From an uncultured Colwellia sp. (GTDB lineage: Bacteria; Pseudomonadota; Gammaproteobacteria; Enterobacterales; Alteromonadaceae): DNA of 64,000 nt. The notes beneath the pieces are model-generated. The model saw nothing but the letters and a program-made list of their open reading frames with translations, was not told the DNA's origin and did no database searches. This document shows, in pieces, positions 1-64,000 of the stretch (position 1 is its first letter; every line of letters starts with the position of its first letter). The stretch is from NCBI GenBank assembly GCA_913062815.1, contig CAJXWZ010000005.1, positions 62,001 to 126,000 of the forward strand. Reading direction: 5' to 3'. The position numbers were made by a program, and so were the translations under genes.

Positions 1-1
1 C

Positions 2-364
2 TTAATTGCCATTCAGTCTACTAGCCCATATCATGCAAAAGATTCATTCATCTCTATAGGAAAAACGTTATCTGCGGCAAGCTTCGTTCATGTACAACAA
101 TACCATGATAACGTTCCGAGCTTTGGTGAATGGGGCTGGACAATAGGAGCAAAAGCAGGAGCGAGTCCATTAACTAGACTAAAGAAACTAGAGAAACTTC
201 CTATTGAACATACTTGGCTAAAATTAGATCTACTAAAAGCGGCCTTTATCTTTCCTAATGATTTTTATAAAAATAAAGACGCCATTGGCATTAATGTACT
301 AGGTAGTCATACTCTGTATCAATTGCATCAAAAAGCTTGGCTTGATCAACAAGGCATACAATAG
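2..364 (+). CDS. Spermidine synthase-like protein, C-terminal part (partial)
   Basis: Open frame entering from the left edge and ending with TAG at 362-364; about 120 residues are visible. The block around IQSTSPYHAKDSF and the stretch SFGEWGWTIGAK resemble the C-terminal part of polyamine aminopropyltransferases, including the fused membrane types found beside YjfIJK-like genes. The expected role is transfer of an aminopropyl group from decarboxylated S-adenosylmethionine to a polyamine, but the catalytic core lies outside the window. The next gene starts about 150 bases downstream behind its own apparent promoter, so this gene probably ends an upstream unit or is co-expressed. Family assignment rests on recognition of the C-terminal motif only. 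Confidence 0.7.
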   Translation, partial: LIAIQSTSPYHAKDSFISIGKTLSAASFVHVQQYHDNVPSFGEWGWTIGAKAGASPLTRLKKLEKLPIEHTWLKLDLLKAAFIFPNDFYKNKDAIGINVLGSHTLYQLHQKAWLDQQGIQ

Positions 365-414
365 TTGAACAAATAAACCAGAAAAATAATTACTGATAAA
401 ATGATTAAAAAAAA

Positions 415-433
415 CTTGACATAATATGTCAAG
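415..433. promoter_or_regulatory. Palindromic operator-like site 1
   Basis: Perfect 19-base palindrome CTTGACATAATATGTCAAG around a central A, with core GACATA-A-TATGTC. It covers the -35 box of the promoter just described. A second copy of the core lies 36 bases downstream (centre to centre). This is the usual geometry of a dimeric repressor with two operators. The cognate protein is unknown; the last gene of the cluster, an apparent ribbon-helix-helix protein, is a candidate. Confidence 0.6.
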
Positions 434-443
434 ATGCTAAATT
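416..443 (+). promoter_or_regulatory. Candidate sigma-70 promoter of the yjfI-like operon
   Basis: TTGACA at 416-421 is followed after 16 bases by TAAATT at 438-443, with an extended -10 TG at 435-436. The expected transcription start near 450 precedes the ATG at 512 by about 60 bases. The -35 box lies inside a perfect palindrome and the start site abuts a second one, so the promoter is probably repressed or regulated there. Confidence 0.55.
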
Positions 444-453
444 TAACCAAGAC

Positions 454-466
454 GACATATTATGTC
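454..466. promoter_or_regulatory. Palindromic operator-like site 2
   Basis: Perfect 13-base palindrome GACATATTATGTC, the same half-site as site 1 (GACATA/TATGTC) with a single central base. It sits at the expected transcription start. Two matching palindromes flanking one promoter are unlikely to be chance, but no binding protein can be named from sequence. Confidence 0.6.
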
Positions 467-511
467 ATCTTCCATTGATAGTAGAGTAAATAGATTAAGG
501 ATAGGAAATAC

Positions 512-925
512 ATGAACATTCATACTATAGCCGATCATCTAAACAGTTTGGCCGACAACTCAGAAACAGGGATGAACTTTGACTGTCAACCAATATCTGG
601 TGAAGTCGATGTACTGCAAATTACCATTTTAGGTCGCGAAGAATTACCTGTTTTTGTATCAGTAACAGATGACCAAATATTATGTATTAGTTATCTTTGG
701 GGAGCAGATGAAGTCAAACCAGACAGTGTTGGCGCCATGCATGAAAGCATGTTGGAAATGAATATTCCAATGCCTTTATCATCATTTTCAAAAATTGGTG
801 ATAAGTATGTTGTTTTTGGCGCACTTTCAATTAGCTCAAGTTTTGATGATATAGAGCACGAATTAGCGGTATTAAGCAGTAACGCTGTAGAAGTCATTGA
901 TGATATGAGCGATTACCTTTTATAG
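512..925 (+). CDS. yjfI: YjfI-like protein (DUF2170 family)
   Basis: 137 residues, acidic, without signal peptide or membrane segment, close to the usual length of the YjfI/DUF2170 family. It is the first gene of a YjfI-YjfJ-YjfK-like series as in enterobacteria, where the function is not established. The order and spacing (51 bases to the PspA-like gene) support one operon driven by the palindrome-flanked promoter upstream. A GGA-type ribosome binding site (aggaaatac) precedes the ATG. The assignment comes from the family neighbourhood plus length and character; no catalytic motif is visible. Confidence 0.75.
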   Translation: MNIHTIADHLNSLADNSETGMNFDCQPISGEVDVLQITILGREELPVFVSVTDDQILCISYLWGADEVKPDSVGAMHESMLEMNIPMPLSSFSKIGDKYVVFGALSISSSFDDIEHELAVLSSNAVEVIDDMSDYLL

Positions 926-976
926 ATCAACAGTAATATTAGTTCGTTGTAACAAAAGTATTAACGGAGAACAATT

Positions 977-1666
977 ATGAGTATATTTAAAAAAATCATG
1001 ACCGCTATTCGCGGTGGCGCATCAGAAGCAGGTGAAGCAATTATTGATGCCAACGCAACCCGTATTTTTGAACAAGAAATTCGCGATGCAGAAAATCATC
1101 TAACTAAGGCTAAACGTGATTTAACTGGCGTAATGGCTGAACAAATGTCTGCCCAACGCGAAGTTACTCGCCTTAAAAAAGAAATTGGTGAACATGAAGG
1201 CTATGCAGGGCAAGCTTTAGAAAAAGGTGATGAAACATTAGCCCTTGCCGTTGCAGAAAAAATTGCTACCTTAGAAAGCGAATTAATGACACAGCAACAG
1301 GCACACGATAGTTTTGCTGGTAATGCTAATAGACTAAAAGAGCTTGTTAAGAAAAGCGAACGCCAAGTATCTGAGCATAAGCGTCAATTGTCTATGGTCA
1401 AAACGACAGAGAGCGTGCAAAAAGCAACTTCGGCCATTACCGATAATTTTTCTTCAAGCAATTCAAAGTTATTAAGTGCAAAAGATTCTTTAGAGCGAAT
1501 TAAGGCCAAACAGCAAAAGTTTGATGACAAAATGAAGGCTGCTGAAGTACTTGAATCTGAAGATTCTGATACCTCTCTAGCAGCACAGTTAAAAGCGGCA
1601 GGTATTGGTTCGCAAGAAAGTAGTGCTAATTCAGTATTAGATCGCATTAAAGCGAAACAAAAGTAA
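977..1666 (+). CDS. yjfJ: PspA/IM30 family protein (YjfJ-like)
   Basis: 229 residues, almost entirely predicted helix and coiled coil, starting MSIFKKIMTAIRGG and continuing with the amphipathic first helix and the long charged heptads (about 25-190) typical of PspA/IM30/Vipp1. Such proteins polymerise on the inner face of the cytoplasmic membrane and stabilise it; relatives are now grouped with ESCRT-III. A C-terminal segment (about 165-229) repeats the phrase LERIKAKQQK / LDRIKAKQK. Good ribosome binding site (ACGGAGAA). It lies between the yjfI- and yjfK-like genes; a hairpin follows. The specific role of YjfJ proteins is unknown. Confidence 0.88.
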   Translation: MSIFKKIMTAIRGGASEAGEAIIDANATRIFEQEIRDAENHLTKAKRDLTGVMAEQMSAQREVTRLKKEIGEHEGYAGQALEKGDETLALAVAEKIATLESELMTQQQAHDSFAGNANRLKELVKKSERQVSEHKRQLSMVKTTESVQKATSAITDNFSSSNSKLLSAKDSLERIKAKQQKFDDKMKAAEVLESEDSDTSLAAQLKAAGIGSQESSANSVLDRIKAKQK

Positions 1667-1686
1667 TTTAGTTTAAAATTTATTAT

Positions 1687-1716
1687 AAGGCGAGTTATTT
1701 AATAGCTCGCCTTTGT
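1687..1716 (+). terminator. Intercistronic hairpin after the PspA-like gene
   Basis: AAGGCGAG at 1687-1694 pairs with CTCGCCTT at 1706-1713 around an 11-base loop. The following bases (TGTTAATTTT) are only moderately U-rich, so this may attenuate or stabilise transcripts rather than end them. The yjfK-like gene begins 82 bases after the pspA-like stop. Confidence 0.5.
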
Positions 1717-1747
1717 TAATTTTGATATTTGTTTATATAGGTATGTT

Positions 1748-2401
1748 ATGAGTTTTTTAAAAAAAACTTTCAATAAAATAAGCGGTAAAACAAAGCAAAC
1801 TCAACGTAAATTAACACATGTAGATCAGCTCTTAGCCGGTGATATTATTGTGTTAACTGACAGTTTTGCTTTACCTGAAGTATTGCGTGGTCAACAATTT
1901 CAGGTAACCGCTATTAACAGTTACGAATATGAGCATGCGACACAAACTGAATGGACGTTGCAAGGAACAGATGATCTTTTAATCTTTTTATCGTTGGATG
2001 TAGATGATTCAATAGAGCTGAAGTTTGCACTTAAAATTGAATCAGAAGACGTAGAAACGTTATTTGATCTAGAGCGGTTTTCTGAAGTTTTTGATGAGCC
2101 AGGACAAGCATTTCTACAAAGAAAGATTGATAACCAACTAACTTCTAGTTGGTCTAGTGAACAATATCAACAAAGTATCTTTGCAAAAGTTGGCTTTTTT
2201 CATCGCAAAGATCATCGCAGTGAAAACCTTAGTGAATATGAGGGTAGAGATGCCGGTGAGCAATTTGAGTTGTACGCCTTATACAATGAAGATCAAAGCA
2301 AAGGCTTAGACATTGAAGTATGGCAAGATGGTGACACTGATGTTTTTCTCACCCTATTTAGACCCTTAACAGACATTGTTGACATGTATTCAGCAAGCTA
2401 G
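1748..2401 (+). CDS. yjfK: YjfK-like protein (DUF2491 family)
   Basis: 217 residues, near the length of E. coli YjfK (about 219). It starts MSFLKKTFNKISGK and has no export signal, so it is likely cytoplasmic. The N-terminal part (about 24-65) could be a small beta domain, and an acidic C-terminal half follows. It is third in the YjfI-YjfJ-YjfK-like order and is followed after 11 bases by the small double-repeat gene. The family co-occurs with PspA-like and DUF350 proteins and with polyamine enzymes, but its biochemical role is unknown. The call rests on gene order and length more than motif recognition. Confidence 0.72.
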   Translation: MSFLKKTFNKISGKTKQTQRKLTHVDQLLAGDIIVLTDSFALPEVLRGQQFQVTAINSYEYEHATQTEWTLQGTDDLLIFLSLDVDDSIELKFALKIESEDVETLFDLERFSEVFDEPGQAFLQRKIDNQLTSSWSSEQYQQSIFAKVGFFHRKDHRSENLSEYEGRDAGEQFELYALYNEDQSKGLDIEVWQDGDTDVFLTLFRPLTDIVDMYSAS

Positions 2402-2412
2402 GTAACAATAGT

Positions 2413-2742
2413 ATGACTAAAAAAATTCCGGATAAATGGCAGTCGTCAGTAAAGGCAATAAAAGCGGTGCAAGTGGCATTCGATATGGATGAAAAAATCC
2501 AACTTTCCATACGCAAAGCAGCACTAGATGCAGGCTTAAGCCCTTCAGATCAAATTCGCGATATTTTAGGGTTATCAATAAATAAGCGACCTAAACGTCC
2601 TAGACTTACGGTTAGCTTAGCGCCTGATGATTATCAAGTGCTAGCTGAAAAATATGGTTTAAACCCTGAGCAACAGCTTGAAATAAAAAGAAAATTAATG
2701 GATGAATTAATTGAACATGTCAAAAGTCACGATAATCAATAG
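2413..2742 (+). CDS. Small protein with two apparent ribbon-helix-helix repeats
   Basis: 109 residues, basic. Residues about 18-54 (strand VQVAFDM, then helices around IQLSIRKAALDAG and PSDQIRDIL) and about 62-103 (strand RLTVSLA, then PDDYQVLAEKYG and QLEIKRKLMDEL) each fit the strand-helix-helix pattern of Arc/MetJ-type DNA-binding proteins. A tandem double RHH chain could bind a palindrome as a single-chain dimer equivalent. It is the last gene of the yjf-like series and could be the regulator of the two GACATA-N-TATGTC palindromes before the first gene. Both the fold and the regulatory role are inferred; no close family is recognised. Confidence 0.6.
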   Translation: MTKKIPDKWQSSVKAIKAVQVAFDMDEKIQLSIRKAALDAGLSPSDQIRDILGLSINKRPKRPRLTVSLAPDDYQVLAEKYGLNPEQQLEIKRKLMDELIEHVKSHDNQ

Positions 2743-2784
2743 AGTGATTTGTCAGCCATTAATTAATATAGGCATAATATACAA

Positions 2785-3429
2785 CTAACTTTTAGCTGTT
2801 CCATTATAAAGTGAATAACCGCGTGCCGCTTTACTATGCTTTCCCGGTTCCATTGTAATAATTTTTGCAAGCTCTTTGGCTAAGGTAAATAATGCCTGCT
2901 CATCACCTCGAACTAATTCTATTTCTATCTCATTAATTACGACACTTTCATTAGAATCTTGAACAAAGATCTTGCCATTATCTAATGCCAGCTCCATGAC
3001 ATTATTACCTTGGTGGATTAACCATGTTTGTCGTGAGAAGTTAGTAGAGAAGACCACGCGTAAGTTTTTTTGCAACTCAATAACATCGACATTTTCAGGC
3101 CAAATTGACTTGGGAAATAAGGTTAAATTCAACTGATTTCTATCAATAGAAATATTGTGTTCTGGTCGTTGATGCAAACAACCAATCACTTTTCCCGCTG
3201 TTTTTATAGTTTGTTCATATTGCTTTTCTTTTGTTCGGATACGTAAACCAAAATCTAATTTTCGTAATGTTAATAGCTCAGTTTCATAATAATCATTCAT
3301 CAGTTGAAACTGACTTTTTTCAAACGTTATATTTAGTGCTGTAAGCATGGTGGTGATGTTGTCTGCAACGGCATTATTTTCTTCACTATTTGTCAATAAT
3401 TGATATTTAAGCTCTATCTCTGTGGTCAT
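2785..3429 (-). CDS. CYTH-domain protein (YgiF N-terminal-like triphosphatase)
   Basis: 214 residues. The N-terminus MTTEIELKYQLL contains the ExExK signature of the CYTH triphosphate tunnel fold, followed by the expected charged strand pattern (RIRTKEKQYEQTIKTAG, then EIEIELVRGDE). CYTH proteins act on triphosphates (inorganic triphosphatase, thiamine triphosphatase, class IV adenylate cyclase). E. coli YgiF is an inorganic triphosphatase with an extra C-terminal CHAD domain; this one ends after the CYTH domain. It is divergent from a YgiM-like SH3-domain gene, as ygiF is from ygiM in E. coli, which favours the triphosphatase reading. The substrate is not proven by sequence. Confidence 0.85.
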   Translation of the reverse strand: MTTEIELKYQLLTNSEENNAVADNITTMLTALNITFEKSQFQLMNDYYETELLTLRKLDFGLRIRTKEKQYEQTIKTAGKVIGCLHQRPEHNISIDRNQLNLTLFPKSIWPENVDVIELQKNLRVVFSTNFSRQTWLIHQGNNVMELALDNGKIFVQDSNESVVINEIEIELVRGDEQALFTLAKELAKIITMEPGKHSKAARGYSLYNGTAKS

Positions 3430-3586
3430 TTTGTCAAACTTCTTTTATTACTTTGTTCAGTCGCTCTTAGCATACACCTTGTTAAACCCTTTTCTCAATT
3501 TTATATTACGCTCAAAAGCTTGATATCAAAGCCTCAAACACATAATATCGTCTTTTCAATGATTTAATTTACCTAGTGGTTGCTGC

Positions 3587-4219
3587 ATGAATATTTTGAA
3601 TAAAAATCTAATACAAATAATTAAGCAAAGCGTAATAGGCTTTTTCATCTTTTTTTCCGTACTTAGCTTTGCTCAAGCCCAAGAAGAATCTACATCTGAA
3701 GCCAATCAAGCATATATTTCAGATGATTTATCAATCTATATGCATGCAGGGCCTGGCACTAACTACCGTATTTTAGGAACTATTATTGCAGGAGCACAAA
3801 TACAAATAACAGGAAAGTTAGAAAAAGAATACAGTGAAATCATTGATGATAAAGGTCGTCTGACTTGGGTTGAAACAAAGTATGTAAGTAGCAAGCCCGG
3901 CTTGCGTTTTGTAGTTGCTGAACTCAATGGCAGGATTGCAACAAATAGTGGATATACTAATCAGCTTGACGGTGAAGTTAACCTGTTAAAAAGTTCAATA
4001 GAAACCCTTAGCCAAGAAAAACTGAGACTATCGACTCAACTTGAAAAGGTACAAGGGCAACTTCAAGAAACACAAAGTAAAGTTAAGGATCAAGATACCA
4101 AAATTCTAACCCAGCGTTTTTATAACGGTGCAATTGTCTTAGGCGTAGGCTTGTTTTTAGGCTTAGTATTACCTCGACTTTTTGCTCGTCGACGTAGCTC
4201 AATGGATAGTTGGAGTTAA
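3587..4219 (+). CDS. ygiM: SH3-domain protein, TIGR04211 family (YgiM-like)
   Basis: 210 residues. Signal peptide at about 1-32 (hydrophobic core then AQAQ), an SH3b domain at about 41-100 (ISDDLSIYMHAGPGTNYRIL and a WVETKYV strand), a coiled coil at about 120-165, and one C-terminal transmembrane segment (about 178-198) followed by an arginine-rich tail RRRSS. This layout matches the TIGR04211/YgiM family: a periplasmic SH3 domain anchored in the inner membrane. It probably binds cell-wall material; exact function unknown. It is divergent from the CYTH gene, and a glycosyltransferase gene follows after 12 bases, so the two may be cotranscribed. Confidence 0.88.
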   Translation: MNILNKNLIQIIKQSVIGFFIFFSVLSFAQAQEESTSEANQAYISDDLSIYMHAGPGTNYRILGTIIAGAQIQITGKLEKEYSEIIDDKGRLTWVETKYVSSKPGLRFVVAELNGRIATNSGYTNQLDGEVNLLKSSIETLSQEKLRLSTQLEKVQGQLQETQSKVKDQDTKILTQRFYNGAIVLGVGLFLGLVLPRLFARRRSSMDSWS

Positions 4220-4231
4220 CAAGAGAGAATT

Positions 4232-5314
4232 ATGAAAATACTTGTAATTCCCAATAGAGGTCGCTCATACAATGCGGTTCGCCCTGAAGCTGAATGCTAT
4301 ATTGCTTTAGCTAAAGCAGGTCACGATATCACTGTCATGTCTAGTGCTACTAATGCCTATATAAATGAATATAAAAATTCATCCGTTAAATTTATAGAGC
4401 TTAAAACCCTTAAAAAACATAGCTGGTCTGTGGTCAAGCAAATTCGCAATTACATCAAAGAGCATGGTATTGAAATTGTTTACGCAACTGAATCTAAAGG
4501 GATTCCTAATGCTGCATTTGCTTGTATTGGCACCAGAGCAAAAATGATTGCTTATCGTGGCACAACAGGCGGCCTATATAACAGCGACATTTCTAATTAT
4601 TTATGTATGTTCCATCCACGTATTGATGGTGTGATTTGTGTATCAGAGGCGGTGAGAAAATATGTCAAGCCTAAAATGCGCAAGAGCATACGAAATAATA
4701 TAAGAACTATTTATAAGGGGCATGATTTAACTTGGTATCAAGACGAGGCAACGGACCTAAGCAAACTAGGTACTAAATCAGATAATATAAATATCGTCTG
4801 TATCGGCAGTCCAAGACCGCAAAAAGGTATGCTATATATGCTTGATGCAATGAAAGAACTTAGTGATATGGACAATATTAGATTAATTCTTGTAGGTGAT
4901 AATTTTGACTGTGAACCTTACATTGGTAGTATTTTAGCTACAGGAATGAGTGATAAAATTATCCAAACTGGTTTTCGTGCTGATGTTCCACAAATAGCCA
5001 AAGCATGTGATATTTTAGTGCTTCCTTCAGAACGTGAAGGCTTACCTAGAGTTGTACTTGAATCATTAGCCGTTGCGACACCGGTGATAACTTCTGCAAA
5101 TGAAGGAGCTATGGAAATAATTGAAAATGAAATCAATGGCTATATAGTGCCTATTGGCAATGGTAAAGCCATCGCTGATAAAATACGCTTATTAGCAAAT
5201 AATACCGAACTGCTAGCTAAGTTAAGCATGAATGCAACAAGCACAATTGCTAACAAAATGTCCCATCACAATACTGTAAAGCAAATGGAAAGCTACTTTC
5301 AAGGACTACTATAA
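4232..5314 (+). CDS. Glycosyltransferase family 4 protein
   Basis: 360 residues with the GT-B two-domain layout: N-terminal acceptor domain (MKILVIPNRG...), then the nucleotide-sugar domain from about 190 with NIVCIGSPRPQKGM and the retaining GT4 signature EREGLPRVVLESLA (E-x7-E, about 265-280). No signal peptide, so it works at the cytoplasmic face of the inner membrane. The sugar and acceptor cannot be read from sequence. Neighbours (Wzi-like protein, TagD-like and TagB/F-like enzymes) suggest a role in a surface polysaccharide. Ribosome binding site AGAGA before ATG. Confidence 0.88.
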   Translation: MKILVIPNRGRSYNAVRPEAECYIALAKAGHDITVMSSATNAYINEYKNSSVKFIELKTLKKHSWSVVKQIRNYIKEHGIEIVYATESKGIPNAAFACIGTRAKMIAYRGTTGGLYNSDISNYLCMFHPRIDGVICVSEAVRKYVKPKMRKSIRNNIRTIYKGHDLTWYQDEATDLSKLGTKSDNINIVCIGSPRPQKGMLYMLDAMKELSDMDNIRLILVGDNFDCEPYIGSILATGMSDKIIQTGFRADVPQIAKACDILVLPSEREGLPRVVLESLAVATPVITSANEGAMEIIENEINGYIVPIGNGKAIADKIRLLANNTELLAKLSMNATSTIANKMSHHNTVKQMESYFQGLL

Positions 5315-5416
5315 CGTTCCATTTAAATGTTTACTCGACAATAAACTTACAATGGCTAGTATTTATGTTATTTGCTCGTTAAAATACTTCTTTGTTTTTT
5401 ACTGTGAAGTTTTCTT

Positions 5417-6853
5417 TTGATCTTTCTTAAATTTCCCCTTGTTATTGCTCTTTGCTCTTTTAGTTTTTTCAGCTTAGCCAAAGGTCCTTCTCCTTATTTG
5501 CCTTTGCAAGTTGATCCGTTAATTGAATTAGAGTTACATCGCTTAGCGACGCTGTCAAAATTACCTATTCTAACTAAGCCATATCATGCCGTGATAATAA
5601 ATCGCTATTTAAATAAAATTGTCGATAGTCACCCTATTTTATATAAACGTATTTCCTCGTACCTAAAGCGCTATAAACAAGACGCTGCACTGACACACGC
5701 TTCAGCTCAATTAAACTACGCTGACAACGAAAAGGTTACCCTACCAAATCAACGTGGTCAGATGGCTGATGCAAATTATCACGTTTCTTTCAGTGGCTTT
5801 TGGCAAGCCAATCAATATGTAATAATTAATGGCGGTGGTCGTTATTATGAAAATGGCGATTACCTTAGCACAAATAGCTTTATTTCTGTGGGAGTAGATT
5901 ATTTTCAAGTTGATATAGGCTACAGAGAACACTGGCTATCACCTTTTCAAGACAGTGCAGTATTGCTATCTACTCAAGCTAAGCCGACATTAAATGTTAC
6001 TATTAGTAACCCGGTACTATTGACCGATTTTAATATTAAATACGAAATGTCTATTGGATTATTAGACGAGCATACTGGCATACGTTTTGACCGAGAAAAG
6101 CCTGCAGTAACAGGTGAACCCGCCTTATTAACAATGCATATGAGTGCGCAACCTTATGAGTGGTGGACAATAGGTTTTAATCGCACGTTAATGTTTGGTG
6201 GTGACGATAAAGTAACCGTTAGCGATATTTGGAATGCTATTATCGATCCGGTAAATAGTGATAACTGTGGTGGAGCAGGCACAGATTTACAGGATTGCAG
6301 CAAAGAATTTGGCAATCAGCAAGCATCAATTACCAATAAATTCGACTTGAATTGGTTCGATACTCCTTTTAGCCTTTATTATGAGTACGCTGGGGAAGAC
6401 ACCAACAATTATAAAAACTATCAGCTGGCAAATTTAGCGAATAGTATTGGCGTATTTATTCCCTATATCAATGAAACTATGTCTTTAAACTTTGAGTTCA
6501 CTGACTTTCAATTTGGCTGGTATACCCACCACATATATGGTGAAGGCTATTCAAATGGCGGCGTCAAAATGGGGCACTGGTGGGGTAGTTTAAAAGTACC
6601 TGAAGATCGTGTGGGTGGCGAAGCAGGAAGTATTCGATTTGATTGGCAAAATACTAATGACTCTCAATTATCTATACTTTATAGAGCAGCTAACTTTAAT
6701 AATTCAAGTTTCGCCGATTACCAAGTTTCACATGAAATTGAGTTTAAATATAGCAAAGTTGTCGAATCTGGCTTTTTAGGATTAAAGCTTTATCTAGGCA
6801 AAAATAACTATGGTGATAATTTTCTGCAAACCAGTGTATCTTATACTTGGTAA
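5417..6853 (+). CDS. Capsule assembly Wzi family outer-membrane protein
   Basis: 478 residues with a clear signal peptide (about 1-21, ending SLAKG). The mature start SPYLPLQVDPLIELEL and the aromatic amphipathic strands to the last residues SVSYTW (terminal Trp) fit the Wzi beta-barrel family, which holds capsular polysaccharide at the cell surface. The only usable start is TTG at 5417, since TGA occurs in frame at 5405; a weak GAAG precedes it. The gene lies between a GT4 enzyme and a TagD-like enzyme, supporting a surface-glycan role. The specific ligand is unknown. Confidence 0.85.
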   Translation: MIFLKFPLVIALCSFSFFSLAKGPSPYLPLQVDPLIELELHRLATLSKLPILTKPYHAVIINRYLNKIVDSHPILYKRISSYLKRYKQDAALTHASAQLNYADNEKVTLPNQRGQMADANYHVSFSGFWQANQYVIINGGGRYYENGDYLSTNSFISVGVDYFQVDIGYREHWLSPFQDSAVLLSTQAKPTLNVTISNPVLLTDFNIKYEMSIGLLDEHTGIRFDREKPAVTGEPALLTMHMSAQPYEWWTIGFNRTLMFGGDDKVTVSDIWNAIIDPVNSDNCGGAGTDLQDCSKEFGNQQASITNKFDLNWFDTPFSLYYEYAGEDTNNYKNYQLANLANSIGVFIPYINETMSLNFEFTDFQFGWYTHHIYGEGYSNGGVKMGHWWGSLKVPEDRVGGEAGSIRFDWQNTNDSQLSILYRAANFNNSSFADYQVSHEIEFKYSKVVESGFLGLKLYLGKNNYGDNFLQTSVSYTW

Positions 6854-6894
6854 GTAAATAGCGAAAGTTTAAGGCTATATTCGGAGCTAAATAT

Positions 6895-7290
6895 ATGAGA
6901 GTAATCACCTTTGGTACGTATGATATTTTTCATGTTGGCCATGTAAATATAATTGAAAGAGCGAAGCTACATGGTGATCATCTCATTGTAGGTGTTTCTT
7001 CAGATAAGTTAAATATATCCAAAAAAGGTAGGCCACCGGTTTATTGTGAAGAAGATCGCCAGCATATTATTCGTTCAATGCGGTGTGTTGATGAAGTATT
7101 TTTGGAAGAATCTTTAGAGTTGAAAGCTGAATATATAAAATACTACAATGCCGATATTCTTGTCATGGGAGACGATTGGCAGGGTAAATTTGATCATCTA
7201 AAAGATATTTGCCAAGTAGTTTATTTACCACGAACGCCATCGGTTTCAACTACTGAAATTATCGAAGTAGTAAAAACAAAGCGACTTTAA
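6895..7290 (+). CDS. tagD: Glycerol-3-phosphate cytidylyltransferase (TagD-like)
   Basis: 131 residues, the usual TagD length. The nucleotidyltransferase signature is present: TFGTYDIFHVGHVNII at about 4-19 (HxGH), and RTPSVSTTEII near the C-terminus, the RTxGxSTT-type motif. The expected reaction is CTP plus glycerol 3-phosphate to CDP-glycerol and pyrophosphate in the cytoplasm. It is followed after 24 bases by a CDP-glycerol glycerophosphotransferase, which would use its product. That pairing makes glycerol phosphate the most likely substrate, although relatives act on other polyol or ethanolamine phosphates. Confidence 0.88.
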   Translation: MRVITFGTYDIFHVGHVNIIERAKLHGDHLIVGVSSDKLNISKKGRPPVYCEEDRQHIIRSMRCVDEVFLEESLELKAEYIKYYNADILVMGDDWQGKFDHLKDICQVVYLPRTPSVSTTEIIEVVKTKRL

Positions 7291-7314
7291 CTCTTCAAAT
7301 TGGCCCGGAACTTT

Positions 7315-8370
7315 ATGACCGCTAAACGTTACTTGTTTTATATTGCTCACAATTACTCTTTTGAGATCTTAAGACCTTTGCAAAAAGTAATATTAGCCCA
7401 AGGTGATAAGGTCAAATGGCTTGCCGTTGGTAAAGAAGTTACTTTAAGTTATTTTGATAGTGATGAGTCCGTCTTAAACTCTATCGATGACGCTAGGAAG
7501 TATAACCCAGATGCAAGCTTTGCCCCTGGTAATGAAATACCTAATTTTATTCCTGGACTGAAAGTGCAAGTTTTCCATGGGTTAGAATGGAAAAAGAAAG
7601 GACATTTTATTATTCGTGACTTTTTCGATTTATATTGTACTCACGGACCTGCAACCACTAGCCGATTTAATAAACTTGCAAACCAACATGGTTTTTTTGA
7701 CATTGTTGAAACGGGTTGGCCAAAACTTGATTATTTGTTTTCAACCCCAGCGATGCCACTTACCCAAGAGTTACATGCTCAAGGTAGAAAAGTTATCCTC
7801 TATGCTCCTACCTTTTCACCGGCATTAACATCTGCGCCTGCCTTATTTGAAGAAATAAAGCGTTTGAGTGAACAAAAAGATTATCATTGGTTAATAAAGT
7901 TCCATCCTAAAATGGCAACTCAATGGCTTGAAGAATATAAAAAACTAGCGGCGAATGGTATCAATGGAAACGTGCAAGTCATCGAAACATCCAGCATAAA
8001 TCAACTGTTACAATCTGCCGATATCATGGTCTCAGACACCTCTTCGGTCATCGGTGAGTTTTCTCTTCTTAACAAAGCAACTGTTAGTCTAAATAATAAA
8101 GAGCCTGGTGATTATCTGGTAAACATAAATCAAGCTGCTCAACTAGAAGGTGCAATTGAGCGGGCTTTAAATCCAAGTGCAGCATTAAAGCTAGCAATTA
8201 AGGCCTATGCTGAAGACCTTCACCCCTACAATGATGGTGATGCGGCGCAACGCATTTTATCAGCTACTGAAGCTATGCTAAGTGAAGGAATAAAAGCAAA
8301 AAAAAGCAAGCCATTAAACTTGTTCCGCAATTTAAAGCAGCGCAAAAAACTCCGCTATTGGTCCTTTTAA
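7315..8370 (+). CDS. CDP-glycerol glycerophosphotransferase family protein
   Basis: 351 residues from the ATG at 7315, chosen over an in-frame TTG at 7300 because GGAA sits just upstream of the ATG. TagB/TagF-type features are visible: QVFHGLEWKKKG, the segment around CTHGPATTSRF, ETGWPKLDYLF, KFHPK, and the C-terminal VSDTSSVIGEFSLLNK. The family transfers glycerol phosphate from CDP-glycerol to a lipid-linked glycan or polymer at the membrane. Paired with the TagD-like gene, it suggests a glycerol-phosphate-modified capsule or lipopolysaccharide. It lacks the long N-terminal extension of TagF, so it may add one or few units rather than polymerise. Confidence 0.85.
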   Translation: MTAKRYLFYIAHNYSFEILRPLQKVILAQGDKVKWLAVGKEVTLSYFDSDESVLNSIDDARKYNPDASFAPGNEIPNFIPGLKVQVFHGLEWKKKGHFIIRDFFDLYCTHGPATTSRFNKLANQHGFFDIVETGWPKLDYLFSTPAMPLTQELHAQGRKVILYAPTFSPALTSAPALFEEIKRLSEQKDYHWLIKFHPKMATQWLEEYKKLAANGINGNVQVIETSSINQLLQSADIMVSDTSSVIGEFSLLNKATVSLNNKEPGDYLVNINQAAQLEGAIERALNPSAALKLAIKAYAEDLHPYNDGDAAQRILSATEAMLSEGIKAKKSKPLNLFRNLKQRKKLRYWSF

Positions 8371-8426
8371 CTAGCCATTTACGCTCTTTATATAACTAAA
8401 GCATCTAGCGCTGGAGTTTTTTTCAT

Positions 8427-8456
8427 TTGACAAAAATTGAGTAAATGCGCTATTAA
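8427..8456 (+). promoter_or_regulatory. Candidate promoter of the leu operon
   Basis: TTGACA at 8427-8432 is followed after 18 bases by TATTAA at 8451-8456. The predicted start near 8463 gives a leader of about 85 bases before the leucine leader peptide. Spacing is slightly long, so confidence is modest. Confidence 0.45.
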
Positions 8457-8548
8457 TAGATACCTTAATAAATTTTATAGTGTTACTTATGCTGAAATAG
8501 TGCATAATTAGTTCTTTATAGTAACAAGACAACAAAAGTATCTAGAAA

Positions 8549-8611
8549 ATGAAACCAGTTAATAAGCAAATTCTCCTCGACCTCCTCCTCGTACTCAAAG
8601 TGCGCGGCTAG
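8549..8611 (+). CDS. leuL: Leucine operon leader peptide
   Basis: A 20-codon frame, ATG at 8549 to TAG at 8609-8611, encodes MKPVNKQILLDLLLVLKVRG. Six of the codons are leucine, all CTC (8573, 8576, 8582, 8585, 8588, 8594), clustered just before the end. CTC is uncommon for leucine in this AT-rich window. A terminator lies 66 bases after the stop and leuA follows. This is the arrangement of a transcription attenuator: shortage of charged leucine tRNA stalls the ribosome on the CTC run and lets the operon be read. The peptide itself need have no function. Confidence 0.92.
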   Translation: MKPVNKQILLDLLLVLKVRG

Positions 8612-8687
8612 GTTTTATGGCTTATTAAAACATTTTCAGAGACTACTCTAAAAATATAATCAGATAAGAATTCATTAAAACCCGCGC
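8602..8687 (+). promoter_or_regulatory. Predicted antiterminator pairing of the leu attenuator
   Basis: GCGCGG at 8602-8607 (the Val-Arg-Gly end of the leader peptide) is complementary to CCGCGC at 8682-8687, and GTTTTA at 8612-8617 is complementary to TAAAAC at 8676-8681. Together they form a 12-pair helix with a 4-base bulge (8608-8611) that occupies the left arm of the terminator. A ribosome reaching the stop codon would cover 8602-8611 and prevent it; a ribosome stalled on the CTC codons may leave it free. This is read from sequence only, without folding energies. Confidence 0.7.
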
Positions 8688-8706
8688 TAATTAACGCGGG
8701 TTTTTT
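8677..8706 (+). terminator. Attenuator terminator before leuA
   Basis: CCCGCG at 8681-8686 pairs with CGCGGG at 8695-8700 around an 8-base AT loop, followed at once by six T residues (8701-8706). A classic intrinsic terminator between the leader peptide and leuA. Confidence 0.88.
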
Positions 8707-8815
8707 ACGTCTAGGTGTTAATTAGCGCTTTATATTGGTAAGTATCATTGCTTACCTGCAAACAAATAAGACGGTAAATAAGGCAATAGCCTTAAAAACA
8801 TTGATAGGAATACAT

Positions 8816-10375
8816 ATGAGCACAACATTAACCTCACAAGACAATGTCATTATTTTTGACACCACCTTACGCGACGGTGAGCAAGCATTAAACGCAAGTT
8901 TATCGGTACATGAGAAATTGCAAATAGCCCAAGCACTTGAGCGTTTAGGCGTTGATATTATGGAAGTAGGTTTTCCTGTTTCTTCTCCTGGTGATTTTGA
9001 ATCAGTGCAACAAATTGCCCGCACAATTAAGAACTCTCGCGTCTGTGGCCTAGCTCGCGCGGTTGAAGGCGATATTGATGCCTGTGCTCAGTCATTGAAA
9101 GTTGCTGATCAATTTCGTATTCATACTTTTATTTCAACTTCGGATGTTCATGTTCAACAAAAACTTCGTAAAGAATTTGCTGACGTACAAGCGATGGCCG
9201 TACATGCCGTAAAGTATGCGCGTAAATTTACCGATGATGTTGAGTTTTCGTGTGAAGATGCGGGTAGAACTCCGATTGACAATTTATGCCGTATGGTTGA
9301 AGCCGCTATTGATGCTGGAGCAACTACAGTAAACATCCCTGATACCGTCGGATATACCATGCCATTTGAATTCCAAGGCATTATCACAAATTTATTCAAC
9401 CGCGTGCCTAATATAGATAAAGCTATTATTTCTGTACATTGTCATAACGATTTAGGCTTGGCTGTTGCTAATTCTATGGCAGCTGTTCAAGCAGGTGCTC
9501 GTCAAATAGAATGTACCATAAATGGTATTGGTGAGCGTGCTGGTAACTGTTCATTAGAAGAAGTTGCCATGATCATGAAAACTCGTGAAGCTTTATTAAA
9601 TGTGAATACCAATATTAATCACCAAGAAATTGCTCGCAGCTCAAAATTGGTCAGTACCTTGTGTAATATGCCAGTGCAGTTAAACAAAGCAATTGTCGGC
9701 GGCAATGCTTTTAGTCATTCATCAGGTATTCACCAAGATGGTATGTTAAAAGCGAGTAATACCTACGAAATTATGACACCCGAAAGTGTCGGTATTGCTA
9801 AAACCAAATTAAACCTAACCTCGCGTAGTGGCCGTCATGTTATTAAACATCGTATGGCCAGTTTAGGCTACCAAGAAAGTGACTATTGCCTTGAAGAGCT
9901 TTATCAAGACTTTTTGGCATTAGCCGATAAAAAAGGCCAAGTATTCGATGATGACTTAGAAGCAATGGTGTTTAATATCCAGCAACAAGATAATCAAGAT
10001 CACTATCGTTTAGATACCATTAATGTGCAATGTGGTGATGGCGAATTTGCTACCGCCAGCATTAAATTATTGGCCGGTGAACACAGCTCTAAAGTACAAG
10101 CAACAACAGGTAATGGCCCAGTCGACGCACTTTATCAAGCGATAAAACAAGCAGTAGATGTAGAATTTGAAGTAAGTGATTACAAAATATCAAACAAAGG
10201 CTCGGGTGAAGATGGCTTAGGTCAAGCCGATTTAGTCATTACTTGGCAAGATAGAAACTTCCATGGTTATGGTTTGGCCACTGATGTTATTGAAGCATCT
10301 GGTCAAGCATTGATTCATGCATTAAACAGCATCCACAGAGCCATGACGATTGCCGAGCTTAAAGCTGCAAAATAA
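8816..10375 (+). CDS. leuA: 2-isopropylmalate synthase
   Basis: 519 residues from the ATG at 8816, chosen because TAGGAA precedes it and the protein then starts like other LeuA enzymes ([20 protein letters not shown]). The frame is open further upstream to 8735, but that part lies in the leader RNA. The enzyme condenses acetyl-CoA with 2-ketoisovalerate, the first step of leucine synthesis, in the cytoplasm. DTTLRDGEQ (metal and substrate site), [14 protein letters not shown] and GIGERAGN are present in order, and the C-terminal regulatory domain (about 390-519, leucine feedback) is complete. First gene of leuABCD; controlled by the attenuator upstream. Confidence 0.98.
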
Positions 10376-10416
10376 TCGCTTTAGCAAGAAACAAATTTAA
10401 ATATATAAGGTTTTAG

Positions 10417-11508
<1,092 letters not shown>

Positions 11509-11509
11509 T

Positions 11510-12928
11510 ATGACAACTACAGCAAAAACCATGTACGAAAAATTATGGCAAAACCATTTAGTAGAAGATCTAGCTGACGAAACGCCATTATTGTTTGTCG
11601 ATAGACATTTAATTCATGAGGTGACGTCACCACAAGCCTTTGCTAATTTACGTTTTCATAACCGCCCTGTACGTCATCCTGAACGTACAATCGCGACCAT
11701 GGATCACAACATTTCAACACGTTCTATTAAAATTGATGCCGCTGGTGAAGGCGCTGCCAACCAATTACGTGCCCTTGAAAAAAACTGTAAAGATTTTGGT
11801 ATTGAGCTTTTTGGTATGGGCCATAAAAATCAAGGAATAGCTCACGTAATGGGGCCAGAGTTAGGTTTAACCTTACCCGGTACTATCATCGTTTGTGGTG
11901 ACTCTCATACTGCTACGCACGGAGCCTTTGGCTCATTAGCATTTGGTATCGGTACTTCTGAAGTAGAACATGTTTTTGCTACACAAACATTGCGTCAGAA
12001 TAAAGCTAAAACCATGAAAATTGAAGTTAAAGGTCAAGTTGGCAAAGGCATAAGCGCGAAAGATATAATTTTAGCAATTATAGGCAAAACAGGTAGTGCT
12101 GGTGCTACAGGTTATGTGGTCGAATATTGCGGTGAAGCCATTGAAGCCTTAAGCATGGAAGAGCGCATGACCGTTTGTAACATGAGCATTGAGTTTGGCG
12201 CAAAAGCAGGTCTTGTTGCTCCAGATCAAACCACCTTTGATTATGTTCAAGGCAAAGAATATGCTCCTAAGGGTGATGTTTTTGAACAAGCGGTCAATGA
12301 TTGGCAGCAACTAAAATCTGATGAAAATGCCGTATTTGATGCAGTATTAACACTTGAAGCTAAAGATATTAAAGCCCAAGTAACTTGGGGCACAACACCA
12401 GGGCAAGTGACCAGCATTGACAGTAAGGTACCCTCACCAAGTGATTTCAGCGACCCTGTTGAGCAAGAGTCTTGTAAACAGGCCCTAGAATATATGGATT
12501 TAACCGCAGGCACTAAAATTACCGATATTAGCGTAAATAAGGTATTTATTGGTTCATGTACCAATTCACGTATTGAAGATTTACGTGCTGCTGCTAATGT
12601 TGTCCAAAGCTATACTGACAAAGGTCAAAGCGTACAAAGTTCAGTTGATGCCATTATTGTACCGGGTTCATACCGTGTAAAGGCACAAGCTGAAAGTGAA
12701 GGTTTAGATAAAATATTCAGTGATGCCGGCTTTGAGTGGCGCTTACCCGGTTGTTCAATGTGTTTAGGGATGAATGATGATGTTTTAACAGCTGGCGATC
12801 GTTGTGCATCCACCAGTAACCGAAATTTTGAAGGTCGTCAAGGCCGAGGTAGTCGCACACATTTAGTAAGTCCCGAGATGGCTGCTGCCGCTGCAATTAC
12901 CGGTCACTTTGTTGATTTAAACACGTAA
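11510..12928 (+). CDS. leuC: 3-isopropylmalate dehydratase large subunit
   Basis: 472 residues from ATG at 11510, one base after the leuB stop; an in-frame start at 11450 would overlap leuB and adds residues foreign to the family. The protein begins [15 protein letters not shown] as LeuC does. Iron-sulphur ligands are seen in [11 protein letters not shown] and CSMCLGMN (the three cysteines of the aconitase-type 4Fe-4S cluster), with [12 protein letters not shown] as a substrate-site block. With LeuD it isomerises 2-isopropylmalate to 3-isopropylmalate. Confidence 0.98.
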
Positions 12929-12944
12929 CCTAACAGGAAATATC

Positions 12945-13556
12945 ATGGAAAAATTTACTACACATAGCGGCTTGGTTGCACCATTAGATATCGCAAATGT
13001 CGATACTGACCAAATCATTCCAAAGCAATTTTTACAAAAAACTGAACGCATTGGTTTTGGCAAACATTTATTTCACGATAGTCGCTACCTAGATCATAGC
13101 GGAAATGAGCCAAACCCTGACTTTATTTTAAATAAAGCAGCATACCAAGGCGCTAGTATTCTTCTTGCTAGAGAAAACTTTGGCTGTGGTTCTAGTCGTG
13201 AACATGCACCTTGGGCGTTAGAAGAATACGGCTTCAAAGTTATTATTGCACCAAGCTTTGCCGATATTTTCTATGGAAATTGTATCAATATAGGCTTATT
13301 ACCGATTAAGTTAAGAGAAGCTGAAATTGAGCAATTATTTCAATTAGCGCCAGATGCACAACTAAACCTTGAAGTTGATTTACCTAATAGCAAAGTTAGC
13401 TTTACCAACGACGCAGGTAAACAAGTAGAATTTAACTTTAGTTTAAGTAAATTCCAACAATACAGTTTAGAAAATGGTATAGATAGTGTTGGTTGGACAT
13501 TAGGCAAGCTTGATAAAATTAAAGCTTTTGAAGCTAAGATGCCTGTTTGGCAATAG
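12945..13556 (+). CDS. leuD: 3-isopropylmalate dehydratase small subunit
   Basis: 203 residues; [23 protein letters not shown] and [20 protein letters not shown] are the hallmark blocks of the LeuD swivel domain. It forms the isomerase with LeuC. AGGAA lies just upstream of the ATG and the gene follows leuC after 16 bases. It is the last gene of the operon, followed by a clear terminator. Confidence 0.98.
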
Positions 13557-13569
13557 CGCAGCAACATGC

Positions 13570-13605
13570 AACCTAGCCCAGTCATACTGAGCTAGGTCTA
13601 TTTTT
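13570..13605 (+). terminator. Terminator of the leuABCD operon
   Basis: ACCTAGC at 13571-13577 pairs with GCTAGGT at 13591-13597, extended inside by CAGT/ACTG, and is followed by CTATTTTT. A good intrinsic terminator 14 bases after the leuD stop. Confidence 0.82.
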
Positions 13606-13666
13606 GCATAGCCGGCAATATGCAAACTCCTTACCACATCCTTATACCCCCAACCAAACGCCCTAT

Positions 13667-13695
13667 TTGACACTGATTCGCTATCGTTTTATCTA
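13667..13695 (+). promoter_or_regulatory. Candidate promoter of the hxlR-nudC pair
   Basis: TTGACA at 13667-13672, a 17-base spacer and TATCTA at 13690-13695. The -35 matches consensus fully but the -10 is weak. It lies about 65 bases before the HxlR start. Confidence 0.4.
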
Positions 13696-13719
13696 ATTTT
13701 GGTGAAACATCGCCATCTC

Positions 13720-13736
13720 GCTACAAATAGTGTAGC
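13720..13736. promoter_or_regulatory. Inverted repeat before the HxlR regulator
   Basis: GCTACA-AATAG-TGTAGC is a 17-base inverted repeat with 6-base arms, located between the candidate promoter and the start codon of an HxlR regulator. HxlR proteins commonly autoregulate by binding such sites as winged-helix dimers, so this is a plausible operator; not proven. Confidence 0.45.
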
Positions 13737-13758
13737 ATAGTTTTTATTTTCTCAAGAG

Positions 13759-14106
13759 ATGTATATGGCTATTCCACTTCCCGGTTCTCAGGTTAGAGGC
13801 TCTAAAACTGGCAAAGCTATTATGGCGCTACTCGACTTGTTAGGTAGAACATGGGCTCTTGGTATTATTTGGAATTTACAACAAGGCCCAGCCACTTTTC
13901 GTGAGTTGCAACAACGTTGTGAGAAAATATCACCTACCTTATTAAATAGCCGCTTAAAAGAGCTAAAAGCTTTGCAATTAGTTGATATGCAAGAGACAGG
14001 TTATCAATTAACTCAGCAGGGAGTTGAATTAATTGCCATCATATTACCACTGGGTGATTGGTCAAAACATTGGGAAAAACAAGTACTAGAGGCCCAAAAC
14101 GTATGA
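13759..14106 (+). CDS. HxlR-family winged-helix transcriptional regulator
   Basis: 115 residues. The HxlR pattern is clear: GRTWALGIIWNLQQGPATFREL (helix one and two), the recognition segment ISPTLLNSRLKELKALQLV, and the wing with YQLTQQGVEL. The signal sensed is unknown and there is no cysteine pair of the redox-sensing type. The stop codon overlaps the nudC start by ATGA at 14103-14106, so the two are translationally coupled. An alternative start two codons on (13765) is possible. The inverted repeat upstream may be its operator. Confidence 0.88.
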   Translation: MYMAIPLPGSQVRGSKTGKAIMALLDLLGRTWALGIIWNLQQGPATFRELQQRCEKISPTLLNSRLKELKALQLVDMQETGYQLTQQGVELIAIILPLGDWSKHWEKQVLEAQNV

Positions 14107-15098
14107 CATTCGCCTATAGCAAGATGCACCTTGACCGATGCAGCAATGAACGTAAAAATAAAACTTGGTTGAAGTCCGAGTTTGATAAAGTAGAAACGTT
14201 ATTCTGTCTTATAAATGACGGCAAGTGTTTATTCAAATGTGAAGAGTTATCCCCGTTATACTTGCACAAAGAACAGCTGCAACCATTGCATATTGACCAA
14301 TGTATTTTTCTAGGAAAAAGTGAGCAAAAATCATTTTTTGCAATAGATCAGAGCAAACTAAGATTTTCTAGCCAAGAAGAATTGTTAGCGTTAGGTCAAT
14401 GGCAATCACTAAGGCAGCACACTGCTTTACTTAGTACATTTGACGCTGGCATTTTGGCACTAGCTAAAGGATTAGTGCACTGGCATAAAAGTCATCAGTT
14501 TTGTGGTCGGTGTGGCAATTTAAGTCGTGCAACTGAGGCGGGTCATGCCAGAAAATGCAGCGAATGCCGAAATTTGACTTTTCCACGTACCGACCCAGCA
14601 GTCATTATGCTAGTGGAAAAAATGTTTAGTGACGGGATAGCGCGTTGTTTATTAGGACGACAGCCTAACTGGCCTGAGGGCGTCTATTCAACTTTAGCTG
14701 GTTTTGTTGATCCAGGTGAAACATTAGAGGCCGCGGTTATTCGAGAAGTGCTTGAAGAAAGCGCCGTAATTGCTGAAAATCCTAGCTATGTCGCGTCTCA
14801 ACCTTGGCCATTTCCTGCCTCAATCATGCTAGGCTTTATAGCGCAAGCAAGCTCAGAAGAAATTAATACCAGCCAAGATTCACTAGAGCATGCGCAATGG
14901 TTTTCACGTGAGCAAATTACTAACTTCGAGGTTCACTCCACGGTTATTAACACCAAAGCGGAGCAAAATATGCTGGCTGAAAACCTCCCTCAAGACTCTA
15001 CCAAAAAAGAGCCCAAATTTAAGATGAGCAGCAGTGACTCTATATCTGCTTATTTGATTACGGCTTGGCTAAATAAAGAGATAGGAATATATACTTAA
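14103..15098 (+). CDS. nudC: NAD+ diphosphatase (NADH pyrophosphatase / RNA deNADding enzyme)
   Basis: 331 residues from the ATG that overlaps the HxlR stop codon. A zinc ribbon (CGRCG and CSEC, about 135-160) precedes the Nudix box GFVDPGETLEAAVIREVLEE, followed by the NudC-specific SQPWPFPAS motif, which separates NADH pyrophosphatases from other Nudix enzymes. It hydrolyses NAD(H) to NMN(H) and AMP, and in E. coli removes NAD caps from RNA. Longer than E. coli NudC by a poorly conserved N-terminal domain and a C-terminal tail. Translational coupling with a regulator suggests control by that regulator. Confidence 0.93.
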   Translation: MTFAYSKMHLDRCSNERKNKTWLKSEFDKVETLFCLINDGKCLFKCEELSPLYLHKEQLQPLHIDQCIFLGKSEQKSFFAIDQSKLRFSSQEELLALGQWQSLRQHTALLSTFDAGILALAKGLVHWHKSHQFCGRCGNLSRATEAGHARKCSECRNLTFPRTDPAVIMLVEKMFSDGIARCLLGRQPNWPEGVYSTLAGFVDPGETLEAAVIREVLEESAVIAENPSYVASQPWPFPASIMLGFIAQASSEEINTSQDSLEHAQWFSREQITNFEVHSTVINTKAEQNMLAENLPQDSTKKEPKFKMSSSDSISAYLITAWLNKEIGIYT

Positions 15099-15175
15099 AC
15101 CAATTCTACACCCGTATTACAAGCTGACTGAATCTTAAATTGCTTAGCTATATTTACAGGTAAAATTAGCTACTG

Positions 15176-16777
15176 TTACCAATTCGTTAACGCTGGCAAA
15201 CTAAACTTTTCACCGCGATATGTTAAAATCACTTGTTGCGGTAAAATTTGTTCAATACTCAAGCCTTCTGCAACCACGTCTCCTTCATAACGATCACGGC
15301 CATTGACATTGACCCAACCAGCGCCATCTGAAGCATAAATATGTTGTTCAAACCTCAAGCTAGGAATACCTTTCTGCACCCAAGCTGGCATTTGCGTTAA
15401 TGACTGAACCTCACCCTGTTCCATTTGTGCTTGTTCGTCCATTAAAGGTTTGCTGTTTTCCGTTTTGGTATCATCAACCGCAGCTTGGAAACGGGCGAGT
15501 AAATCTTCGGATACACCATCAATAGCTTCTATTTGATAATCTTGTTCAGGTAGTAGCTCTGATGGTCTTTCATCGTGCACAGTTTCTACTGATCTAATTG
15601 AGCTTGTCACAACTTCTGAATCTTGTGCAGGTTGATTATTTTTTTCACCATTAACGACTAACTGCTCTATTCCTTTTTGTTCAACAACTTGCTGTTTTGT
15701 AGTCAAAATTGATACTTTACTAGCTGCGCCCTGTTCTGTTGTAACTTCGGGCTTGACGATCCGCCCATCATTTAACGCTTGTATTTGTTTTTGAAGGGCT
15801 TTTATTTGCTTATCATTTTCAACTTGCAGCGACGATTCCTCATTAAACTGCCCTTGACCTATCCAAAAACCTGTTGATAACAATATCATCAATACACCGG
15901 CCGCGACTCCAAATTGAGTACTTTTTTGTTGCCACCACACAGGTAGTTTAAAATCATCACCTAAGGCTTGGCTTGCTGCTTGATAAACTATTTTTTTATC
16001 AACGACAGCATTATTTGAATTGTAAGCGGTCATTAATGCACTATGACAAATTAAATTAATAAGTCTTGGAATACCTTGAGACAACTTATGAATTGCCGCG
16101 ATAGCACTTTTATTGAACAATGCTCGATGGCAATCAGCCACAGATAACCTATGTTTAATATACGATACTAACTCTTGTTGGTTTAATGGCAGTAAATGAT
16201 AACGAGCAGTAATGCGTTGTGCTAACTGACGTAAATCTCGACGTTTCAATAATTGCTGTAATTCGGGTTGACCAATTAATATGACTTGCAGTAATTTTTT
16301 AGTATTCGTTTCTAAATTAGTTAACAATCTTAGCTGCTCTAACACCTCTGCTTCTAAGTGTTGTGCTTCATCAACAATTAATAAGGTATTAATATCATTA
16401 GCATGATTTTTCAGTAACTTTTCAGATATTTTGTCGGTTAAGGTTTTTAAGGTGGCACCGGTTTTACGGTATCGAATTTTAAGTTGATCACAAATTGTCG
16501 CAAGTAGCTCTTGACTAGAAAGGGTTGGATTTAAAATAAACGCCAATTGTGTATTTTCAGGTAAGTCAGCCATTAGGCAACGACTTACCGTAGTTTTCCC
16601 GGTGCCCACTTCCCCCGTCAGTAATACGAAACCACCATTATCTCCCGAGCCAGCACCGCCAAGACCATAATTTAAATGTGTTAAGGCTTCACGATGCCTA
16701 TCACTCATAAATAAGTATTTAGGATTTGGCGCGATAGAAAAAGGCAATTCACTTAATGAGAAAAAATTTGTGTACAT
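15176..16777 (-). CDS. Fused GspA (ExeA-type ATPase) and GspB protein of type II secretion
   Basis: 533 residues. Residues 1-270 form an ExeA-type AAA domain with Walker A GEVGTGKTT (55-63), Walker B TLLIVDEAQ (about 131-139) and a start (MYTNFFSLSELPFSIAPNP) characteristic of the family. One membrane segment follows at about 285-303, then a low-complexity periplasmic linker. A C-terminal domain of about 75 residues starts near AWVQKGIPSLRFEQHIYAS and contains VNVNGRDRYEGDVV, matching GspB/ExeB/PulB. ExeA and ExeB help place the secretin in the outer membrane by interacting with peptidoglycan. Here both are one polypeptide. No other gsp gene is nearby. Confidence 0.82.
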   Translation of the reverse strand: MYTNFFSLSELPFSIAPNPKYLFMSDRHREALTHLNYGLGGAGSGDNGGFVLLTGEVGTGKTTVSRCLMADLPENTQLAFILNPTLSSQELLATICDQLKIRYRKTGATLKTLTDKISEKLLKNHANDINTLLIVDEAQHLEAEVLEQLRLLTNLETNTKKLLQVILIGQPELQQLLKRRDLRQLAQRITARYHLLPLNQQELVSYIKHRLSVADCHRALFNKSAIAAIHKLSQGIPRLINLICHSALMTAYNSNNAVVDKKIVYQAASQALGDDFKLPVWWQQKSTQFGVAAGVLMILLSTGFWIGQGQFNEESSLQVENDKQIKALQKQIQALNDGRIVKPEVTTEQGAASKVSILTTKQQVVEQKGIEQLVVNGEKNNQPAQDSEVVTSSIRSVETVHDERPSELLPEQDYQIEAIDGVSEDLLARFQAAVDDTKTENSKPLMDEQAQMEQGEVQSLTQMPAWVQKGIPSLRFEQHIYASDGAGWVNVNGRDRYEGDVVAEGLSIEQILPQQVILTYRGEKFSLPALTNW

Positions 16778-16892
16778 AAAAATTCAACGACTAATAAAGT
16801 TAAAAAGAATAAATTACGCTGATAAAATTAACCTGTTAGCTGCGCTATGTCCACGAATATTGTGGTAAACTGATGTTAATTATTATTCTATT

Positions 16893-18218
16893 TTGGCCCT
16901 TTTCTTGAGCACTGACACTTCCAATTTCGCAACTGACTCCAAACTTAATATATTCCTTGTTGGTGGAGCAGTGAGAGATCAGTTGTTGAACCGAGCCGTT
17001 ATAGATAACGACTACTTAGTGGTGGGTGCTAGTGGTGCACAAATGCTCGCCCTTGGTTTTAATCAAGTCGGTAAAGATTTTCCAGTATTTTTACATCCCG
17101 AAACGAAAGACGAGTATGCCCTAGCTCGAACTGAGCGTAAACAAGGCCATGGTTATACTGGCTTTAGTTGTTACGCTGAGCCTGATGTTACTATTGAACA
17201 AGATCTGTTAAGACGCGACCTTACCGTGAATGCCATGGCAATGAATAGTAATGGCGAAATTATTGACCCCTATCATGGTCAGAAAGATCTCAAAAATCGC
17301 ATTTTACGTCACGTAAGTGATGCTTTTGTAGAAGATCCGCTGAGAGTATTACGTGTTGCTCGCTTTGCTGCTCGTTACCATAGTTACGGTTTTACTATTG
17401 CCGCTGAAACTCTTGAATTAATGACTAGCATAAGCACCAGTGGTGAATTATCAACACTCAGTGCAGAACGTATTTGGCAAGAAATGCATCGTGCCCTAAC
17501 AGAAGAAGTGGTGGTGGATAACAATACTGAACTAGCCCGACCCGAAGTGTTTTTTCAAATATTGCGTCAATGCCAAGCGTTACAAGCAATTTGGCCTGAA
17601 CTTGATGCGCTATGGGGCATTCCTAATCCTGCTCAATGGCACCCAGAAATATGCAGTGGTGACCACACTATGATGGTTCTGCAACAAGCTGTTTTACTTA
17701 CCCAAAACAATGAGCACAAAACGGCTATTCGCTTTGCCGCATTATGTCATGATTTAGGGAAAGGCTTAACAGCAAGCGAGCACTGGCCAAGCCATCATGG
17801 CCATGAAAAAGCAGGTTTACCTTTGGTAGAGAAAATTGCTAAACAACTGAAAGTGCCACTTTATTGTAAACAATTAGCGTTAAAGGTTTGCGAGCACCAT
17901 TTACACTGTCATAAAGCCTTTCAATTAAAGGCCAGTACCTTATTAAAGATGTTTAACCATCTTGATGTCTGGCGAAAACCGCTAGAGTTTGATGATTTTC
18001 TGATCGCATGTAAAAGTGACTTTCTGGGCAGGCTTGGCTTTGAAAGTAGACCTTACCCGCAGGCACTCTATTTAAAGCATGCCATGATTGCAGCCTGTAA
18101 AGTCAACGCTAAGGCTTTTGTTGACCAAGGGCTAAAGGGAATAGCGATAAAAGAGGCAATATCAAAAGCACGATTAAATGCCATTGAGCAAGTAAAAAGC
18201 ACCTACCAGATAGATTAA
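16893..18218 (+). CDS. cca: CCA-adding tRNA nucleotidyltransferase (multifunctional, with HD domain)
   Basis: 441 residues as drawn from TTG at 16893. FLVGGAVRDQLL, then DNDYLVVG (class II nucleotidyltransferase GxD-type site), RRDLTVNAMAMN and DPLRVLRVARFAAR are the catalytic and template blocks; an HD phosphohydrolase domain (CHDLGKG, SHHGHEK) follows as in E. coli Cca. It restores the 3' CCA of tRNA. The start is uncertain: no ATG precedes the conserved block, there is no good ribosome binding site, and another TTG lies at 16905. The gene is divergent from the gspAB fusion. Confidence 0.95.
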   Translation: MALFLSTDTSNFATDSKLNIFLVGGAVRDQLLNRAVIDNDYLVVGASGAQMLALGFNQVGKDFPVFLHPETKDEYALARTERKQGHGYTGFSCYAEPDVTIEQDLLRRDLTVNAMAMNSNGEIIDPYHGQKDLKNRILRHVSDAFVEDPLRVLRVARFAARYHSYGFTIAAETLELMTSISTSGELSTLSAERIWQEMHRALTEEVVVDNNTELARPEVFFQILRQCQALQAIWPELDALWGIPNPAQWHPEICSGDHTMMVLQQAVLLTQNNEHKTAIRFAALCHDLGKGLTASEHWPSHHGHEKAGLPLVEKIAKQLKVPLYCKQLALKVCEHHLHCHKAFQLKASTLLKMFNHLDVWRKPLEFDDFLIACKSDFLGRLGFESRPYPQALYLKHAMIAACKVNAKAFVDQGLKGIAIKEAISKARLNAIEQVKSTYQID

Positions 18219-18229
18219 GTTCACTATGG

Positions 18230-18451
18230 TTACTCTGCTTGCAATAACGGTTTTAGCATTGACTCTAAACCATTTAGTTTCACTTCATACATCAACGCTA
18301 ATTGCTGCCCTAGCTTTCCATCAGGAAAACCTTGAGATTGAAACCACACTAAGTAAGGCTCAGGTAATTGTAATAATTTTCTGCCCGCATATTTGCCAAA
18401 AGGCATCACTTGGTTGATCGCTTCAATCAATGCTTGTTGATCTGGTATCAC
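18230..18451 (-). CDS. DUF3820 family protein
   Basis: 73 residues. The block MPFGKYAGRKLLQLPEPYLVWF followed by GFPDGKLGQQLALMYEVKLNGL is the signature of the DUF3820 family of small cytoplasmic proteins. The function is unknown in detail; some relatives have been described as quorum-sensing-regulated virulence factors. It is convergent with cca, whose stop is 11 bases away. Confidence 0.88.
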   Translation of the reverse strand: MIPDQQALIEAINQVMPFGKYAGRKLLQLPEPYLVWFQSQGFPDGKLGQQLALMYEVKLNGLESMLKPLLQAE

Positions 18452-18551
18452 TTAATCCCTCTCGATTTTTTAAATATTTATGACCGACTGCCGTGAATAG
18501 TCGTTATCAATTTTTTGATGTGAGTATATCAAAGTTTGTAATGCTAAAGCA

Positions 18552-19079
18552 CTACACCGGTCGTTTTTGCAGTTTACGCTGTAAGGTTCGCCTATGCATT
18601 GATAATTGCCGTGCAGTAGCCGATACATTACCATCGTTCGCTTTTAGTACTTGTTGAATATGTTGCCACTGTACTTGCTCAGCAGAAAGTGTTTCAACAT
18701 CATCTGACATTGTTGTAACAGTTGAAGCTTTACTTTCGTTAATAGCAGCTAATAATGTTTGTGTATCAAGCGGCTTGCTTAGATAGTCATCTGCTCCTAA
18801 TTTTATTGCATCTACTGCTGTCGCAATACTGGCGAAACCGGTGAGCAAAATAATTCGGCTATTAGGCAATGTTTGCCGTATGGGGGTAATAATACTTAAG
18901 GTAGTTTCTTGAGCGAGTTTCATGTCGAGCAAAACATATTTTGGCTGATGCCGATGACAAGCTAATAAAGCATCTGAATTGGTTTCGACGTGTTGGCAAT
19001 CAAAACCATACTTTGTTAAGCGCCGTATTAGCGTATTCGCAAAAATAGCATCATCTTCTACCAATAATAGTTTTTTCAT
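18552..19079 (-). CDS. Response regulator, RegA/PrrA/ActR family
   Basis: 175 residues, short as in RegA. Receiver domain with acidic pair E8-D9-D10, phosphoacceptor D52 (VLLDMKL), T80 and K102 (DDYLSKPLD). A Fis-type helix-turn-helix at the C-terminus (NVSATARQLSMHRRTLQRKL) is typical of RegA/PrrA. It lies 15 bases downstream of the RegB-like kinase gene in the same direction, so the two form one operon. RegBA/PrrBA systems respond to redox state and control respiratory and other energy genes; targets here are not evident. Confidence 0.9.
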   Translation of the reverse strand: MKKLLLVEDDAIFANTLIRRLTKYGFDCQHVETNSDALLACHRHQPKYVLLDMKLAQETTLSIITPIRQTLPNSRIILLTGFASIATAVDAIKLGADDYLSKPLDTQTLLAAINESKASTVTTMSDDVETLSAEQVQWQHIQQVLKANDGNVSATARQLSMHRRTLQRKLQKRPV

Positions 19080-19094
19080 TAGTTCTAATTTGTC

Positions 19095-20339
19095 CTAAAT
19101 TGGCAAGCTTAACGTGACTAATGCACCGCCAGCTTGATGGTTAGTTAATGCCAACTTACCTCCTAACCGTTCTAAACTGGCATGACTAAGTAAAACAGCC
19201 ATCCCTAAGCCATGTTCACTACTAATAGGTTTAACTCCAAGCAACTGCAATTTATCTAAAGCAAACCCTAAGCCATAATCACGAATAATAAGCTGCCAAC
19301 TCCCTTCAAAAACACAACTAATTAATGAGATTTTATTACGCTGATTTGCTTTAGTTGCCCTAACAGCATTATTAATAAGATTTATAATAGCAGGCAATAA
19401 CGCTGCATCGGCCATAATAGCAGTGTCATCAGCTTGCTGTTGCTGTAATTCGACCACAATTTCAGGGTGATTTACGCGTAAATCTTCAGATACCTGCTGG
19501 AGTAATTCACTAATATTAATAGTGACAATCGTTTGCTCTTTAATATCAAACACCATATCACGGAAAGCATCGAGGCTGTTGCTACATCGTGTTAACTGGC
19601 TTTGAATATCATCAATAATGGCATTATGGGCAAGTTCTTCCTCCAGTTCGTCTACGAGTAACTGCACTGTTGCAATTGGTGTTGCTAGTTGATGAGTAAC
19701 TTGCGCTGAAGCTACCCCTAATGACGTCACTTGCTCCTGCTTCAATAAATTTTCTCTATAAGCTGCAATAGCCAACTCTCTTTGATTTATGCTACGCGCC
19801 ATTTTACCCACAACAATAGCAACAACTAACGCAGAGAATAAAAAGTTAATGCCCATGCCAAAAAAGTGCCCTTGCATATTTCCATGCATAACACTCATAG
19901 GTAAAAGCCACAATAAAAAACTGTAAGAAGCAATCGCTAATATTGCGACTAAAGCCAGTAATATTGGTGTTAATGTTACCGCAGCTATTGCAATGGGTAT
20001 CAATAATAAGGACACAAAAGCATTGGTTGCTCCACCGCTAAACAGTAGTAATAACGATAAGAATAAAATATCCGCACAAATTTGTATCAACAATGCAGAC
20101 TGACTTATTTGCTGTTTACTTCGATAGAAAAGATAACTCGTTAAGGTGAATACAAGTTCAAATACGATCACATTAAAAAGTGGCGTCCAAGGCAATTGAT
20201 AATTTAAGCCCAGATTTACGAACAAGATTAACAGGAACTGTGCAGCAATAGCGGCACTTCTTAAAGCCAATACTAGCTGCATAGGCTTACTCGATTTCAA
20301 ATTACTGGTTAAATTATTTATTTTAAAAAAAGATGACAT
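19095..20339 (-). CDS. Sensor histidine kinase, RegB/PrrB family
   Basis: 414 residues. Six hydrophobic segments (about 25-180), with SGGATNAF at about 101-108 resembling the GGxxNPF quinone-site motif of RegB (proline replaced by alanine here). H-box THQLATPIATV with phosphorylated His216, and Cys252 in LTRCSNSLDAF at the place of the redox cysteine described in RegB. The ATP-binding domain has the N box (INNAVRATK) and G boxes (DYGLGFALDK, EHGLGMAVL). It probably phosphorylates the adjacent RegA-like protein in response to quinone or oxygen state. Confidence 0.9.
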   Translation of the reverse strand: MSSFFKINNLTSNLKSSKPMQLVLALRSAAIAAQFLLILFVNLGLNYQLPWTPLFNVIVFELVFTLTSYLFYRSKQQISQSALLIQICADILFLSLLLLFSGGATNAFVSLLLIPIAIAAVTLTPILLALVAILAIASYSFLLWLLPMSVMHGNMQGHFFGMGINFLFSALVVAIVVGKMARSINQRELAIAAYRENLLKQEQVTSLGVASAQVTHQLATPIATVQLLVDELEEELAHNAIIDDIQSQLTRCSNSLDAFRDMVFDIKEQTIVTINISELLQQVSEDLRVNHPEIVVELQQQQADDTAIMADAALLPAIINLINNAVRATKANQRNKISLISCVFEGSWQLIIRDYGLGFALDKLQLLGVKPISSEHGLGMAVLLSHASLERLGGKLALTNHQAGGALVTLSLPI

Positions 20340-20409
20340 AAATTGTTATAAAGTTAGGTCTATATAGCTCCATGTATATACTATATTATCCTTATTCAGA
20401 CTGAGAGTA

Positions 20410-21000
20410 ATGAGCGAAATAATAAAAATGACAACTATTATCCCTGAAAGTAATATTAACGATAGCAATACCACCGAAATCGCGACATTAGCAGGAGGCT
20501 GCTTTTGGTGCATCGAAGGTGCATTCTCTCAAGTGCAAGGGATTCATAGTGCAAATTCGGGTTATATGGGTGGTATTTCAACTTCCCCTACTTATGAAGA
20601 AGTTTGTTCTGGTGAAAGTGGCCATGCTGAAGTAGTACAATTAACCTATGATCCTACCGTTATCAGTTACCAAGAAATATTAGAAATTTTTTTTACTTTA
20701 CACGATCCTACGCAACTAAACCGTCAAGGTAACGATATTGGTAGCCAGTATCGTTCTGCTATTTTTTACCATAATAAACACCAACAAAATACGGCTCAGC
20801 AAATCATGAAAGAAATGAGTTCAGCGGAAATGTTTGAGCACGAAATTGTGACGCAAATCTGCACTGCTGATATATTCCATGCTGGAGAGCAATATCATCA
20901 AGATTATTTTAATAACAATCCCGAAAGCCAATATTGTCAGGCGGTGGTTTCACCAAAGCTAGCAAAATTTAGAAAAACTTTTGTCAATAAACTCAAGTAA
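20410..21000 (+). CDS. msrA: Peptide methionine-S-sulfoxide reductase
   Basis: 196 residues. The active site GGCFWC (catalytic Cys31, with Cys34) is followed by EGAFSQVQGI, SGYMGG, YEEVCSGESGHAEVV and the DPTQLNRQGNDIGSQYRS block typical of MsrA; a late cysteine (NPESQYCQAV) can act as the resolving residue. It repairs oxidised methionine in proteins in the cytoplasm. The N-terminus is about 20 residues longer than the conserved core; an alternative ATG lies at 20428. Divergent from the regB-like gene with a 70-base shared region. Confidence 0.96.
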   Translation: MSEIIKMTTIIPESNINDSNTTEIATLAGGCFWCIEGAFSQVQGIHSANSGYMGGISTSPTYEEVCSGESGHAEVVQLTYDPTVISYQEILEIFFTLHDPTQLNRQGNDIGSQYRSAIFYHNKHQQNTAQQIMKEMSSAEMFEHEIVTQICTADIFHAGEQYHQDYFNNNPESQYCQAVVSPKLAKFRKTFVNKLK

Positions 21001-21105
21001 TTGTGAGCCAGGCGCAATAAAGTAACTCATGCATGACAGCTGAATTGAATTCCCTATTCTATACTTAGGTTTAGTATTGTCGGAATTTTTTTCAGTGGTG
21101 ATGTT

Positions 21106-23298
21106 ATGCAAGTAAAAAAATTAATACTGATTGTAATCCTAATATCTGCTGGGTATTTACTGGCCTCTTTCTATTTCAACGACCCTTATAAGCACAGGCA
21201 AGTTAAAGGCTTAGCGAAAGCTGAAGCAAACTTTACCTTACCTATTTTTCCACATATCAGCCAAGTGGCACGTCCAAAAGAGCATTTCAACTTTCCTATA
21301 ACTCTAGGTGAGATTGGCCCTGTTAATTCATTATATTCAGGTCCCAAGCAATACCCCTTCTACTGTATGACTATTGATTCTCATATCGGCCAACCGCTGG
21401 TAGATAATCAACAAGGTTTGGGGGTTCCTGTATATCAAGATATCAATAATCCAAAAAACATTGTTGGTTACTCAAAAGACTGTTTAATAAAAACACACCT
21501 CAATTTTTATTATTTAACCGATCAAGATAAATTGACTAAGTTGTCTATCGCACAATTTACTCAACTCCACTCATTAAAAAATGCCAAGCAGCCCTTAACA
21601 CTTTTTAGGGCAGAACAAGGCAGCATCAATCGCTTTATCTATACTATCGCTATGCGTGTTACTCCAACGGAGTTAGGCTCCCGTACCGCCAGTAGTTTAT
21701 GGAATAAAAAACTTATTTATCAATTTAATGGTGGCTCTGGCATTGGTTTTCGACAAGGCCGTCAAAAGGCCACCAAAACAATTACTCGGCGCTTACCAGA
21801 GATGCAGCAAGGCTATGCAGTGATTAGCTCTAGTGGGAACCGTACCAGTTATACTTATAATATGTTACTCGCAGAAGATACCGCTAGGCGCGTTAAATTA
21901 AATTTCACCAAGCTGTTCGGGCATCCTTTTTATACTGTTGGTATTGGAGGCTCAGGCGGTGGCTTAGCACAATATCTAATCGGTCAAAATAGTACAGGGA
22001 TTCTCGATGGATTAATTCCACAATATTCTTATCCTGATATGCTCAGCCAAACTATTTATACCCTTGATTGCGATTTACTTAATAATTATTTCACCTTCAG
22101 ATCCAAAGATAACAGTCGATGGCAGCAGTTTGATCAAAGACAGCTATTAGAGGGAATGAATACGTTACAAGACTTCCCACAAAAAATAGCTTTTCTCCAA
22201 CCTATGGCGCAATTAATGGCAGGCATGGTGCCAAGTTTCCCCCAAGGAAATAGCGAATGCATCAATGGCTATTTTGGTTTATCAAGCTTTATTCATAATC
22301 CAAAACAAGGTTTTTTAAGAAGTTTTTTTAGTAAGCAAGTGATCAATCAAACCAACTGGAATTACTGGGAAGATATGGCATGGTTATTTGATCGCGATCA
22401 ACATGGGTTAGTACATAGCACATGGGACAATAGCGGTGTTCAATATGGTTTAAAAGCACTTAAACACAAACAAATCAGCCTCGCAGAGTTTGTTCATATT
22501 AATAAAAACATTGGTAGTTGGAAGGCACAACATCAAATGAAAGCTGAGAACATTCTCATCCCTTTTGGACGAAAGCTGCCATTATGGCTATCACTTTGGG
22601 GGAGCGATAACATCACCGAACAACAAGAGGGTAAACTAGCACCACGGCGAAATGCCTCCCTAAAAGCAATAAATGCCGCCTACCGTGGTGGACAAGTTTT
22701 TACTGGAAAACTTGATCTCCCCATCATTGATATGCGTCATTACTTAGAGAAAGAACTTGATATGCATCATATGTCCGCTTCTTTCAGTGCTCGACTTAGA
22801 CTGCAACAAGCTAACGGCCATAGCAATAACCAAGTGATTTGGGTAGCAGACCCTGCTTATAACCCTAGTGAACATGCTTTTGCTATGATGGATCTTTGGT
22901 TGATGAAGCGACGAGATCAGCCAAAGCTCTCTGCTGTCGAAAGCAAACCAAAACAACTGCAAGACACTTGTTTTGATGAACATGGTAAAGCTATCGCTCA
23001 AGGAGAGGGAGTTTGGCATGGTACCTGGTTGTTAGCACACAAAGCTAAAGCCGATATATCTGGTCAAGGAACATGTGCCAAAACGTATGCTATATTTTCT
23101 AATAGTCGTATTCAAGCTGAAGGACCATGGCAAGGCAGTATATTTAAATGCCATACCATTTCGCTAACACAAGCGATTGAACAAGGTATGTACGATGATA
23201 TTGACCTAACCGAACGTTTAGCCGACTTACAGAGTATTTTTGCGGATGGGGTTTGTGATTACAACCAAGGAGATGCCGGTAGGCCAATCGATATTTGA
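21106..23298 (+). CDS. DUF6351 family alpha/beta-hydrolase-like protein
   Basis: 730 residues with one N-terminal hydrophobic segment (about 5-23), so exported or membrane-anchored. The block KLIYQFNGGSGIGFRQG, then AVISSSGN, and TVGIGGSGGGLAQYLI suggest an alpha/beta-hydrolase oxyanion loop and nucleophile elbow (the serine of GGSGGG). DGLIPQYSYPDM after it is also DUF6351-like. The substrate is unknown; some relatives sit near tannase or polyester hydrolase families. It stands alone between msrA and nadC, with a hairpin terminator just after its stop. Confidence 0.72.
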   Translation: MQVKKLILIVILISAGYLLASFYFNDPYKHRQVKGLAKAEANFTLPIFPHISQVARPKEHFNFPITLGEIGPVNSLYSGPKQYPFYCMTIDSHIGQPLVDNQQGLGVPVYQDINNPKNIVGYSKDCLIKTHLNFYYLTDQDKLTKLSIAQFTQLHSLKNAKQPLTLFRAEQGSINRFIYTIAMRVTPTELGSRTASSLWNKKLIYQFNGGSGIGFRQGRQKATKTITRRLPEMQQGYAVISSSGNRTSYTYNMLLAEDTARRVKLNFTKLFGHPFYTVGIGGSGGGLAQYLIGQNSTGILDGLIPQYSYPDMLSQTIYTLDCDLLNNYFTFRSKDNSRWQQFDQRQLLEGMNTLQDFPQKIAFLQPMAQLMAGMVPSFPQGNSECINGYFGLSSFIHNPKQGFLRSFFSKQVINQTNWNYWEDMAWLFDRDQHGLVHSTWDNSGVQYGLKALKHKQISLAEFVHINKNIGSWKAQHQMKAENILIPFGRKLPLWLSLWGSDNITEQQEGKLAPRRNASLKAINAAYRGGQVFTGKLDLPIIDMRHYLEKELDMHHMSASFSARLRLQQANGHSNNQVIWVADPAYNPSEHAFAMMDLWLMKRRDQPKLSAVESKPKQLQDTCFDEHGKAIAQGEGVWHGTWLLAHKAKADISGQGTCAKTYAIFSNSRIQAEGPWQGSIFKCHTISLTQAIEQGMYDDIDLTERLADLQSIFADGVCDYNQGDAGRPIDI

Positions 23299-23307
23299 AG
23301 GAAATAC

Positions 23308-23338
23308 GGCGACATTGCAAAGCATGTCGCCTATTGTT

Positions 23339-23340
<2 letters not shown>
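23308..23340 (+). terminator. Terminator between the DUF6351 gene and nadC
   Basis: GGCGACAT at 23308-23315 pairs perfectly with ATGTCGCC at 23324-23331 around an 8-base loop and is followed by TATTGTTTT. It lies 10 bases after the DUF6351 stop and separates two convergent genes. Confidence 0.7.
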
Positions 23341-24244
<904 letters not shown>

Positions 24245-24256
24245 TTATTGTTCCTG

Positions 24257-24778
24257 TTAAAGGTATTCTCGTAAGGTAAGTTGATTGCCTTTTTGGCTAA
24301 ACTCTACTTTTTTTAACGCACTCATTCCCAATAATATCGCATCACTTTTCATGGCTGGATTAATATGCGCGGCGACATTGTACAGGAAAATATTACCAAT
24401 GCTAAGCTGTTCTATTTTAGTTTGATAAACCGTAACGGTGCCATTTGCGGTTTGTACTTGGTAGCTACCATAACTGTCAAGTTGTAGCTGCTCAGCAATA
24501 TGTGCAGGAATAGATACTTGTGTTGCGCCTGTATCTAATAAAAAAGTTACTGACGACTCATTAATAGTGCCTTGAGTAATATAGTGTCCTTGCCTATTCT
24601 GCTTCAAAATAACTTGTGCTTGACCAGAGTCACTTAAACTAACTTGCGGTTGGCTATTTGGGTTATACTGTTCATCAAGCACACCTTGAAAAGCAAACAT
24701 CAATATAGCTAGCGCTACAATCCATGCTAGCCAGATAAAAATTTTACCTATTTTGTTTGTCGAGTCGTCTTCAGTCAT
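24257..24778 (-). CDS. Retropepsin-like aspartic protease (TIGR02281 family)
   Basis: 173 residues: N-terminal membrane segment (about 11-28), then a single-domain clan AA fold with the catalytic FLLDTGATQVSIPA motif (about 79-92). These bacterial proteins resemble one half of pepsin and would act as dimers, with the protease domain in the periplasm. The substrate is unknown. The neighbour nadC starts 12 bases after its stop, so they are probably cotranscribed, although a functional link is not obvious. Confidence 0.85.
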   Translation of the reverse strand: MTEDDSTNKIGKIFIWLAWIVALAILMFAFQGVLDEQYNPNSQPQVSLSDSGQAQVILKQNRQGHYITQGTINESSVTFLLDTGATQVSIPAHIAEQLQLDSYGSYQVQTANGTVTVYQTKIEQLSIGNIFLYNVAAHINPAMKSDAILLGMSALKKVEFSQKGNQLTLREYL

Positions 24779-24828
24779 AATAGCGTGATTCTTATAGGTG
24801 CATTACACAAAATAATAAAAGTTATTGT

Positions 24829-25443
24829 ATGTCGTTAAGCAAGCAGAAAAAAGCCATAAAAGGTAACAATTTCCCTCCAAGCTACGTAATAAACCGAGGG
24901 TGGTTGTCATCCGTTGAAAAACAACAATCTAGCTTCTTTAATCCTCGATGCTCAGATGATCAAATCAGTTTGCTGGTTGTGCATAATATTTCCTTACCTG
25001 CAGGGGAATTTGGCACTAGCCATATAACAGATCTCTTCTTAGGAAAAATAAATGCTGATGCTCACCCCAGTTTTGCAGATATTGCGGATATACAGGTATC
25101 GGCCCATTGCTTAATTAGGCGTGATGGCAGTATTATTCAATATGTTAGTTTTGATGATAAAGCATGGCATGCTGGAGTTTCAACTTTTAATAGCAAAGAT
25201 AAGTGTAATGATTTTTCTATTGGTATCGAACTTGAAGGCACAGATGATATACCTTATGAAGATATTCAATACCTACAGTTAGCAAAAGTAACCCATTGTT
25301 TGCAAAAATGTTACCCGTTAATTAGTGATGAAAACATCGTCGGTCATTGTGATATTGCGCCGGGTCGAAAAACAGATCCTGGCAAAGCATTTAATTGGCC
25401 AGATTTTCGTAAGATATTGCTTATATTAAAAACAAGTACATAA
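24829..25443 (+). CDS. ampD: 1,6-anhydro-N-acetylmuramyl-L-alanine amidase
   Basis: 204 residues. Amidase_2 fold with zinc-ligand blocks LLVVHNISLP (His), IGIELEGTD (Glu) and GHCDIAPGRKTDPGKAF (His and Asp), the AmpD pattern. It has no signal peptide, as expected for the cytoplasmic enzyme that cleaves the peptide from anhydro-muropeptides during cell-wall recycling; in beta-lactamase-inducible species its loss derepresses ampC. It is followed after 42 bases by ampE, the classical pair. The N-terminus is about 15 residues longer than in E. coli. Confidence 0.95.
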   Translation: MSLSKQKKAIKGNNFPPSYVINRGWLSSVEKQQSSFFNPRCSDDQISLLVVHNISLPAGEFGTSHITDLFLGKINADAHPSFADIADIQVSAHCLIRRDGSIIQYVSFDDKAWHAGVSTFNSKDKCNDFSIGIELEGTDDIPYEDIQYLQLAKVTHCLQKCYPLISDENIVGHCDIAPGRKTDPGKAFNWPDFRKILLILKTST

Positions 25444-25485
25444 TTTATAGCGTTTAAAACACATTCAGTTTAATTAGGTTAAAAT

Positions 25486-26415
25486 ATGAGTTTACTAAGT
25501 TTATTAATTGCACTCGCTGCCGAGAAGTCACTTTCGTCCTCTTTCTGGTGCTTCGATCATTATTATCAACAATATGTCCGTTTTTTTACTCGCAATTCAA
25601 CTTTATCAAAACTAAAAGATAACACGCTCAGCTATAGCGTATTCTTACTATTACCTGTTGCAGTAATATACCTAATTTTATCCGTAATCGACGATAGCTT
25701 GTTACACTTCGTCTTTTCAACCTTAATCCTTATCGTTAGTTTTGGCTGTATTAAAATCCGCGCTAGTTATAAAAAGTATTTACATGCTGCTTTTCGTGGC
25801 GACACGACCAGTGTAGCACTCTATCATCAGCAATTACTGCAAGATAAAAACTTACCAGACATTGGCTTTGGTCAAGCACTAATTTGGTTAAATTATCGTT
25901 ACTATATTGCTATCATGTTGTTTTTTGTTGTTTTTGGCGCCCCAGGGGTGGTTTTTTACCGACTATTAACAACAGTCATTGAACAACAAAATGGTTGCTC
26001 TTTAGACAGCGACACGGAAGAAGATGCAAGTGAATCTAGCGAAGATTTAAATATTAATGCAAACTCAGCTGATGACCATATTCAATTTAGCGTGCCAACA
26101 CTCTCTTCTGGTTGTAAAAATTACCATGATATTCTGTTCTATCTTGACTGGTTACCGGTTAGAATAACTTCACTTGGCTATATGTTTGTCGGTCACTTTT
26201 CAAAAGCTCTACCTATGTGGTTAGAAAGTTTTTTCGACAGCCAAAAACCAACACACCAAATTTTAATTGATGTAGCACAAAAATCTGAAGACATCATGGT
26301 AGATGAAGACGACTGTACTGCTGAACCTTGCTTACTCGTACGTTTAGCTAAGCGTAACGTACTATTAATGCTAGCCGTTATTTCTGTGTTGACCTTAGTT
26401 GGCATCGTTAATTAA
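25486..26415 (+). CDS. ampE: AmpE family inner-membrane protein
   Basis: 309 residues. MSLLSLLIALAAEK, then transmembrane segments at about 45-63, 66-85, 135-160 and 290-307, with a conserved IKIRASYKKY loop region, match AmpE. AmpE is an inner-membrane protein of unclear mechanism associated with ampD and regulation of beta-lactamase. An acidic insert (about 175-195, SDTEEDASESSED) lies in the central loop. Cotranscribed with ampD. Confidence 0.9.
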   Translation: MSLLSLLIALAAEKSLSSSFWCFDHYYQQYVRFFTRNSTLSKLKDNTLSYSVFLLLPVAVIYLILSVIDDSLLHFVFSTLILIVSFGCIKIRASYKKYLHAAFRGDTTSVALYHQQLLQDKNLPDIGFGQALIWLNYRYYIAIMLFFVVFGAPGVVFYRLLTTVIEQQNGCSLDSDTEEDASESSEDLNINANSADDHIQFSVPTLSSGCKNYHDILFYLDWLPVRITSLGYMFVGHFSKALPMWLESFFDSQKPTHQILIDVAQKSEDIMVDEDDCTAEPCLLVRLAKRNVLLMLAVISVLTLVGIVN

Positions 26416-26493
26416 TCGACATTTATAAATTTATTAAAGAGCACTTACCTGGTGAACACCATGCTTAAACTCTAATTTGTGTCATAAATGAAG

Positions 26494-26510
26494 CTGACAA
26501 TTGCTGTCAG
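26494..26510 (+). terminator. Hairpin downstream of ampE
   Basis: CTGACA at 26494-26499 pairs with TGTCAG at 26505-26510 around ATTGC. No clear T run follows, so termination is uncertain. Confidence 0.35.
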
Positions 26511-26588
26511 TCTCGACCTTATTTCTAGGTTATACCTGCGCTTTTTTAAATTATGAATAAATCACTTAATGTCATTTATCCCTTCATT

Positions 26589-26603
26589 ATTGGTAAGACC
26601 ATT
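26589..26603. promoter_or_regulatory. PdhR-box-like palindrome (distal)
   Basis: ATTGGT-AAG-ACCATT matches the known E. coli PdhR box ATTGGTnnnACCAAT at 11 of 12 defined positions. It lies 256 bases before the pdhR start in the ampE-pdhR gap. Confidence 0.55.
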
Positions 26604-26755
26604 AATTTAAAACACTCAAATTAAACGCGCGTTTTAATTTTAAACCTTAATAAAAAACCACTATTTCTTCGTAAATATTCTTGCTTTAATGACAAGCTTC
26701 AACTAAATTACATGCAAACAATGCGTTCACTTGCTATTTTATCGCCTAAAATATC

Positions 26756-26770
26756 AATGGTAATACCAAT
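26756..26770. promoter_or_regulatory. PdhR-box-like palindrome (proximal)
   Basis: AATGGT-AAT-ACCAAT matches the PdhR box ATTGGTnnnACCAAT at 11 of 12 defined positions. It lies 88 bases before the pdhR start. A possible -10 (TATATG at 26794) lies just downstream, so binding here would block the promoter. Pyruvate would relieve repression if the family behaviour holds. Confidence 0.65.
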
Positions 26771-26858
26771 TTACCAAAACATAACCGTGTGACTATATGT
26801 ATATAGTTAGCACTATTGTACAAAGATCAGTTAGTAAGAAATTAAGGTTTAACCGTTA

Positions 26859-27617
26859 ATGCCACAGCCATTGAAACAACAGCTCAAACCTCAGAAGTTA
26901 TCTGACATTATTTTAGCGCAGCTAGAAAATATGATTATAGAAGGTAGTTTGCAGCCTGGTGAAAAATTATTACCAGAGCGTGAACTAGCAAAACAGTTTG
27001 AAGTTTCAAGGCCATCTTTGCGTGAGGCGGTACAAAAACTCGAAGCAAAAGGCTTGGTAACTCGCAAACAAGGTGGTGGAACCTTTGTCAGCAAAAATAT
27101 TATGAAGTCTTTTGCAGAGCCCTTATTTAATTTGATGGCAAATAACAATGAATCGCAATTTGATTTGTTAGAGTTTCGCCACGGTATTGAAGGCATGGCT
27201 TCCTTTTATGCGGCAATGCGCGGTACGAGTGCCGATTTTGAACATATTCAGGCAAAACATGATCAAATTGGCAACTGCCAATTAGAAGATGATTTTCGGC
27301 TTGAAGCGCAAGCAGTTTATGAGTTTTATATGGCTATTTGTTCTGCCTCGCACAATGCCGTGATATTGCATACCGCCAGAAGTATGTCTGCATTATTAAT
27401 AGATAACATTGAACAAAATTTAACTGTGTTAGCAAAACGTCCTGATATCTTTAGCAAGATAACAGATTTTAGAAAGAATTTGCTGGAGGCTATTATCAGT
27501 CAACAGCCTAAAAAAGCTTGGGGTGCAAGTCACCGTCATCTTGCTTTTATTGAGGAAGTATTGTTAAAGCTGACTCAAGAAAATAGTCGCATGGAACGTT
27601 CCATGCGTCGAATGTAA
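26859..27617 (+). CDS. pdhR: Pyruvate dehydrogenase complex repressor, GntR/FadR family
   Basis: 252 residues. N-terminal winged helix with the GntR signature (GEKLLPERELAKQFEVSRPSLREAVQKLEAKGLV, read in parts) at about 35-70, then an all-helical FadR-type ligand domain. Position directly before aceE-aceF-lpd identifies it as PdhR, the pyruvate-sensing repressor of the complex. Two PdhR-box-like palindromes lie upstream, implying autoregulation of the pdhR-aceEF-lpd unit. aceE starts 45 bases later. Confidence 0.95.
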   Translation: MPQPLKQQLKPQKLSDIILAQLENMIIEGSLQPGEKLLPERELAKQFEVSRPSLREAVQKLEAKGLVTRKQGGGTFVSKNIMKSFAEPLFNLMANNNESQFDLLEFRHGIEGMASFYAAMRGTSADFEHIQAKHDQIGNCQLEDDFRLEAQAVYEFYMAICSASHNAVILHTARSMSALLIDNIEQNLTVLAKRPDIFSKITDFRKNLLEAIISQQPKKAWGASHRHLAFIEEVLLKLTQENSRMERSMRRM

Positions 27618-27662
27618 AAAATTATTAAATATATAAACAAATAATATTGGAGACAACGCAAT

Positions 27663-30341
27663 ATGTCAGATCTACCAAACATTGATATTGATTCGTTAGA
27701 AACACAAGAGTGGTTAGAATCAATGGAAGCCGTATTAGAAAATGAAGGGGCAGAGCGCGCTCATTTTTTACTAGAATCATTAATCGAGCGTGCACGCCGT
27801 GGTGGTACTCATTTACCGTTTGACGCCACAACAGCTTATGTGAATACTATTCCACCAGGGCAAGAGCCACATATGCCTGCGGATCAAACCATTGAATCTC
27901 GTATTCGTGCTGCGATTCGTTGGAATGCACTAGCCTTAGTACTGAGAGCGTCGAAAAAAGATCTAGATCTAGGCGGTCATATTGGTAGCTTCGCCTCTAG
28001 TGCGACTCTTTATGATGTGGGTTTCAACCACTTCTTTAAAGCAGCAACTGACAAGGATGGCGGTGATTTCATTTTTGCTCAGGGTCATATTTCTCCTGGC
28101 ATTTATGCTCGTGCATTTTTAGAAGGTCGCTTAACGGAAGAGCAAATGGCAAACTTCCGTCAAGAATGTGATGGTAAAGGTTTATCCTCTTATCCTCACC
28201 CGCATTTAATGGATGACTTCTGGCAGTTCCCAACAGTGTCAATGGGCTTAGGTCCACTACAAGCAATTTATACTGCTCGATTCTTAAAATATTTAACCAA
28301 TCGTGGTATCAAAGACTGTTCAGGTCAACGTGTTTACTGTTTCTTAGGCGACGGTGAAACTGATGAGCCAGAATCATTAGGTGCTATTGGCTTAGCTTCA
28401 CGTGAAGGCTTAGATAACTTGACGTTTGTTATTAACTGTAACTTACAACGCCTAGATGGCCCTGTGCGTGGCAACGGCAAAATCATTCAAGAACTTGAAG
28501 GTACATTCCGTGGCGCAGGCTGGGAAGTAGTAAAAGTTATCTGGGGTAGCTACTGGGATCAATTATTAGCACGTGATACGTCAGGCAAGTTATTACAGTT
28601 AATGAATGAAACCGTTGATGGTGAATACCAAAACTGTAAAGCTAAAGGTGGCAAGTACACCCGTGAGAATTTCTTTAACAAATACCCAGAAACAGAAGCC
28701 ATGGTTGCTAACATGTCTGATAAAGACATCTGGCGTTTAAACCGTGGTGGTCATGATCCAGTAAAAGTTTATGCCGCATACGAAAAAGCCATGAATACTA
28801 AGGGTCGTCCAACGGTAATTTTAGCTAAAACAGTTAAAGGTTTTGGTTTAGGTGCTTCAGGTGAAGCATTGAATATTGCTCACAACGTTAAGAAAATGGA
28901 TGTTGAAGCGATTAAACACTACCGTGATCGTTTCAATATGCCAATTGCTGACGAAAACATTGAAGACTTACCTTTCTATCAGTTCCCAGAAGATAGTGAA
29001 GAGTATAAGTATATGATGTCACGACGTGAAGCATTAGGTGGTTCATTACCAGCACGTCGTCAGCAACCAGAAGAGTCAATGGAAATTCCACCGCTGAAAT
29101 CTTTTGACGCAATAACTAAAGGCTCTGGCGAACGTGAAGTGTCATCTACCATGACCTTTGTTCGCGTATTAAACAGCTTATTAAAAGACAAGAAGATTGG
29201 TAAGCGCATTGTACCAATTATACCTGATGAAGCGCGTACCTTCGGTATGGAAGGCTTGTTCCGTCAAGTAGGTATTTATGCCAACGAAGGGCAAAAATAT
29301 GTTCCTCAAGATGCCGATCAAGTCGCATATTATCGTGAAGATAAGAAAGGCCAAGTTTTACAAGAAGGTATTAATGAGCTTGGTGCAATGGCCTCATGGG
29401 TTGCATCGGGCACATCCTACTCAACATGTAATGCAACGACTATTCCGTTCTATATTTACTACTCAATGTTTGGTTTCCAACGTGTGGGTGATTTAGCTTG
29501 GGCTGCGGGTGATAGCCAAGCACGAGGTTTCTTACTCGGAGCAACTGCCGGTAGAACAACATTAAATGGTGAAGGTTTACAACATCAAGATGGTCATTCA
29601 CATGTACAAGCAGGCTTGATCCCTAACTGTGTTACCTACGATCCAACTTACGGGTATGAAATTGCGGTTATTATACGCGATGGTTTGCGTCGCATGTACG
29701 AAGAAAATGAGAATGTTTTCTATTACTTGACACTAATGAACGAAAACTACCAACATCCGGCGATTCCTGAAACGAAAGATATTTGCGATCAAATCATCAA
29801 AGGAATTTACCAGTTAGAGCAAGTATCAGCGAAGAAAAAAGCAATCGCTAATGTGCAACTGATGGGCTCAGGTACAATTTTACAAAAAGTACGTCAAGCG
29901 GCGCAAATTTTAGCCAATGAATACAACATTTCTAGTGATGTTTACTCAGTGACTTCATTTAATGAATTAGCCCGCGACGGTCAAGATGTTACCCGTTGGA
30001 ATATGCTTCATCCTGAAAGCGAACAACGAGTACCTTACATCAGTAGTGTGATTACTAAAGATGCTGGTCCTGCCATTGCTGCCACCGATTACATTAAAAA
30101 TTACTCAGATCAAGTACGCGCTTATATCGATACAGAATATCGCTGCTTAGGTACTGACGGTTTTGGTCGCAGTGATAGTCGTGATAACTTACGTCAACAT
30201 TTTGAAGTAGATCAAAACTACATTGTGGTTGCCGCGTTATTTGAATTGTCTAACCGTGGTGAAGTTGAACGTAGTGTAGTGAGTGAAGCGATTAAACGCT
30301 TTAACATCGACAGCGATAAACTTAACCCGCTTTACGCTTAA
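27663..30341 (+). CDS. aceE: Pyruvate dehydrogenase E1 component (homodimeric type)
   Basis: 892 residues, close to the E. coli enzyme (887). The thiamine diphosphate motif GDGETDEPES leads to FVINCNLQRLDGPVRGNGK, and the C-terminal half carries GEGLQHQDGHSH. It decarboxylates pyruvate and passes the acetyl group to the lipoyl domains of E2. It is the first structural gene after pdhR, with a clear GGAG ribosome binding site, and aceF follows after 26 bases. Confidence 0.98.
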   Translation: MSDLPNIDIDSLETQEWLESMEAVLENEGAERAHFLLESLIERARRGGTHLPFDATTAYVNTIPPGQEPHMPADQTIESRIRAAIRWNALALVLRASKKDLDLGGHIGSFASSATLYDVGFNHFFKAATDKDGGDFIFAQGHISPGIYARAFLEGRLTEEQMANFRQECDGKGLSSYPHPHLMDDFWQFPTVSMGLGPLQAIYTARFLKYLTNRGIKDCSGQRVYCFLGDGETDEPESLGAIGLASREGLDNLTFVINCNLQRLDGPVRGNGKIIQELEGTFRGAGWEVVKVIWGSYWDQLLARDTSGKLLQLMNETVDGEYQNCKAKGGKYTRENFFNKYPETEAMVANMSDKDIWRLNRGGHDPVKVYAAYEKAMNTKGRPTVILAKTVKGFGLGASGEALNIAHNVKKMDVEAIKHYRDRFNMPIADENIEDLPFYQFPEDSEEYKYMMSRREALGGSLPARRQQPEESMEIPPLKSFDAITKGSGEREVSSTMTFVRVLNSLLKDKKIGKRIVPIIPDEARTFGMEGLFRQVGIYANEGQKYVPQDADQVAYYREDKKGQVLQEGINELGAMASWVASGTSYSTCNATTIPFYIYYSMFGFQRVGDLAWAAGDSQARGFLLGATAGRTTLNGEGLQHQDGHSHVQAGLIPNCVTYDPTYGYEIAVIIRDGLRRMYEENENVFYYLTLMNENYQHPAIPETKDICDQIIKGIYQLEQVSAKKKAIANVQLMGSGTILQKVRQAAQILANEYNISSDVYSVTSFNELARDGQDVTRWNMLHPESEQRVPYISSVITKDAGPAIAATDYIKNYSDQVRAYIDTEYRCLGTDGFGRSDSRDNLRQHFEVDQNYIVVAALFELSNRGEVERSVVSEAIKRFNIDSDKLNPLYA

Positions 30342-30367
30342 TTTGTTACTAGAATAAGGAAAAGAAC

Positions 30368-32026
30368 ATGTCTAATGAAAAAATTCTAGTCCCAGACGTT
30401 GGCGGCGAAGAAGTTGAAATCATAGAAATCTGTGTTGCTGTTGGCGATATACTCGAGGCCGATGAAGGAATAGTAACGGTTGAAACCGATAAAGCATCAA
30501 TGGATATCCCTGCTCCCTTTGCAGGTACCTTAGCAAGCTTATCAGTGTCAGTTGGTGATAAAATCAAAGAAGGCGACATGATTGGTGAAATCAACAGTGC
30601 TGGCGAAGCCGTTGCTGAAGAAACACCAATAGTTGAAGCTGCACCCGCTGAAACGCCAGTAGCCACAGCAACTCCAGTTGTTGAAGCTCCTACACCGACA
30701 CCAGCAGCAGCCCCGGCAGCATCGGCTGTCATTGAAGTTACTGTGCCAGATATCGGCGAAGACGGTGAAGTAGAAGTTATTGATGTCTTAGTCAATGTGG
30801 GAGACACCATTGAAGAAGAAGATGGCTTAATCACCTTAGAAACAGATAAAGCGACTATGGATGTACCTTCAACTCATGCAGGTACCGTTAAAGAAGTCTT
30901 TATTAATGTCGGTGATAAAGTTAAGCAAGGCAGCTTAGTTATCAAACTTGAAACGTCAAGCAGCGTTATTGTTGATGCAGTAGCTGAAGCACCGACACCT
31001 GTAGCAGCTCCTGCTGCACCAGCAAAAGTTGCCCCGACCACAGCGCCAATTAGCCCTCCTGTGCCGCATCATCCACAATCAGGCACCAGTAGTAAAGGTA
31101 CTATTTATAGTTCGCCATCTATTCGCCGTATCGCGCGTGAATTTGGTGTTGATTTAAGCTTAGTTAAAGGCACGGGTAACAAAGGGCGTATTTTAAAAGA
31201 AGATGTTCAATCTTACGTGAAATATGAACTTTCTCGTCCAAAAGCTAATGCTGGCAGCTCGGTAGCTTCAGGTGAAGGTGGCTTACAAGTAGTGAGTGCC
31301 AAGGCTATCGACTTCTCCAAATTTGGTGAAATTGAAACGAAACCATTGTCTCGTATTCAAAAAATATCAGGACCATTCTTACATCGTAACTGGGTAACTA
31401 TTCCACATGTTACCCAATTTGATGAAGCCGATATCACCAACGTTGAAGCTTTCCGTAAAGAACAAAATGTTGTTTGTGAGAAGCAAAAACTTGGTTTTAA
31501 AATAACCCCATTAGTCTTCATTTTAAAAGCTGCTGCTGATGCATTGCGTACCTTCCCAGTTTTTAACTCAAGTTTGAGTGAAGATGGTGAAAGTTTAATT
31601 TTGAAAAAATACATCCACATCGGTGTTGCCGTTGATACGCCAAACGGATTAGTTGTCCCTGTGGTACGAGATGTTGATCAAAAAGGTATTCATCAATTGT
31701 CACGAGAATTACTCGAAATTAGTATAAAAGCACGCGACGGCAAATTAAAGGCCGCTGACATGCAAGGCGGTTGTTTCACTATCTCTAGCCTTGGTGGCAT
31801 AGGGGGTACAGCATTTACACCAATAGTTAATGCACCAGAAGTCGCTATTTTGGGTGTTTCAAAATCTGAAATGAAACCTAAATGGAATGGCAGTGAATTT
31901 ATTCCTAAATTAATGCTACCTTTATCAATGTCTTACGACCATCGTGTAATTGACGGCGCGATTGCAGCACGCTTTACTGTGCACTTAGCGGGCGTGATGT
32001 CTGATATTCGTAAGTTGGTATTGTAA
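30368..32026 (+). CDS. aceF: Dihydrolipoyl acetyltransferase, pyruvate dehydrogenase E2
   Basis: 552 residues. Two lipoyl domains, with lipoyl lysines K42 (ETDKASMD) and K161 (ETDKATMD), separated by Ala/Pro-rich linkers; a peripheral-subunit-binding domain at about 248-285 (SPSIRRIAREFGVDLSLVKG); and a catalytic domain ending with SYDHRVIDGA (His525). E. coli AceF has three lipoyl domains, so this is the two-domain version common in the group. It forms the core of the complex with AceE and Lpd. A stable hairpin separates it from lpd. Confidence 0.98.
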   Translation: MSNEKILVPDVGGEEVEIIEICVAVGDILEADEGIVTVETDKASMDIPAPFAGTLASLSVSVGDKIKEGDMIGEINSAGEAVAEETPIVEAAPAETPVATATPVVEAPTPTPAAAPAASAVIEVTVPDIGEDGEVEVIDVLVNVGDTIEEEDGLITLETDKATMDVPSTHAGTVKEVFINVGDKVKQGSLVIKLETSSSVIVDAVAEAPTPVAAPAAPAKVAPTTAPISPPVPHHPQSGTSSKGTIYSSPSIRRIAREFGVDLSLVKGTGNKGRILKEDVQSYVKYELSRPKANAGSSVASGEGGLQVVSAKAIDFSKFGEIETKPLSRIQKISGPFLHRNWVTIPHVTQFDEADITNVEAFRKEQNVVCEKQKLGFKITPLVFILKAAADALRTFPVFNSSLSEDGESLILKKYIHIGVAVDTPNGLVVPVVRDVDQKGIHQLSRELLEISIKARDGKLKAADMQGGCFTISSLGGIGGTAFTPIVNAPEVAILGVSKSEMKPKWNGSEFIPKLMLPLSMSYDHRVIDGAIAARFTVHLAGVMSDIRKLVL

Positions 32027-32040
32027 TTTTTCATACAAAA

Positions 32041-32090
32041 TAGCCAATAAATATTGGCGAAATTCAACAGTTAAGCGTAGAATTTCGCCC
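32041..32090 (+). other. Overlapping hairpins between aceF and lpd
   Basis: GGCGAAATTC at 32056-32065 pairs perfectly over 10 bases with GAATTTCGCC at 32080-32089. A smaller hairpin, GCCAAT (32043-32048) with ATTGGC (32053-32058), shares three bases with the first, so the two are mutually exclusive. No T run follows. It may tune lpd levels by processing or partial termination; lpd is often expressed separately because it serves several complexes. Confidence 0.6.
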
Positions 32091-32142
32091 ATAAAAATAT
32101 TTACACAAATTAGAAAACTTTAATTAGTTTATTGAGGATAAT

Positions 32143-33576
32143 ATGAGTAACGAAATTAAAACTCAAGTTGTAGTTCTTGGTGCTGGCCCTGGTGGTTATT
32201 CAGCAGCATTTCGTGCAGCAGATTTAGGTTTAGATGTAGTATTAGTAGAAAGCCGTGCGACCCTTGGTGGCGTGTGTTTAAATGTAGGCTGTATTCCTTC
32301 TAAAGCCCTTTTGCATGTTGCTAAAGTTATCGATGATGCCAGCGAAATGGCTTCACACGGTGTTACTTTTGGTAAGCCAGAAATCGATTTAGATAAAATT
32401 CGTGACTGGAAAGACAGCGTTATAGCACAACTTACCGGCGGTTTAGGCGGTATGGCTAAGCAACGTAAAGTAACAACAGTTTCAGGTTATGGTAAATTTA
32501 CTTCTGATAAGACTATTGCTGTTGAAGGTATCGATGGTACGTCAACTACCATTACTTTTGACAATGCGATTATTGCTGCAGGCTCTTCGGTAGTTAATTT
32601 ACCTTTCATACCGACAGATGATCCTCGTGTTATCGATTCAACAGGCGCATTAGAACTTAAAGATGTGCCAGAAGAAATGCTTGTGCTTGGTGGCGGTATT
32701 ATTGGTTTAGAAATGGGCACAGTTTATAGCTCATTAGGTTCAAATGTTTCTGTAGTAGAATTTGCAGATCAACTTGTGCCAGCAGCTGATAAAGATATTG
32801 TACGCGTTTATAATGGCTATGTTAAAAAGCGTTTCAATATCATGCTTTCAACCAAAGTAGTTGCTGTTGAAGCGAAAGATGACGGTTTATACGTTAGCTT
32901 TGAAGGTAAAAAAGCACCCGCAGAACCCGTTCGTTATGACAAAATTTTAGTCGCTGTTGGTCGCAAGCCAAACGGCCACTTAGTTGATGCTGACAAAGCT
33001 GGTGTGAATGTTGATGAACGTGGCTTTATTAATGTAACTAACGAGCTACGTACTAACGTTAATCACATCTTTGCTATTGGTGATGTTGTTGGTCAGCCTA
33101 TGCTTGCTCATAAAGCGGTACACGAAGCACACTGTGCAGCAGAAGTAATTTCAGGTAAAAAACATACTTTTGAACCTCGTTGTATTCCTTCAATTGCTTA
33201 TACAGACCCTGAAATGGCATGGGTTGGTGTTACCGAGCGTGAAGCGAAAGAACAAGGTTTAAATGTTGAAGTTGCTAGCTTCCCGTGGGCAGCATCAGGC
33301 CGAGCTATTGCTTCTGCTCGTACTGAAGGGAAAACTAAACTGATTTTTGAAAAAGACACTGGCCGTGTTTTAGGTGGTGCTATTGTTGGTATCAATGCTG
33401 GTGAAATGCTTGGTGAAATCTGCTTAGCGGTTGAAATGGGCGCAGATGCTGAAGATATTGGTTTAACAATTCACGCTCACCCAACGTTAAATGAATCAAT
33501 TGGCTTAGCCGCTGAAATTTTTGAAGGTTCAATTACCGATTTACCAAACCCTAAAGCGGTTAAGAAAAAGAAGTAA
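32143..33576 (+). CDS. lpdA: Dihydrolipoyl dehydrogenase (E3)
   Basis: 477 residues. FAD-binding VVLGAGPGGYSAAF, the redox disulphide GGVCLNVGCIPSKA (Cys45 and Cys50), the NAD-binding VLGGGIIGLEMG, and the C-terminal HAHPTLNES with the active-site His and Glu. It reoxidises dihydrolipoyl groups of pyruvate dehydrogenase and normally also of 2-oxoglutarate dehydrogenase and the glycine cleavage system. It lies 116 bases after aceF and a strong terminator follows. Confidence 0.98.
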   Translation: MSNEIKTQVVVLGAGPGGYSAAFRAADLGLDVVLVESRATLGGVCLNVGCIPSKALLHVAKVIDDASEMASHGVTFGKPEIDLDKIRDWKDSVIAQLTGGLGGMAKQRKVTTVSGYGKFTSDKTIAVEGIDGTSTTITFDNAIIAAGSSVVNLPFIPTDDPRVIDSTGALELKDVPEEMLVLGGGIIGLEMGTVYSSLGSNVSVVEFADQLVPAADKDIVRVYNGYVKKRFNIMLSTKVVAVEAKDDGLYVSFEGKKAPAEPVRYDKILVAVGRKPNGHLVDADKAGVNVDERGFINVTNELRTNVNHIFAIGDVVGQPMLAHKAVHEAHCAAEVISGKKHTFEPRCIPSIAYTDPEMAWVGVTEREAKEQGLNVEVASFPWAASGRAIASARTEGKTKLIFEKDTGRVLGGAIVGINAGEMLGEICLAVEMGADAEDIGLTIHAHPTLNESIGLAAEIFEGSITDLPNPKAVKKKK

Positions 33577-33614
33577 ACGATTTGCTTTAGTTTCGTAATA
33601 GAAACAATAACGAT

Positions 33615-33652
33615 AAGCCAGATGACTATATTTATAGTATCTGGCTTTTTTA
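33615..33652 (+). terminator. Terminator of the pdhR-aceEF-lpd operon
   Basis: AGCCAGAT (33616-33623) pairs with ATCTGGCT (33639-33646), with a further inner stem, followed by TTTTTTT. A strong intrinsic terminator 39 bases after lpd. Confidence 0.88.
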
Positions 33653-33662
33653 TTACTAACTT

Positions 33663-34328
33663 TTAACTTTTAACTTTTACAATAATTAACAAAGCCATGG
33701 CAAAAATCATCAACAGGTTTGGCTCTGGCACTTGCTGTGGTACAGCATTATTTCCACTAGGTGAATATGCAGTAATTAATCTAGCCCAGTCGCCTGGTTT
33801 ACCCGCTTTCCAACTAATATCAACATTAGGTCCGTTAAAGTTTGTAATATCATTTTTTTCCAGGCCCCTTAATCTAAAGTCAGCATAATTTAATCCCAAT
33901 AGCCCTAAAAACACATCACTATTAAATAGGTTGTTATCTGAGGTTATAAAAGCAAACACCTGTGAATCTAATTGTATTGTTGCCGAAACCGTTTTATTTC
34001 TCTTTGGGCTAGGATCCCACTGAAAGTAGTGACTTGATATAATAGTACCGGCTTTAATTAAATAATTATCTCTATTAACACTCTCTACAAAACTGGCGGT
34101 ATCATCGAAGACACGATCAACCATCAAATCTTCTATTAACAACAAGTTCTGCACTTCATCCCAAGCTAACAATAAATTATTGTTAGGGTTGGCAATTATC
34201 GGATTTGGCGGAGCAGTAGTAATGATACATTGCTGAGCACCTGTACAATTATGAATCTGTATTAGTGTAGCTTGGGATGTGGTAGTTAACAAACATGACA
34301 ATAGCATAATGTTCAATAAACTTTTCAT
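33663..34328 (-). CDS. PEP-CTERM sorting-domain protein of unknown function
   Basis: 221 residues. Signal peptide at about 1-20 (ending SQA), a mature domain of about 170 residues with no recognised family, and a C-terminal tail VPEPNLLMIFAMALLIIVKVKS with the PEP motif, a hydrophobic segment and a basic end. This is the PEP-CTERM signal recognised by exosortase (EpsH/XrtA) in Gram-negative bacteria, usually linked to exopolysaccharide. The final basic cluster (KVKS) is weaker than the usual RRK type. No exosortase is in the window. AAGGAG ribosome binding site upstream. Confidence 0.78.
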   Translation of the reverse strand: MKSLLNIMLLSCLLTTTSQATLIQIHNCTGAQQCIITTAPPNPIIANPNNNLLLAWDEVQNLLLIEDLMVDRVFDDTASFVESVNRDNYLIKAGTIISSHYFQWDPSPKRNKTVSATIQLDSQVFAFITSDNNLFNSDVFLGLLGLNYADFRLRGLEKNDITNFNGPNVDISWKAGKPGDWARLITAYSPSGNNAVPQQVPEPNLLMIFAMALLIIVKVKS

Positions 34329-34502
34329 AGTAATACTCCTTTCATTAGTAGAGAAAGAGCAAAATTAATACCAATAATGATTTTTGGTAGTTAAATTGAA
34401 AATTAATACATTAAGTTGTTAATACATATATGATTAATGGTTGTCCTATGGTTTATATCAATATAAGAAAGAGCCTAAAAAATAAATAGTCTAGACGACT
34501 TA

Positions 34503-34520
34503 TTGCGGATTAATTCGCAA
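34503..34520. repeat. Small palindrome in the gap between two secreted-protein genes
   Basis: TTGCG-GATTAATT-CGCAA is an inverted repeat with 5-base arms. The surrounding 260 bases (34329-34590) otherwise show no gene or clear promoter. Its role is unknown; it may be an operator for the PEP-CTERM gene. Confidence 0.3.
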
Positions 34521-34590
34521 ATTGAAAGCAATTATCATTTTGCATTGTTACCCTGTTACTGATACAAATTAATGTAAATAACAAACACAG

Positions 34591-35193
34591 TTAGTCATGG
34601 TAACCCCAAGGAGTAATAGGTTGTTGAACCGGTTGAGTTAAATCAAAATCCACTCTAAATTCACGTCCTGGTCGCGTCAATCGATAAGTAAATTTTTCTG
34701 GGTAAATATACATTTGCCAACTATTACTTATCGATTGAGGTATTGCTAGCTTAACAAACAGCTCTTTTGAATACTCATCAGCAGGGAAAGTTTGCACTTG
34801 AGCCCAGCCTTTATCAAGGGTATGCCCACCATACATAGTGGAAATATCACTACTTCCATCATTATGACGATGATCATGTTTTAAGCTTAAACCACTCCCT
34901 GTTTTCGTAATAATCCAAGTTCTTGAAGCGTTTTCACCAATATGAAAAGGGATCTGTAATTCGCTATCGGTACACTTTCTTACATGCATAATCAACTTTT
35001 CAGTACTAAAATCACTTGCCGGCGCATTATCAACAACCACCTTCCCTTCAAAAGACTTTCCACAAAGTGATTTTATTTGATTAAAAAAAGCATCTTGGCT
35101 AGAAATTGACGCCAGAGGCGCATCGGCAAAGCTATTTGCAGAAGCGAAAAGTAAACCAACGAGTATTGGCGTTAATCTGTTGGTCGTTTTCAT
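34591..35193 (-). CDS. Secreted conserved hypothetical protein
   Basis: 200 residues with a signal peptide (about 1-23, ending SFADA). Mature part contains two cysteines (LCGKSFEG and VRKCTDSE) that could form a disulphide and a histidine-rich stretch LKHDHRHND that might bind metal, followed by mostly beta segments. No family is recognised with confidence. It is likely periplasmic. A GGAAAA precedes the ATG. The neighbours, a PEP-CTERM protein and an M1 peptidase, do not indicate a pathway. Confidence 0.75.
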   Translation of the reverse strand: MKTTNRLTPILVGLLFASANSFADAPLASISSQDAFFNQIKSLCGKSFEGKVVVDNAPASDFSTEKLIMHVRKCTDSELQIPFHIGENASRTWIITKTGSGLSLKHDHRHNDGSSDISTMYGGHTLDKGWAQVQTFPADEYSKELFVKLAIPQSISNSWQMYIYPEKFTYRLTRPGREFRVDFDLTQPVQQPITPWGYHD

Positions 35194-35460
35194 TGTTTTT
35201 CCTTATGCATTCATGGTATCCAATAATGTTATATTGTTAGCAAAGATATTATCTATTACTACATTAAGATATTGAAGCTATTTTCTTAAATCTGCTAATC
35301 TTTTTTAATCAAAGAAGCACTTTTCACAATTATCACTGTGCTCACTTCTTTACAATTTATTGTTAGCTTAATTGTCTATATAGTTAACTCCCTTTTGCCT
35401 GAGCAATTTCTCTTTTATACTGCACAAACTTGTCGCTATATTATTGAAGTAAAAATAACA

Positions 35461-38169
35461 ATGCTAATTAAAAAACTCCTTGTTAAAGTCACCATAACCT
35501 TAGTTTCAGCATTGTTACTTAATGCTTGTCAATTAACTAATGAAGAAGTAGTTATTGAGGAAAGCTTAGTCAAAGCCAAACAAACCACATCAAACTTTCA
35601 ATTTCGTGATGAAAATAAACACTTGTCTCAAGAACAAGCATTTAAACGTTCTAAACGCGTTTCTAATGTAGCTTACAAGCTTAATTTTTCTTTAACTGGA
35701 GATGAAAGTTTTTCAGCCACTTCTACAATCGATTTTACTCTTAACAATGCGACGATGCCGTTAACGGTCGACTTAAGTGAAGCTCAAATAAGCAGTTTAA
35801 GCATAAATGGCAAAAGCGCTTCAAAAGAGCAGATTCACAATAGCTATAACAATTGGTTTATCACTTTGCCAGCTAAGCAATTAGCACATGGTGAGAACTC
35901 AATTACTGTTAACTATACTCGTAAGCACAGTACCAATGGCGAAGGCTTACATAGGTTTAAAGACCCTGTTGACGGAAAAGTTTATTTATATTCACATTTT
36001 GAACCCGCTGCAGCTCAACAAATGTTTGCTCTCTTTGATCAACCCGATTTGAAAGCTACCTTTCAATTAACCGTTTCAGCCCCAAAAAATTGGACCGTAT
36101 TCTCAGCCACTCGTGAAGATAAAATTACCGAACAAGACAAGGTTAACATTTGGCATTTCCCTAAAAGTTTAACATTAAGCCCCTACAACTTTTCAATGCA
36201 CGCAGGCCCATATAAAATGTGGCAAAATGCTGATGGAAAATATCCATTGCGATTGTTTTCTCGTCAATCAGTTGCTAAACAAATCACCCCAAAACATTGG
36301 TTTACTTATACTAACCAAGGGTTCAAATTTTTTAATGATTACTTTGGCATCGATTACCCGTTTAAGAAATATGACCAAGTATTAGTACCTGATTTTCTTT
36401 ATGGTGCCATGGAGAATTCTGCCGCAGTAACCTTTGCGGAAGGAAGTTTTTTAACCAATGGTGAAATGAGCCAAAGTAGACGAGAGCGACTTGCTAGTGT
36501 GATCATGCACGAAATGGCGCACCAATGGTTTGGTAATCTCGCCACCATGAAATGGTGGAATGGTCTATGGCTAAACGAAAGTTTTGCTGCCTTTATGGCG
36601 ACACTTGCCACGAGTGAAGCAACAGAGTTTAGTAATGCATGGCGAAGTTTTTATGCCCGCGGTAAACAAAGTGCATACAGAGCAGATCAGCAAGTAACCA
36701 CTCACCCTATTGAAGTTCCTGTCCCTTCGAGTGCCAATGCTTTTGATAATATTGATGCCATTACTTATTCAAAAGGCGCCGCTGTTTTAAATCAGTTACG
36801 TTACTTTCTTGGTGAAAAAACATTTCAGCAAGGGATTCACAATTATTTAACAGACAATGCTTATAAGAATGCTGTGTTAGACGATTTTATTGACAGTCTA
36901 GCTAAAGCTAGCAACAAAGATCTAAGCCAATGGCAACAAGAATGGCTCTACCAAGCTGGTGTAAATAGCATTGAAGCTAATTTTCAATGTGAACAAGGTA
37001 GCATTACAACCTTCAACTTATTACAAACAGCTGATAAAAGCCATCCAACCTTACGTGAACAAAAAGTACAAATTGCACTATTTAAAGCAAACAAACCAGG
37101 TTTTAGCTTAATCAAAAAGATTTCGGTAATTTACCAAGATAAATCAACTGCCATTGATGAACTTATTGGTACAAGTTGCCCAGATTTGGTCTACCCAAAT
37201 TATCAAGATTGGGCATTTGTTAAAGTCAATTTAGATAAACAGTCTTTTGCAACGACTAAGCAATATCTTGCTCAAGTTCAAGATCCATTATTACGTTCTA
37301 TGCTCTGGCAAAGTCTATGGGACAGTGTTCGTAATGGAAAGCTACCTTTAAATGAATACTTATTGGTAGCCATAGCCAATGCTCCACTTGAGCAAGATTA
37401 TACCACTTTAGGTCAAGTGCTAGGTCAAATATCATCGGCTAAAGTATATCTAAACAAAGCCTTAGGTAGCCAACATACTTATGTTAAAGAAATTACTCGT
37501 CAATTAGAAGAAATTACTTGGCAGAGTACCAGAACCAATAGCGACAATAAAAATATGCAGCGCCGTTGGTTTAACAGCTATTTAAATATAGCGCACACAA
37601 AAGACGCATTGGATAATATTTATAAGTTACTAACAGGGCAACATTCGCTAGAAAATTTAACGATAAATCAAGATATTCGTTGGAATATTATTGCGCAACT
37701 TAGTCGTTATAATTATAGTAAATCGGCTGATTTAATTGCTAAAGAATTAACATTAGACAACTCTGATACAGGCCAAAAATCAGCAATTTACGCTCGAGTG
37801 ATCAACCCAAACCCACAAGTTAAAACTGAGTGGTTGGCAAACATTCAACAAAAACATAATGATTTAGCCTTTTCTAAATTACGTACTGCCATGACAGCAC
37901 TCTATCCAAGCGAGCAGAACAGCTTTAATGAGCAAAGCGCTATACAACGCATGACAAGCCTAACGGCTATAGACAAAGCTAATGGACCAGTATTTATGCG
38001 TAGTTACAGTAGTTTAATTCCGGCTACCTGCAGTGATATTAGTGTAGCTAGATTAAACAAAGCGGTTATTGAATTAACTGAATTATCAGCCGGCACCAAG
38101 CGAAAGTTGCTAATTAAACAGCAGGAAGATAAACGCTGTCTGATGATTAAAAATAAAATGACAGAGTAA
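35461..38169 (+). CDS. M1 family aminopeptidase lipoprotein
   Basis: 902 residues from ATG at 35461. The frame is open further upstream to 35338, but this start gives a proper lipoprotein signal with lipobox LLNAC at about 19-23. Metallopeptidase motifs: GAMENSAAVTF (substrate site) and HEMAHQWFGN (zinc ligands H350 and H354) with E373 in LWLNESFA, the HExxH-x18-E arrangement of M1. A long helical C-terminal domain follows, like PepN/ERAP-type enzymes. It should remove N-terminal residues from peptides and, being a lipoprotein, act in the periplasm or at the outer membrane for peptide nutrition. Confidence 0.93.
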   Translation: MLIKKLLVKVTITLVSALLLNACQLTNEEVVIEESLVKAKQTTSNFQFRDENKHLSQEQAFKRSKRVSNVAYKLNFSLTGDESFSATSTIDFTLNNATMPLTVDLSEAQISSLSINGKSASKEQIHNSYNNWFITLPAKQLAHGENSITVNYTRKHSTNGEGLHRFKDPVDGKVYLYSHFEPAAAQQMFALFDQPDLKATFQLTVSAPKNWTVFSATREDKITEQDKVNIWHFPKSLTLSPYNFSMHAGPYKMWQNADGKYPLRLFSRQSVAKQITPKHWFTYTNQGFKFFNDYFGIDYPFKKYDQVLVPDFLYGAMENSAAVTFAEGSFLTNGEMSQSRRERLASVIMHEMAHQWFGNLATMKWWNGLWLNESFAAFMATLATSEATEFSNAWRSFYARGKQSAYRADQQVTTHPIEVPVPSSANAFDNIDAITYSKGAAVLNQLRYFLGEKTFQQGIHNYLTDNAYKNAVLDDFIDSLAKASNKDLSQWQQEWLYQAGVNSIEANFQCEQGSITTFNLLQTADKSHPTLREQKVQIALFKANKPGFSLIKKISVIYQDKSTAIDELIGTSCPDLVYPNYQDWAFVKVNLDKQSFATTKQYLAQVQDPLLRSMLWQSLWDSVRNGKLPLNEYLLVAIANAPLEQDYTTLGQVLGQISSAKVYLNKALGSQHTYVKEITRQLEEITWQSTRTNSDNKNMQRRWFNSYLNIAHTKDALDNIYKLLTGQHSLENLTINQDIRWNIIAQLSRYNYSKSADLIAKELTLDNSDTGQKSAIYARVINPNPQVKTEWLANIQQKHNDLAFSKLRTAMTALYPSEQNSFNEQSAIQRMTSLTAIDKANGPVFMRSYSSLIPATCSDISVARLNKAVIELTELSAGTKRKLLIKQQEDKRCLMIKNKMTE

Positions 38170-38181
38170 AAATAAAAAATC

Positions 38182-38224
38182 GAGTAAGCCAGTCATATTC
38201 TCGGCTTACTCTCTTCATTTTTTT
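38182..38224. terminator. Bidirectional terminator between the M1 peptidase and acyl-CoA synthetase genes
   Basis: GAGTAAGCC (38182-38190) pairs with GGCTTACTC (38203-38211). On the plus strand a T-rich run (38212-38224) follows, and on the minus strand the preceding A-rich run (38168-38180) supplies U residues. It serves both convergent genes. Confidence 0.85.
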
Positions 38225-38254
38225 TGAGCGTCAAGTCAGTAAGTAAGGCCTACT

Positions 38255-39886
38255 TCATTGCCAAATAATATCACTCGTTATTTCTTTAGCAATAAGCGCA
38301 TTAAATTCTTGCTCGATAACATTGCGTTTGATTTTTAAGGTGGGAGTAATTAAATTATTCTCAATAGTCCATGCTTCATGGCAAATAAACAAATAATCTA
38401 CTTTTTGATGACTTTCTAGCTGCTGATTAACCCATTGCAACGTACTTCGTAACGCTTTTTCTGTCACTATGTCTTTTTTAGCTATTGATTGCTTTAACAC
38501 AATTAACGCAACAGGTTGCTTTAAACCTGAACCCATTACACACACTTGCTCAATATCAGTATTAGTACATAATAAGCTTTCAATGGGCACAGGAGCCACA
38601 TATTTACCCTTGCTTGTTTTAAATTTATCTTTAATACGACCTACAATGGTATAAATACCCTGCTCATCAACTTGAGCACAATCACCAGTACAAAACCAAC
38701 CATCACTAAAAAACTCTTCCGTATTTTTGCTATCTAAGTAATACTCACTAAAGACCGAATCACCTCGAATAAGAATTTCATTTTCAGCTGACAACTTCAT
38801 TTCTACACAAGCTAAAGGTTTACCAATAGTGCCTAAGTGTTGTTGTTCGAATGGGTAACTAACACACGACGCACCCGCTGTTTCAGTCATACCCCAACCT
38901 TCACTGATTGTAATACCAAGTTTTTGGTACCATTGCAATAAAGCTAAAGGAATAGGGGCGGTACCTGATACAAACCACTTTGCGCACTGTAGGCCTAACG
39001 CCTTTCGAATTTTTCCAGCAACCATTGGGCCAACAAAAGGAATCTTCAATAATAGTTGTAATTTAGCCGCTGAAACTTTACTTAATACATTTGCTTGAAA
39101 TATTGTCCATAATCGCGGAACAGAGATGAAAGAGTTTGGTTTTGCGTAGTGTAAATCATCTAAAAAGCTATCTAACGACTCCACAAAATATACTTCTAAT
39201 GCACTATAAAGGGCCACGCAACTATTACTTCGTTCAACAATATGCGCCAATGGTAAATAAGACATAGCACGATCATGCTTAGTAACATTAAAAGTAGTGG
39301 CAAGACATTGTGCAACTGCAGCCATGTTCTTATAAGTTAAGACCACACCTTTAGGGGGTCCTGTAGATCCAGAAGTATAAACAAGAGTTGCAGTTTCATT
39401 AATTTTCCCATGATGAATTTCAATCAATGGTGAGTGCTCTGCTAACCAATCACTAAAATTAACTTGCGCAGGAATCGTTGGATACGGCAACGCAATACGT
39501 AACACATCATGGTTAATTGCCGATTCACTTTCAACCATATCATCAAGTTTACCAACAAAAATTGCCTTAATATTTGCATGTTTAATGACATAGTCAATCG
39601 TTACTCTATTCGCGGTAACATAAATAGGCACACTGATCATTCCAGCCATCATTATAGCTAAATCAACAATAACCCAATGTGCACAGTTTTTAGATAATAT
39701 GCCTATTTTAGTTCCTTGCTCAAAACCTTGTGCTTGAAGTCCTGCGGCAATACAACGAGCCTGTTGTTCTACATCAGTCCAAGTATACTTATGCCATTGA
39801 CCATTGATTGGCTGATGAAGGAAAACTTTATCTCCGAAATTTTCTGAATTTCTTAATAAATTTTCTACAGGTGTAAAGTATTGCAT
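38255..39886 (-). CDS. AMP-binding long-chain acyl-CoA synthetase family protein
   Basis: 543 residues from the ATG at 39886, where GGAATG provides a ribosome binding site; the frame stays open 47 codons further but without one. Motifs: LVYTSGSTGPPKGVVL (P-loop), GWGMTETAG, TGDCAQVDEQG and VGRIKDKFKTSKGKYVAP (adenylate-forming hinge and lysine region). It should activate a fatty or similar acid with ATP and attach CoA. The related FadD15/ACSL-type enzymes are longer-chain specific, but the substrate is not readable here. It stands alone with no fatty acid operon. Confidence 0.88.
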   Translation of the reverse strand: MQYFTPVENLLRNSENFGDKVFLHQPINGQWHKYTWTDVEQQARCIAAGLQAQGFEQGTKIGILSKNCAHWVIVDLAIMMAGMISVPIYVTANRVTIDYVIKHANIKAIFVGKLDDMVESESAINHDVLRIALPYPTIPAQVNFSDWLAEHSPLIEIHHGKINETATLVYTSGSTGPPKGVVLTYKNMAAVAQCLATTFNVTKHDRAMSYLPLAHIVERSNSCVALYSALEVYFVESLDSFLDDLHYAKPNSFISVPRLWTIFQANVLSKVSAAKLQLLLKIPFVGPMVAGKIRKALGLQCAKWFVSGTAPIPLALLQWYQKLGITISEGWGMTETAGASCVSYPFEQQHLGTIGKPLACVEMKLSAENEILIRGDSVFSEYYLDSKNTEEFFSDGWFCTGDCAQVDEQGIYTIVGRIKDKFKTSKGKYVAPVPIESLLCTNTDIEQVCVMGSGLKQPVALIVLKQSIAKKDIVTEKALRSTLQWVNQQLESHQKVDYLFICHEAWTIENNLITPTLKIKRNVIEQEFNALIAKEITSDIIWQ

Positions 39887-40193
39887 AGTACATTCCATTG
39901 GTTGATATAAGATCGTTAACGCTCGGTTAGATAAACCTGTAATTGTTCGGTATTTAAAACAACGTAAGGTTGGCCGTTTATATTTATTACATATGAACTT
40001 TAATTTTGCAAAACTTTGTGAAATCAACTTGTTTTGCTATCTTTATGATTAGTTTCATTAAAAATCTTAAAGATACTTGATTATGATTGTAGATTGTAAA
40101 ATTTCCATTTACTAGGGGTAGAAAATTAAATACTTTATCATGCCGTTTGACGCTATTTTAATAAAGATATAGCATTTTAGAAAAGGAGTACTG

Positions 40194-40574
40194 ATGTTAA
40201 AAATTACACATTTAACAATTTTGTTATCTTGCTGCATTACTCTTTCTGCTTGCACTATTCTCGATAGTAAAGAAGTCGATAACCCTAATGCTATACAATG
40301 GGATTTTGATCATAATATTCAATTTAAACAGACAACGTTAGCAAACGAACACTACCAATTAGAAGTAATACGTAATCACAAAGTTAAATTTGCACAATTA
40401 GCCGCCTTTGTATTACGAAAATCTTATCAACTTTGTGGTGGTTATCGTTACAAACTTGAAGTGATTCAAGGTATTGAAGGCTTTGACGATAAACGTGCTA
40501 TGCCAAACTATATATTTCCATCACTTATAGCCAACGTTGAATGCAAGTCAACGCTGAATGACAAACAATCTTGA
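40194..40574 (+). CDS. Small hypothetical lipoprotein
   Basis: 126 residues with a lipoprotein signal peptide and lipobox LSAC at about 17-20, so probably anchored to the outer membrane. The mature part has two cysteines (LCGGYRYKLEVIQGIEGF, NVECKST), a possible disulphide. No family is recognised. An AAAAGGAG ribosome binding site precedes the ATG. It is convergent with acnB and shares the terminator region. Confidence 0.75.
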   Translation: MLKITHLTILLSCCITLSACTILDSKEVDNPNAIQWDFDHNIQFKQTTLANEHYQLEVIRNHKVKFAQLAAFVLRKSYQLCGGYRYKLEVIQGIEGFDDKRAMPNYIFPSLIANVECKSTLNDKQS

Positions 40575-40583
40575 TCTTATAGA

Positions 40584-40617
40584 CAAAAAAAAGAGTTACT
40601 ATGATCAATAGTAACTC
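40584..40617 (-). terminator. Terminator of acnB (possibly bidirectional)
   Basis: GAGTTACTAT (40593-40602) pairs with ATAGTAACTC (40608-40617), a perfect 10-base stem with loop GATCA. On the minus strand it is followed by a run of U residues (A run at 40584-40592), so it ends the acnB transcript; the plus side is only moderately T-rich. Confidence 0.88.
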
Positions 40618-40661
40618 CTTCATTTATTTAAATTTACTTTATAAAGTGTAAATGTACTAAC

Positions 40662-43469
40662 TTAGCTAGGATCAGCAATTTTCACTGCAGCTGCAGGCTC
40701 AGTAGTTAATGCTGCTGTCGGTGGAGCAAAAGAGGTTAAGTTAATGCCTTCAACAGCTGACTTATACTCTTCTATTGTCGGGAAACGGCCTAACATAGTT
40801 GAAAGTACCACTACTGGTGTTGAACCTAGCAGTGATTCACCTTTCTTCTGTGCAGTATCGGCTACAACACGACCTTGGAACAAGCGCGTAGATGTTGCAA
40901 TAACTGTATCACCTGGTTCAGCTTTCTCTTGGTTACCCATACATAAGTTACAACCAGGGCGTTCTAAGTACATAATATTTTCATACTTAGTACGTGCTGC
41001 ATTTTTAGGTGCGGCATCATCAAATTCAAAACCTGAGTACTTCTCAAGAATAGTCCAATCACCTTCGGCTTTAAGCTCATCAACAATATTATATGTTGGC
41101 GGCGCGACAACTAATGGTGCTTTAAATTCAATAGTCTGACCTTGCGCTTCCATGTTACGTAACATTTGCGCGATGATTTGCATATCACCTTTGTGAACCA
41201 TACAAGAGCCAACAAAACCTAAATCAACTGTTTTATCATTGTAGTATGACACTGGGCGAATCACGTCATGAGTATAACGCTTAGATACATCTTCATTGTT
41301 TACGTCAGGGTCAGCAATCATTGGCTCTTCAATTACGTCTAAATCAATAACAACTTCAGCGTAATAACTTGCATTGCTATCAGGTGCTAAGGCTGGGCTT
41401 GTTCCTGATTTAACTTCTTCAATACGCTTATCAGCTAAAGCAATTAAACCGTTAAGGGTTTGTGCTTCGTTTTCCATACCCTTATTGATCATTATTTGAA
41501 TACGACTCTTAGCAAGCTCGATTGATTCAATTAATGTTGCATCTTCTGAAATACAGATAGAGGCTTTCGCCTTCATTTCAGCACTCCAGTCGGTAAAGGT
41601 AAACGCTTGGTCAGCAAGTAAAGTACCAATATGTACTTCAATTATGCGGCCTTGGAATACATTTTCCCCACCAAATTGCTTGAGCATTTGTGCTTGTGTA
41701 GCGTGAACGATATCACGGAAGTCCATGTGACCTTTCATTTCACCTTTAAAGGTTACTTTCACAGACTCTGGAATTGGCATTGCAGATTCACCTGTTGCCA
41801 GTGCAATTGCTACAGTACCTGAGTCAGCACCGAATGCGACCCCTTTTGACATACGGGTATGTGAGTCACCACCGATGATGATCGCGCGATCATCAATAGT
41901 AATATCATTCAATACTTTGTGAATAACATCGGTCATTGAATGGTAAACGCCTTTCGGGTCACGTGCAGTGATAAGGCCAAACTTATTCATGAATGCCATT
42001 AACTTAGGAGTGTTCGCTTGTGCTTTACTATCCCAAACTGATGCTGTGTGACAACCTGACTGGAATGCACCATCAACAAGTGGTGAGATAGTAGAAGCTG
42101 CCATCGCTTCTAATTCCTGACATGTCATTGGGCCGGTAGTATCTTGCGAGCCAACAATATTTACTTTAACACGAACGTTTGAGCCGGCATGTAGAGGTGT
42201 ACTTGAAGCCACACCAACAGCGTTACGGTTGAAGATTTTCTCTACTGCTGTTAAGCCTTGATTTTCATGAGAGATTTCTTTTGAAACTGCGTAAACAGCT
42301 AGCGCTTTAATACCTAATGTTGCTGCGGCGAATGTTTGCAGTTTCTTACCGAACGTTACAGCATATGAGCCGCCAGCTTTCATAAATTCTTGTTTTTGCG
42401 GTGTGAACGCCGACGATATATCAGCAAGCTCTTTGTTGCCGTTGTATAATTTCTTAGCTTTAGTATCGATAGTTAAAACCGTACCAGTTGCAACCGAGTA
42501 CGCTTCTTCTAATACTAAATCGCCATTCTCATCCACAACATTATTACCGTTTGCGTCGACTTTGTTTACCCAGTTTTTAAGATCAAGACCAATACCACCC
42601 GTTACATCAACAGTTGTTAAGAAGATTGGCGCAATACCATTAGTACCCGCAACAACTGGTGCAATGTTAATAAACGGTACGTAAGGACTCGCTTGTTTAC
42701 CAGCCCAGAGAGCAACATTATTTACACCAGACATACGTGATGAACCAACACCCATAGTGCCTTTTTCAGCGATAAGCATTACTTTCGCGTTAGTGTGCTT
42801 AACTTGTAATGCTTGGATTTCTGCTTGAGCTTCTGGGGTGATCATACACTGGCCATGTAATTCACGGTCAGCACGAGAGTGAGATTGGTGGCCAGGTGAT
42901 AATAAATCAGTAGAGATATCACCTTCACCGGCAATGTAAGTCACTACTTCGATTGTTTCTTCGATAGCTGGAAGTTTTGTAAAAAACTCAGCTTGAGCGT
43001 AGCTTTCTAACAACTCTTTCGCAACGCTATTGCCAGCTTTAAAAGCTGTTTCTAAACGGGCAGTATCGGCTTCGTATAAGAATACTTGTGTTTTTAATAC
43101 CTCAGCTGCTTGTGCTGCAACGGCAGCATTGTCGCTTAATGCAAAGTCAAGAAGCACTTCAATTGAAGGGCCACCTTTCATATGAGATAATAATTCAAAC
43201 GCAAAAGTAGGTGTAATTTCTTCTACAGTAAATTCCGCTAAAATGATCTGCTTCAAAAACTCAGCCTTAACACCTGCGGCACTGGTAGTACCCGGCAAAG
43301 CATTATAAATAAAGAAGTTTAGAGAATCTTCACGATGTGCATTCTCTGAATCTTTAATTTGAGCAATAATTTCGGCTAGTAAATCGGCACTATCAATTGG
43401 CAGAGGAGCCAATCCTAAGTTATTTTTACGATTTTCAATCTCTTCCATGTACTTTAAATACAAACTCAT
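40662..43469 (-). CDS. acnB: Aconitate hydratase B
   Basis: 935 residues, slightly longer than E. coli AcnB (865). N-terminal HEAT-like domain (to about 160), swivel domain, then the catalytic domains with iron-sulphur ligands in GSCMVHKGDMQ and CNLCMGNQEK and the substrate block GGDSHTRMSKGVAFGADSG. It interconverts citrate and isocitrate in the TCA cycle; AcnB proteins can also bind mRNA when the cluster is lost. The long gap upstream holds repeated AGTGAC-type motifs that may be regulatory. Confidence 0.98.
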   Translation of the reverse strand: MSLYLKYMEEIENRKNNLGLAPLPIDSADLLAEIIAQIKDSENAHREDSLNFFIYNALPGTTSAAGVKAEFLKQIILAEFTVEEITPTFAFELLSHMKGGPSIEVLLDFALSDNAAVAAQAAEVLKTQVFLYEADTARLETAFKAGNSVAKELLESYAQAEFFTKLPAIEETIEVVTYIAGEGDISTDLLSPGHQSHSRADRELHGQCMITPEAQAEIQALQVKHTNAKVMLIAEKGTMGVGSSRMSGVNNVALWAGKQASPYVPFINIAPVVAGTNGIAPIFLTTVDVTGGIGLDLKNWVNKVDANGNNVVDENGDLVLEEAYSVATGTVLTIDTKAKKLYNGNKELADISSAFTPQKQEFMKAGGSYAVTFGKKLQTFAAATLGIKALAVYAVSKEISHENQGLTAVEKIFNRNAVGVASSTPLHAGSNVRVKVNIVGSQDTTGPMTCQELEAMAASTISPLVDGAFQSGCHTASVWDSKAQANTPKLMAFMNKFGLITARDPKGVYHSMTDVIHKVLNDITIDDRAIIIGGDSHTRMSKGVAFGADSGTVAIALATGESAMPIPESVKVTFKGEMKGHMDFRDIVHATQAQMLKQFGGENVFQGRIIEVHIGTLLADQAFTFTDWSAEMKAKASICISEDATLIESIELAKSRIQIMINKGMENEAQTLNGLIALADKRIEEVKSGTSPALAPDSNASYYAEVVIDLDVIEEPMIADPDVNNEDVSKRYTHDVIRPVSYYNDKTVDLGFVGSCMVHKGDMQIIAQMLRNMEAQGQTIEFKAPLVVAPPTYNIVDELKAEGDWTILEKYSGFEFDDAAPKNAARTKYENIMYLERPGCNLCMGNQEKAEPGDTVIATSTRLFQGRVVADTAQKKGESLLGSTPVVVLSTMLGRFPTIEEYKSAVEGINLTSFAPPTAALTTEPAAAVKIADPS

Positions 43470-43649
43470 GCGCTACTCTCTCTGGCAATAGATGCTAATT
43501 ACATTAATATTAGCAGGGACAAATTTTATGCCTATTTTACCTGAATTTCTTTTCACTACTAATCATTTGGTTAAATAAGCACTATTCACACAGAATATAG
43601 CGAGTAGAAGAAATAGTTATACTAGTTATATTGCATACTAATATCCCTG

Positions 43650-43751
43650 TAAGTGACCTTAGGAATACTCTCTACCCAGACTGCATTACGCTTCATCTTA
43701 TATATAGTGACTTAATCACTTTTTCACAAATACGAAGCTTAAGTGACCTTA
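43650..43751. repeat. Repeated AGTGAC motifs upstream of acnB
   Basis: TAAGTGACCTTA occurs exactly at 43650-43661 and again at 43740-43751, 90 bases apart; each copy has arms TAAG/CTTA. Between them AGTGA-CTTAA-TCACT (43706-43720) is an inverted repeat containing the same AGTGAC. They lie 180-280 bases before the acnB start (transcribed leftwards). The rest of the 43470-44173 gap shows no convincing gene. Possible operators; no regulator can be named. Confidence 0.45.
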
Positions 43752-44011
43752 TGATAGTCGAGTTTAGGTGATAACGATATCTGACAAACATTTCACTTTG
43801 TCTTAATTGGCAACTTAATATTAGCTATAGCCACGAAGTGTTTTATCTTGCGATTGATGTCACTGGCGTATGCAAACCTATATTGACTCTTTATTTTTTC
43901 ACCTATATTACTGCTACAAATGGTGATTTACTTTAATGCTTTAGTAGTATGTTCAATGAGTGGTATAAGTACATTCTATTGATTTAAAAGCGTTATAAAC
44001 AATATTCATAG

Positions 44012-44140
44012 TGGGTATTAAACCAATGTCTATTAGGTAAATTACCAGCACCTGCTGAATCCTTTGAGTATGCGAGTAGGAGTAATGCTACGACAGCAGG
44101 CGCTTACCGTTACTTAAACGTCGATAAGATGAAAAGCTAA
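44012..44140 (+). pseudogene. Possible C-terminal gene remnant
   Basis: An open stretch after TAG at 44009 runs to TAA at 44138-44140 with no ATG until the last codons. It reads like protein (for example GKLPAPAESFEYASRSNATT, then GAYRYLNVDKMKS). It has protein-like composition but no initiation codon and no ribosome binding site, so it may be the tail of a decayed gene. No family is recognised; chance cannot be excluded. Confidence 0.25.
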
Positions 44141-44173
44141 ATAACAGCAAAACTGTTATAAGTAGCGCACCAC

Positions 44174-44962
44174 TTAGTGTTGAACATTAAGTGACGTTTT
44201 ATTATAGCCATTGTTATGAAATTCAAATTTTTTATAAATTTTTTGAATAGCGCCATTATTAGTAAGTTTTACTATTGCTTTATTGATCGCATTTCTTATG
44301 GCTTCATCTTTGAAGGCAATATGTGAGTATACATCCGACCATAAATAATGAATGGTATAATCTCTTGTTTTTCTTTGCGACTCTATTTTTTGATCTTTGT
44401 CTGCTAAGTCATACAAAAAAATATTAATGTCGCCAATACGTATATCCTTATGACCAGCAATGAGCAAAAAACTAGAGTGGCTAGGACGTGGGTGTTCAGA
44501 GTATTTACTGTTTGCCAGTGCCATGTTTTTAAACTCTGAACCTAATAGGTCCATAGCACCTTGATAAGCAGTAATAGAATGATTTTGTAAATCAGAAATT
44601 TGATTAATAATTAAGTCGTCTGCCTTTCGAGAAACGGCAACGTCACTATAACGGAAAATTGGTGTTGATAAATGCGCATTCACCTGTGCTGCTGCAAAGA
44701 TATTACAGGCAACATCAATTGATTTCCCATTACTTATCTCATGATGCAGCCTTTGGTTACTCATAAAAATAAATTCTATATCATACTCAGGTAACTCGTT
44801 AAAAAGCGCTTCAGTGATCTCAATGAATACTCCTCCTTGCTGTTTTTCTATAAAAAATGGAGGGAAATTACCAACTCCTATTTTCAATATTTGCTTTGCT
44901 AAGGTTCCCGATGAACTCAACAATAACGTCAATAACAATAATCGACACAACATCATATCCAT
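44174..44962 (-). CDS. Periplasmic substrate-binding protein, SBP family 3, orphan
   Basis: 262 residues. Signal peptide at about 1-22 (cleavage near LAKQ), then ILKIGVGNFPPFFIEKQQGGVFIEI, the typical start of amino-acid-type solute-binding domains, and NKAIVKLTNNGAIQKIYKKF near the end. No transport ATPase or permease is nearby, so it may be a stand-alone binding or signalling protein, as is common in Alteromonadales. The ligand is unknown. AGGA ribosome binding site upstream; a start three codons later is also possible. Confidence 0.82.
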   Translation of the reverse strand: MDMMLCRLLLLTLLLSSSGTLAKQILKIGVGNFPPFFIEKQQGGVFIEITEALFNELPEYDIEFIFMSNQRLHHEISNGKSIDVACNIFAAAQVNAHLSTPIFRYSDVAVSRKADDLIINQISDLQNHSITAYQGAMDLLGSEFKNMALANSKYSEHPRPSHSSFLLIAGHKDIRIGDINIFLYDLADKDQKIESQRKTRDYTIHYLWSDVYSHIAFKDEAIRNAINKAIVKLTNNGAIQKIYKKFEFHNNGYNKTSLNVQH

Positions 44963-45274
44963 TTGATATATTCCTGAATTAAACTCTGTTTTAAAGTATA
45001 AACCAAGATAACAAAAATTAAACTAAACATAACTTTTTGTTTAAATTTAATGCATGTTGGCTCTACTTTTTCGATAAAGAACAGGTGAAATTTCAACTCT
45101 GCTGATATTCAATCTTCTTATTAGGTAGCCATAATAAACCCCGTAATCTACATAGTTCATTACCAAAAGTAATGAGTTGATGAAGTTTAGTCCGTTGTTG
45201 ATAGTTCAAGAGTACTGCATTATTAACGATATTCCAGTTTCATTATTCTAACTATTAAACAATTGGTGATTAAC

Positions 45275-46693
45275 ATGGCGAGAGCAGAAAAATATATACC
45301 AACAGAAAAAGCACAAGCATTTTTAGACAAAGTAACTGATGCCAAGCACGATAGGCAAATTATTAATGGTTTAAAAAAATTCCTAGATGACAGAGCGCCT
45401 GAAGATATGCTCAATTTCTACACTCAGGAAGAAAAAGCAGCGTTGATTGCCATCAAAGGCACAGAGCAAGATATTGAAAGCCGTATGCCGGTTAAAATTA
45501 CGCGTCACTACTATGATCTGGCTAAAAATAGTCCTCCCTTACAAACTTTAATTAAAGCCAGTCCTGCCGAAACTTTTGATATGCAAGGTGCGCCAGATCC
45601 AGGTAATCAAATGGACTATAGCCCTATTGAAGGCTTGATTCATAAATATGAATTAGGGTTAATTTATGTTGCCTCAACCTGCTCTGCTCATTGCCGCTTT
45701 TGTTACCGTGAAGAGCTAATTGCCAAAAAAGAAATTGCTCGTAATGATGGTACAGTTGAGCGTAAAGGCTTAGCGCAAATTTTAGAATTAGTGAATTATA
45801 TTAATAAACACAATGACATCGTTTCTACCAACGGCGGTCGTCACCCTGATACAGGCCGAGAAAAATTACGAGAGATTTTAATGTCCGGTGGCGATCCTAT
45901 GGTGCTGCTTAATAAAAACTTAGCTCAGTGGTTTTCCGCCTTAGCTGACGCTGGCATAGAAAGTATACGTGTTGGAACTAAAGAGTTAGCTTTCTACCCT
46001 GATCGTTTTGACGATACCTTTTTTGCCATGATGGATGATTTTCATGAAGCTTACCCTGAAATGAAATTCCGTTTTATGGTGCACTTTAATCACCCAGACG
46101 AGTTTTTACAAAAAGATGAAAATGACAATTTTATAGAAAACCCCGATGGCGGTTTAGTTTGGGTAGAAAGCACAACTAGAGCGGTTAAGCAGCTAGCAAG
46201 TCGAAACTGGATTTCAATAGAAAACCAAGCTCCACTGATTAAAGGCATAAGTAATGATGCTGAGGCATTACGCATTATGCAACGTGAACTTAAGCGAAAT
46301 CGCATAGAGAATCACTACTTCTTCTGTGGTCGCGATATTATTGGTCACAAAGCCTTTAATCTTGGCATAGAAGAGGCTTGGCAGCTGCTAAATAAATCTC
46401 AGCAAGGTCTTTCTGGCGTTGAAGCCCATGCAAGGTTATCAATAACTCATTATTTAGGTAAAACTGAAGTTGTCGCCGTTACTAACGAACCAATGGCTGG
46501 CGTACCCGGCAGTGAAAACGGCGTGGTGATTTTTAAACTTTTACGCGGAGCAGCTGATGCTCACAATAAAGGTGAAGTGGCCATAGTTGGCAGAAATCCT
46601 GATGCCATCTGGTTTAGTGGTTACGAAGATAGAGTAATTTTTGATGAAGCCGGGTTATTTAAAAACTCGATGAAATCAACAAGTAGCGCATAA
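45275..46693 (+). CDS. KamA family radical SAM protein (lysine 2,3-aminomutase-like)
   Basis: 472 residues from ATG at 45275; an in-frame TTG at 45263 is less likely. The radical SAM cysteines are C136, C140 and C143 in STCSAHCRFCYRE, the CxxxCxxC motif with the KamA-type RFCYR. The downstream segment YLGKTEVVAVT is a candidate for the PLP lysine region, although it differs from the GGGGK motif of clostridial lysine 2,3-aminomutase. Family enzymes move an amino group using PLP and a 5'-deoxyadenosyl radical. It is longer than EpmB, so the substrate may not be lysine. No beta-lysine or EF-P genes adjoin it. Confidence 0.85.
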   Translation: MARAEKYIPTEKAQAFLDKVTDAKHDRQIINGLKKFLDDRAPEDMLNFYTQEEKAALIAIKGTEQDIESRMPVKITRHYYDLAKNSPPLQTLIKASPAETFDMQGAPDPGNQMDYSPIEGLIHKYELGLIYVASTCSAHCRFCYREELIAKKEIARNDGTVERKGLAQILELVNYINKHNDIVSTNGGRHPDTGREKLREILMSGGDPMVLLNKNLAQWFSALADAGIESIRVGTKELAFYPDRFDDTFFAMMDDFHEAYPEMKFRFMVHFNHPDEFLQKDENDNFIENPDGGLVWVESTTRAVKQLASRNWISIENQAPLIKGISNDAEALRIMQRELKRNRIENHYFFCGRDIIGHKAFNLGIEEAWQLLNKSQQGLSGVEAHARLSITHYLGKTEVVAVTNEPMAGVPGSENGVVIFKLLRGAADAHNKGEVAIVGRNPDAIWFSGYEDRVIFDEAGLFKNSMKSTSSA

Positions 46694-46710
46694 AGACAAC
46701 GTATTAGCTT

Positions 46711-46940
46711 AGGGGCTGTTGATCTTTCAGGGTTGAATTTTGTTCGAGCTAAAAGCGTTTTAGCAGCGGCGAGTAGTGTGTAGCCTAGTCATTCTAAGCA
46801 AATACTACTCGACAAAGAATAAAACGCTTTTAGCCGAATCCTTCGGACAGCGTTTGTTGATCATTCTTACTGCGTTATCGCCTTTTTATGTGGAACAACC
46901 ATATGACAAAGGCTCCGCCTTGTATAAATACCCAACAATT
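46711..46940. repeat. Structured intergenic repeat (MITE-like or interspersed palindromic element)
   Basis: Arms GCTAAAAGCGTTTTA (from 46748) and TAAAACGCTTTTAGC (to 46834) are inverted, continued inside by CGAGTAGT (46770) and ACTACTCG (46804), giving an interrupted hairpin of about 85 bases. TGTTGATC occurs as a direct repeat at 46717 and 46855 flanking it. A second palindrome, ACAAAGGC-TCC-GCCTTGT (46906-46923), lies to the right. No open frame. This type of sequence looks like the interspersed elements of Colwellia and Pseudoalteromonas genomes, but that is from memory and needs a genome search. Confidence 0.6.
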
Positions 46941-47010
46941 TGCTGAAAAAGTAATCTCGAAAGATCTACCCCCCCCTAGGAAAACAGTAAAGTTCCTGTT
47001 AGAATTCGGC

Positions 47011-47040
47011 GCAAAACCTCGACCACATTCGGGGTTTTGC
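47011..47040 (+). other. Leader hairpin upstream of trhO
   Basis: GCAAAACC (47011-47018) pairs with GGTTTTGC (47033-47040), with an inner CGA/TCG, in the 5' region of trhO. No T run follows. A run of eight C residues lies upstream at 46969-46976. It could be a terminator remnant of the repeat region or a leader structure; no known riboswitch class is recognised. Confidence 0.4.
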
Positions 47041-47122
47041 ATTATGGTTGGCAACTAAGTCAGCTAGAAATTTATCTACAGCACTGGATTTACGTTTCAG
47101 TTAGCTCACTAGAGGCAGAACA

Positions 47123-48118
47123 ATGGCTTTATCTCCAACAATGCCGCACATTACCGTATGTGCGTTATATAAATTTACTCATCTTGAAAATTATCTAGAT
47201 TTACGTGCCCCATTATTAAAGAAAATGACTGCTCTTGACGTTAAAGGTACTTTGTTACTTGCGGCTGAAGGAATCAATGGCACCATTGCTGGTAGTCAAT
47301 CAAGCATTGAGCAAGTTTTAGCTTTTTTAGCGCAAGATATCAATCTAGCCGGTATATCGCATAAAGAATCTTATGCTGATGAAAATCCTTTCCATCGCAC
47401 TAAAGTAAAACTTAAAAAAGAAATTGTTACTATGGGTGTTGAGGGTATAGACCCAAATCAGGTAGTCGGTACTTATGTCAAACCACAAGATTGGAATGCA
47501 CTGATTTCAGACCCTGAAGTTTTATTAGTCGATACTCGTAATGACTACGAAGTTGAAATTGGTACGTTTAAAGGTGCCTTAAATCCAGATACTGAGACCT
47601 TTCGCGAATTTCCTCAATACGTTAAAGATAATTTAGATAATAAACAGCATAAGAAAGTAGCGATGTTCTGCACCGGTGGTATTCGTTGTGAAAAATCTAC
47701 CGCGTATTTAAAAGAACAAGGTTTCGAAGAAGTATATCACCTAGAAGGAGGTATTTTAAAATACCTTGAAGAAGTGCCAAGTACTGACACATTATGGCAA
47801 GGCGAATGTTTTGTGTTTGATGGCCGTGTCGCGGTAAACCACGATTTAGAACAAGGTCAATATGATCAATGTTTTGCTTGTCGTTTTCCGATTACTGAAG
47901 AAGAAAAGCAGAGTGAACATTATATGAAAGGGGTAAGTTGTCATCGTTGCCATGATAAGGTAACTGACGAACAACGTAATCGTTTTGCCGAACGTGAACG
48001 TCAAATAGCATTAGCTGAAAAGCGAGGTGAGCATCATATTGGTGGTAATGTTAAAGTCACTATCGATGAACGCCGCCAAGAAAAGGTAGCGAGAAAATCA
48101 GCACAAGCTAAAACATAA
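47123..48118 (+). CDS. trhO: tRNA uridine-34 hydroxylase TrhO (YceA, rhodanese domain)
   Basis: 331 residues. An N-terminal ferredoxin-like domain ([17 protein letters not shown]), a rhodanese domain with active-site Cys183 ([13 protein letters not shown]), and a C-terminal zinc-binding region ([19 protein letters not shown]) match YceA/TrhO. E. coli TrhO makes 5-hydroxyuridine at position 34 of tRNA using oxygen. AGAGGCAG lies upstream of the ATG. A terminator follows. Confidence 0.95.
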
Positions 48119-48179
48119 TCATTCTGATATATCACCAACACAAACCTTGTTTCTAGCATCTAATACTTGATAAAACTTA

Positions 48180-48209
48180 ACTCACAACAGTGTGAGTGCT
48201 TGTTTTTTA
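48180..48209 (+). terminator. Terminator after trhO
   Basis: ACTCACA (48180-48186) pairs with TGTGAGT (48191-48197) around ACAG, followed by GCTTGTTTTTTA. A good intrinsic terminator. Confidence 0.82.
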
Positions 48210-48266
48210 CCATATTTAAATAATCTATATATTCTATTCGATAAAAAAGTACGCTAAATGTTTAGG

Positions 48267-48743
48267 TTATTTAGATATGGACTCTAGTTTTTCTTCCAGT
48301 TGTTCTAGCTTTGAAAAAATCGCTGTGTTTTGGGCAAATATCTCTTCATTTTGTTTTCGCAATTCTCTATTTTTAATATTGGTATCGGCAAAACCAAAAA
48401 TTTTATTCGCAAAAACAGCACCAACACCACCCAGTATGCCAACTCCTAAAACAAACATAACAAACACCGCAGCTCTACCAATAAAGGTAATAGGATAGAC
48501 GTCTCCAAAGCCAATGGTGGTAGATGACATTAGCATTAGCCAAAGTGCATCAACATAAGTCTGTACAGGCGAACCACTAACCCCTGTTTCTGCCATAAAA
48601 GTAATATAACCTAATATAATATTAAGCACAGAAAAGAGTGATAAAGAAAGCAGACCCAATATGCCATAGTTGTAATTTTTTACACCAAACTCATCCACTT
48701 TGTATAGCTGACTTTTTTCCATCGCATTTTGCAATATGATCAT
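48267..48743 (-). CDS. Two-transmembrane-helix potassium channel family protein
   Basis: 158 residues. Transmembrane helices at about 28-52 and 90-115 flank a pore loop with selectivity filter TTIGFGDVYP, the ion-channel signature (GFGD instead of GYGD). A charged coiled C-terminus (about 120-158) probably assembles tetramers in the cytoplasm. It should conduct K+ across the inner membrane; there is no ligand-binding RCK domain. Next to an orphan binding-protein gene in the same direction, 42 bases apart, without an obvious functional link. Confidence 0.85.
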   Translation of the reverse strand: MIILQNAMEKSQLYKVDEFGVKNYNYGILGLLSLSLFSVLNIILGYITFMAETGVSGSPVQTYVDALWLMLMSSTTIGFGDVYPITFIGRAAVFVMFVLGVGILGGVGAVFANKIFGFADTNIKNRELRKQNEEIFAQNTAIFSKLEQLEEKLESISK

Positions 48744-48785
48744 AATTTATCTCGATAATTTTTATATTTTGCAGAGTAAGGGGCG

Positions 48786-49541
48786 TTAATGCTGTTTTTT
48801 CATTCTAATTGTTTCTATTGTGCCATTAGACACTAATTTATTTAACTGTTCAGATAAACTTTTCGCAAGATATTTAACATTCGAATGTTTAGAAATGGCA
48901 ATATATGAATTTGCCGCTTTATCATATTGATAATTAGCTAATGAAAACTTCTGATAATATTCTTCTATAGATAAAAAAGGTAAAATTGACTCTTCACGCT
49001 CAATAAATGTATCTATTCTGCCACGTAAGAGCATATTAACCAGCTGTTCTCTAGAGTTCAGCTCTACTTTTTCAATCATGCTATTATTATCAAATAACTC
49101 AAAATAACTCCCTCCCCTAAGTACACCTACTGTTAAATGCTTTAAATCATCAATATTGTTAATTTCTATCTCTTTTGACGCTAGCGTAAAAAAGCGTAAT
49201 GGAAAATGTTGCACCATATAAGGGGGATGAAGAAAAATTAAGTTTTTTTCACGTTCAGGAAGCTTTTTTAAGCCAAAAATTAGATCCGCTTTACCTTGTT
49301 CAACCAACGTTAAACAGCGAGCAAAGGGACAACGAATAAAAATAGGAGTTAAATTCAATGATTTTGATAAGGTTTTAACAATTTCGACATGCTCACCAAC
49401 AAACTCATTATCAACTAAAAACGCAAAAGGTGGCTCTATAAAAGTGGCTACTGTTAATTTCCCTTCACTGGCCAAAGTTACAGGGCAAACAAGCACTATC
49501 AAAAACAGTAAAAGAAAAGAGGGTTTCATTAAAGACGCCAA
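48786..49541 (-). CDS. Periplasmic substrate-binding protein, SBP family 3, orphan
   Basis: 251 residues. Signal peptide at about 1-24 (VTLASEGK), then KLTVATFIEPPFAFLVDNEF and the family-3 pattern LVEQGKADLIFGL, ending with LNKLVSNGTIETIRMKK. Related in style to the proteins at 44174 and 61915. No transporter partner is present, so the role is a guess: ligand capture for a distant transporter or sensing. Ligand unknown. Confidence 0.8.
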   Translation of the reverse strand: MASLMKPSFLLLFLIVLVCPVTLASEGKLTVATFIEPPFAFLVDNEFVGEHVEIVKTLSKSLNLTPIFIRCPFARCLTLVEQGKADLIFGLKKLPEREKNLIFLHPPYMVQHFPLRFFTLASKEIEINNIDDLKHLTVGVLRGGSYFELFDNNSMIEKVELNSREQLVNMLLRGRIDTFIEREESILPFLSIEEYYQKFSLANYQYDKAANSYIAISKHSNVKYLAKSLSEQLNKLVSNGTIETIRMKKQH

Positions 49542-49637
49542 AATTTAAATTACATCAAAATTTTCAACTGTCTTTTTATTATAGCAATATGTGCACGATG
49601 TGCATTGTAGCCATGGGGAAACAGACTAATTAACACG

Positions 49638-51593
49638 TCAACTTACCTTTTTCACGGCCGGCTTTACAGAAGATTTTTTCTTTGCTCTGCTTGTTCTTTT
49701 AGGCTTAAAAGCAACTTGTGGTAGCCCTGAAAATGTTTGTTGTGCTGCGCCCTTAACCATTTCTGTTACGGTACAAGTTAAAGGTTGCATAAAACTTATA
49801 TAGCTGGCATTTTTTTCACTAATTGCCGTTAAATTAGCTTCCCACTGTGCAGTCATATCCGGTAAAGTAGCCTGCATAGGTAATGCATTTATTAGCGCAG
49901 CTCCAACTTCAGTAGCGATTATTTTTTTGCCTTGCCTAATGAGAAAGTCTCGCTTAAATAGCAAATCAATAATTCCTGCACGTGTAGCATCTGTACCTAA
50001 GCCATCAGTCTCTCTAAGCACTTTTCTGATGTTTTCATCACTAACAAAACGAGCTATGCCAGTCATGGCACTTAGCAAGCTGGCATCGGTAAAAGACTCT
50101 GGTGCTGAAGTCTGCTTTTCGATTAACTCACCTTGTCTGCAATGAAGGATTTGACCTTGACTCAATTGTGATAAAACAACTGACAAAGCAGAAGATTCAG
50201 CCAATGATTTTTCCTTGCTCGGAAACAACACTTTCCAGCCTTGTTGTTTTTCTACTTTAAGACAGGTTTTAAAAATTCCACCAGCTATTTTCACTGTAAG
50301 CTTAGTTTGCTGATATTGAAACACGTCATAAAACTGAGCCAAGTATTGCCGTACAATCAAGAGGTAAATGTTTTTTTCAAATGAATTAAGGCTGATGTTT
50401 TGAGGAGATTTTTCCGTTGGAATAATGGCATGATGTGCTGTTATTTTAGTATCATTCCACGCTTTGCTTCTAATAGTACTATCAGCATTTTTTGCGAATT
50501 CACTGCACGGTAAATTACTGGTAATTAAATGATTGATAATACCCGGCGCTTGCTTGAATTGTTCTTTAGGTAAGTAACGGCAATCTGAGCGCGGATAAGT
50601 GATCAACTTATGTTTTTCATATAGTGCCTGACAAACATCAAGTACCAATTTAGCATTCATGGAAAACTGCTTCGCTGCAGAAATTTGCAAACTTGAAAGG
50701 TTAAATGGTAACGGTTGGTTTTGTTGTTTCTGTTCAATGTTAAGCGATTCAACAACAGCCGCCTGATCATGAATTCGATTGACTACATTTTGCGCCAGCG
50801 CTTTCACTAATACTCGCCCATCTTCATCACAATAGGGCAGACACGCTTCACTCGGCTGCCATTTAACCGTTAATTGCTCGGGGCTAGATGATGACTCATT
50901 ATCAATATTCAAATGTGCTAAGACTTGATAAAAAGGTTTAGCAATAAAATGGGCTATTTCTTGCTCTCGCCTTACCACTAATCCCAACACTGGCGTTTGC
51001 ACCCTCCCTACTGACAATACGTTATGGTAGCCTTGTTTTTGCCCTTGCAGTGTACATGCTCGGGTTAAATTGATGCCATATAGCCAATCAGCTCTTGACC
51101 GAGCGAGAGCAGAAACCGATAACGGCATGAAATTTAGATTACTGGTAAGGGATTTGAGTGAACGTTTAACAGCTGGTAAGTTTAAATCACTGATGAGTAG
51201 GCGTTTTATCTTGTTTTTTTTGGATTGAGACACTTTGAAATAATCAATCACTTCATCAATTAATAATTGCCCTTCTCGGTCAGGATCACCTGCATGAATA
51301 ATTTCATCGGCTTGTTTTACCAGTTTTCGTAAAATGGTTAACTGCGCACGAGTTCTTGGGATAGGTTTTAGCTGCCACTGCTGAGGTACAATAGGTAAAG
51401 TTTCCATTGACCATTTTTTAAAACTTGCGTCATAATCTTGCGGATCGGCTTGTGATAAAATATGGCCAATACACCAACTCACCACATCACCATTGGCTAA
51501 TTCTATATGAGTCTTGTGATTTTTATGTGGCTTGGGCAAGGCCGCTGCAATAGCACGACCTAAACTAGGCTTTTCAGCTATGTATAACTTCAA
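49638..51593 (-). CDS. topB: DNA topoisomerase III
   Basis: 651 residues, about the length of E. coli TopB (653). MKLYIAEKPSLGRAIAAAL starts the TOPRIM domain, which ends with AGDPDREGQLLIDEV (the acidic metal site); the type IA active-site tyrosine is in LITYPRSDCRYLP. SVGRVQTPVLGLVVRRE and DGLGTDATRAGII are further family blocks. A lysine-rich tail (KPKRTSRAKKKS) replaces zinc fingers. It resolves single-strand DNA crossings and precatenanes, often with RecQ. Confidence 0.97.
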   Translation of the reverse strand: MKLYIAEKPSLGRAIAAALPKPHKNHKTHIELANGDVVSWCIGHILSQADPQDYDASFKKWSMETLPIVPQQWQLKPIPRTRAQLTILRKLVKQADEIIHAGDPDREGQLLIDEVIDYFKVSQSKKNKIKRLLISDLNLPAVKRSLKSLTSNLNFMPLSVSALARSRADWLYGINLTRACTLQGQKQGYHNVLSVGRVQTPVLGLVVRREQEIAHFIAKPFYQVLAHLNIDNESSSSPEQLTVKWQPSEACLPYCDEDGRVLVKALAQNVVNRIHDQAAVVESLNIEQKQQNQPLPFNLSSLQISAAKQFSMNAKLVLDVCQALYEKHKLITYPRSDCRYLPKEQFKQAPGIINHLITSNLPCSEFAKNADSTIRSKAWNDTKITAHHAIIPTEKSPQNISLNSFEKNIYLLIVRQYLAQFYDVFQYQQTKLTVKIAGGIFKTCLKVEKQQGWKVLFPSKEKSLAESSALSVVLSQLSQGQILHCRQGELIEKQTSAPESFTDASLLSAMTGIARFVSDENIRKVLRETDGLGTDATRAGIIDLLFKRDFLIRQGKKIIATEVGAALINALPMQATLPDMTAQWEANLTAISEKNASYISFMQPLTCTVTEMVKGAAQQTFSGLPQVAFKPKRTSRAKKKSSVKPAVKKVS

Positions 51594-51656
51594 CTAGCTT
51601 CTACATTTCATTGATAATATTAGTAGCATAGCTAAGCACTGTTTTTATGTACAGTT

Positions 51657-52493
51657 TTATTTGTTTTTTACTGGTAAAAGTTTATCTCGTACTTTTTTCA
51701 TGTGTTCTCGAAAGTTTTTGTCAAACTTACTTTCACCGCAAGCAAAGGCTGAGCTAGACTCAGGTATTGGGCTGCCTAAAAACTGCTTACGCTCTATGGT
51801 ACATATACCATTATCGTATTTAGTTATTGAAATATTACCCGACTTAGTTGTTCTTTTTTCTTGCTCTTGTTCAGGGGTTAATTGTAGATTGGAATGAGGC
51901 ACCGGAATTTGCTTTCCATGCATAACAGAAGCAGATCTAAACTGCTGTCGTTCTAATAATTGTTCCGCAATAATTTTCTCATTTATTGCACTCCTTAAAT
52001 TATTCAGCTGCTTATAAGCGGAAAAAGTTGCTTTAATCGATTTAGTTGATTCGGCGTCTTTAGCTAATGCAACTCCCGTTGTTACTGGCTTAACCAGCTT
52101 ACTTTGTTCAATCATGTTGTTAATCGTTTTATTTTGCTGCATTTCCTTTTTGCTGGTAGTTTGTATGTCAGTTTCTGGTTTAGAAACTACCCGCTTTTTT
52201 TGTCGCTCTTTTTCTTTGGGTTGTTCTTTTTTTATGGTGATTTGTGTTGGTGATTTTTTTGCCTTAATAGGCATTTTATAAAGGTAGCTATTAATTGCTT
52301 TTGGCTCGATTTTCATCGGTTTTACGGGGTGATTATCCGACATAGAAAATAACACCAATGCTAAAACCAAATGCACAAACACAGAGAGTAAAATAGTAAT
52401 ATAGTACTTTTTTAAAGAGCGTTTTTTAACTTCAACGACCTTTAAATCCTCAGGCGCTAAAACATTCCCTGCTATGACCAATCCAGCTAACAC
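51657..52493 (-). CDS. Hypothetical TonB-like single-membrane-span protein
   Basis: 278 residues from GTG at 52493, preceded by AGGTGG. One transmembrane helix (about 31-50, TILLSVFVHLVLALVLFSM) with a short cytoplasmic N-terminus, then a lysine-, glutamine- and proline-containing stretch of about 60-130 like TonB linkers, and a C-terminal domain with two cysteines (DNGICTIERKQ, SAFACGESKF). The membrane topology resembles TonB or TolA, but no TonB C-terminal domain is recognised. Function unknown; ExbB/ExbD genes are not adjacent. Confidence 0.65.
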   Translation of the reverse strand: MLAGLVIAGNVLAPEDLKVVEVKKRSLKKYYITILLSVFVHLVLALVLFSMSDNHPVKPMKIEPKAINSYLYKMPIKAKKSPTQITIKKEQPKEKERQKKRVVSKPETDIQTTSKKEMQQNKTINNMIEQSKLVKPVTTGVALAKDAESTKSIKATFSAYKQLNNLRSAINEKIIAEQLLERQQFRSASVMHGKQIPVPHSNLQLTPEQEQEKRTTKSGNISITKYDNGICTIERKQFLGSPIPESSSAFACGESKFDKNFREHMKKVRDKLLPVKNK

Positions 52494-52673
52494 AAATCCA
52501 CCTACATCCTCTAAACTAACATTTTTTTAACAATTAATAGACCTCAACTCAAGCAATAGGTTCATAACCAATGTTGAAAAGAAAGCGCACCAATTTAGAG
52601 CGAAGCGTCTATTACGGCGCAACGATTAAAACAACAAAAACACTAATGCATTGAAAAGTAAACTAATAATCTA

Positions 52674-52691
52674 TTGGACTGTATTTTGCTT
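52674..52691 (+). promoter_or_regulatory. Candidate sigma-54 promoter of the molybdoenzyme operon
   Basis: TTGG at 52674-52677 and TTGCTT at 52686-52691 keep the invariant GG-N10-GC spacing (GG 52676-52677, GC 52688-52689) of sigma-54 promoters. The inner CAC is not conserved. The predicted start near 52701 gives a 58-base leader before the ATG at 52759. Nitrogen-type control would fit if the enzyme is an assimilatory nitrate reductase, but no NtrC site is clear. Confidence 0.45.
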
Positions 52692-52711
52692 TATATTGCC
52701 AAAGACTTTAA

Positions 52712-52732
52712 AAATAAGAGACACTCTTATTT
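52712..52732 (+). other. Leader hairpin before the molybdoenzyme gene
   Basis: AAATAAGAG (52712-52720) pairs perfectly with CTCTTATTT (52724-52732) around ACA. A 9-base stem in a 58-base leader. There is no following T run, so it is not a simple terminator; possible mRNA stabilising or protein-binding site. Confidence 0.5.
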
Positions 52733-52758
52733 ATCAACATTAAGATTAGGGCACCTCT

Positions 52759-54948
52759 ATGTTGTTTGGACGCAAAAACAGAAAACCAATTTCAATACCG
52801 AGTAAGAAAGTAAAAGAGTGGAAATATACCACGTGTAACTACTGCTCTACTGGTTGTGCTATTGAAATCGGTTTAAATGAAGACAATAGAATTGTTACCT
52901 CTCGTGGTCATGCTGGCGCAGACGTTAACCGTGGTAAATTATGTATTAAAGGTATATTAGAGCATGAATTGTTTGAAAGTCCCGGTCGTGGTACCGAGCC
53001 ATTAATTCGTGATAAACATTATGATAAGTTTGAAAAAACAACTTGGGATAATGCTTTAGATACTACCGCAACTAAAATTAAAGAAATTCAAGAAAAATAC
53101 GGACGTGATGCATTTGCCGTCGTTTCTACCGGTCAGTTATTAACTGAAGAATTCTATACGTTGGGTAAACTGACGCGTGGCGTTATTGGTACCAATAACT
53201 ATGACGGTAATACCACCCTTTGTATGGCTTCAGCGGTAAGTGGTTATAAGCGTTCTTTCGGCGCTGATGGTCCTCCAGGTTGTTACGGTGACTTTGAAGA
53301 AACCGGCTGTTTAATTGCCTTTGGTTCTAACTTACCTGAGCAACACCCAGTTATTTACTGGCGCTTAAAAGAAGCGATGGAAAAACGTAAATTTCCATTA
53401 ATTGTTGTTGACCCAAGAGTAACAATGTTAGCGCAATTTGCTGATATACATCTACCAATTACCCCAGGTACTGACTGTGTCTTAATCAACGCTATGATGC
53501 ACGTTATCATCAATGAAGGTTTACAAGACCAAGAATACATTGATGCGCATACGCAAGGTTATGAGGCAGTAAAAGCTTTAGTACAAGATTATCCGCCAGA
53601 AAAAGCGCAGCATGACTGTGGTATTGATGAAGACAGAATTCGCACAGTGGCCAGGTTGTATGCTAAGGCACCATCAGCAATGAGTATTTGGACCATGGGC
53701 ATTAACCAATCAACTCATGGCTCTGATGGGGTTGCTAATATCAACAACCTTAACTTGATCACCGGTAACATTGGTAAGCCAGGCGGAACCAGCTTGTCAA
53801 TCACTGGTCAGTGTAATGCGATGGGAACACGTGAGTGGTCTTCTTGCTCAGGTTTACCCGGTTATCGCGCACTAGAAAATGCTGACCACAGACAAGAAAT
53901 TGCCGATTTTTGGGGCATAGATCCTGAGTTTTTCCCGAAAAAGCGTGGTAATGCTCAAACAGATATTTTCCCTGCTATTGAAACCGGTGAAGTCAGAGGT
54001 ATGTGGATTGTTGCCACTAACCCCATGACGTCAATGGCGAATACGCCTCGTATTCGTAAAATGTTAGAAAAGTTAGACTTTTTAGTGGTACAAGATGTTT
54101 ATGAAGATGTGGAAACTAATCAGTACTCACATGTTTATTTCCCTGCCTCAGTTTGGGCAGAAAAAGAAGGTTGTCATACTAACACTGAACGTCGTGTTAA
54201 CTTAATCAGTAACGTTTTACCACCATATGCTAATTCAAAACCTGATTTTTGGATTTTCAACCAAATGGCTAAACGTTTTGACAATAGCCAAACCATGAAT
54301 TTCCCAGACACCCCTAAAGAGGTGTTTGAAGAAATGAAACACTTATCTAAAGGCGCGGGTCGTAATTTAGATATTTCTGGCATGAGTTACGAGAAATTAA
54401 TAGCTGCCCGTGGTATTCAATGGCCATTTAGAGAAGGTGATGAAGGTTTACAAGGCGCGCCAAGACTTTACGTTGACGGTAAGTTCCCTACCCCTAGCGG
54501 TAAAGCCAATTTAATCGCTGTCGATTTTTATGATAATAACGAAAAGCCATGTACTGAATACCCATTTTGGTTGAACAGTGGCCGTGTGGTTGAGCATTTC
54601 CATACGCGTACCCGTACCGGTAAAATTGGTAACTGTAACAAGTTCAGTCCTACTCCCTATATGGAGATGAACCCAGATGCAGCTGCAGATTTAGGCATTG
54701 CGCATCAAAGTTATGTGCGCTTAACCAGCCGTCGTGGTGATGCGGTAGTTATGGTGCAACTAACCCAAAGAGTACCCCGTAACATGGTATTTCTACCCTT
54801 TCATTTTCACGATTGTGTCAATAGATTAACCCTAGGTTTACTTGACCCATACTCTAGACAACCAGCATTCAAACAGTGTTCGGTACGTATAGAACACGTT
54901 GATCAGGACGAGGCTGCACGTTTAAACGTTGAACGTCGTACTTATTAG
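52759..54948 (+). CDS. Molybdopterin oxidoreductase catalytic subunit (NapA/NasA-like)
   Basis: 729 residues. N-terminal 4Fe-4S ligands CNYCSTGC and LCIKG, then the bis-MGD oxidoreductase domains with NTTLCMASAVSGY, where a cysteine is the likely molybdenum ligand as in NapA, NasA and formate dehydrogenases. The C-terminal MGD-binding domain (LNSGRVVEHFHTRTRTGK) follows. There is no twin-arginine signal, so it should stay in the cytoplasm. Its partner is a fused iron-sulphur/membrane subunit. The assignment could be nitrate reductase or another oxyanion reductase or formate dehydrogenase; substrate not settled by sequence. Confidence 0.85.
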   Translation: MLFGRKNRKPISIPSKKVKEWKYTTCNYCSTGCAIEIGLNEDNRIVTSRGHAGADVNRGKLCIKGILEHELFESPGRGTEPLIRDKHYDKFEKTTWDNALDTTATKIKEIQEKYGRDAFAVVSTGQLLTEEFYTLGKLTRGVIGTNNYDGNTTLCMASAVSGYKRSFGADGPPGCYGDFEETGCLIAFGSNLPEQHPVIYWRLKEAMEKRKFPLIVVDPRVTMLAQFADIHLPITPGTDCVLINAMMHVIINEGLQDQEYIDAHTQGYEAVKALVQDYPPEKAQHDCGIDEDRIRTVARLYAKAPSAMSIWTMGINQSTHGSDGVANINNLNLITGNIGKPGGTSLSITGQCNAMGTREWSSCSGLPGYRALENADHRQEIADFWGIDPEFFPKKRGNAQTDIFPAIETGEVRGMWIVATNPMTSMANTPRIRKMLEKLDFLVVQDVYEDVETNQYSHVYFPASVWAEKEGCHTNTERRVNLISNVLPPYANSKPDFWIFNQMAKRFDNSQTMNFPDTPKEVFEEMKHLSKGAGRNLDISGMSYEKLIAARGIQWPFREGDEGLQGAPRLYVDGKFPTPSGKANLIAVDFYDNNEKPCTEYPFWLNSGRVVEHFHTRTRTGKIGNCNKFSPTPYMEMNPDAAADLGIAHQSYVRLTSRRGDAVVMVQLTQRVPRNMVFLPFHFHDCVNRLTLGLLDPYSRQPAFKQCSVRIEHVDQDEAARLNVERRTY

Positions 54949-54972
54949 TAACTTATTACTGCGGAAACCAAA

Positions 54973-56949
54973 ATGACATCAAAAATGAGCAATGAATCAG
55001 GGGTACAAAGTTATAATCCGGCTGATATCGAAATAGGTAATGAGCAACAAGGTCGTTCAAATCACTGGGAAGTGCGAACGCAAGAGCAGCCTTATGCTTA
55101 TTTACCTGAACAACCTATTAAAGATCAGAACCGTTATGGGCAACTAATTGATTTAGTAGATTTAACAGGTCTTCCGTCAGAAAGATCTATGTTTATCAAC
55201 GAAAACCCAGAGGTGGGTACTAACCCAAACCGTAATAAGCAACATGGATTTTTCTTTACCGCTGATAACTGTATTGGTTGTCATGCTTGTGAATCTGCTT
55301 GTGCAGAAAAAAATGATACCCCCGCACATTTAGCCTTCCGCAGCGTTGGTTATGTTGAAGGGGGTTCATACCCTGATTACAAACGCATGAATATTTCAAT
55401 GGCGTGTAATCATTGTGATGACCCCGTATGTTTAAAAGGCTGTCCTACCAAAGCATATACTAAACATGCTGAATATGGTGCAGTATTACAAGACCCTGAA
55501 ACCTGTTTTGGTTGTGGTTACTGTACTTGGGTATGCCCATACAATGCCCCGCAACTCGACCCAGTAAAAGGTCAAGTGTCAAAATGTAACATGTGTGTTG
55601 ACAGACTCGAAGTGGGTTTAAAACCCTCATGTGTTTCAGCTTGTATCGGTAATGCTCTTGATTTTGGTGTTATTGAAAATACCCCAGAAAATCGTGAACA
55701 ATGTAAAACAGAAATCCCTGGTTTTCCTGACCCAGAGATTACTCACCCGAACATTCGTTTTCAACAAATTAAGGGCTTACCTGATGAAATGACCCGTACC
55801 GACGCGGTACCGGTTAAATATCATAAAGACAAACAAGGTAACTACAAACCTGTTGTTGACCAAAAACAAGGTATTGCTAAGCACTGGAATTTTTCTCGTT
55901 TGAATTCTCGAGAAAATCCTTTGGTATTATTTACTTTATTCGCACAAGCAGCGTTAGGTACCTTTGCCATTCCCTTTATTGGCGCTTTATTAGGCCTGAA
56001 TGGCTTTAGCCAATTTATGCAATCTGACATGTTTTTACCGCTGTCGGTGATCGCGTTAGTGATGACTAGCTTTGCACTATTAATGAGTGTTACCCATTTA
56101 GGTAAGCCAATGCGCTTTTACCGAGGCTTTAATAACTTACGTCATTCTCCTATGGCGCGAGAAGGTTTAGGTTTAGCACTGTTTAGTGCTGGCTGTGGTT
56201 TAACGGCATTGTTTGCCTTACCAAGTAACACTTGGGCGGTAGAGTTTGTTCAGCAATCCATTGGCTTAAATATGGCGGATGTTGTAACCGACATTCCGCT
56301 TGATAGCTTGGTGATTGGCGCAGGAATTTTTGCCTTAGTCTCAGGTGCGGCAGGTTTATTCTATATGAATAAATGTTATCAAATCAAAGCCAGACCGTTT
56401 TGGAATCACTTACAAACAGCCACTTCATTTGTTGGTAATAGTTTATCGTTAGGGGCTTTATTTTCTGGCGTGATAGTACTTAGTACCCTTTATGTTATGG
56501 CTATTGATATTAGCGATGCGGTATTAGTTTTTGCTAGTATGTTTACGTTAGGCTTAGTGATTGAAGCGTTAGGCTTAGTGATTCATAACCATGATTTAAA
56601 CCGAAGTGAAAACGAAGGAGGTGCAGCGCATTATGTGCAAAGTACTACTTTTGGGAAAACCTACTTATTTCGTAATTGGTTACTAGCGTTAAATATTATT
56701 GCCGCGGGCACTTTACTTACCTTGCAGTTAGTAGGTTTCAGCGTGGTAATCTTATTATTAGCTTGGAGCGCATTAGCATTACTTAATTGCTTTACCGCTA
56801 TGATAGGTAGAGCCTTATTCTATATATTAGTGATTCCTACGACTATGCCTGGTGCATTTTTTTGGAAAAACAAAAGCTTTGAAGAGCATGCTCGCGATAC
56901 CGGTTTAGCAGATAACCCGGCTACCGGTGTTGCACCACTAGCGCATTAG
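54973..56949 (+). CDS. Fused iron-sulphur (DmsB-like) and membrane anchor (DmsC-like) subunit
   Basis: 658 residues. After an N-terminal extension (about 1-85), four cysteine groups typical of DmsB (CIGCHACESACAEKND, CNHCDDPVCLKGCPTKA, CFGCGYCTWVCPYNAP, CNMCVDRLEVGLKPSCVSAC) bind 4Fe-4S clusters. From about 300 the chain has about eight hydrophobic helices like DmsC. In most systems these are two proteins; here one. It would carry electrons between the quinone pool and the catalytic subunit encoded 24 bases upstream. Direction of electron flow is not established. Confidence 0.88.
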   Translation: MTSKMSNESGVQSYNPADIEIGNEQQGRSNHWEVRTQEQPYAYLPEQPIKDQNRYGQLIDLVDLTGLPSERSMFINENPEVGTNPNRNKQHGFFFTADNCIGCHACESACAEKNDTPAHLAFRSVGYVEGGSYPDYKRMNISMACNHCDDPVCLKGCPTKAYTKHAEYGAVLQDPETCFGCGYCTWVCPYNAPQLDPVKGQVSKCNMCVDRLEVGLKPSCVSACIGNALDFGVIENTPENREQCKTEIPGFPDPEITHPNIRFQQIKGLPDEMTRTDAVPVKYHKDKQGNYKPVVDQKQGIAKHWNFSRLNSRENPLVLFTLFAQAALGTFAIPFIGALLGLNGFSQFMQSDMFLPLSVIALVMTSFALLMSVTHLGKPMRFYRGFNNLRHSPMAREGLGLALFSAGCGLTALFALPSNTWAVEFVQQSIGLNMADVVTDIPLDSLVIGAGIFALVSGAAGLFYMNKCYQIKARPFWNHLQTATSFVGNSLSLGALFSGVIVLSTLYVMAIDISDAVLVFASMFTLGLVIEALGLVIHNHDLNRSENEGGAAHYVQSTTFGKTYLFRNWLLALNIIAAGTLLTLQLVGFSVVILLLAWSALALLNCFTAMIGRALFYILVIPTTMPGAFFWKNKSFEEHARDTGLADNPATGVAPLAH

Positions 56950-57054
56950 TTATACGCGTTAACCACCTTTCTTAGTACGCGCTATTATATTAACTATCTT
57001 ATACTCAGTCATACCTTGTATGACTGAGTATTCTTTTTTGAGAAAAATGAAATT

Positions 57055-57471
57055 ATGCTAAATACAATCAATGACACCTTAAACAAAACTTGCCTAATAG
57101 GGCTTAGTTACTTTACTGCCCAAGGTGAGCCATTAAAACAGAACATAGTCGCAGGACGTGTTGTTAGCGTTGATAAGGAAATGGGCATTACCATAGAGCT
57201 AGCGACTAGCGATACTACTAGTAGTAACACAGGCGACGGCGCTAATTTTATATTACCGACTAATTTGTCTTGCTGGTTTAACGCTCCGAAAGGCGAGTTT
57301 CATACTAGTCAAAAAGGGGTGAAAATTACCAACCCTGACTATTTAGTGACTTGGGATATATACCAAACCAAAGCGCCTACAGAAGATACTTCACAAGAAA
57401 AGCCAAGCGATGGTGAACAGCAATGGTGGCAATGGCAACCTAGAACGCAGCCGCCAAATGTAGGGCAATAG
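57055..57471 (+). CDS. Small hypothetical protein of the molybdoenzyme locus
   Basis: 138 residues, no signal peptide. A beta-rich core (CLIGLSYFTAQGEPLKQN, then AGRVVSVDKEMGITIEL, ILPTNLSCWFNAPKGEF) ends in NPDYLVTWDIYQTK, followed by a Gln- and Trp-rich tail (QQWWQWQP). It follows the fused subunit by about 105 bases in the same direction. No family is recognised with confidence. Its position suggests a role in assembly or electron transfer of the molybdoenzyme, but this is only association. A chaperone of the TorD type is not resembled. Confidence 0.7.
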   Translation: MLNTINDTLNKTCLIGLSYFTAQGEPLKQNIVAGRVVSVDKEMGITIELATSDTTSSNTGDGANFILPTNLSCWFNAPKGEFHTSQKGVKITNPDYLVTWDIYQTKAPTEDTSQEKPSDGEQQWWQWQPRTQPPNVGQ

Positions 57472-57513
57472 TATTTATCTGACTCGTATCAATATTAATA
57501 CGACTCTATTTTC

Positions 57514-58614
57514 TTAGGGAGAAACAAGAATATCTTTTTCTGGGCCCCAAGTATTTTCAGCGCGATTATAGGTGCTAAAAGAGCCGCCATCATCCCAGAA
57601 AGTGGCTGCAATACCAAACGTTTTAGCATTAGCTACATGAGCGGCAATATAGGCTTGTCGTTGTGATTGTTCACAAATATGCTCAGGTTGAGTAAAATCA
57701 TATTTAGCCGAGCCAAATTCATTGACTATTACGGGAGTATTGTGAGCTAGTGACCAATTCGCTGCTTTTTGGTAAATCGCAGTTAAAGCTTCTTTGTCAG
57801 CTTCACTGCCCCATTGCGCCTGGCATTCTCCAGCAAAGCCCCAAGGATCATAACTGTGAAAATTGCCGATTAAAAACTGGTCTTCCGAGTCCGGAACATC
57901 TACTGCTAATAACTTATCGACATTGGACCACTCAGTTCCTGCAAATATCACCAAACGATTGCTGGTTTGATTGCGTATAATACTTAGCGCGCGTTTATTA
58001 AGGGTATTTGTATCTGCCAAACTCAAGCCTTGTGGCTCGTTCAGTATTTCAAAAATCAGCTTTGCTGAAGTGTTTTTAAATCGCTCAGCGACTTGTAACC
58101 AGATCGAATCAAATCGATTGCGGTTACTTTGACTAGCAAAATTAGCTTTGATCCAATCATCATGATGCACATTAATAATGACAAAAAGCTCTCGATCTAA
58201 AGCCCATGTCACAATTTGCTCGACACGATTCAAAAACTCAACCTCAATTTCATAAGGCGCACTTGCCGCAATATGATTATCCCAGGTTATTGGAATGCGA
58301 ACATGCTTAAACCCTGCATCCCTAAATGCTTCAACATAATATTCTTGTGCAGCTAGCGCCCACTCCCCTTCAGATGGCGCATCCAATGTATTACCCAAAT
58401 TGATGCCAATGGCCATAGTAGCTACGGCTTCATGGGGTGTTATTTCATCTGCCAAACTATTTTGATTAACACTTGGTAAGCTTAACGGACTTTCCGTTAC
58501 AGGCAAGACAGGAACAACTGGCGTCACTTGATTTGGCGATTCTCCAGAGCCACCACACGAGACAAGAAGGCAGCATGACAATGTCCAAACAGCACGCAAT
58601 ATTTTCATATACAT
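57514..58614 (-). CDS. Glycoside hydrolase family 5 lipoprotein (endoglucanase-like)
   Basis: 366 residues from ATG at 58614 (a start 13 codons earlier is open but gives a worse signal). Lipoprotein signal with lipobox LVSC (about 16-19), then a Gly/Ser/Pro-rich linker and a GH5 barrel: GINLGNTLDAPSEG, HVRIPITWDNH, VINVHHDDW, IFEILNEPQ (acid/base Glu), FHSYDPWGF and VIVNEFGS (nucleophile Glu). It likely cleaves beta-1,4-glucan or a related beta-glycan at the cell surface. Convergent with the molybdoenzyme locus; no polysaccharide-use cluster is adjacent. Confidence 0.93.
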   Translation of the reverse strand: MYMKILRAVWTLSCCLLVSCGGSGESPNQVTPVVPVLPVTESPLSLPSVNQNSLADEITPHEAVATMAIGINLGNTLDAPSEGEWALAAQEYYVEAFRDAGFKHVRIPITWDNHIAASAPYEIEVEFLNRVEQIVTWALDRELFVIINVHHDDWIKANFASQSNRNRFDSIWLQVAERFKNTSAKLIFEILNEPQGLSLADTNTLNKRALSIIRNQTSNRLVIFAGTEWSNVDKLLAVDVPDSEDQFLIGNFHSYDPWGFAGECQAQWGSEADKEALTAIYQKAANWSLAHNTPVIVNEFGSAKYDFTQPEHICEQSQRQAYIAAHVANAKTFGIAATFWDDGGSFSTYNRAENTWGPEKDILVSP

Positions 58615-58761
58615 TATTAACTCGCTAGTGAATTTGTTTTTGATATGTGACATAAATGAAAGCGCTTACATTTAATATTGAAATCATATGCCATTTGCAG
58701 TAGTAAAATCAATAGTTATCTGATTCTGTCGAACTTATGTGCAATACTTTTAGAAGCGCAT

Positions 58762-58790
58762 AAAAAAAGCAGCTTAGGCTGTTTTTTTTA
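58762..58790 (-). terminator. Terminator of fabY
   Basis: On the minus strand an A-rich run leads to CAGC-CTAA-GCTG followed by seven U residues (plus-strand A run at 58762-58768), 27 bases after the fabY stop. A short stem but a good tract. Confidence 0.65.
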
Positions 58791-58816
58791 TACGTCATTG
58801 AGAGTTACTAACTTAG

Positions 58817-60712
58817 CTAGACCATATCAGCAAAGGGGTTTTGCTTAGGTAAGGTTATTGCATGTTTAAACTCAGCAAAAGTTAAACTACTATCGCTAAT
58901 CTCGATAGCATCTTCATTTAATAAACCTTCGCCAAACTTGTAAATAATATCAAACTCTCCCTGGTTAGCTCGCTGGCGGTAAAGGTCTTGTGCTTGCTCA
59001 ACTTGAGACAATCTATGTTGATACTCATTCATCGCTTTTTCGCCATAACGCTTTGTCATCATGCTTAAAGTTATTTCTGGTGAAAAAACGGTTGCGGTGG
59101 CATTATTTCCGCCAAAGCCTTTTGAATTGATAAATGCTACATCCATATCACCACAGTGCCAATGATCTGTGGCAATATTGAGTCGGTCACTATGAACATC
59201 ATCAGCGACTTTATCTATAGTGGTAACACCTGGCATAATATTGTCATTAAAAATACCAAGAGCCATAGCCATTTGATCACCGCTTGCAGGACCTATAGTA
59301 TGGCCAACAAATGCTTTAGGCGCAGCAACGGGCCAATCAGAGATATCAAAGCTTGAAGCAATGCGATCATAAATTAATGATTCAGTAACACGGTTTTGCG
59401 GCGTACTAGAACCATGTGCCAAGATAAAGCTACGCTCTTGCAGCGCTTCTTTTCCTAATACGTTTTGAGCCAATGCTACCGACTTTGCCATGGTAATATA
59501 ATTACCAGGGCCCGGCGCTGTGATAGATTTTTTATAACCATCAGCATTAACAAAAACATCGGCTACAGAAGCCATTACTTTAGCGCCCATCTCAAGTGCT
59601 AAGGCATCATCCATTAACACAACAAACTGAGCACCTTCACCGATAGTAAAGCCACAATTTTCACCAAATGGACGGCTGGTACGACGGTGATTGGCAGTAT
59701 CACTGTTATCAAGTTTTTTCAGTCCTTCTTCATTTGCTAAGGCGCTCATATTACCAAAGCCTTCAATAATTTCAGGAGTAATAGGTGCTTCAGCGCTCCC
59801 AACTACAGCAACACGAATTCGACCTGCCTGCATATCTTGTACCGCAGAGCGCAAGTTATACAAAAAAGTAGCACAGGCACCAGATGACGAAAAAGTCGTA
59901 CCAACATTGCCGGTCACATAAGCATTAATAAAATCCGTTGACATGGTATTTAACCCTAATGCCAACTGTTTGGTACTAACACGAGCTCCTGCTAAACGAC
60001 TTTTTAATAAGCCACCTAAGCCTTCTTGTTGCATTTGGCCAACAACTGAAGCTGAATAAGTGCCTACTTGATCTGGGCTTATTTTATCTAGAATAACATC
60101 CCATTCAAGACCCGTTGAACGAATAGCATCTGTTGCCGCAAAAATAGTGGCTTGTAATCCGCGTGGTTGAAAACGGCTATTATAAAGCGCTCCCGGTTCA
60201 AAACCGGTTGGTAATTGTCCTGCCGCTTTTATTGGATTATCGCGATAGGCATCATGAGAAATAGTTAAGTGCTCTGGTATTTCAACGCTAACTTTACCTT
60301 CACCTAAATCGGTTACTTGCCATGCGTGAGGCAGAGGGTGCGGTAACTCTTTAGCACGTAACTCAAAACAGATACTCTTATCGATAGGGCGAACATGCAT
60401 TTTTTGATGCCAATGCGTTGCATCAACATCAAAATGATTTTTTTCAATTTTTCGAATCAAGGTACCAGCTAATACTTGTTGACCAAATTTGGCTTCAACC
60501 TCATTGGCTGCAATGACTTCACCATGCTGATCAACTAATTGCCCATCTTGTAAAGACACTAATTTCATTAAGCTTGCTAAACCAACAAAAGTCTCCTCTC
60601 GGGCTTCGGCATTAATTTTATCAATAACAATACGGCGAAAACCTTGATGGAACGATGTACGACCAGCGGCGTTAATACCACCCATGCCAATAACTACAGG
60701 TAACGATGTCAT
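58817..60712 (-). CDS. fabY: Beta-ketoacyl-ACP synthase, FabY type
   Basis: 631 residues, much longer than FabB/FabF and like Pseudomonas FabY. It starts MTSLPVVIGMGGINAAGRTSF as FabY does. Catalytic Cys280 in TTFSSSGACATFLYN, and the two histidines in AHGSSTPQNR and AFVGHTIGPASG form the Cys-His-His triad of elongating condensing enzymes. In P. aeruginosa FabY starts fatty acid synthesis from acetyl-CoA and malonyl-ACP, replacing FabH; the same is inferred here. It is divergent from a GlxA-type regulator with an 88-base gap. Confidence 0.88.
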   Translation of the reverse strand: MTSLPVVIGMGGINAAGRTSFHQGFRRIVIDKINAEAREETFVGLASLMKLVSLQDGQLVDQHGEVIAANEVEAKFGQQVLAGTLIRKIEKNHFDVDATHWHQKMHVRPIDKSICFELRAKELPHPLPHAWQVTDLGEGKVSVEIPEHLTISHDAYRDNPIKAAGQLPTGFEPGALYNSRFQPRGLQATIFAATDAIRSTGLEWDVILDKISPDQVGTYSASVVGQMQQEGLGGLLKSRLAGARVSTKQLALGLNTMSTDFINAYVTGNVGTTFSSSGACATFLYNLRSAVQDMQAGRIRVAVVGSAEAPITPEIIEGFGNMSALANEEGLKKLDNSDTANHRRTSRPFGENCGFTIGEGAQFVVLMDDALALEMGAKVMASVADVFVNADGYKKSITAPGPGNYITMAKSVALAQNVLGKEALQERSFILAHGSSTPQNRVTESLIYDRIASSFDISDWPVAAPKAFVGHTIGPASGDQMAMALGIFNDNIMPGVTTIDKVADDVHSDRLNIATDHWHCGDMDVAFINSKGFGGNNATATVFSPEITLSMMTKRYGEKAMNEYQHRLSQVEQAQDLYRQRANQGEFDIIYKFGEGLLNEDAIEISDSSLTFAEFKHAITLPKQNPFADMV

Positions 60713-60781
60713 GCAAAAAACCTTTAAAACAATAATTATGTTTAGTTTAGTGGTTGACCTAAAAAATTAATAAGCAATAAA

Positions 60782-60806
60782 GGCCATAAAATATGCCATA
60801 ATGGCC
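60782..60806. promoter_or_regulatory. Repeats in the fabY-glxA-type divergent region
   Basis: GCCATA occurs directly at 60783-60788 and 60795-60800, 12 bases apart, within an inverted pair GGCCAT (60782-60787) and ATGGCC (60801-60806). This lies in the short gap between divergent genes. It could be an operator of the AraC-type regulator; low confidence. Confidence 0.3.
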
Positions 60807-60830
60807 ATTCTGTTAACAATAGCGAGATGT

Positions 60831-61856
60831 ATGATGGATAAAGCGGCAGAAAAAACACTCAATGTCGGTTTAGTTATCTATCAACATGTATTGGCAACAG
60901 GCTTAACCCTGCCTTTAGAAATGCTATTGGCTGGTGAAGCATTTGCCCGTCGGTATGATAAAACGGTGGTGAAACTGTGTACTAAATTTGTCAGTCAAGA
61001 AAGTCCCGCAATTACCTCTCGTGCAGGTATACAGTTTTTACCTGATATCGCTCTAAAGAACCTTGATGATGACAACAACTATATACCCGATATTATTTTA
61101 GTCCCCAGTTTGTGGCGCAACCCTAGACCAATATTAAAAAGACAGCCGCAATTAATTGCTTGGATAAGAGATTGCTGGCAACAAGGCTCGACCATACTTG
61201 CTGTAGGCACAGGAGTCTGCTTTCTAGCTGAATCTGGCTTGTTAGATGACCATAGTGCTACCACACACTGGCATTATGTTGAGCAGTTTCAACGTGATTA
61301 TCCTAAAGTTGAGCTTAAACCCGATTTCTTTATTACCCAATCTGAGCGGATATATTGCGCGGCAAGTTTAAACGCGCTTGCTGATATAATTGTCCATCTC
61401 ATTAGTCAAACCTATGGAAGGGCTGCAGCGCAAAATGTTGAACGTAATTTTTCCCATGAAATTAGAAAACCCTATGAAGAGCAGCGATATTTAGAAGGGG
61501 CCGTTGACAGACATGCCGATGAATTAATTGCTCAGATTCAATTCTGGTTACAAACAAATTTAAGTACAGATATTAGTTTGGCTGAGTTAGCTGCGCAATT
61601 TGGTTTGAGTCAACGCTCTTTTAGCCGCCGTTTTAAGGTAGCTACAGGGATTAGAGCGACCGAGTATTGGCAGCAATTGAGAATAGAAACAGCCAAAGAT
61701 TTACTGGCATCAAGTAATTTAACGATTCAAGAGATTTCCTATCATGTTGGTTACCAAGATCAAGGGCATTTAACGCGATTGTTCAAAAAGAGTTTAACCC
61801 TTACCCCTAAAGATTATCGAGCCATGGTGAGAAAAAAATTGTTTAGTCAACACTAA
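60831..61856 (+). CDS. GlxA family transcriptional regulator (DJ-1/PfpI domain plus AraC helix-turn-helix)
   Basis: 341 residues from ATG at 60831 (GAGA upstream; another ATG at 60834 and at 60801). N-terminal DJ-1/PfpI-like domain (NVGLVIYQHVLATGLTLPLEML, IILVPSLWRNPRP) with the nucleophile-elbow-like segment AVGTGVCFLAESGLL. C-terminal AraC domain: ISLAELAAQFGLSQRSFSRRF and LTIQEISYHVGYQDQGHLTRLF. Ligand unknown. It is divergent from fabY, so control of fabY or of itself is possible. Confidence 0.88.
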   Translation: MMDKAAEKTLNVGLVIYQHVLATGLTLPLEMLLAGEAFARRYDKTVVKLCTKFVSQESPAITSRAGIQFLPDIALKNLDDDNNYIPDIILVPSLWRNPRPILKRQPQLIAWIRDCWQQGSTILAVGTGVCFLAESGLLDDHSATTHWHYVEQFQRDYPKVELKPDFFITQSERIYCAASLNALADIIVHLISQTYGRAAAQNVERNFSHEIRKPYEEQRYLEGAVDRHADELIAQIQFWLQTNLSTDISLAELAAQFGLSQRSFSRRFKVATGIRATEYWQQLRIETAKDLLASSNLTIQEISYHVGYQDQGHLTRLFKKSLTLTPKDYRAMVRKKLFSQH

Positions 61857-61914
61857 TGTCGACTGCAATAAATGCAAACATGTATTGTCGGTATGGTTGG
61901 CGTATAATTTAGTT

Positions 61915-62667
61915 ATGAATAAACGCATAGCATGCCTATTTTTACTTCTTTCTCTACCTCTAGCCAGTAAAGAGCAGATAACACTCACCTTGGCGACAAC
62001 GAATTGGTGTCCGTATACTTGTATTGACGAAGGTTTCAGCAGCAACATAGTTGGCAACTATGTCACCAAGCTTTTATCTAAACATAATATTGAAGTCAAA
62101 ATAATTACACGCCCATGGTCTAGGGCAATTAAATCTGCAGAAATAGGACAAGTAGACGGATTATTAACCGCTATTCATTCTGAAGCTCCAACACTACACT
62201 TTACTCAGAGTCCGATAGCCCATTTTCAAGTATGTTTTTATGCGAATAAGTCGACCCACTGGCAATATAGTGAACCACTAAATTTGCAACAGCTTGTGCT
62301 AGGAGTAATTCAAGATTATGGCTATGAAGATCAAATTGACCAATATATTTTGACTAATAGTAACACTGAACGAATAGTCTCATTGTCAGGTAATGAAGGT
62401 ACTCCTAGATTATTGAACATGTTAATCAAAGGAAGAGTGGATATCATAGTTGAAGATAAACTCGTCCTAAATTGGCATATTAAACGAGCAGGAATCAACA
62501 TTACAAATATAGTCAATGCGGGGTGCATGCGCGCCAAGCCGTTTTATTTGGCACTGAATAATTTCAAAAAGTCTCATCAAATCATACTTAACATTTTAAA
62601 CAAAGAGTTTTCCTCTTTAGAAAACACCATCATGCTGGAAAAGATTATATTAGAAAATTCGCTGTAA
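61915..62667 (+). CDS. Periplasmic substrate-binding protein, SBP family 3, orphan
   Basis: 250 residues from ATG at 61915; the frame is open to TTG at 61885 but the ATG gives the signal peptide (MNKRIACLFLLLSLPLAS). Then ITLTLATTNWCPYTCIDEGF and a family-3 fold pattern (SRAIKSAEIGQVDGLLTAI, LNMLIKGRVDIIVEDK). Three orphan proteins of this type occur in the window. No transporter genes nearby; ligand unknown. Two cysteines near the N-terminus (NWCPYTC) are unusual and may form a disulphide. Confidence 0.82.
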   Translation: MNKRIACLFLLLSLPLASKEQITLTLATTNWCPYTCIDEGFSSNIVGNYVTKLLSKHNIEVKIITRPWSRAIKSAEIGQVDGLLTAIHSEAPTLHFTQSPIAHFQVCFYANKSTHWQYSEPLNLQQLVLGVIQDYGYEDQIDQYILTNSNTERIVSLSGNEGTPRLLNMLIKGRVDIIVEDKLVLNWHIKRAGINITNIVNAGCMRAKPFYLALNNFKKSHQIILNILNKEFSSLENTIMLEKIILENSL

Positions 62668-62813
62668 CATGCTGAATGAATAAACGAGCACTTTTAGCAA
62701 AGTGAAAAAACATACCATAGCGCTAATAAACTGAAGTAAAAATAACTTACCTCTTGTTAGTTGTTAACAGCTACGGCAAAATAACCCCGTCAAATTAATT
62801 ATTAGAGAATATA

Positions 62814-63458
62814 ATGAGCGAACAATTATCTAACGCCCTTTCAATTGCCCAAAAGCAAATCAATCAAATGCTCACCATGCAAGATGCGATGAATAGCCGA
62901 GTTAGTGAAACTTGGCGTGAAAATGGTTATGAGTGGTATCGCGCTATTTGGGTAGAATGTGCTGAGATGCTTGATCACCATGGCTGGAAATGGTGGAAGC
63001 ATCAAGAAATTGATATTGCTCAGGTGCAACTTGAATTAGTTGATATTTTCCATTTTGGCTTAAGCTTACGGTTAATGACGGGGAAAAGCGTAGAGCAAAT
63101 ATCTCAAGCACTTGCTAAAGAGTTACATCAAGGTACTGGCGAAAATGACTTTAAAATTGCGTTGGAAAATTTAGCCTCCAGTGCAGTATCTAATAAAGCA
63201 TTCGACGCCAAAGCTTTAGCTGACTGCATGTCATTGATGAATATGGATTTGGATGAATTATTTCGTCAGTATGTGGGCAAGAACACCTTAAACTTCTTCC
63301 GTCAAGACCATGGTTATAAAGATGGTAGCTATATTAAAATATGGCACGGTGAAGAAGATAATGAAGTATTAGCTAACTTAGTTAATAACCTTGATGCTGG
63401 CGCTGATGATTTCCAACAGCAATTGTACGCCGCTTTAGAAGAAAAATACCCTTCATAA
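62814..63458 (+). CDS. dUTP diphosphatase, dimeric (MazG-like) type
   Basis: 214 residues. The all-helical dimeric dUTPase pattern is present: MLTMQDAMNSRV, WYRAIWVECAEMLDHHGWKWWK (acidic metal ligands), VQLELVDIFHFGLS and the late YVGKNTLNFFRQDHGYKDG. It hydrolyses dUTP to dUMP and pyrophosphate, keeping uracil out of DNA. It is unrelated to the trimeric Dut of E. coli. AGAG precedes the ATG by 8 bases; monocistronic as far as can be seen. Confidence 0.88.
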   Translation: MSEQLSNALSIAQKQINQMLTMQDAMNSRVSETWRENGYEWYRAIWVECAEMLDHHGWKWWKHQEIDIAQVQLELVDIFHFGLSLRLMTGKSVEQISQALAKELHQGTGENDFKIALENLASSAVSNKAFDAKALADCMSLMNMDLDELFRQYVGKNTLNFFRQDHGYKDGSYIKIWHGEEDNEVLANLVNNLDAGADDFQQQLYAALEEKYPS

Positions 63459-63545
63459 TTATACGCTTATCCTAGTAGATGATATTTACATGATGGTTCA
63501 CTCAAGCATCATTGTTTAATATAAAACCTACCTAAACATAAAGCT

Positions 63546-63563
63546 TTGGCACAAATTCTGCTT
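63546..63563 (+). promoter_or_regulatory. Candidate sigma-54 promoter before the DUF2726 gene
   Basis: TTGGCACAAATTCTGCTT keeps the -24 TTGGCAC and the -12 TGCT elements with the invariant GG-N10-GC spacing (GG 63548-63549, GC 63560-63561). It is a close match to the sigma-54 consensus. The expected start near 63573 is about 64 bases before the ATG. The activator is not known. Confidence 0.62.
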
Positions 63564-63580
63564 AATCCATATTAAGTATA

Positions 63581-63608
63581 CGCTTTACTGGCAACTGCGA
63601 GTAAAGCG
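63581..63608 (+). other. Leader hairpin before the DUF2726 gene
   Basis: CGCTTTAC (63581-63588) pairs perfectly with GTAAAGCG (63601-63608) around a 12-base loop, in the leader between the sigma-54-like promoter and the ATG. No T run follows. Function unknown. Confidence 0.5.
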
Positions 63609-63636
63609 TCAAGAATTTGAATCGCCGGAGATGTTT

Positions 63637-64000
63637 ATGGAACTTATTTTATTTGCTTTAATCAGCTTAATTGTTATTGTTGGTGTTTTAGCAAGCCGTT
63701 TAAACGACAATAGCTTTCCTTTTCCTTTTGACTCTAAACCTGCAGTTTTTACGGCAGCAGAAAAAAACTTCCAGAACTTAATTGAACAAGCAATGGGTAA
63801 TAAATACCGAATTCTTAATCGAGTAAAATTGGCAGATATTGTGACAATTCGCAATGGTGTATCTAATAGAGCTAGCCAAAATGCAGTCACAAATGCCGAA
63901 GGAAAATACTTAGACTTTGTCATTTGTGAGCGCAATTCTATGAAGTTACTAGGTGCTATTGACCTAGTTGATACTCAAGGAAAAGGCTATAAAGTGAAAA
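63637..64000 (+). CDS. DUF2726 family protein (partial, continues beyond the window)
   Basis: At least 121 residues. The ATG at 63637 is chosen because GGAG lies six bases upstream; an ATG at 63631 is in frame. N-terminal hydrophobic helix (about 3-19) anchors it in the membrane. From about 40 the DUF2726 domain begins: FTAAEKNFQNLIEQAMGNKY, VKLADIV and YLDFVICERNSMKLLGAIDL, resembling a restriction-endonuclease-like or topoisomerase-associated fold (D and E-x-K-like residues are spread here). Function unknown. The gene has a sigma-54-like promoter. Confidence 0.75.
   Translation, partial: MELILFALISLIVIVGVLASRLNDNSFPFPFDSKPAVFTAAEKNFQNLIEQAMGNKYRILNRVKLADIVTIRNGVSNRASQNAVTNAEGKYLDFVICERNSMKLLGAIDLVDTQGKGYKVK

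Follow-up and report, generated by a model that had tools for sequence, protein, structure and literature searches.

Sequence comparison and RNA folding indicate that the leuABCD operon of an uncultured marine Colwellia sp. is almost certainly under the control of a ribosome-mediated transcription attenuator. The operon lies in a 64,000-nucleotide stretch of DNA (the window, meaning the whole stretch that was analyzed), spans positions 8816 to 13556, and has an NCBIfam match above cutoff for each of its four genes. Upstream of leuA are a short leader ORF with clustered leucine codons, as expected of a leuL-type attenuator, an intrinsic terminator that ends 110 bases before the gene, and an antiterminator that is predicted to be exclusive with the terminator and to be masked by a ribosome standing at the leader stop codon. 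The coordinates of all features are collected in Table 1.

Leader architecture and predicted switching

Table 1. Features of the leu leader and operon (positions in the window)
Feature	Position	Strand	Details
Possible leader promoter	8427..8456	+	TTGACA, 18-base spacer, TATTAA
Leader peptide, leuL-like	8549..8611	+	20 residues, six CTC Leu codons, stop TAG
Regulatory Leu codons	8573..8596	+	CTC at 8573, 8576, 8582, 8585, 8588, 8594
Anti-antiterminator	8579..8614	+	Leu-codon region with antiterminator 5' arm; minimum-energy fold of 8549-8640, overlapping consensus helix
Antiterminator 5' arm	8602..8617	+	GCGCGG-[CTAG bulge]-GTTTTA; overlaps last codons and stop
Antiterminator 3' arm	8676..8687	+	Overlaps terminator 5' arm
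Intrinsic terminator	8677..8706	+	Stem 8677-8686/8695-8704, loop 8687-8694, U's to 8706
leuA, 2-isopropylmalate synthase	8816..10375	+	NF002084 and TIGR00973 above cutoff
leuB	10420..11508	+	TIGR00169 above cutoff
leuC	11510..12928	+	TIGR00170 above cutoff
leuD	12945..13556	+	TIGR00171 above cutoff

The leader ORF runs from an ATG at 8549 to a TAG at 8609-8611 and encodes the peptide MKPVNKQILLDLLLVLKVRG (20 residues). An earlier reading made from the letters alone (the sequence-only reading) had proposed a 20-codon peptide with six CTC leucine codons, and the frame bears this out, with CTC at every leucine. Among 3417 short-ORF starts in the window, the leader ORF is the only one with at least three CTC codons within 8 codons. 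The conserved part of the leucine run is the triplet at 8582-8590, which overlaps the 5' arm of the anti-antiterminator. No clear Shine-Dalgarno sequence was seen by eye 5' of the leader ATG. A promoter-like pair starts 122 bases 5' of this ATG. As a raw count, TTGACA-N18-TATTAA precedes 35 of 45 Colwelliaceae-type leaders, with TATAAA in 1 more and no such pair in 9; a stricter promoter scan did not call the 8427-8456 pair. Beyond leuD, a 115-residue ORF (13759-14106) presumably resembles an HxlR-type regulator.

The antiterminator comprises 12 pairs (8602-8607 with 8682-8687 and 8612-8617 with 8676-8681) interrupted by a 4-base bulge, CTAG at 8608-8611, which loops out the stop codon. The sequence-only reading had given the same 12 pairs at the same coordinates but had not mentioned the bulge with the stop codon in it; its proposal that the stop region of the peptide is itself the antiterminator arm holds, as the 5' arm spans the last codons and the stop. 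The terminator stem consists of ten perfect pairs. Here, too, the perfect stem and the U's to 8706 were as first described, but the span then given, 8681-8706, excluded the four A's at the outer end of the 5' arm. A generic terminator scan of 8300-8830 listed 0 terminators; it missed this one because its rule needs a T run after the stem, and here four T's lie inside the stem. A third helix, between the leucine codons and the antiterminator arm, went unnamed in the sequence-only reading. This anti-antiterminator belongs to the device as its third element; a protector helix over the leucine codons is predicted for the window and for the consensus of its relatives but is too weak to keep the antiterminator from forming in 12 of 35 leaders. 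The stretch 8540-8720 as a whole folds 4.3 standard deviations better than its shuffled versions, and none of the 200 shuffles attained the native value.

Folding was modeled at successive ribosome positions, with a mask assumed to reach 13 bases past the start of the A-site codon and with the transcript ended at 8690. The probability of the antiterminator over 8603-8607 was 0.85 to 0.90 when any triplet CTC occupied the A site, 0.41 to 0.59 when either of the first two CTC codons did, 0.04 without a ribosome, and 0.0 when the A site was at the last CTC or the stop. With the last CTC (8594) in the A site, the model predicts that the GC half of the antiterminator would be blocked (0.0) while the U-rich half would still form (0.98). 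The same snapshot folding was applied to 35 leaders, with each transcript cut off shortly after the terminator 5' arm. Antiterminator probability exceeded 0.5 in 35/35 with the A site on the second triplet leucine and again in 35/35 with the A site on the third, in 0/35 with the ribosome at the stop, and in 12/35 without a ribosome, the last of which means that the anti-antiterminator is not strong in every leader.

In the equilibrium fold of the full transcript, the terminator wins under every mask tried (0.91 or more). A working switch must therefore depend on kinetics, as such attenuators usually do, with the outcome decided as the polymerase travels from about 8687 to 8704. Under a shortage of charged tRNA-Leu, the ribosome would stall on the CTC codons, open the third helix, and free 8602-8617, which would pair with 8676-8687 before 8695-8704 is made and so let the polymerase continue into leuA. 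When leucine is ample, the ribosome would reach the stop codon and cover the arm, or the third helix would re-form after release; with the arm covered or sequestered, the terminator would form, and transcription would stop near 8706.

Conservation in relatives

A LeuA search of 79 genomes, including the window's own, gave matches in 76 and none in three. Upstream loci were taken from 36 same-genus (window included), 9 same-family, and 25 same-order genomes, six genomes with a LeuA match being left out (three same-genus and three same-order: G008, G030, G035, G053, G061, and G077); loci were oriented by the LeuA motif, and a distance limit was set on peptide-terminator pairing. A script found a leucine-rich peptide with a terminator in 36/36 same-genus, 8/9 same-family, and 12/25 same-order loci. 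It found no such pair in the remaining 13 same-order loci, and in the same-family locus L035 the peptide was present with no terminator called. A second, organism-named set of 80 loci (Colwellia, Litorilituus, Cognaticolwellia, Thalassotalea, Oceanimonas, Pseudoalteromonas, and a few others), which has many genomes in common with the first, yielded the pair in 77. The best LeuA match to the window's was that of Colwellia sp. 39_35_sub15_T18 (96%), which suggests that the window comes from Colwellia or a very close neighbor. Conservation of the peptide, helix, and CTC codons in Colwellia relatives, suggested earlier as a check, was thus observed: besides the pair in every same-genus locus, the leucine codons of the triplet are CTC in 99 of 104 cases across 35 selected relatives.

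The leucine-rich ORF reads through or stops at the antiterminator arm in 36/36 same-genus loci. The peptide ends in RG followed by the stop in 33 of these; that of L019 ends in RV, and those of L004 and L006 run five codons on. In five further leaders (L078, L080, L105, L107, and L119), the peptide extends beyond the RG arm by at least five codons, like that of E. coli. Where the stop lies with respect to the arm therefore varies within the group. Two side observations concern individual loci. The leader of L011 lies about 150 bases farther from leuA than that of L015, which has nearly the same peptide, with a seeming insertion between terminator and gene. Locus L107 (NZ_JAGHQT010000002.1), recorded as Endozoicomonas sp. 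G2_1, has a leuA of the Colwelliaceae type (81% to the window's), so that the recorded organism is probably misnamed.

Pairing was evaluated in an alignment (A1) of 35 of 50 loci, 15 having been dropped because they lacked the arm letters, the stop, or the terminator letters that the selection rule demanded. Paired cells made up 94.3% of 384 in the antiterminator, versus 27 to 65% when the arms were slid by one to three columns, and 96.9% of 350 in the terminator, an invariance that is partly by construction because the rows were chosen on those letters. Changes on both sides were seen in 0/11 antiterminator pairs (outermost A-U pair left out), with no excess over row shuffles, and in 0/10 terminator pairs. 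RNAalifold, given no structure, predicted from A1 the terminator and a helix between the second and third triplet leucine codons and the GCGCGG/TAG region, i.e., the anti-antiterminator, which likewise contained no double changes. Near invariance in the 35 Colwelliaceae-type leaders thus amounts to conservation, with no compensatory change.

Between lineages, the letters of arm and terminator differ in concert: most Colwelliaceae combine CGCGG with CCGCG, four leaders with a peptide ending in HG (L054, L057, L058, and L061) combine CACGG with CCGTG, and one finds GCGGGG with CCCCGC in many Pseudoalteromonas leaders (e.g., L129 to L131). Arm-terminator duplexes were compared in 97 of 112 leaders, the 15 without a peptide/terminator pair being left out; as these leaders were not selected on arm letters, the comparison is fairer than A1. 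The native duplex beats 95% of arm shuffles in 94/97 leaders and the mean swapped terminator in 93/97 (Colwelliaceae-type, 42/45; Pseudoalteromonas, 31/31; other, 20/21), figures that rest on single-base shuffles, related sequences with at least one duplicate (L042 and L117 are the same leader), and groups of our own making, "other" being same-family and same-order genomes. Among the exceptions is L048, whose native duplex is weaker than the average obtained with swapped terminators. For Colwelliaceae-type, Pseudoalteromonas, and other leaders, respectively, mean energies were -13.8, -17.3, and -15.9 kcal/mol for native duplexes; -11.9, -13.2, and -12.3 kcal/mol with foreign terminators; and -6.1, -9.0, and -8.5 kcal/mol with shuffled arms. 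The covariation of the helix that the sequence-only reading had proposed to look for is therefore absent inside the Colwelliaceae-type leaders but appears as co-change between distant lineages. Because arm and terminator change together, the end of the peptide seems to follow the RNA, which suggests that it is shaped by RNA pairing rather than by the protein.

Alternatively, the terminator might just end a transcript that comes from upstream, or attenuate constitutively with no sensing of leucine. An intrinsic terminator 110 bases 5' of leuA works without any peptide, and equilibrium folding gives the terminator in all states. We nonetheless consider this explanation very improbable, given that a leucine-rich ORF reaches or ends at the antiterminator arm in every same-genus locus and that the arm and terminator co-change across lineages.

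Choice of the CTC codon

Within the conserved triplet, CTC occupies the first position in 33/34, the second in 31/35, and the third in 35/35 leaders; the leucine position after the triplet is CTC in 14/35. CTC accounts for 0.3% of 1330 leucine codons in the leuA genes of 34 of the 35 relatives (L118 left out), and it is the rarest leucine codon in the window, at 68 of 1749 in 45 ORFs of 150 codons or more, in agreement with the initial description of CTC as rare. The accompanying idea, that sensing is sharpened when a rare codon is clustered, was put forward long ago for leu leaders and may or may not hold here. The rare-codon explanation, of which leu was the paradigm, is deemed an oversimplification in a paper in which selective charging of isoacceptors decides and CUA is named as the best suited leu control codon in E. 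coli (PMC1183508). In our set, Pseudoalteromonas leaders use mixed leucine codons, and two Oceanimonas leaders use mostly CTA.

CTC is decoded by tRNA-Leu(GAG). The draft genome that contains the window holds three GAG, one UAA, and one CAA tRNA-Leu genes (pattern search, with ARAGORN on the first ten loci), and neither approach found a UAG tRNA-Leu in this draft, which is 94% complete. The three GAG genes (L152, L154, and L155) lie on contigs C13 and C34 of that genome. The excess of GAG and the missing UAG gene may be an effect of the draft assembly. Because of the draft's 94% completeness, three single-contig genomes of the genus were added; each has one GAG and two UAG genes and two or three UAA genes, and one has CAA, as counted with an exact pattern that could miss tRNA copies with other letters. 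Scarcity of the CTC-reading tRNA was considered as the reason for CTC and rejected, as the three GAG genes in the window's own draft speak against it. Selective charging was also tried as the reason and set aside, as tRNA gene counts, a crude proxy for supply, do not clearly single out CTC.

Another possibility is that CTC is kept mainly because the CUC letters form the 5' arm of the anti-antiterminator, and not for the quality of tRNA sensing. In the RNAalifold structure, letters of the second and third triplet codons pair with the stop region, and the third codon, the invariant one, has its wobble C opposite a G; in the window's own minimum-energy fold, position 8587, the wobble C of the second triplet codon, is paired as well. 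In the consensus fold, however, the wobble C's of the first and second triplet codons are unpaired, yet CTC predominates at both positions far beyond its frequency in leuA. Pairing as the main reason is thus, in our judgment, rather unlikely, and the anti-antiterminator explains the conservation of CTC in part; pairing and decoding may both act. A bolder reading, to which we give somewhat less than even odds, is that the Colwelliaceae sensor is tuned to one isoacceptor, tRNA-Leu(GAG), where E. coli senses through CTA, and that CTC in the triplet is under selection for decoding and RNA pairing together.

Relation to known leu attenuators

A comparison of the letters places the Colwellia leader beside E. 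coli leuL, which likewise has a run of leucine codons, GCGCGG at its ...LRG codons, and a terminator, ACCCGCGC...GCGCGGGT, before leuA. The two differ in that E. coli leuL has four CTA codons and a peptide that runs eight codons past the arm, whereas the Colwellia leader has CTC codons and a stop inside the antiterminator bulge. The Rfam model RF00512 (Leu_leader) scored 22.8 bits on the plus strand and 24.3 bits on the minus strand of the window, mostly at the terminator; with a gathering cutoff of 50, the window leader is not a member by Rfam's model. That model passed its cutoff in 2/20 chosen sources, E. coli and L059, and remained below it in 18 of the 19 sources other than E. coli.

Relatives of this leader may already be listed in the survey of proteobacterial amino acid attenuators that Vitreschak and others reportedly made in 2004. 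Shewanella belongs to the same bacterial order as the window's organism. As described in one paper, the leuA attenuator of that genus has a terminator, an antiterminator, and an anti-antiterminator formed from peptide-coding sequence and half of the antiterminator stem, and by this description it shares the three-helix layout of the Colwellia leader (PMC2659441). Searches of a literature collection with few subscription papers yielded nothing on this attenuator in Colwellia or Pseudoalteromonas, and the word Colwellia occurs 0 times in PMC2659441 and PMC2965389.

By its predicted architecture, the Colwellia leader is of the same kind as the known E. coli and Shewanella leu attenuators, and the type of device is not new. 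The finding extends a textbook switch to the Colwelliaceae, with the peptide and helices now open to annotation, and a sensor codon specific to this lineage would let the theory that selective charging determines attenuator codons be tested on a natural case.
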